A stretch of DNA of 20,707 nt from a virus. The position numbers and the translations under genes were made by a program. The stretch covers positions 1 to 20,707 of IMG/VR virus record IMGVR_UViG_3300030410_000037; one strand, given 5' to 3'. A model generated the notes under the pieces. It saw only the letters and a program-made list of their open reading frames with translations. It did no database searches and was not told the origin of the DNA. Below are positions 1 through 20,707 of this stretch, piece after piece (the first letter of the stretch is position 1; every line of letters starts with the position of its first letter).

Positions 1-128
1 CCGTCGTCGATGCTGACTGCCGCCCCGTGCGCCTTGAAACGCGGATCGCGCACGTAGGCTTCGGTCGACATCGACGACAGGGTGTACCCGTTGCCGTAGT
101 ACGTCTCAAAGTCGACGGCCAGCTTCAC
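1..128 (-). CDS. Family A DNA polymerase, N-terminal exonuclease part (partial, runs off left edge)
   Basis: Only the first 42 codons are in the window. The frame opens with GTG at 128 and reads VKLAVDFETYYGNGYTLSSM, continuing STEAYVRDPRFKAHG. The DFE at residues 6-8 matches the Exo I motif (DxE) of the 3'-5' exonuclease domain of DNA polymerase I-type phage polymerases. The following 'Y-TL-MSTE-YVRDPRF' stretch is typical of their N-termini. The GTG overlaps the TGA of the upstream sliding-clamp gene (GTGA), so the two are probably translationally coupled and work in one replisome. The polymerase domain itself lies outside the window, so the family call rests on the exonuclease start alone. 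Confidence 0.8.
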   Translation of the reverse strand, partial: MKLAVDFETYYGNGYTLSSMSTEAYVRDPRFKAHGAAVSIDD

Positions 129-856
129 TCGGCCACCGTAGCGGATACGTCGGCGCCCGGGGCCGGCCACGGGGCCATGCGGTCGACGTCACCCACGTCG
201 CGCATCGGCATGATGCACCCGATGAAGAAAGGCGCACCCGTCACCAGTACCTGCACCACGTTGTTGGCCCCGTCATAGCCCAGCCGCAGCGTTGCGTCTC
301 GCTTCCCGGTGTAGAGCTTGGCAAATTTGTCGAACGCGGCGATGTAGACCGGGTTGATATGCGCGCCGATGCCCTGCTCTGTGCGGTCGCCCCATGGCAT
401 CACGCGGCGGATGTCGGGGAACTTGCCATCCAGCGCGCTGAACGGGTACGTCGCCCCGTCGACTGTGCGCAGCACGCATTGAATTTTCTTGATGCCCGGC
501 CCCTCGTCGCCCACTCCCTCCGAGGTAGGCACTTCCCACGAGTCCACGAGGATCGTCGCCAGCGGCGCCAGCTTGCCAGCCTTCCAGTTGATTTTGTCGA
601 GCACGTCGTTCGGGACAATGAAGCCAACATAGCCATCGTCGGCCATCACGTTGGTCTGCAAATTGAATCCGCCGTTGCGCACCATGCCGGCCATGTACCC
701 AGTGGTCGCCAATAGCCGCGTTTCGCTGACTGTTGCCTCGACGCAAACGCCGTTGAGGTAATAGCGGATGTCGTCTTTTCCGGCCAGCAACTTCAAGGCG
801 GTCATCTTCTGCAGGTCGACTTGGATTTCGTAGTGCTTCTGGTTCATTTTGGTCAT
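125..856 (-). CDS. Two-domain homologue of the DNA polymerase III beta sliding clamp
   Basis: This 243-residue protein aligns by eye with domains II and III of bacterial DnaN. DIRYYLNGVCVE (29-40) matches E. coli DVRYYLNGMLFE. LLATTGY (48-54) sits where ATDGHRL lies, FPDIRRVMP (146-154) matches FPDYRRVLP, and the C-terminal IMPMR (215-219) matches VMPMR of the partner-binding pocket. Bacterial clamps are about 366 residues with three domains per protomer. Here domain I is absent and a tail of about 22 residues follows the MPMR motif. The expected role is polymerase processivity, supported by the coupled polymerase gene downstream. The pocket residues H-R-L are replaced by Y-M-A, so partner specificity may differ. 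A weak purine-rich SD (GAAAGA) precedes ATG 856; an in-frame ATG at 847 is an alternative start. Two domains per protomer suggests a trimeric ring as in PCNA, which is inference. Confidence 0.85.
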   Translation of the reverse strand: MTKMNQKHYEIQVDLQKMTALKLLAGKDDIRYYLNGVCVEATVSETRLLATTGYMAGMVRNGGFNLQTNVMADDGYVGFIVPNDVLDKINWKAGKLAPLATILVDSWEVPTSEGVGDEGPGIKKIQCVLRTVDGATYPFSALDGKFPDIRRVMPWGDRTEQGIGAHINPVYIAAFDKFAKLYTGKRDATLRLGYDGANNVVQVLVTGAPFFIGCIMPMRDVGDVDRMAPWPAPGADVSATVAE

Positions 857-875
857 GGTGGTCTTTCAGTAGTGG

Positions 876-1373
876 TTAGGTTTCGATCAGGTCTGCAGCA
901 ATAGGTTCCGCGTCGGGGTCATCTTTCGGCACGTCGTGCTTGAAATAAGCCGATGCGATCAGTCCGGCGATAGCACGAGACTGCGACACCTTGCGGCCGT
1001 AGTCGGGGACCATGGCTGTGGCTGTGGCGCAAACCCCGTTGAGGTTCGCCAGCGTCGCGGCGTCGAGCCGCACGCGCAGGTTCACCATGGGCGGCATCCA
1101 CTTGCGTACGCGCACGCGGTAGCCCGTCTCACCACTGTGCGGATCGGTGTGTACCCCCAGTGCATAGCGCAAGGCGGCCGGCGACAGCGTGGGGTTGTTC
1201 GCACTGGCGTTGATCAGGTTGCGGATGATCGCGCTGTCCTTGATGCGCGCCACGCGGGCCGGGTCCACGCCTGCGGCGATCATGCGAACCTTCGTGCGTT
1301 CCCGCAGTTGCACGAGTCGAATTGCCAGATGTGGGCGAAGCTGCAGCGTGAGCAGGTTGTCGTATGTTTTCAT
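876..1373 (-). CDS. Hypothetical protein, possible tandem ribbon-helix-helix DNA-binding protein
   Basis: The protein has 165 residues. The start is set at ATG 1373, which has a good SD (AGGGGA) and an ATGA overlap with the gene upstream; a longer open frame reaching 1469 would lie inside that gene. I do not recognise a named family. Each half has the layout of a ribbon-helix-helix unit. The first half has a strand-like LTLQLRP (8-14), a helix, then DSAIIRNLIN. The second has VNLRVRLD, a helix, then SQSRAIAGLIASAYF. Both halves resemble the Arc/MetJ pattern of a basic strand followed by S-x-x-I-x-x-L. This suggests a single-chain RHH dimer, possibly a regulator of this operon. The domain call is inference from pattern only. 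The sliding-clamp gene follows 19 bases downstream. Confidence 0.6.
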   Translation of the reverse strand: MKTYDNLLTLQLRPHLAIRLVQLRERTKVRMIAAGVDPARVARIKDSAIIRNLINASANNPTLSPAALRYALGVHTDPHSGETGYRVRVRKWMPPMVNLRVRLDAATLANLNGVCATATAMVPDYGRKVSQSRAIAGLIASAYFKHDVPKDDPDAEPIAADLIET

Positions 1374-2182
1374 TTCTTCCCCTGTACCGCAGCAAGAGCG
1401 CGTTCGATGACATAGCGGGCCTGCTCTGTGTCGCTCCAGCAAACGCTTTGCGATTCTTGAACCCAGCAAGCAATCTGCTCATCGCTCACCCCTTCACCCG
1501 ATAGCGCTGTAGGCTGGCTCGCTGCGGGGGGCTGCACTGCAAGGCGAGCTGGGTTTTCTATCAAGACGTATCGCACTGCGGACAGTAGGTTGCCGTCAAA
1601 GTCGTTGTATGCGTTGAGAAGTCGCTTCGTGAAATCGCCCGGAGATTCAGCGAACGGCCATACTTTCTCGCTTGGCTGGCTCGCTGCGGGGGGCTGAATA
1701 GCGGCAATCTCCATCGGCGGATCGTCGGGGAAGCGCTTTGCAAGGCCAGCCTTCACAGCTTGCGCGAGGCTCGCTGCGGGGGGCTGCGAGTCGGAAAGGA
1801 TGCGATCAAACGCATCCGTCGCCGATTGGCTCGGGCTTAATTGCACGCGCACCGCCTCGATGTCCCACGGGCTCGGCTGGCTCGCTGCGGGGGGCTGAGC
1901 AGCTACTATCCGCTCCAATTCACGAATGCGTTTTTGATAGCGGACGGCTTCATTCGTTTGCACGTTGGAGTATTCGACGGTGTACTTCCGAAAGCTGCAC
2001 GATTTATTACAGGCTTCGTCAGGCTGGCTCGCTGCGGGGGGCTGAGCAGACACCCAGTAGCCGTTTCCGTCGCAATCAGGACAGGGATATTCGCGGCCAA
2101 CGTGACACCCGGCCTGTGGTTCTTGAAAAACATAGCCGTCGCCTTCGCAGGTTTCGCACCAGCGCTTCACGGTGTCAGTCAT
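1370..2182 (-). CDS. Zinc-motif phage protein with five interspersed QPPAAS repeats
   Basis: The protein has 270 residues. The N-terminus carries two DnaJ-like zinc motifs, CETCEGDG (C9, C12) and CPDCDGNG (C34, C37), which could bind one metal ion. The rest is a chain of unrelated segments separated by QPPAAS at residues 47-52, 96-101, 133-138, 163-168 and 217-222. Four of these read QPPAASQP, and the third reads QPPAASLA. At DNA level the linkers come from a nearly invariant 23-bp repeat, much better conserved than the segments between. The segment at 62-95 could form a helix, and the C-terminus begins SGEGVSDEQIA. The ATG at 2182 overlaps the upstream TGA, and the TGA at 1370 overlaps the next start. 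Function is unknown; a modular adaptor is one guess. Confidence 0.75.
   Translation of the reverse strand: MTDTVKRWCETCEGDGYVFQEPQAGCHVGREYPCPDCDGNGYWVSAQPPAASQPDEACNKSCSFRKYTVEYSNVQTNEAVRYQKRIRELERIVAAQPPAASQPSPWDIEAVRVQLSPSQSATDAFDRILSDSQPPAASLAQAVKAGLAKRFPDDPPMEIAAIQPPAASQPSEKVWPFAESPGDFTKRLLNAYNDFDGNLLSAVRYVLIENPARLAVQPPAASQPTALSGEGVSDEQIACWVQESQSVCWSDTEQARYVIERALAAVQGKK
1512..2044 (-). repeat. Interspersed 23-bp coding repeat (five copies) encoding QPPAAS linkers
   Basis: Copies lie at 1512-1534, 1674-1696, 1875-1897 and 2022-2044, identical over 23 bp. A shorter copy at 1768-1786 matches over 19 bp. On the plus strand the core reads GGCTCGCTGCGGGGGGCTG. Spacers between copies are 81 to 139 bp, unrelated to each other, and all keep the same reading frame, so each copy encodes the same proline-alanine linker. 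The perfect conservation of DNA, including synonymous positions, points to recent spread by recombination or selection on the DNA itself. Confidence 0.9.
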
Positions 2183-2346
2183 TGCATCCTCTCCGGGCCT
2201 TTGCCCATGATCATGTGGCGCAGACAGTGCGCTTCGCTACCCACTGTGACGATGTGGATGCCCTTCGGGTGCTGGCCGAACGGGCACATATAGGTCGCCC
2301 TGTCGCCATGGCGGCGGTAGACGATGAATTGGATGTGTGTTGTCAT
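2179..2346 (-). CDS. Small hypothetical protein, 55 aa
   Basis: This short gene begins MTTHIQFIVYRRHGDRATYM and ends at a TGA inside the start of the QPPAAS-repeat gene. Its ATG at 2346 overlaps the TGA of the 48-residue membrane-protein gene, and its own TGA overlaps the ATG at 2182, so both junctions are ATGA. Two cysteines (C21, C41) and several histidines (H26, H31, H40, H44) could bind a metal, but no known motif is evident. It is supported mainly by its perfect fit in the chain of coupled genes. Confidence 0.65.
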   Translation of the reverse strand: MTTHIQFIVYRRHGDRATYMCPFGQHPKGIHIVTVGSEAHCLRHMIMGKGPERMQ

Positions 2347-2489
2347 GTCGAGTAGTGGAAGCGAGTCGGTTTGACGTGCGCTGGGGCGGTTTTTGCGGGG
2401 CAGGCGTACCTATCCCACAGGATGTGCGCGAACGCGGCGCACGCGCCCGTCAGGGCACCCGCAAGCACGAGAGTAGCGACCCATTTCAT
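2343..2489 (-). CDS. Small membrane or exported protein, 48 aa
   Basis: The product starts MKWVATLVLAGALTGACAAF, which is a short basic N-terminus followed by a hydrophobic stretch of about 18 residues, then a polar tail ending PTRFHYST. It is either a single-pass inner membrane protein or a secreted peptide. The LTGAC stretch resembles a lipobox, but the -3 residue is T rather than L, so lipidation is doubtful. Both ends are ATGA overlaps with the neighbouring genes. A longer open frame reaching 2828 in this phase is ruled out because it lies over the 130-residue gene. Confidence 0.65.
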   Translation of the reverse strand: MKWVATLVLAGALTGACAAFAHILWDRYACPAKTAPAHVKPTRFHYST

Positions 2490-2878
2490 ACAGCCTCCCG
2501 CTTGATGCCGAGCAGCGTCGACGCGCGCGGCGTTATATCGCCCGGAATTATCTCCTTCGGCAGCGCAAACCAATAGTCGAGCGGCGCCTCTGACAGTGCC
2601 TTGCCGGGGATGAAAAACATGGTCCGGCCCTTGTGAGCGAACACGCACGCGATCCTGTACGCCCGTGCGATCGCGTTGATCCGGCTTCGGCTCAGGGCAA
2701 GGTGGTCGCTCACGATAGTGAACAACCACGATCCGTCGGCCATCTGCCGGGCAATGGGGCGCCCGTAGATCGTCACCAGTGCGGCGCCCGTGTTGTCGTG
2801 CCACACGGTCGTATTGGTCTGCGTCCATGCGGCTTTGCCCTTGAGTGCAGCGACCATCGCGGTTTCGATTTTGTTCAT
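2486..2878 (-). CDS. Hypothetical phage protein, 130 aa
   Basis: The protein begins MNKIETAMVAALKGKAAWTQ and has alternating beta-like stretches (TTVWHDN, AALVTIYGRPIARQ, WLFTIV) followed by a helix with RSRINAIARAY. The C-terminal part includes MFFIPGKALSEAPLDYWFAL. No catalytic motif or named domain is recognised. Composition and codon use look like its neighbours. The ATG at 2878 overlaps the TGA of the 67-residue gene upstream, and its TGA overlaps the ATG of the 48-residue membrane protein, placing it in the translationally coupled early operon. Confidence 0.75.
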   Translation of the reverse strand: MNKIETAMVAALKGKAAWTQTNTTVWHDNTGAALVTIYGRPIARQMADGSWLFTIVSDHLALSRSRINAIARAYRIACVFAHKGRTMFFIPGKALSEAPLDYWFALPKEIIPGDITPRASTLLGIKREAV

Positions 2879-3078
2879 GGGACCACCTTGGCGGGGTTGC
2901 GCAGCTCGAATCGCTCTTCAGAAAAGTGCCGCTCGAAGTGGGCCAGATCGCTCTGTGCCCAAAACGAACGCGTCGGCAGGGCTTTGTCCGGCGTAGCGGC
3001 GCAGGTAATCACCCGATCGTTGGCGCGGCAAAACACGGGCAGCCATGCGCCATCGCGGTGAATGTGCAACTTTTTCAC
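2875..3078 (-). CDS. Hypothetical protein, 67 aa, GTG start
   Basis: The frame is open from further upstream, but the GTG at 3078 is chosen because it overlaps the TGA of the preceding gene as GTGA, the same architecture as the rest of the operon. The product begins VKKLHIHRDGAWLPVFCRAN and ends FELRNPAKVVP. It contains two cysteines (in VFCRA and ITCAA) and an aromatic, charged C-terminal half, FWAQSDLAHFERHF. No family is recognised. Its TGA overlaps the ATG of the 130-residue gene downstream. Confidence 0.65.
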   Translation of the reverse strand: MKKLHIHRDGAWLPVFCRANDRVITCAATPDKALPTRSFWAQSDLAHFERHFSEERFELRNPAKVVP

Positions 3079-3338
3079 GACTGCGCCCCTGTCATATCGT
3101 CGATGCACTCCTGCAGGTACGTCGCGGTGTCGTGATGACCCGTGCGCGTCGCGTCGTCACGCAGTGCACGCGTCTGTTTCAGCTCGCTCGCCTGTCGCTC
3201 GCGTGGAATCCGGGCGAAGTTGTCCGCGATGCGGCTGACGGAGCTGCAGACTCTCACCCATTCCGCAGTCGTGCGCTCGAGGGTGATGATGTAGAAGCCC
3301 GAAACGCCGCGCGTTGTCAGAGGGTGAAGGGAAGCCAT
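3075..3338 (-). CDS. Hypothetical protein, 87 aa
   Basis: The protein begins MASLHPLTTRGVSGFYIITL and is mostly helical and charged after residue 20, for example VSRIADNFARIPRERQ and TATYLQECIDDMTGAQS. It is the first gene of the chain of seven start/stop overlaps that runs to the left edge. A clear SD (AAAGGA) stands before the ATG at 3338, within a leader that also contains the stop codon of the upstream gene. No domain is recognised and nothing points to a specific function. Confidence 0.65.
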   Translation of the reverse strand: MASLHPLTTRGVSGFYIITLERTTAEWVRVCSSVSRIADNFARIPRERQASELKQTRALRDDATRTGHHDTATYLQECIDDMTGAQS

Positions 3339-3351
3339 GGTGCATGTCCTT

Positions 3352-3555
3352 TCAGGCGATGAGTAGGCGAAGCGCGACGACGGCGAGCACTGCGGCGGCG
3401 GCCGCGACTGCCACGATCAGGGCAAAGTGCGCGGCGGCGCCTTCGATCTGCGCGATCGGCGCGCGGCTCGGCAGATCGCGCAGCGGCACGCCGGGTCGCA
3501 CTCGCACTTCCATGGGTTCGAGGGAAAGGTTCGCGTCGTATTCGGAGCGGGGCAT
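3352..3555 (-). CDS. Small C-terminally membrane-anchored protein, 67 aa
   Basis: About 43 polar residues (MPRSEYDANLSLEPMEVRVR onward) are followed by a strongly hydrophobic segment of about 20 residues (HFALIVAVAAAAAVLAVVAL) that ends three residues before the C-terminus. This is the layout of a tail-anchored single-pass membrane protein with a cytoplasmic N-terminal part. The leader TGAGGACATACCACC provides the SD and contains the stop codon of the gene upstream. Small membrane proteins are common in phage early regions, but no family is recognised. Confidence 0.65.
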   Translation of the reverse strand: MPRSEYDANLSLEPMEVRVRPGVPLRDLPSRAPIAQIEGAAAHFALIVAVAAAAAVLAVVALRLLIA

Positions 3556-3567
3556 GGTGGTATGTCC

Positions 3568-3765
3568 TCAGAGGGTGAAAATGGCACGGATGTCACATCC
3601 GATGGTCTGCACTTCAATGCAGCGCGTGGCGCGGTCGTATTGCACCGTCGCAATAGCCGAGCGGCGGTGGGCCCGGATGATCCGTGCAGCCACGTCGCGG
3701 CTGTCCTTCACGGGCGGGCGGCGACTGTCGGACCAACGAAAGTAAACGGAGCGCTTGGTGGGCAT
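3568..3765 (-). CDS. Hypothetical basic protein, 65 aa
   Basis: The product begins MPTKRSVYFRWSDSRRPPVK and is rich in Arg and Lys, with a middle helix (DVAARIIRAHRRS) and a beta-like end (ATVQYDRATRCIEVQTIG). Nucleic-acid binding is possible from composition alone. The start at 3765 follows the leader TGAGGACATACCACC, identical to the one before the next gene, and the hairpin-plus-leader module described separately lies just upstream. No family is recognised. Confidence 0.6.
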   Translation of the reverse strand: MPTKRSVYFRWSDSRRPPVKDSRDVAARIIRAHRRSAIATVQYDRATRCIEVQTIGCDIRAIFTL

Positions 3766-3774
3766 GGTGGTATG

Positions 3775-3842
3775 TCCTCAGTGGTGGGCGGTGGCGAGAG
3801 TGCCGCACTGCCCCCTGTCACGGGGCAGTAAGTCAGTCTCAG
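3775..3842 (-). repeat. Intercistronic hairpin-leader module, copy A
   Basis: Read on the minus strand, this gap starts at the stop codon of the DUF932 gene with CTGAGACTGACT. It continues with a perfect 8-bp stem (ACTGCCCC and GGGGCAGT, 3807-3829) with a 7-base loop. It ends in a 23-bp sequence (3775-3797) that contains the SD GAGGA of the next gene. Copy B at 4841-4907 has the same three parts in the same order. There is no T-tract after the stem, so it is not a standard intrinsic terminator. Confidence 0.75.
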
Positions 3843-4831
3843 GCGGTCAGCAGGTCAAGTGCGCGATCCTTCAGGCGGTCGCCGGCCCCGAACCATGCCG
3901 ATTGCATGCGGTTATCGTCGGACGTGGCGCGCGCATGGTGGTCGGCGTACTCGCTCACGGCGTTGAGAAATCCCCAGCCCGTACCCTTCACGCCGTCAAT
4001 CCCTGCGCCCTTGCCCTCTCCTGCGAACAGGCCGAGTATTTTCTTGAAGGCCAAAGAGTCCGTGACCTTCTCGATCGATGCGAGGTCCGTCCCAGCGCCT
4101 GCGGGCTTCAGCAGATCGAATGCGATGCGCTCTGCACGCTCTGCGCTTATGGCCTTGTCAGCGAGCCGGCGCGCGGTGGCTGTGAACTTCACGAATGTGT
4201 CGTCGTGCACGAGTCCGAGGGCTACGCGCATGGCCTCGGCGTTATAGGCGGAGCGGTGCGATTGTTTCGAGGTGCCGGCACGCTCACCCATGGCCATCGT
4301 GAGGGTGTTACTGCACACGACCCGGGTGTTGACCTTTTTGCCGGTGGTGGCCATGGTGCCGTCTGTGGCAGTCACCAGCAGGGTGTACGCCTTCACGGTG
4401 TCGCCCGGCACGATGTCAGCCTGTTCGCCGTCGGTGGCCAGCGCCCAAAACTTGCGGCCGCCAAACAAGGTGCCGGCCGTCTCCAGTTCGAACCCGGCAG
4501 CGCGTGCCTGTTCGTTGAACGTCTCGAGGAGGGTGCGCGGCTGCACGATGTTAAAGCGCGCCGACACAATGCCGAGCGCGGCTTTGGTGTCACTGCGCAG
4601 GAGCACATGCTGATCGGGCATCGTGGCCCATGCCTCGGCGCCCTGATCGTGGCCAGTGGCGAAGCGCACGTTAGCGCGCTGGATGCGCCAATCCATTCCG
4701 GCAGCCGTCGCCCACTCTTCGATGGTGGCGCCGCGCCGCAGATGCTGGCCGAGGACGTGCCACGCTTCGGCATCGCCAACTTGTGCGAATTCGGTGAAAC
4801 CATCGGCGCGGGTTGTAAGGTTGTGGGACAT
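3839..4831 (-). CDS. DUF932 / phage-plasmid-like protein (TIGR03299 type)
   Basis: The protein has 330 residues. The N-terminus MSHNLTTRADGFTEFAQVGD followed by AEAWHVLGQHL, TIEEWATAAGMDWRI and ANVRFATG fits the DUF932 / TIGR03299 family, which is common on phages and plasmids and generally annotated without a biochemical role. Later blocks such as LGIVSARFNIVQPRTLLETF, GRKFWALA and TRVVCSNTLTMA are also family-like. It starts at ATG 4831 after a good SD (GAGGAAA) in the leader of module copy B and ends in module copy A. It is the largest complete gene in the left arm. Its job is unknown; it often sits near replication or recombination genes. Confidence 0.85.
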   Translation of the reverse strand: MSHNLTTRADGFTEFAQVGDAEAWHVLGQHLRRGATIEEWATAAGMDWRIQRANVRFATGHDQGAEAWATMPDQHVLLRSDTKAALGIVSARFNIVQPRTLLETFNEQARAAGFELETAGTLFGGRKFWALATDGEQADIVPGDTVKAYTLLVTATDGTMATTGKKVNTRVVCSNTLTMAMGERAGTSKQSHRSAYNAEAMRVALGLVHDDTFVKFTATARRLADKAISAERAERIAFDLLKPAGAGTDLASIEKVTDSLAFKKILGLFAGEGKGAGIDGVKGTGWGFLNAVSEYADHHARATSDDNRMQSAWFGAGDRLKDRALDLLTA

Positions 4832-4840
4832 GGTGAAGTT

Positions 4841-4907
4841 TCCTCAGTGGTGGGTGGTGGCGAATATGCCCGCATGCCCTCTGCGAAGGGCATGCAGTCA
4901 GACTCAG
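4841..4907 (-). repeat. Intercistronic hairpin-leader module, copy B
   Basis: This is the second copy of the module, between the 42-residue membrane protein gene and the DUF932 gene. On the minus strand it runs from the stop codon (CTGAGTCTGACT) through a perfect 9-bp stem (GCATGCCCT and AGGGCATGC, 4872-4895) with a 6-base loop into the 23-bp leader at 4841-4863. That leader differs from copy A at one base. The stem sequences differ between copies but both pair perfectly, which suggests that the RNA structure is what is kept. Confidence 0.75.
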
Positions 4908-5032
4908 AGCGAGACAGCCAAGCGGGCGATGAAGTAGCCGGCATAAGCCAGCACAGCGCACAGACCACCAATGAGGCAAGCCCACTCAATAGCGGAGACG
5001 AGGTAAGCGGCGAAGAGGGCGGAGCGGGTCAT
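4904..5032 (-). CDS. Small membrane protein, 42 aa, first gene of the left arm
   Basis: The frame starts at ATG 5032 and reads MTRSALFAAYLVSAIEWACL, then a hydrophobic stretch of about 22 residues (IGGLCAVLAYAGYFIARLAV) and SL before TGA. One or two membrane passes are possible, since the first half is also fairly hydrophobic. An SD (AGGA) lies seven bases upstream of the ATG. It is the promoter-proximal gene of the leftward operon and is followed by hairpin module B. No family is recognised. Confidence 0.6.
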   Translation of the reverse strand: MTRSALFAAYLVSAIEWACLIGGLCAVLAYAGYFIARLAVSL

Positions 5033-5457
5033 GGTGAAGTCCTGTAAGAAGAGAGGGGGAGGGGTGGTGGTGAGCCTCTATTACGCGCAGGTTTCCGACA
5101 CACGCGCAATAGGCGACACACAATTAGTTGACTGAAAACCCTTAATGGGAAACCCTACGTGTGCATTCGTACAGTGTAGCGAAACGAAGGTTATTGGCGA
5201 CATACAGGGAAGCTATCGGCACGGGCGGGCGATAGTAGACCTAGAAGGCATCAGATCGACGCCAGCGCGTTCGCACGATTAGGCAAGGGGTAGCTATGGT
5301 GCAAAAACACGCCGGGCACGGTAACAGGATGATTGCTAGCAAGCGTAGTAACGAAATCCCAGTATGTAGTGAAGTAGGAGTGGCGGACCTAAAAAATGTG
5401 GGGATGTGGCCGGCGTTATTCTTACGGTCGTTTACCACCGTATGTCCTTTAAAATCG

Positions 5458-5507
5458 TTACTATCATTACTACTATTACTATTACTATTACTACTACTAC
5501 TACTACT
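5458..5507. repeat. TTA/CTA trinucleotide microsatellite
   Basis: This is a run of triplets made almost only of TTA and CTA, with one TCA near the start, ending in seven consecutive CTA units. It is a pyrimidine-adenine strand opposite a TAG/TAA-rich strand. In translation it gives polyleucine on the plus strand and poly-Ser/Asn or poly-Val/Ile on the minus strand, which explains several spurious open frames. It may serve as an easily melted segment, or it may vary in length by slippage. Confidence 0.8.
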
Positions 5508-5594
5508 CTCCAATGAAAACAGGGTGCCGAGGTCTGTAGTAAGACATCAAGCAAGGTTGTGCCGAAACCGGGGAAAACGTTGCTAGGCCATCCG

Positions 5595-5634
5595 GTATGT
5601 CGACAATGTTCCACGTGAAACAATCCCGACATAC
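5595..5634. promoter_or_regulatory. parS-like site inside a 40-bp compound palindrome
   Basis: The 16-mer TGTTCCACGTGAAACA (5607-5622) differs at one base from the bacterial chromosomal parS consensus TGTTTCACGTGAAACA, which ParB binds. It is flanked at equal distances of four bases by the inverted arms GTATGTCG (5595-5602) and CGACATAC (5627-5634). Both palindromes share exactly the same centre. A further CGACATAC lies at 5198-5205. No parA or parB gene is in the window, so either host ParB or a phage protein encoded elsewhere would bind. The motif is seen directly; the function is inferred. Confidence 0.65.
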
Positions 5635-5652
5635 AGCCCTCGAAGTAATGAA

Positions 5653-5714
5653 CCGTAGCAATCCGCGGTACTACGGCCGAAGTAGCAACCACGCGCCCCT
5701 GCATCCGTAGCAAT
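5653..5714. repeat. CCGTAGCAAT direct repeats with inverted CTACGG
   Basis: CCGTAGCAAT occurs at 5653-5662 and again at 5705-5714, in the same orientation and 52 bp apart. Between them, CTACGG (5671-5676) forms an inverted repeat with the first copy, with CCGCGG in the middle. Looser relatives (GTAGCGAA at 5176, GTAGTAAC at 5345, GTAGCAAC near 5683) are scattered over the region. They could be protein-binding iterons. The evidence is sequence repetition only. Confidence 0.4.
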
Positions 5715-5832
5715 GAATCGGTTTGATCGGCCGCCGACCTTGTGTGTTGTGATTGCGCGTCAACTTGGGGAAGCGCGGTAGGGACGGGGGGAAAAAAATT
5801 CTTCTGGACCGAACACCCAAACCGCGGCACTT

Positions 5833-5860
5833 TTGACCCCTTCACCACCATTACTACAAC
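5833..5860 (+). promoter_or_regulatory. Possible sigma-70 promoter upstream of the terminase gene
   Basis: TTGACC (5833-5838) and TACAAC (5855-5860) are separated by 16 bp and lie about 80 bp ahead of the terminase start on the correct strand. The -35 matches consensus at five of six positions and the -10 at four of six. This is the best pair I see for the rightward arm, but it is weak and could be chance. Confidence 0.25.
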
Positions 5861-5903
5861 CCTGACGAATCAAGTCAGGAATCTTTACTAGGGGTAAACC
5901 CTA
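5861..5903 (+). other. Two small hairpins in the terminase leader
   Basis: CCTGAC and GTCAGG (5861-5879) form a 6-bp stem with a 7-base loop, and TAGGG and CCCTA (5889-5903) form a 5-bp stem with a 5-base loop. They sit just upstream of the terminase start, which has no clear Shine-Dalgarno sequence. They might control translation or stability of the right-arm transcript. Neither has a T-tract typical of a terminator. Confidence 0.4.
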
Positions 5904-5941
5904 TTGAACCCCATTTCCAAACCACCGCCCGATCTGCGACC

Positions 5942-7945
5942 ATGTGTGTCATGTCCACCGCCATAAAACCTCACCATGACCGAACCACGGCAGAACTCGT
6001 GCTAGACCTTCAATCCAACCGGGTGCTGGCGAACTCGCTTCTGTTCCAGCACCGACACACCGACGAAGATGCGCCGTTCCATGCCCGCATGATCCGGGCG
6101 ATGACCAGCCACTTGCCGCAGGTGCTGATCAAAGCGTTCCGGGGGTCGGCCAAGTCGACCACGGCCGAAGAGGTGCTGATCACCGGCGCCGCGTTTCAGG
6201 ACTATCAGTTCGGGCTGGTGGTAGGCAATACCTATGAAAGCGCCGTCATGCGACTCGCGTCGGTCAAGCGGGAACTGGCCTACAACGAAAAGCTGCTCAC
6301 CATGTTCGGCAGCATGGAGGGCGAGAAGTGGGGCGAAGACGTGATCATCTTGGCCAACGGGGTGCGGTTGCAGGCGCTCGGCCGGAACCAGAGCACTCGG
6401 GGTTTGAAGGAAAGCGTGCGCAACATGCGCCCCGACTTCGTGCTGCTCGACGACTTGGAGGACGTCGACGATGTGAAGAGCCCCGAGAGCCGGAACAAGA
6501 ATTGGCAGTGGTACACCCGGGAGCTGTACCCGGCACTCGACCCGAAGGCGCGGCTGCGCATGGTCGGTACACCGCTGCATGATGACAGCATGGTCGAGCG
6601 GGCCGCGGCGTCGAAGGACTGGCGCACGCTGACGATCCCGCTCTACACGCTCGACGGTGCCGGGGAAATCGTGAGCAACTGGCCCAGCCGGTTCCCGGTC
6701 GAAGCGATCCTGAAGATACGGGATGCGTTCGCAGAGGCAGGGGACTTGGCCGGCTTCAGCCAAGAGTACCTGTGCAAGCCGCTCGACCACATCGCCAAGA
6801 CGTTTCAGGAGGGCGACATCCTGATCAACCCGGGGACCAGTACATTCGCGCCGCGCACGCTGATCGTCGACCCGGCGCGTACGACGAAGGCGACCAGCTC
6901 GCGCACCGGCTACGTGGTGACGTCATGGGTGGGCAGCAAGCTGATCGTGCACGACGCGCTCGGCGCGTTCCACAGCCCCAGCGAGCAGGTGGCCAAGATA
7001 TTCGAGCTCAATGACGCGCACCACCCCATGACCGTGGCGGTAGAAGCCAACGGGTTGGAAGAGTGGCTGATGCAGCCGCTGCGGGCAGGCATGACGCAGC
7101 GTGGTACCACCATGCCGCTGCAGGCGATCCGGGCGCCCAACGACAAGAAGCAGTTCATTGCCGGCCTGCAGCCGTTCTTCAAGGCGCACGAGGTCGAGTT
7201 CGCATCACCGCTGCCCGACCTGAAGCAAGAACTGATGTCGTTTCCCTACGGCAAGCTCGACATCATCAACGCGCTGGCCTACGCGGTGCGGTTGCGGCCC
7301 GGTGCGCCGGTCTACCCGAACTTCCAGCAGCACCACGTCCAGCACTTCCTTCCCAGCGCGCGTGCGAGCCTGTGGCTGGCCTTGAACGGGTCGGCCGGCA
7401 TGCTGGTGTCGGTGCTCGTGGCGATCGAGGACGGCGGCATCCACATCCTCAACGACTGGGTGCGGGAAGGGCCCATGGACGACTGCTTGCAGATGGTCGA
7501 GATGGACTTGAACTCACTGCCGACGTACACCCGGCGCCCGCAGATCATGCTGCCCATGGAGCGCGGGCAGGCGCAGGACCACGCCGGCATCGGCAACGCG
7601 CTGCGGCGCAACCGGCTGGGGTTCCGGGAAGGCAAGCGGATCAACGAAGCGTTGGAGTCGCTGACCGAGCCGCTGCGTACGACGATGGCGCAACGTCCGA
7701 TGTTCACGGTCAGCCCCGAGGCGACGTGGAGCCTGAACGCGTTCGCCGGGGGCTATGCACGCGACGTCACCGGGCGCGACATGCTGGTGATGCGCCCGCA
7801 GGACAACATCCACGCGACGGTGGCGCAGGCCACCGAGGTGCTGACCGCGACACTCGACCCGCGGCGGATGTTCGAGCTGGACAGCGACGGCCCCGGCATG
7901 ACGATCGGGCACAACGGACGACCTTACCGGAGCATGATGAGATGA
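5942..7945 (+). CDS. terL: Terminase large subunit (packaging ATPase and nuclease) with an extra C-terminal RNase H-like segment
   Basis: The protein has 667 residues; many large terminases have about 450-550. The ATPase shows Walker A in FRGSAKST (66-73), Walker B in FVLLDDLED (166-174) and the coupling motif MVGTP (208-211 GTP core). The nuclease shows LIVDPARTT with D310, VAVEANG with E369 and KLDIINALAYAV with D440. After it, residues 475-635 look like a second copy of the same fold: LALNG (N482), GGIHILNDW, LPMERG (E540) and PQDNIHATVAQATEV (D621). It drives DNA into the prohead through the portal. The start may be ATG 5942 or ATG 5951; neither has a clear SD. No small terminase gene is adjacent. 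Its TGA overlaps the ATG of the lipoprotein gene. Confidence 0.92.
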   Translation: MCVMSTAIKPHHDRTTAELVLDLQSNRVLANSLLFQHRHTDEDAPFHARMIRAMTSHLPQVLIKAFRGSAKSTTAEEVLITGAAFQDYQFGLVVGNTYESAVMRLASVKRELAYNEKLLTMFGSMEGEKWGEDVIILANGVRLQALGRNQSTRGLKESVRNMRPDFVLLDDLEDVDDVKSPESRNKNWQWYTRELYPALDPKARLRMVGTPLHDDSMVERAAASKDWRTLTIPLYTLDGAGEIVSNWPSRFPVEAILKIRDAFAEAGDLAGFSQEYLCKPLDHIAKTFQEGDILINPGTSTFAPRTLIVDPARTTKATSSRTGYVVTSWVGSKLIVHDALGAFHSPSEQVAKIFELNDAHHPMTVAVEANGLEEWLMQPLRAGMTQRGTTMPLQAIRAPNDKKQFIAGLQPFFKAHEVEFASPLPDLKQELMSFPYGKLDIINALAYAVRLRPGAPVYPNFQQHHVQHFLPSARASLWLALNGSAGMLVSVLVAIEDGGIHILNDWVREGPMDDCLQMVEMDLNSLPTYTRRPQIMLPMERGQAQDHAGIGNALRRNRLGFREGKRINEALESLTEPLRTTMAQRPMFTVSPEATWSLNAFAGGYARDVTGRDMLVMRPQDNIHATVAQATEVLTATLDPRRMFELDSDGPGMTIGHNGRPYRSMMR

Positions 7946-8631
7946 GAAAACTGATATGGCTTGGCGCGCCAACCGTGACAATACTGGCACTGTTGCTGCT
8001 TGTGTTCCTGCTCGCAGGATGCGGCGGCGGCGGAGGTGGCGGGGGTAGCGGGGGTGGTGTCCCTGCGAGCGTGGTGGCGGCCCCTGTACCTGTTGCGGAA
8101 CCCGCGGCCTCAGTGCCGCGGGACTGCACGCTCGACCTGTGGGGTGACTCGATACTGGCCGGGCAGAGCACGCGCGGCGCGCTAACCACCACACCGGCGC
8201 AGTACATACAGGCGCACCGCCCGGCATACACGGTCGTGGATGATTCGGTCAGCGGCAGCGGCGCCAACGCCAGCGAGGGCCGGCTGCGCGCCCGCCCCCT
8301 GACAGCGCGGTTCGTCGTGCTCGAGTGGGGCGTCAACGACCCAGCGCAGGGCTATACGGACATCGTCGGGGTGCTCACCCGGGACGTCGCGCTCGTTCGG
8401 GCGGCAGGCCACACCCCCGTGCTGACCGGCATCGACACCGCTTTCAACAACCCCGCGATCATTGCCCAGCCTCTCGCTGTCGCCCAAGCGACCGGCGCCG
8501 CTTACGCCGACTGGCCCAGCGTGGTCGGCGGGACCGTCGACGGATTGCACCCCGACCAAAGCACTTCCGATGCGCTCGCGCAGAAAATCATCGGGGTTTT
8601 GGATAATTTGGCTCCGGAGTGCGTGAAGTGA
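7942..8631 (+). CDS. SGNH/GDSL-family hydrolase lipoprotein
   Basis: The protein has 229 residues. MRKLIWLG is followed by a hydrophobic stretch ending in the lipobox LAGC (24-27), so C27 would be lipidated. The +2 residue is Gly, which favours sorting to the outer membrane. A Gly-rich linker (28-39) leads to the hydrolase. There, LWGDS (67-70, nucleophile S70), the SGSGAN loop (104-109), WGVND (129-133, with N132) and DGLHPD (D200 and H203) are the SGNH blocks I, II, III and V. The family removes acyl groups from lipids, sugars or peptidoglycan. The gene starts inside the terminase stop (ATGA) and precedes the portal, so it sits in the virion operon like a moron. It could deacylate a surface glycan or block superinfection; the substrate is unknown. 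Confidence 0.87.
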   Translation: MRKLIWLGAPTVTILALLLLVFLLAGCGGGGGGGGSGGGVPASVVAAPVPVAEPAASVPRDCTLDLWGDSILAGQSTRGALTTTPAQYIQAHRPAYTVVDDSVSGSGANASEGRLRARPLTARFVVLEWGVNDPAQGYTDIVGVLTRDVALVRAAGHTPVLTGIDTAFNNPAIIAQPLAVAQATGAAYADWPSVVGGTVDGLHPDQSTSDALAQKIIGVLDNLAPECVK

Positions 8632-8657
8632 GACGAGTTTCCGCATAATCCGGGTCC

Positions 8658-10799
8658 ATGGCTACACAAAAACCCACGGAACCCGACGCAAACGTCAACT
8701 CTGCCGACATTTCTGGCACAGAAGAGGAGCCGGGCAGCGACACGAAGGACTATGTAGGCCAAGCCGCGATGTGCAAGGAAGCGGGGGACATCTACGGCGA
8801 TGTGGTGGAAGCGTTCGAGGCAAAGAAGGAACGCGACGACGCCAGCAAGCGCTACTGGGACATCTACAACTGCGAGCTGACCGACGAACAGTCGTATTCC
8901 GGGCGCAGCGACGTGTTCGTGCCCGTGGTGCGCGACGCGATCGAGGCCCGCGCCATCCGTTTCAGCAACGCCCTGTTCCCGACCAACGGGCGGTTTGTCG
9001 AGTGCATATCCAGCACCAGCGACAACGCGCACGCGCTGCAGGCGCTGATCAACCACTACGTGCGCCAATGCCACCTGCGGGAAACGATCACGGGCGGCCT
9101 GCGCGCCGGCGACGTCACCGGGCAATACAGCTTTTACTGCGGGTGGAGCAAGAAAGAGCGCAAGGTCACACAGCGCATCACGAAGCCGGTGGAAGTCGAC
9201 GGACACGAGGTGCCGAGCGACATCGAGGAACCCGTCACCGACGTCGAGACGGTCACGCTGTCCAAGGGCTCGCCCGACATCTGGGTGATCCCCGACGAGG
9301 ACTTGGTGGTGCTGCCGGCCACGGTCGACGACATCAACGACGCGGACACGGTGGCCGTGGCCCTGCGCGTCACTAAGTCATGGCTGAAGGCCCGAAAAAG
9401 CGACTTCAGCCCGAAGGCTTACAAGATGGCCAAAGGGTTGTTTGACGGAAAGTCGAGCGTCGGCCCCGAGCGGGTAAACCCTGACAAGGAACGCGCCAAG
9501 GATGCGGGAGTGAAGTCCGAAAAGGGCACGAAGTTCCTGCTCCTGTACGAAATCTGGACGACGATGGAAGTGAAGGGGGAGTCGACGCCGATGGTGATCT
9601 TGGCGGCCGGCCGCGACCAGTTTCTGAGCATCAAAAAGAACCCCTACTGGGGTCAGCGCAGCCCGGTGATCAGCGCGCCGATCAAGAAAGTCGCAGGCAG
9701 CTTCTGGGGCGTCTCGCCGACGGCCAGCGTCGAAAAGCTGCAGTATCAGGCGAACGACGCCATCAACATGGGCATGGACTCGGCGCAATATGCGCTGACC
9801 CCCATCGTCATGACCGACCCCATGAAGAATCCACGCATCGCCACGATGGTGCTGGAAATGGCAGCGTTGTGGGAGACGGACCCCGGCTCGACGCAGATTC
9901 TGGAATTCCCGAAGTTGTGGCAGGACGCGCTGCAGATTCTGTCGGCAGTGAAAGCGCAGATTCACGAGTCGTTCGGACTCAACCCGGCCATGATGCCCAG
10001 CGGGGCGTCCAAGAAAACATCGCAGGCCGCGGTCGCGCAGGAACAGCAGCTCGCACTCGAGGGCACCAGCGACGCGGTGCGGGTGATCGAAGCGAGCGTG
10101 CTGTCCATGATCGCCGAGCGCATTTTCGAGTACGACCAGCAGTACCGCGACGATGACTTGATGATCGCGCACTTCGGCGAGCTCGGCTACGAAGCAATGC
10201 AGGAGAAAGTCCCCCCGGTGCAGTTCGGCAGCCGCTACACCTTCGTGTGGTCGGGCGTACAGCAGGCAGCGAACGCGCAGCGAGTGCAGCAAATGATTTC
10301 CACGCTCAACGTGCTGCGCGGCATACCCCCGGCACAGCTCAACGGGCGCACGCTCGACATGGGCCCGGTGCTGGATGCGATCGTCGACATCGTGTATGGC
10401 CCGCGCCTCGGCCCCCGCGTGCTCAAGGACGCGCGCAGCCAGATGTCCATGGACCCGAAGATCGAAAACGACATGATGCGCAACAACATGACGGCGAGCG
10501 TGAGCCCGCTCGACGACGACGCGCATCACATCGAAATGCACCACGGCGCAGCCATGCAGGTGGGCGATTCAACAGGTATCTTCGCGGCGCACATCACGAA
10601 GCACCAGCAGTCGCAGGCCATGAAGGCCCAAGCCATGCAGCCCCAGCAAGGCCAGCAAGGCATGCCCGGAGGCGCCGCGCCCGGCGTGCCCGGGCAGCCG
10701 CGGCCCGGGGCTCAACCGCAAGCGCCGACCGGCGCCCAGCAGCCTGCCGGCGCCGTGCACCCCGACCAGATGCAAGACCCCGCAAGGATGCCACGATGA
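8658..10799 (+). CDS. Portal protein (head-tail connector)
   Basis: The 713-residue length, position between terminase and scaffold, and sequence fit a P22-type portal (P22 gp1 has 725 residues). Characteristic stretches include YSGRSDVFVPVVRDAIEARA near the N-terminus, GDVTGQYSFYCGW, and a central part with YQANDAINMGMDS and ESFGLNPAMMPSGASKKT. Dodecameric portals form the DNA entry channel, bind the terminase motor and later the tail. The last 100 or so residues become low-complexity Gln/Gly/Pro/Ala (QPQQGQQGMPGGAAPGVPG), probably disordered. The start at 8658 has only a weak SD. Its TGA overlaps the ATG of a small membrane-protein gene. Confidence 0.85.
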   Translation: MATQKPTEPDANVNSADISGTEEEPGSDTKDYVGQAAMCKEAGDIYGDVVEAFEAKKERDDASKRYWDIYNCELTDEQSYSGRSDVFVPVVRDAIEARAIRFSNALFPTNGRFVECISSTSDNAHALQALINHYVRQCHLRETITGGLRAGDVTGQYSFYCGWSKKERKVTQRITKPVEVDGHEVPSDIEEPVTDVETVTLSKGSPDIWVIPDEDLVVLPATVDDINDADTVAVALRVTKSWLKARKSDFSPKAYKMAKGLFDGKSSVGPERVNPDKERAKDAGVKSEKGTKFLLLYEIWTTMEVKGESTPMVILAAGRDQFLSIKKNPYWGQRSPVISAPIKKVAGSFWGVSPTASVEKLQYQANDAINMGMDSAQYALTPIVMTDPMKNPRIATMVLEMAALWETDPGSTQILEFPKLWQDALQILSAVKAQIHESFGLNPAMMPSGASKKTSQAAVAQEQQLALEGTSDAVRVIEASVLSMIAERIFEYDQQYRDDDLMIAHFGELGYEAMQEKVPPVQFGSRYTFVWSGVQQAANAQRVQQMISTLNVLRGIPPAQLNGRTLDMGPVLDAIVDIVYGPRLGPRVLKDARSQMSMDPKIENDMMRNNMTASVSPLDDDAHHIEMHHGAAMQVGDSTGIFAAHITKHQQSQAMKAQAMQPQQGQQGMPGGAAPGVPGQPRPGAQPQAPTGAQQPAGAVHPDQMQDPARMPR

Positions 10800-11164
10800 T
10801 CACGATCGCCATTGGACTACTGCTCGCTTACCTGACGTGGATTCTGTTTCTCTCCGTCATGGCGCTCAACCGGGCGCGGCAAAACAAGACACTGATTACC
10901 CCTGTTTTCTACCTCGCGCTGCCCATCGTGGCGGTGGCGGTGGTCTGCGACTTCCTGCTCAACGTCCTCGTGAGCGTGCCGCTCGCCGAGCTGCCGCAGT
11001 ACCAGAAGCGTGAGTGGATGCTGACCGTGCGCTGCGAGCGACTGCTCACCACACGTTCCGGCTATCGCTACCGCGTGGCCCGGTCTGTATGTCGTTACCT
11101 GCTTGATCCGTTCCAGCAAGGCGGCCACTGCCACGAGCCTGTGAGCATTCAACCTACAATTTAG
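10796..11164 (+). CDS. Small phage membrane protein, 122 aa, unknown function
   Basis: The start is the ATG at 10796, inside the portal stop (ATGA). Two hydrophobic segments are visible: MITIAIGLLLAYLTWILFLS (1-20) and VFYLALPIVAVAVV continuing to DFLLNVLVSV (37-61). A soluble, basic C-terminal half (REWMLTVRCERLL, RVARSVCRYLLDPF) follows. Similar two-helix proteins are, from memory, found near the portal in other short-tailed phages, without a known job. It might act at the membrane during assembly or entry. This is context only. Confidence 0.7.
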   Translation: MITIAIGLLLAYLTWILFLSVMALNRARQNKTLITPVFYLALPIVAVAVVCDFLLNVLVSVPLAELPQYQKREWMLTVRCERLLTTRSGYRYRVARSVCRYLLDPFQQGGHCHEPVSIQPTI

Positions 11165-11193
11165 TTCACCGGCGCTTACAAAAGCGCTACGAT
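11165..11193 (+). promoter_or_regulatory. Possible promoter with a dyad in the spacer, upstream of scaffold and coat genes
   Basis: TTCACC (11165-11170) and TACGAT (11188-11193) are 17 bp apart, each matching the sigma-70 consensus at four of six positions. The spacer holds the inverted repeat GCGCTT/AAGCGC (11172-11187). A second small hairpin GTCGC/GCGAC lies at 11209-11223. A separate promoter for the scaffold and coat genes would make sense because they are needed in large amounts, but the match is weak. Confidence 0.25.
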
Positions 11194-11261
11194 TCGCACC
11201 ATCGAGCGGTCGCCGTAAGCGACTACCGACTTGTGGCCGTTAGCCAGCATAGGAAAGAAGC

Positions 11262-12008
11262 ATGTCAGCACCAGACGACGATTTTGAATTCGACCCCGAC
11301 CAGCCCGAAGGCGAGCCCGGTGAGCCTGAAGAGGAACTGCCCGAAGGGGCGGAACCCGACGAGGAACAGCCTGAGCCCGATGAACCGGAAGGCGAGCCCG
11401 AGCCGAAGACAGATGACCCGGAGCCAGCGATTCGGCAAAGCCGCGCGCAGGCACGCATCCGCGCACAGCAGGAGGAACTTCGAACAGCTCGCGCTGCAGT
11501 CGAAGAAGCCCGTGGCGCAACACAGCGTGTCAACGCGGAACTTGAGCAGATTCGCAATGGGGAAGCACAGCGACGCAATGCCGCAATGCTTGAATCTCTG
11601 GAACCTGAAGAGCGCGCCCGCGTTATGCAGGACCAGCGGATGCAGGACTTGCAGCGGCAACTCAATGCGACCCAGTGGCAGATGCAGGAATCAGCCGACC
11701 GTACCGCGTTCGTGGCCCGTGCAGCGTCAGACCCCGTGGTCAAGCGCTACGCCGACCGAGTGGAAGCCCAACTGGCGAATATGCGCCGGCAAGGCAACAC
11801 CGCTCCGCGAGAAAACGTGCTGAAGTTCCTGATTGGCGAGGACGTGCTTGCAAAAAGTTCGAAGGCCGGCACCCAGCAACGGGCAGCAGGCAAAGGACGT
11901 GCTACGGCCGCCGCAGGCACTCCGCCCCGCTCGCGCAGCAATGCGTCAGGGGGCGACGGTGAATCACTCGACGCGCTCGAAGCACGGTTGGCAGGACGTT
12001 CATTTTAA
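11262..12008 (+). CDS. Scaffolding protein
   Basis: The protein has 248 residues. The first 55 or so are extremely acidic and proline-rich (repeated E-P-D-E, as in PDQPEGEPGEPEEELPEG). A predicted coiled coil follows (about 60-140, QARIRAQQEELRTARAAVEE and similar), then a basic, Gly/Ala/Ser-rich tail and a short C-terminal helix, ESLDALEARLAG. An acidic start, central coiled coil and basic helical end, placed directly before the coat gene, are typical of phage scaffolds, which direct prohead assembly and then leave. The SD AGGAAAG stands ahead of ATG 11262. The coat gene starts 12 bases downstream. Confidence 0.8.
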   Translation: MSAPDDDFEFDPDQPEGEPGEPEEELPEGAEPDEEQPEPDEPEGEPEPKTDDPEPAIRQSRAQARIRAQQEELRTARAAVEEARGATQRVNAELEQIRNGEAQRRNAAMLESLEPEERARVMQDQRMQDLQRQLNATQWQMQESADRTAFVARAASDPVVKRYADRVEAQLANMRRQGNTAPRENVLKFLIGEDVLAKSSKAGTQQRAAGKGRATAAAGTPPRSRSNASGGDGESLDALEARLAGRSF

Positions 12009-12020
12009 TCGGAGCCTACC

Positions 12021-13358
12021 GTGGCAATCAACAACGCAAGCAATTTCTCGGCTGACGTCGGCAAGTACATCCAGAAGAAAACTCTGGAACTGACCCAACT
12101 GCAGCTCGTTCTCTCGCAATTCGGTGAAAAAACGCCCCTGCCCAATGGCATGGGCACGACCTACAACGCGTTTCGTTATGAGCGCGTGCCCCTTCCCTTC
12201 ACGACCCTGAGTGAAGGCGTCGCACCTGCAGGCCAAACCATGACGATCACGCAAGTGACCGGCGCGGTGGCTCAGTGGGGCGACCTGATCCGCGTCACCG
12301 ACGTGGCTGTGCTGACGATCTACCACCCTGTGTTCAAGAAAGCGATCGAGCTCGCTTCCATAGCTGTCGCGGAGACGATCGAACGCAACACCTTCAACGC
12401 CGTTCTCGGCGGCACGCAGGTGAACTACGTCAACACCCGCGGCGCGCGCGCCGCACTGTTGGCCGGCGACGTGCTCAACCCCCACGAAGTGAACCGTGCC
12501 CTCTCGGCATTGAACACGCTGGGGGCGCGCGCCTACCGCTCGACCGACGGTGCTGACGAGAAGATGAAGCCAGCATCGGGCGCCAAGGGCGTGTCGGTGG
12601 CGAACCAGCCTCACTTCATTGCCGTGATCCACCCCAACGTGGAAAGCGACATGCGGGAAAACCCGACAATCGTGACCGCGTGGAGCTACAGCGACATCGC
12701 CAAGCTCTACAACTCGGAAATCGGCCAGTGGTCGCAAATCCGGTTCACGCGCTCGAACATGGTGCCCTACTGGGTCGGTGTCGCCCAAGTGACTGGCACG
12801 GCCGGCACCGCAGGTTCGCTGGCGACCGCAGGCTATTTCGTGCAGGTGACGGGTTCCCTGACCCAGAACGGCTACGAAGCACTCGTGGCGCAGGTGTCGG
12901 GCTCGATCGCAGTGACCGGCCCGACCGGCTCGATCAGCGTGACGGTGCCGTCGACCCCCGGATACACCTATTCGGTGTACGTCGGAACCACGGCGAACCC
13001 AGTCAATTTGGGAACGTCGAGCGCCGGCCCGACCTCTGGCCCGCAAGCCGGACAAGCGACCCAGCTTGCCCCCGGCTCGACGGCAGTGATCACTGGCATC
13101 GGCGCTGCGCAGGTTCCACCGGCAGCCCCTGCCGCCGGCGTGACGGTCTACCCGACCTTCATTTTCGGCAAGGAAGCGTTCGTGCAGTTGGAACTCGACT
13201 CGCTGAAGACGGCCTATCTCGACAAGGCCGACAAGTCTGACCCGAACAACCAGACGCGCGTGGTTTCGTGGAAGGTCTTCTACGGCACGATGATCATGAA
13301 CAACAAATTCTTCATGCGCATCGAATCGTCGTCGGCTTTCAGCTCGACCTTCGGCTAA
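12021..13358 (+). CDS. Major capsid protein, N4-gp56 family, with an inserted beta-rich segment
   Basis: The protein has 445 residues with GTG start 12021 and SD GGAG six bases upstream. The N-terminal part, with FGEKTPLPNGMGTTYNAFRY, then TLSEGVAPAGQTMTITQVTG, then WGDLIRVTDVAVLTIYHPV and ETIERNTFNAVLGG, matches the N4-gp56 major capsid family. Later blocks include HFIAVIHPNVESDMRENP and WSYSDIAKLYNSEIGQW. Residues about 255-373 break the family pattern with a Gly/Thr/Ser-rich beta-like stretch (GSISVTVPSTPGYTYSVYVG), resembling an Ig or fibronectin type III fold. The core returns with VYPTFIFGKEAFVQLELDSL and WKVFYGTMIMNNKFFMRIES. A hairpin lies just after the stop, fitting a highly expressed structural gene. 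Confidence 0.88.
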   Translation: MAINNASNFSADVGKYIQKKTLELTQLQLVLSQFGEKTPLPNGMGTTYNAFRYERVPLPFTTLSEGVAPAGQTMTITQVTGAVAQWGDLIRVTDVAVLTIYHPVFKKAIELASIAVAETIERNTFNAVLGGTQVNYVNTRGARAALLAGDVLNPHEVNRALSALNTLGARAYRSTDGADEKMKPASGAKGVSVANQPHFIAVIHPNVESDMRENPTIVTAWSYSDIAKLYNSEIGQWSQIRFTRSNMVPYWVGVAQVTGTAGTAGSLATAGYFVQVTGSLTQNGYEALVAQVSGSIAVTGPTGSISVTVPSTPGYTYSVYVGTTANPVNLGTSSAGPTSGPQAGQATQLAPGSTAVITGIGAAQVPPAAPAAGVTVYPTFIFGKEAFVQLELDSLKTAYLDKADKSDPNNQTRVVSWKVFYGTMIMNNKFFMRIESSSAFSSTFG

Positions 13359-13370
13359 TAGCCGACTGAG

Positions 13371-13400
13371 GGGCTGGGGTTTCACGTGAAACCTCGGCCC
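13371..13400 (+). terminator. Hairpin after the capsid gene, containing a perfect parS core
   Basis: GGGCTGGGGTTTCAC pairs with GTGAAACCTCGGCCC over 15 positions, with two G-U type pairs, leaving a tight loop at the CACGTG centre. The 3' side runs into TTCCCTCATTTTC, a poor T-tract, so it may be a weak terminator or a transcript-end stabiliser. The centre GGTTTCACGTGAAACC (13378-13393) is a perfect 16-bp DNA palindrome whose inner 14 bases equal the core of bacterial parS. Both roles are possible. Confidence 0.6.
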
Positions 13401-13428
13401 TTCCCTCATTTTCACCACCGGAGTTTCC

Positions 13429-13857
13429 ATGTCCAATCTCGATGACGAACTGAATGCCGCCCTCGGCGTCCCCGGCACCACACCGATGCCCGAAAACGTC
13501 CCTGAAGAAACGATCGCCGCGACGCTGCACAAGCCATCCAAGTCGCGCAGCAAGGCGGAACAGGCGCTCTACGACACGATCAAAGAGCAGGTGCTGGGCG
13601 ACCTCATCAAAGAGACAAAGAGCAAAACCGCCGCGGTAGCCGCGCCGGAACTCGTGGAATTCTTCGTCAACCTGCCAGTGCATGCTGGCATGATCCGGAT
13701 CGACGGCCGTGAGTATTACCACGGCTTCACCTACAAAATTCGTGCAGACCAGCGCGCGAGCTTGGCGGACATCGCCGGCAAGGCATGGGCTCACGACGAA
13801 GAGGTTCGCGGTCAGCGCAAACCCTTCGATTCGTACCGCCTTACCCGCGGTCTTTGA
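13429..13857 (+). CDS. Hypothetical virion-region protein, 142 aa
   Basis: The protein begins MSNLDDELNAALGVPGTTPM with SD GGAG before ATG 13429. The first 60 residues are polar and probably flexible, with a helix SKAEQALYDTIKEQVLGDLI. The second half is compact and beta-rich (ELVEFFVNLPVHAGMIRIDG, REYYHGFTYKIRADQ) and ends with a helix and PFDSYRLTRGL. Genes of this size between coat and adaptor can encode head decoration or completion proteins, but no family is recognised. Confidence 0.7.
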   Translation: MSNLDDELNAALGVPGTTPMPENVPEETIAATLHKPSKSRSKAEQALYDTIKEQVLGDLIKETKSKTAAVAAPELVEFFVNLPVHAGMIRIDGREYYHGFTYKIRADQRASLADIAGKAWAHDEEVRGQRKPFDSYRLTRGL

Positions 13858-13877
13858 TCCACCACCCGAAAGACACC

Positions 13878-14261
13878 ATGACCACAGCACTGAAACCCGA
13901 AGTCGGCTACGTATTTTCATTCGCCGCGAACCTTGCCAACGGCATGGCCCTGACCATCAACGGCAACTTCCCCATCGGCGCCAGCGCAGCCGAAATGGGC
14001 GTCGAAACCGACAAGATCAAGGTCGTGTTCGACCGCCAACGTGCCATGGAAGAGGTTCCGATGCTGGAAGCACAGCTCGAAACCGTGAGCCGCCAAGTCG
14101 AGCAGATCAAGTTCGATCTGGAAGGCTACCTCGGCACCCATAACGAGAAGTCACGCGACAAGGCTCACGTCGAGCGTGTCAAGATGCAACTGAAAAATAC
14201 CGAAGCCGACCTGTCCAAAGGTATGATCCGGCTTGAAGAAACCCGCAAGCGAGCCGTCTAA
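13878..14261 (+). CDS. Hypothetical protein with C-terminal coiled coil, 127 aa
   Basis: The start at ATG 13878 follows a purine-rich SD (GAAAGA). The N-terminal 50 residues (MTTALKPEVGYVFSFAANLA, NGMALTINGNFPIGA) look like a small globular or beta segment. Residues about 52-125 form a long charged helix with heptad-like spacing (MLEAQLETVSRQVEQIKFDL; ERVKMQLKNTEADLSKGMIR). Its position between coat and adaptor suggests a head-neck or internal protein. The adaptor gene starts immediately after its TAA with no gap. No family is recognised. Confidence 0.7.
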   Translation: MTTALKPEVGYVFSFAANLANGMALTINGNFPIGASAAEMGVETDKIKVVFDRQRAMEEVPMLEAQLETVSRQVEQIKFDLEGYLGTHNEKSRDKAHVERVKMQLKNTEADLSKGMIRLEETRKRAV

Positions 14262-14936
14262 ATGCTGACATCCGCGCAATTGATCCAATACGCCCTGCAG
14301 GCGGTGAAAGCCCCCGGCTACACCCAGCAGGCAGCGGATTTCTTGAATGCGCGGCTGGCCAGCATGGCTCGGCGGTTCGACTTCGACGTCCTGAAAAAAT
14401 ACACGACGTTGAACATCCAGACAGGGACACAAGCCTACCTCTTGCCGGCCGACTACGTGCGCGGCCTTGATGTTTTCTACTACATCAACGGTTTGCCACA
14501 AACCATCCGGCAGATCGACCTCAACGATTACACCGCAATGAACACGGGCTCGATCGCGCAATCCTACCCCTCAGCGTTTGCGACCGATCCGGGCACCACG
14601 CCCGTGACGCTGTACCTCTACCCGATGCCGAACACCAGCTTTCCGCTGACTGTTCGTTACGCCTCGCAGCCCGCCGACATTGCCAATGCGGCGACCTCAA
14701 CGCAGGTGCCGTGGTTCCCCGACTCGATGTGTCTGCTCGCCCTGCTCGTGGCCGACCTCATGGTCCTGACCGACGACACCCGGGCAACCGAAAAGCAATC
14801 AGAAGCTGCGGCCATGTTCACGGCGTTTCTGAAAATGCAGGGCGACAAGGAAGGCTACGCGCAGACCGTGAAGCTCGGCAGCTCGTTCGGCACGCGTCGC
14901 ATTAAACTCCCCGCTTCCAAACTCACCGGGTTCTAA
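14262..14936 (+). CDS. Head-neck adaptor protein, P22 gp4-like
   Basis: The protein has 224 residues. It opens with MLTSAQLIQYALQAVKAPGY and TQQAADFLNARLASMARRFD, an N-terminal helical part. A stretch with DVLKKYTTLNIQTGTQAYLL, PADYVRGLDVFYY and PVTLYLYPMPNTSFPLTVRY follows, a layout common to P22 gp4-like and related head-completion adaptors that ring the portal. WFPDSMCLLALLVADLMVLT and a C-terminal helix follow. Its place directly before the hub gene matches the P22 order gp5-gp4-gp10. Family assignment is by layout and motif memory, so moderately sure. Confidence 0.65.
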   Translation: MLTSAQLIQYALQAVKAPGYTQQAADFLNARLASMARRFDFDVLKKYTTLNIQTGTQAYLLPADYVRGLDVFYYINGLPQTIRQIDLNDYTAMNTGSIAQSYPSAFATDPGTTPVTLYLYPMPNTSFPLTVRYASQPADIANAATSTQVPWFPDSMCLLALLVADLMVLTDDTRATEKQSEAAAMFTAFLKMQGDKEGYAQTVKLGSSFGTRRIKLPASKLTGF

Positions 14937-14939
14937 ATC

Positions 14940-16538
14940 ATGGGAATGCGCAACCCACAGGTCTATGCGTGGTTGCCTATTGGTCTGAGCGACAACCGTG
15001 AAGCCATGTCCAGCACGGCCGGCGACTGCCGGGTGCTGCAGAACCTGATCCACGACCCGACCAGCAAAGGCGTGATCGCGCCGCGGCCCGGCGTCACGAC
15101 ACTCACGGCCTTCCCGGGCTTCACGACGCCCGGCATTGTCTCCGGGATAACGAACGTGGGCACCCGCATTTACGGGATGATCGCCACCGGCCGCTTTGCC
15201 GGCCACGACGAACCCTTTTGCTTCGACACCGCGACGGGCCTGTTTATCACGGTCAGCGGCGTGACCAGCGCCAACACCCCCCTGACGCCTTTGACAGCCG
15301 GGCCGTGGGTGCCGCCCACACTGCAGCTCGTCGGGACCAAAATGGTCGTCACGCATCCCGGCTTCGCGGGCGGTGGCGGCAATTACATCGGCTGGTTCGA
15401 CCTGACCAACCCGGCCGCCCCGGCGTGGAGTGCGGGCAACACGACCGGCGCCGTGCCCCTGCCGTCGGTTCCCACATCCGTGGCACTGTTCGGCAACCGG
15501 GCGTTCTATGCCTGCGGCAATGCGCTGATCATGTCCGACGCGCTCGCTGCCACGGTGGTGACGAACGCCGGGCAGATACTGACGCTGGGCGACTCGACGC
15601 CGGTGCTGGCGGTTATTCCGCAGCCGATGACTACGGGCATTCAGGGCATCCTCGGGGCGCTGCTCGCTTTCAAAACTGACGCGATCTGGCAGGTGACGGG
15701 CGATTACTCGAGCACGACCAGCCCGCTCGCGCTCAATCAGGTGTCGGGGTCAATCGGCTGCGACGCGCCGCTGACGATCCAGAACACGCCCATGGGCACC
15801 ATGTTCATGTCCAACGACGGCGTGCGCACGGTCAGCAACACCGGCCAAGTGAGCGAGCCGCAAGCCGATGTGGTGTTCCCGTTCTATAACGCGAACTCGC
15901 CTTCGCGCGCCTGCGCCACCTACGCGGCCGACGTCTACCGAATTTCCCTCGATTCGCAGAGCAACACGGGGTCACTCGGCCGGCTCGACTATTGGTTCGC
16001 ACTCAAATACCAGAAGTGGACCGGGCCGCACAGCTTCCCGTACCACAACAGCACGCCCCTCGGCAAAGCATTCGTGCTGGTGTCGAACACCTATCCCGGG
16101 GTGCTGTGGACGTCGACCAGCTACCCCAGCAACAACGACCAGTATGTCGAAAACGGGGTGGCGATGACGATCAACATGACGTCCTCGCCGATCATGCCCG
16201 ACCCGCCCATGGCTGAAAAAGCCGCGGTCGAAATGTCGTTTTCGTTCATACCCTCGCCTGCGACCTACAACGTGCAGGTGCTCGGCGCAGAGGGTGCGCC
16301 GATCGGCACGGCCACGCTGGTGTCAGGCAGCGCGCCGGCCTCGTGGGGCGCCGGAACGTGGGGCATCGGGACGTGGGCGGCCGCCCCTTACAACGTGGCT
16401 ACCAGCCCGCTCAACTTCCCCGCGCCGCTGGTATTCAAGCAAGCCGTGATCGTTTTGACCGGCGCCAGCGCTCTCTACCTGCGGCTCGGCCACTTCAGCT
16501 TCCGCTACGAAGGGCTCGGCTACACCGGGCAGGATTGA
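14940..16538 (+). CDS. Tail hub / DNA stabilisation protein, P22 gp10-like
   Basis: The protein has 532 residues (P22 gp10 has 472). It is almost all beta and rich in Gly, Thr, Pro and Ser, with a series of blade-like repeats such as SVALFGNRAFYACGNALIMS, LLAFKTDAIWQVTGD, GTMFMSNDGVRTVSNTGQVS and RISLDSQSNTGSLGRLDYWF. The N-terminus LQNLIHDPTSKGVIAPRPGV resembles phage stabilisation proteins that load onto the adaptor and plug the neck. The C-terminal part has the WGAGTWGIGTWAAAPYN stretch seen in such hubs. It lies one base from the fibre gene. The start at 14940 has a poor SD. Confidence 0.65.
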   Translation: MGMRNPQVYAWLPIGLSDNREAMSSTAGDCRVLQNLIHDPTSKGVIAPRPGVTTLTAFPGFTTPGIVSGITNVGTRIYGMIATGRFAGHDEPFCFDTATGLFITVSGVTSANTPLTPLTAGPWVPPTLQLVGTKMVVTHPGFAGGGGNYIGWFDLTNPAAPAWSAGNTTGAVPLPSVPTSVALFGNRAFYACGNALIMSDALAATVVTNAGQILTLGDSTPVLAVIPQPMTTGIQGILGALLAFKTDAIWQVTGDYSSTTSPLALNQVSGSIGCDAPLTIQNTPMGTMFMSNDGVRTVSNTGQVSEPQADVVFPFYNANSPSRACATYAADVYRISLDSQSNTGSLGRLDYWFALKYQKWTGPHSFPYHNSTPLGKAFVLVSNTYPGVLWTSTSYPSNNDQYVENGVAMTINMTSSPIMPDPPMAEKAAVEMSFSFIPSPATYNVQVLGAEGAPIGTATLVSGSAPASWGAGTWGIGTWAAAPYNVATSPLNFPAPLVFKQAVIVLTGASALYLRLGHFSFRYEGLGYTGQD

Positions 16539-16539
16539 C

Positions 16540-17442
16540 ATGACGATCATCAACGCCCTTCCCAACAACATCCACAACGGTGATCCACTGGATGCGGTCG
16601 CCGTCATGGCGAACTTCAACCAGATCGTCAGCAATGTGAACGCCGGCGCGGCCGGGCTCACGGCCACTAACATATTCACGCAACCGCAGAACGGCGTGGC
16701 GGCGATCCTGCCCGGCCAGTTCACGCTTCTGTCGCAGGTGCAGGCGCTTATCGCCGCGGCCATCCCGACCGGCATGATCATGGACTTCGGCGGCGGCGCA
16801 GCCCCCACGGGGTTTGCCCTCTGCGACGGCAGCGCGGTCAGCCGCACCGACCCGGTGTATAGCGGCCTGTTCGCGGTCATCGGGACGGTCTGGGGTGCAG
16901 GCAACGGGGTGAGCACGTACAACCTGCCCAACATGGCCCGGCGCGCCACGATCGGCAGCGGGGGTACAGGGACCGGGACTATTGGCAACGCGACCGGCAG
17001 CTATGGCGGCGAAGAGAACCACGTCCTCGCCGGGGGCGAATTGGCTAACCACATCCACGGGATTGCCGATCCGGGCCACAACCACTCGTTCACCGACCCC
17101 GGCCACAGCCACGGCGTCAACGATCCGACGCACGCGCATGCCATCGCCGATCCGGGCCACGCGCACGGCATCAACGGCAACTACATGAGCAACAACCTGA
17201 CCGGGGGGTCGCTCAACCCTATCGGCGCGTTCTCGTTCGGCGTGGGCGGGGCAACCAACGGTGCAGGCACAGGCATCGGCATTTACGGCGCGGCCACGGG
17301 CATCAGCCTGTACGTCAGCGGGACGGGGGCTTACCCTAACGGAGCCTACACAGGCATCAACACCACGCAGGGGGCAGGCAGCAACGCCGCCCACAACACC
17401 ATGCAGCCGTCGGCTGTCGTCACGAAAGTGATCAAGCTATGA
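16540..17442 (+). CDS. Tail collar-domain receptor-binding protein with five HxH motifs
   Basis: The protein has 300 residues. The first 38 form an attachment region shared with the next gene. Residues about 75-140 are a phage tail collar domain (PTGFALCDGSAVSR, YSGLFAVIGTVWGAG, VSTYNLPNMARRATIGSG). Then come HxH motifs at 171, 180, 189, 198 and 207, exactly nine residues apart in repeats like GHxHGxxDP. In T4 gp12 and related fibres, HxH motifs in trimers bind metal along the fibre axis. The C-terminal NTMQPSAVVTKVIKL is like the end of gp12-type proteins. It probably binds a host surface receptor. Its TGA overlaps the next ATG. Confidence 0.88.
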   Translation: MTIINALPNNIHNGDPLDAVAVMANFNQIVSNVNAGAAGLTATNIFTQPQNGVAAILPGQFTLLSQVQALIAAAIPTGMIMDFGGGAAPTGFALCDGSAVSRTDPVYSGLFAVIGTVWGAGNGVSTYNLPNMARRATIGSGGTGTGTIGNATGSYGGEENHVLAGGELANHIHGIADPGHNHSFTDPGHSHGVNDPTHAHAIADPGHAHGINGNYMSNNLTGGSLNPIGAFSFGVGGATNGAGTGIGIYGAATGISLYVSGTGAYPNGAYTGINTTQGAGSNAAHNTMQPSAVVTKVIKL

Positions 17443-17990
17443 GCATCATCAACGCCCTGCCCTACAACATAGCGAACGGGCAGGCGATCGACGCCGTGCC
17501 CGTCATGGCGAACTTCAACGAAATCGTCAACGACGTGAACGCCAGCGCGGCCAAAAACGCCGCGAACAGCGACATCACTTCGTTGACCGGACTCACCACG
17601 CCGCTCTCGCAAGCGCAGGGCGGCACCGGGGATAGCGGCAGCGCATGGACGGCTGCAGGCATATCGTCAATCATTGCCACGACGGGCACGCTCACGACGG
17701 CCAGCGGTACTGTGCGCTACAAAATAATGGGCAAGACGGTTTTTTACAACCTATCGGTGTCGATCACAAACAACGGCACAGGTTCGGGAACATTACAAAT
17801 TAGCGGGTTGCCGTTCACATTAAGGGCGGCGGCCGCGCAGATGGCACTGGGCCGAGAAAACGCCGTCAACGGCAAAGTGTGCTGCTTCATTGGCAGCGGC
17901 GCGGGCGGCTCCATTCTGAATTACGACAACACGTATCCCGGCGTGAATGGCGCCGTGCTCATTATCAACGGGGTCGCCGAACTCAACTAA
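17439..17990 (+). CDS. Second adhesion or fibre protein sharing the N-terminal anchor, 183 aa
   Basis: MSIINALPYNIANGQAIDAV followed by PVMANFNEIVNDVNASAA is clearly homologous to the start of the preceding gene and keeps the same length. A linker with LTTPLSQAQGGTGDSGSAW follows, like junctions seen in many phage fibres. The C-terminal 110 residues are a separate beta-rich domain (TVRYKIMGKTVFYNLSVSIT, GTLQISGLPFTLRA, GAVLIINGVAELN) without HxH motifs. It starts in an ATGA overlap. The shared start suggests both proteins dock to the same or an equivalent virion site. Confidence 0.75.
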   Translation: MSIINALPYNIANGQAIDAVPVMANFNEIVNDVNASAAKNAANSDITSLTGLTTPLSQAQGGTGDSGSAWTAAGISSIIATTGTLTTASGTVRYKIMGKTVFYNLSVSITNNGTGSGTLQISGLPFTLRAAAAQMALGRENAVNGKVCCFIGSGAGGSILNYDNTYPGVNGAVLIINGVAELN

Positions 17991-17999
17991 AGGTCCAAA

Positions 18000-18137
18000 G
18001 TGCGCAAAGCCTCTCCTGTCAAACCTGCCGCAGCCAAGCTGCCTCTGCCCAAAACGCCGCGCCTGCTCAGGGTGCCGGAACACCGCGTCACGCTGGAAAA
18101 GATGGTGCCGGCCAAGAAGGGAAAGGGCAATGGTTGA
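18000..18137 (+). CDS. Small basic protein, 45 aa, GTG start
   Basis: The frame starts at GTG 18000 after AAAGG and reads VRKASPVKPAAAKLPLPKTP, then RLLRVPEHRVTLEKMVPAKK and GKGNG before TGA 18135. It is very basic and proline-rich, probably flexible, with no recognised family. It overlaps the next start by eight bases. It fills the only gap in a tightly packed cluster and has a plausible SD, which are the main reasons to accept it. Confidence 0.5.
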   Translation: MRKASPVKPAAAKLPLPKTPRLLRVPEHRVTLEKMVPAKKGKGNG

Positions 18138-18399
18138 GTCGACCAGCGAATTCGGCGAACTTAGTTTGCGGGTGCGCAGCCTTGAACGCGGGCTGGCCGA
18201 GAATACGGAAACGACCCGACGCATTGAGACGCTGGTGCGGCGCAATGAGGACGACACAAAGGAATTGCTCGAGCTGTCCCGCGACGCCAAGGGCGGGTTC
18301 CGCATGCTGGCCTACCTCGGCTCTGCGTTGAAGTGGATTATCGGCATCACGGCGCCTCTTGTGGCGATCTGGCTTGGATTGAAAGGTCTTGGAAAATGA
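18130..18399 (+). CDS. Small coiled-coil protein with C-terminal membrane helix, possible holin or XhlA-like
   Basis: The protein has 89 residues from ATG 18130, with the SD GGAAAGGG close upstream; a longer frame from 17947 would overlap the previous genes. The first 60 residues are charged and helical (LSLRVRSLERGLAENTETTR, RIETLVRRNEDDTKELLELS). A hydrophobic segment follows near the C-terminus (LKWIIGITAPLVAIWLGLKG). This layout is that of XhlA-like haemolysin/holin proteins, but many small phage proteins share it. It lies in the small-membrane-protein cluster that includes the likely holin. Its TGA overlaps the next ATG. Confidence 0.6.
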   Translation: MVESTSEFGELSLRVRSLERGLAENTETTRRIETLVRRNEDDTKELLELSRDAKGGFRMLAYLGSALKWIIGITAPLVAIWLGLKGLGK

Positions 18400-18860
18400 A
18401 GCAAGTCCGCGAGTGGTTCAACATTTACGTGCTGGCCTGCACCCTGTTGCTGTGCCTGACGGCGCTGGCGGCACTGACCTACACGGCCTTCTTCAGCGAC
18501 CCGTACCTGAGTTATCCGGTGAAGGCATTCCCGCTGGTGGGCGACGTCAAGGCGTTTCACCCCGGCGACGTGGTGCCGCTACAGGTGCTGCGCTGCAACT
18601 CCGACAACGTGACGCACTCCTACACCATCTCACACGCACTGCGCGGGCCTGAGACGGAGTACACCATCCTGTCCCCCAGCGCAGCAATTATCGACCCCGG
18701 GTGCACGCACGGGCCGTCATACATCAACGTGCTGCCGGCCGAACACTTGAAGAGCGGCGTCTACAAATTTGTCGGCAACACCCAGATCGAAGGGACGTTC
18801 CGACAGTTTTCGGTGTACTGGGAAAGCGCTTCGTTCACTGTCATAGGGGATATGCCATGA
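18396..18860 (+). CDS. Membrane-anchored protein with a periplasmic beta domain, 154 aa
   Basis: The start at ATG 18396 overlaps the previous stop (ATGA). MKQVREWFNIYVLACTLLLC and LTALAALTYTAFF form one N-terminal membrane helix, so the remaining 120 residues should face the periplasm. That part is beta-rich (PLQVLRCNSDNVTHSYTISH, GVYKFVGNTQIEGTF, FSVYWESASFTVIG) with two cysteines (C66 and C106). It lies between the coiled-coil protein and the likely holin, so a role in lysis or envelope modification is possible. No family is recognised. Confidence 0.65.
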   Translation: MKQVREWFNIYVLACTLLLCLTALAALTYTAFFSDPYLSYPVKAFPLVGDVKAFHPGDVVPLQVLRCNSDNVTHSYTISHALRGPETEYTILSPSAAIIDPGCTHGPSYINVLPAEHLKSGVYKFVGNTQIEGTFRQFSVYWESASFTVIGDMP

Positions 18861-19105
18861 GTTTGGTCGACGACTGGAAAAAGCTGTGGAAAAGCTGGTC
18901 CGTGCTGGCCGCCACGCTCGGCGCGGTGCTGCCGTCGTTGCTTCAAGTGATCGCCGACAACACCAGCCTCATGCCGTGGCTCGATGACGGCTATAAATCA
19001 GGCATACGGCTGGCATGCCTTGTGCTGGTAATTGTGCTTCGCCCTATCCGGCAAAAGGCACTTTCCGGTGATAATTCGCCCACTCAATCGGAGGAATCCA
19101 AGTGA
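18857..19105 (+). CDS. Holin-like small membrane protein, 82 aa
   Basis: MSLVDDWKKLWKSWSVLAAT is followed by a first hydrophobic helix (about 15-33), a short loop with NTSLMPWLDDGYKSG, a second helix LACLVLVIVLRPI (about 50-63) and a charged tail. The size, two-helix layout and W-rich N-terminal KKLWKSWSV pattern fit phage holins that permeabilise the inner membrane to start lysis. No endolysin or spanin gene is in the window; they may lie beyond the right edge. Both junctions are overlaps (ATGA upstream, GTGA downstream), so it is made together with its neighbours. Confidence 0.65.
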   Translation: MSLVDDWKKLWKSWSVLAATLGAVLPSLLQVIADNTSLMPWLDDGYKSGIRLACLVLVIVLRPIRQKALSGDNSPTQSEESK

Positions 19106-19506
19106 ACGCAGCTCAGAATTCGGCCAGTGTCGGCCTCGCCGCTATCAACGCGCTCTACAACACGGGGTTCCTCGACGTTTTCAGCGGCACGCAGCCGGCC
19201 ACGCCAGAAACGGCACTGTCGGGCAACACCTTGCTGGTGTCTGGTATTTTCTCGGGCACGGCCTTCGCGGCGCCCGCATTCTCGTCGGGCTTCCAGCGGA
19301 GTGCCGCAACGTTCAGCGCGGCCAGCTACGCACCTGTGGCGTCGGGCACTGCGGCATTCGCGCGCGCTTACAAAGCCGACCACACGACGGTGATCGCCGA
19401 CTACACGGTGGGCACGACCGGAACTGACATCATCGCTGGCTCGACCTCGATCGCAACCGGCGTCAACGTTTCGTTCGCAATGACGAACACGATGCCAGCG
19501 GTCTAA
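19102..19506 (+). CDS. Small Ala/Ser/Thr-rich phage protein, 134 aa
   Basis: The GTG at 19102 overlaps the holin TGA and has a strong SD (GGAGGA). The product begins MNAAQNSASVGLAAINALYN, then TGFLDVFSGTQPATPETALS and GNTLLVSGIFSGTAFAAPAF. This opening, with 'YSGTQPATPETALSGNTLL'-like wording, recurs in small phage structural proteins of unknown role. The remainder is beta-rich. It lies between the small-membrane-protein cluster and the repeat fibre gene, so it may be a virion component. Confidence 0.7.
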   Translation: MNAAQNSASVGLAAINALYNTGFLDVFSGTQPATPETALSGNTLLVSGIFSGTAFAAPAFSSGFQRSAATFSAASYAPVASGTAAFARAYKADHTTVIADYTVGTTGTDIIAGSTSIATGVNVSFAMTNTMPAV

Positions 19507-19525
19507 GCTGATCGCGGGGTAGCCC

Positions 19526-20707
19526 GTGGCAGTTACGAAAGTCCGAGACTCCGGGGTAATTACCTCCAGTGCGACGACCCAGCTAACCACGCTGGCAATC
19601 ACACTGGGGGCGGCGCCTGTTGTCGGCAACAAGGTGATGGTGCTGGTCAGCGGCTTTACGACGGCCGCAGGCGTCACCATTTCTGCGACGGACAACTCAA
19701 CCACCCCGAACACCTACAACAGCCGCAACTTCGTCACCACGAACGACAGCTTTTCCGCGCTGCTCGAAGCTGACGTCACCCACGCACTTGGCGCCACACC
19801 GACCATAACGCTGTCGATCAGCGGTGCGGGTGCGTACATGACGTATCAGGCGCTGGAATGGTCCGGACTGGCCGCCACCTCGGCATACGACACGGGCGCC
19901 AACTCCGGTTCGTCGTACGCAGCGGGCGCATCGAGCCTCACCTATGGGCCGACGGCTACGCTGGCGCAAGCGGCCGAGCTGGCGATCGGCCTTATGCAGA
20001 TCGGCAACGGCAATGCGTCGCAAGGGCTGGGGCAGCCAAGTGGTTGGACGGCGCTGGGTTTTTGCTCAAACGACAGCGCGCTGCAGTCATACGGTGCGGC
20101 CTACCTCGTCACGGCGGCGACCACCGCGCTGTCTCTGACATGGACATGCACGGCCGGCATGGGCGGCGGCAACAGCCCGTCGCTCGTGTCGACGTTCAAG
20201 ATCAGCGCGGCGGGCACCAACGCCACTACGGGCACGTCGCCCTTCGGCGGGCTTGGCATCACGGGCGCGACGCTGACCTCAGGCCCGAATGCCACGACAG
20301 GCACCAGTGCCTACGGCGGGCTTGGCATCACGGGCGGCACGCTCGGGCAGATAAAACCGCTGACGGGCACCGGCGCGTGGGGTGGGCTCGGCATCACTGC
20401 GGCGACCCTGCAGGGGGTGCAGACGGCCACCGGCACCAGTGCCTTCGGCGGGCCGGGTATTGCCGGGGCTACGCTGGCGCAATCCAAGTTGCTCACCGGC
20501 ACCAGCGCCTATGGCGGGCTCGGCATCACCGTCGCGACGCTGGCGAGCGGGCCGAATGTCACGACAGGCACCGGCGCCTACGGCGGGCTCGGCATTGCGA
20601 GCGCCACGATCGGGCAGATCAAGCCACTGACGGGCACCGGCGCGTGGGGCGGGCTCGGCATCACTGCGGCGACCCTGCAGGGGGTGCAGACGGCCACCGG
20701 CACCAGT
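19526..20707 (+). CDS. Fibre-like protein with Gly-rich tandem repeats (partial, runs off right edge)
   Basis: The frame is open from GTG 19526 to the right edge (394 codons). An in-frame TAG at 19520 makes GTG 19526 the first usable start. It begins VAVTKVRDSGVITSSATTQL. Residues 1-234 form a beta-rich domain that ends with LTWTCTAGMGGGNSPSLVST. From residue 235 the protein is a tandem repeat of 22-23 residues of the type TGTSAYGGLGITGATL plus a variable link. Four such repeats form an 89-residue super-repeat, which is present nearly twice before the edge. Glycine-rich short repeats are common in fibre shafts. Receptor binding or virion decoration is likely but unproven. Confidence 0.75.
   Translation, partial: MAVTKVRDSGVITSSATTQLTTLAITLGAAPVVGNKVMVLVSGFTTAAGVTISATDNSTTPNTYNSRNFVTTNDSFSALLEADVTHALGATPTITLSISGAGAYMTYQALEWSGLAATSAYDTGANSGSSYAAGASSLTYGPTATLAQAAELAIGLMQIGNGNASQGLGQPSGWTALGFCSNDSALQSYGAAYLVTAATTALSLTWTCTAGMGGGNSPSLVSTFKISAAGTNATTGTSPFGGLGITGATLTSGPNATTGTSAYGGLGITGGTLGQIKPLTGTGAWGGLGITAATLQGVQTATGTSAFGGPGIAGATLAQSKLLTGTSAYGGLGITVATLASGPNVTTGTGAYGGLGIASATIGQIKPLTGTGAWGGLGITAATLQGVQTATGTS
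20228..20707 (+). repeat. Hierarchical tandem repeat: 66-69 bp units in a 267-bp super-unit
   Basis: Units start at 20228, 20297, 20363, 20429, 20495, 20564, 20630 and 20696. Each encodes TGTxxxGGxGIxxxT followed by a variable link. The links run in a fixed order (SGPN-type, GQIKPL, QGVQTA, then AQSKLL) and the order restarts at 20495, giving a 267-bp period. The stretch at 20360-20440 recurs at 20627-20707 with one visible base difference. The array continues past the right edge. Confidence 0.9.

Follow-up and report, generated by a model that had tools for sequence, protein, structure and literature searches.

The window analysed here, i.e., the whole stretch of 20,707 nt corresponding to positions 1 to 20,707 of the IMG/VR virus record IMGVR_UViG_3300030410_000037, is an incomplete genome. 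Its virion operon includes the major capsid protein gene (12021..13358, plus strand; PHROG 1357), followed by a gene for a 142-aa protein (13429..13857, plus strand). Further upstream, a non-coding control region separates minus-strand genes from the terminase large subunit gene (5942..7945, plus strand; PHROG 38), the first gene past this region. Among named phages, only distant relatives of the capsid, portal and terminase proteins were found, and the host call by similarity therefore failed; in IMG/VR, searches with the terminase and with the 142-aa protein found no relatives. Sigma-70-like promoters were not in excess in the window.

Two parS-type palindromes

Intergenic DNA makes up 10.5% of the window, and both parS sites described below fall within it. 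Bacteria use parS to label their own chromosomes for segregation. Site 1 (TGTTCCACGTGAAACA, 5607..5622) lies in the control region that precedes the terminase gene and is a perfect parS, agreeing with TGTTNCACGTGAAACA at 16 of 16 positions. Site 2 (GGTTTCACGTGAAACC, 13378..13393) lies behind the capsid gene; it is a perfect 16-base palindrome, among the two longest of the window, with the exact 14-base core GTTTCACGTGAAAC at 13379-13392. Both sites agree exactly with the 14-base palindrome GTTNCACGTGNAAC, which we used as the criterion for a chromosome-type parS. Structural work on ParB (PMC7383237) uses TGTTTCACGTGAAACA as the consensus parS, and the contacts that confer specificity fall inside the 14-bp site. 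In site 2, the outermost bases are G..C, which is less usual: among 76 parS from Burkholderiales chromosomes (the order of the candidate host, see below), two have G..C, while 45 have T..A.

A first-pass annotation of this DNA had already reported the exact core at 13378-13393 and placed a second site about 7.8 kb away, one of the two being in the control region and the other in the virion operon. Sequence and coordinates were confirmed, and the distance between the sites (5607-5622 and 13378-13393) is 7771 bases. Chance, against which that annotation proposed to weigh the motif, provides next to nothing: 0.0004 copies of GTTYCACGTGRAAC are expected in the window under a first-order Markov model, and 2 are seen. 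Sites with one to three mismatches to parS were not found in the window, so the two perfect parS stand without a background of partial ones. The central hexamer CACGTG occurs only 2 times against 11.4 expected, each copy being within a full parS. It is also the most depleted palindromic hexamer in the window and its relatives (L002-L033) taken together, with 10 copies seen against 148 expected, and this depletion might reflect restriction avoidance. CACGTG is apparently low also in the sequence examined from a metagenome-assembled genome (MAG), with 4 copies seen against 13 expected.

Site 1 is bracketed by a further inverted repeat, GTATGTCG ... CGACATAC (5595..5633), whose fold as single-stranded DNA has a z of -2.6. 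In the nearest relative (L002), the heptamer ACATACA is found 15 times on either strand in 19.5 kb against 0.7 expected, mainly in the non-coding control region (L002:2676-4216); in the window, a copy of ACATACA at 5629 and the inverted GTATGTCG at 5595 flank site 1. The same control region contains a run of ACT/ATT triplets (5460-5510), about 100 bases ahead of site 1.

The hairpin behind the capsid gene

Nine bases past the capsid stop begins the stem of an RNA hairpin (13368..13403, plus strand) composed of 16 pairs, three of them G-U, with the loop ACGU at 13384-13387 and site 2 at its tip. The earlier statement that the palindrome forms the tip of a transcript hairpin holds well: the RNA fold reaches -29.9 kcal/mol (z -3.3), and none of 200 shuffled sequences was equally stable. 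It is the longest stem among the 13 terminator-like matches of the window, a class without excess as such (14.7 in shuffles). As a stable GC-rich stem after a gene, the hairpin resembles an intrinsic terminator, while the T run on its 3' side is weak (CCTCATTTTC, 13404-13413); one clade of relatives has TTTCTTT. From these features, we would regard the hairpin as terminator-like or as a stabiliser of the 3' end. In T7, the transcription terminator T-phi follows the major capsid gene. Like T-phi, the hairpin described here is GC-rich and located directly past the capsid stop, a setting also found in most relatives; unlike T-phi, it has a weak T run, and its stem tip and loop are a parS.

A search of IMG/VR with the capsid protein yielded 33 loci with 51-80% identity, the nearest relative being L002 with 80%. 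Most relatives with readable sequence have a clear hairpin behind the capsid gene, usually 10-17 bases past the stop; these are a large group (L004-L017, L032 and L033) as well as L003, L018 and L020-L022. The hairpin is located further downstream of the capsid stop in L027-L029, several shorter stems follow the capsid gene in L002, and no convincing hairpin was found behind this gene in L023-L025, L030 and L031. In one clade, an A-U pair is replaced by G-C through changes on both sides, retaining the stem; this is a single varying pair and, thus, modest evidence.

None of the post-capsid hairpins in the readable relatives contains CACGTG, and GTTNCACGTGNAAC was absent from all 20 relative records, the position of site 1 included. 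Such a distribution indicates that the hairpin is an old conserved element, while parS appears, on this comparison of sequences, to be a gain of this phage at both places, acquired after its split from the known relatives. Conservation, accordingly, supports neither site within this lineage. The first-pass annotation held that relatives keeping the hairpin with an altered CACGTG would leave only the RNA structure as meaningful. Relatives do keep it without CACGTG, which confirms that the hairpin is independent of parS. The further step, that parS is idle in this phage, does not follow from the missing hexamer, because the relatives lack parS everywhere and the nearest of them is only 80% identical. 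The spaced set of loading sites suggested by that annotation comprises two sites in the 20.7 kb of the window; since the contigs of relatives reach 46.6 kb, the full set of parS in this phage may be larger.

Candidate host and possible role of the sites

No ParB_N domain was found in the window, which is a fragment, or in the 20 relative records, including contigs of 36-46.6 kb; control genomes gave positive results in this search, as expected. Only two of the capsid relatives are borne on bacterial genomes. Both are 54-55% identical; one lies in a MAG of the Burkholderiales and the other in a beta-proteobacterial MAG. Judging from these capsid relatives binned in two MAGs, rather than from the phage itself, the host is probably a Burkholderiales bacterium. 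In the Burkholderiales MAG, GTTTCACGTGGAAC and GTTTCACGTGAAAC stand between a trmE-like gene and a gidA-like one, with parA- and parB-like genes further downstream; the gene order on its contig C19, with genes named by eye from translations, is dnaA-like, trmE-like, two parS 200 bases apart, gidA-, gidB-, parA- and parB-like. The motif was found in 78 of 80 genomes of the same order, in one to six copies each, with cores identical to those of the phage sites. Thus, with no ParB_N found and the motif lying upstream of parAB in the candidate host, the host ParB is the natural candidate to bind the phage sites, and, by their sequence, both are likely true parS for the host chromosomal ParB. The resemblance to the chromosomal arrangement (trmE - parS - gidA - gidB - parA - parB) extends to symmetric flanks, found there as well; unlike on the chromosome, no parA or parB was found near the phage sites.

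Phages that carry parS-type sites are not new. Extrachromosomal prophages such as P1, N15 and those of some mycobacteriophages have their own parABS, with their own ParB and their own sites. The phage described here shares parS-type sites with them, but no ParB was found in the available fragment.

A closer parallel is provided by the Bacillus phage phi29, whose genome contains four perfect parS (TGTTTCACGTGGAACA). One of them (L240:17243-17258) starts directly after the stop of gene 16, and only four bases separate its end from the annotated terminators of converging genes. Both phi29 and the phage of the window are small tailed phages with two or more perfect host-type parS on the genome. 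In phi29, one parS is placed after the last virion gene and ahead of the terminators, while site 2 lies within the hairpin stem and not beside it. A role for Spo0J in trapping phi29 DNA in spores was described by Meijer et al. 2005, as cited in PMC9437464; in that case, ParB of the host reportedly acts on the phage genome. The two phages are also unrelated, and the capsid relatives suggest a non-sporulating beta-proteobacterial host in our case; therefore, entrapment in spores would not be the purpose here. Beyond phi29 and Spo0J, our literature search for phage-borne parS read by a host ParB found nothing among the papers covered.

Such evidence induces us to favour, with some confidence, a scenario in which the phage gained two true parS for the host ParB, one of them fused into an older post-capsid hairpin. 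The phage, which apparently encodes no ParB, would have acquired both sites after its split from the known relatives, and site 2 would have become part of the stem and loop of the hairpin that this phage group keeps. A single palindrome would then have two uses: in double-stranded DNA, it would be bound by ParB, and in the transcript, it would form the tip of a 3'-end or partial-terminator hairpin. At both sites, ParB of the host would be loaded as a CTP clamp, slide outwards and label the phage genome as chromosome-like; host ParA (or SMC) might then place or retain this genome, or the lytic cycle might be deferred, as reported for phi29 and Spo0J. The parts of this scenario differ in strength. 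The sequence part, comprising the sites, their excess over chance and the hairpins, is strong. Loading of ParB at the two sites is likely; the identity of the host, a role of the hairpin in the transcript and a benefit to the phage are what we infer. That the purpose is to retain or place the genome or to defer the lytic cycle, as in phi29, is a reasoned guess. The two jobs ascribed to one palindrome by the first-pass annotation find partial support: two parS far beyond chance are present, one of them in a real post-capsid hairpin with counterparts in relatives, and hairpins at the same place in those relatives give the RNA part a standing of its own, but the relatives' hairpins lack parS.

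One alternative is that the hairpin alone matters, being an ordinary terminator or RNA stabiliser behind the capsid gene with an accidentally parS-like tip. The relatives speak for it, as their hairpins mostly stand 10-17 bases past the capsid stop without CACGTG and the stem of one clade survived a two-sided change from A-U to G-C. However, the ACGT of the core forms the unpaired loop in RNA, so folding alone does not require it, and the probability that a given stem tip would match the half-site is about 1e-4 or less; taken together, the free loop and this low probability mean that the hairpin does not account for the parS match. Nor would it explain why another perfect parS is present at 5607 and any further CACGTG is absent, and we consider an accidental tip improbable. 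If the sites are indeed bound by the host ParB, they could instead act as decoys, pulling ParB off the chromosomal centromere, so that infection would disturb the segregation or the cell cycle of the host. This reading draws on the same sequence evidence as the favoured one, and replication would presumably turn two sites per genome into many. Still, two per genome are few, and the phi29 precedent is one of retention instead, making a decoy function unlikely in our view.

It is equally hard to give much weight to the idea that the sites are operators, serving a phage regulator or another host regulator with the same palindrome, or a ParB-like protein encoded in the missing half of the genome. 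The position of site 1 in a control region and inside a further inverted repeat would suit an operator, and the contig is incomplete. On the other side, the 36-46.6 kb contigs of relatives have neither a ParB_N domain nor such sites, sigma-70-like promoters are not in excess, and the motif is identical to the parS found in the order of the candidate host.

Should host-ParB parS gained by the phage be the right explanation, its novelty would lie in a phi29-type case in a different host group and in a palindrome with two jobs. Phages of ordinary non-sporulating bacteria would be seen to exploit the chromosome segregation of their hosts, a case so far made mainly for phi29 and sporulation, and the hairpin site would illustrate clearly how one palindrome can load a protein as DNA and form a structure as RNA.

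parS in other viral contigs

The exact 16-mer of site 2 was found in 83 stretches of IMG/VR, while two control palindromes designed likewise, each four-fold degenerate through its Y and R positions, were found in 23 and 14. For TGTTYCACGTGRAACA, at least 120 stretches of viral contigs were counted. Among 50 larger viral records with the motif, 48 had no ParB_N match; the viral status of these records is the call of IMG/VR, and host segments among them are possible. Of the viral parS, 49% are located outside ORFs of at least 100 aa, compared with 9% for controls (P = 0.0001), and this share is 26% for viral parS with the outer bases G..C.

Stems extending beyond the 14-mer were compared with re-paired flanks. 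At least five further pairs were seen in 18 of 278 distinct viral parS against 4.8 expected, and at least eight in five of the 278 against 0.44 expected. The chromosomes showed an excess as well, with at least five further pairs in 10 of the 76 Burkholderiales parS against 1.7 expected. We had considered long stems around parS as a phage peculiarity, and for moderate stems this idea was dropped in view of the excess at these 76 chromosomal sites: moderate symmetry around parS is general and is no proof of use as a terminator, and it is the long stems alone that stand out. Stems of at least seven further pairs were found at six of 278 viral and none of 76 host sites, numbers too small to conclude from. 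Site 2 itself has 11 further pairs, while the maximum among the 76 host sites is six. Some of the long-stem viral parS look terminator-like.

It is tempting to suppose that many phages without their own ParB, including those of non-sporulating hosts, carry host-type parS for the ParB, ParA or SMC of their hosts, and that the palindrome was repeatedly built into terminator or 3'-end hairpins, the same stretch being used both as DNA and as RNA. We offer this extension as a tentative one, which may well turn out otherwise. If the favoured account is right, parS without parB would be a simple, testable sequence mark for finding phages that exploit host segregation in metagenomes.

Several individual contigs also deserve a comment. 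In L278, a near-perfect terminator tipped with parS (GAGGAGGTTTCACGTGAAACCTCCTCTTTTC, L278:13299-13329) lies between converging genes, 1.6 kb past a T4-type capsid gene, and L109, L274 and L047 resemble it. The 18.1-kb viral contig L050 contains six copies of GTTTCACGTGAAAC arranged as three close pairs, and no ParB_N domain was found in it. In the viral contig L342, parS at 11271 and 11886 are about 600 bases apart, each within a long inverted repeat.
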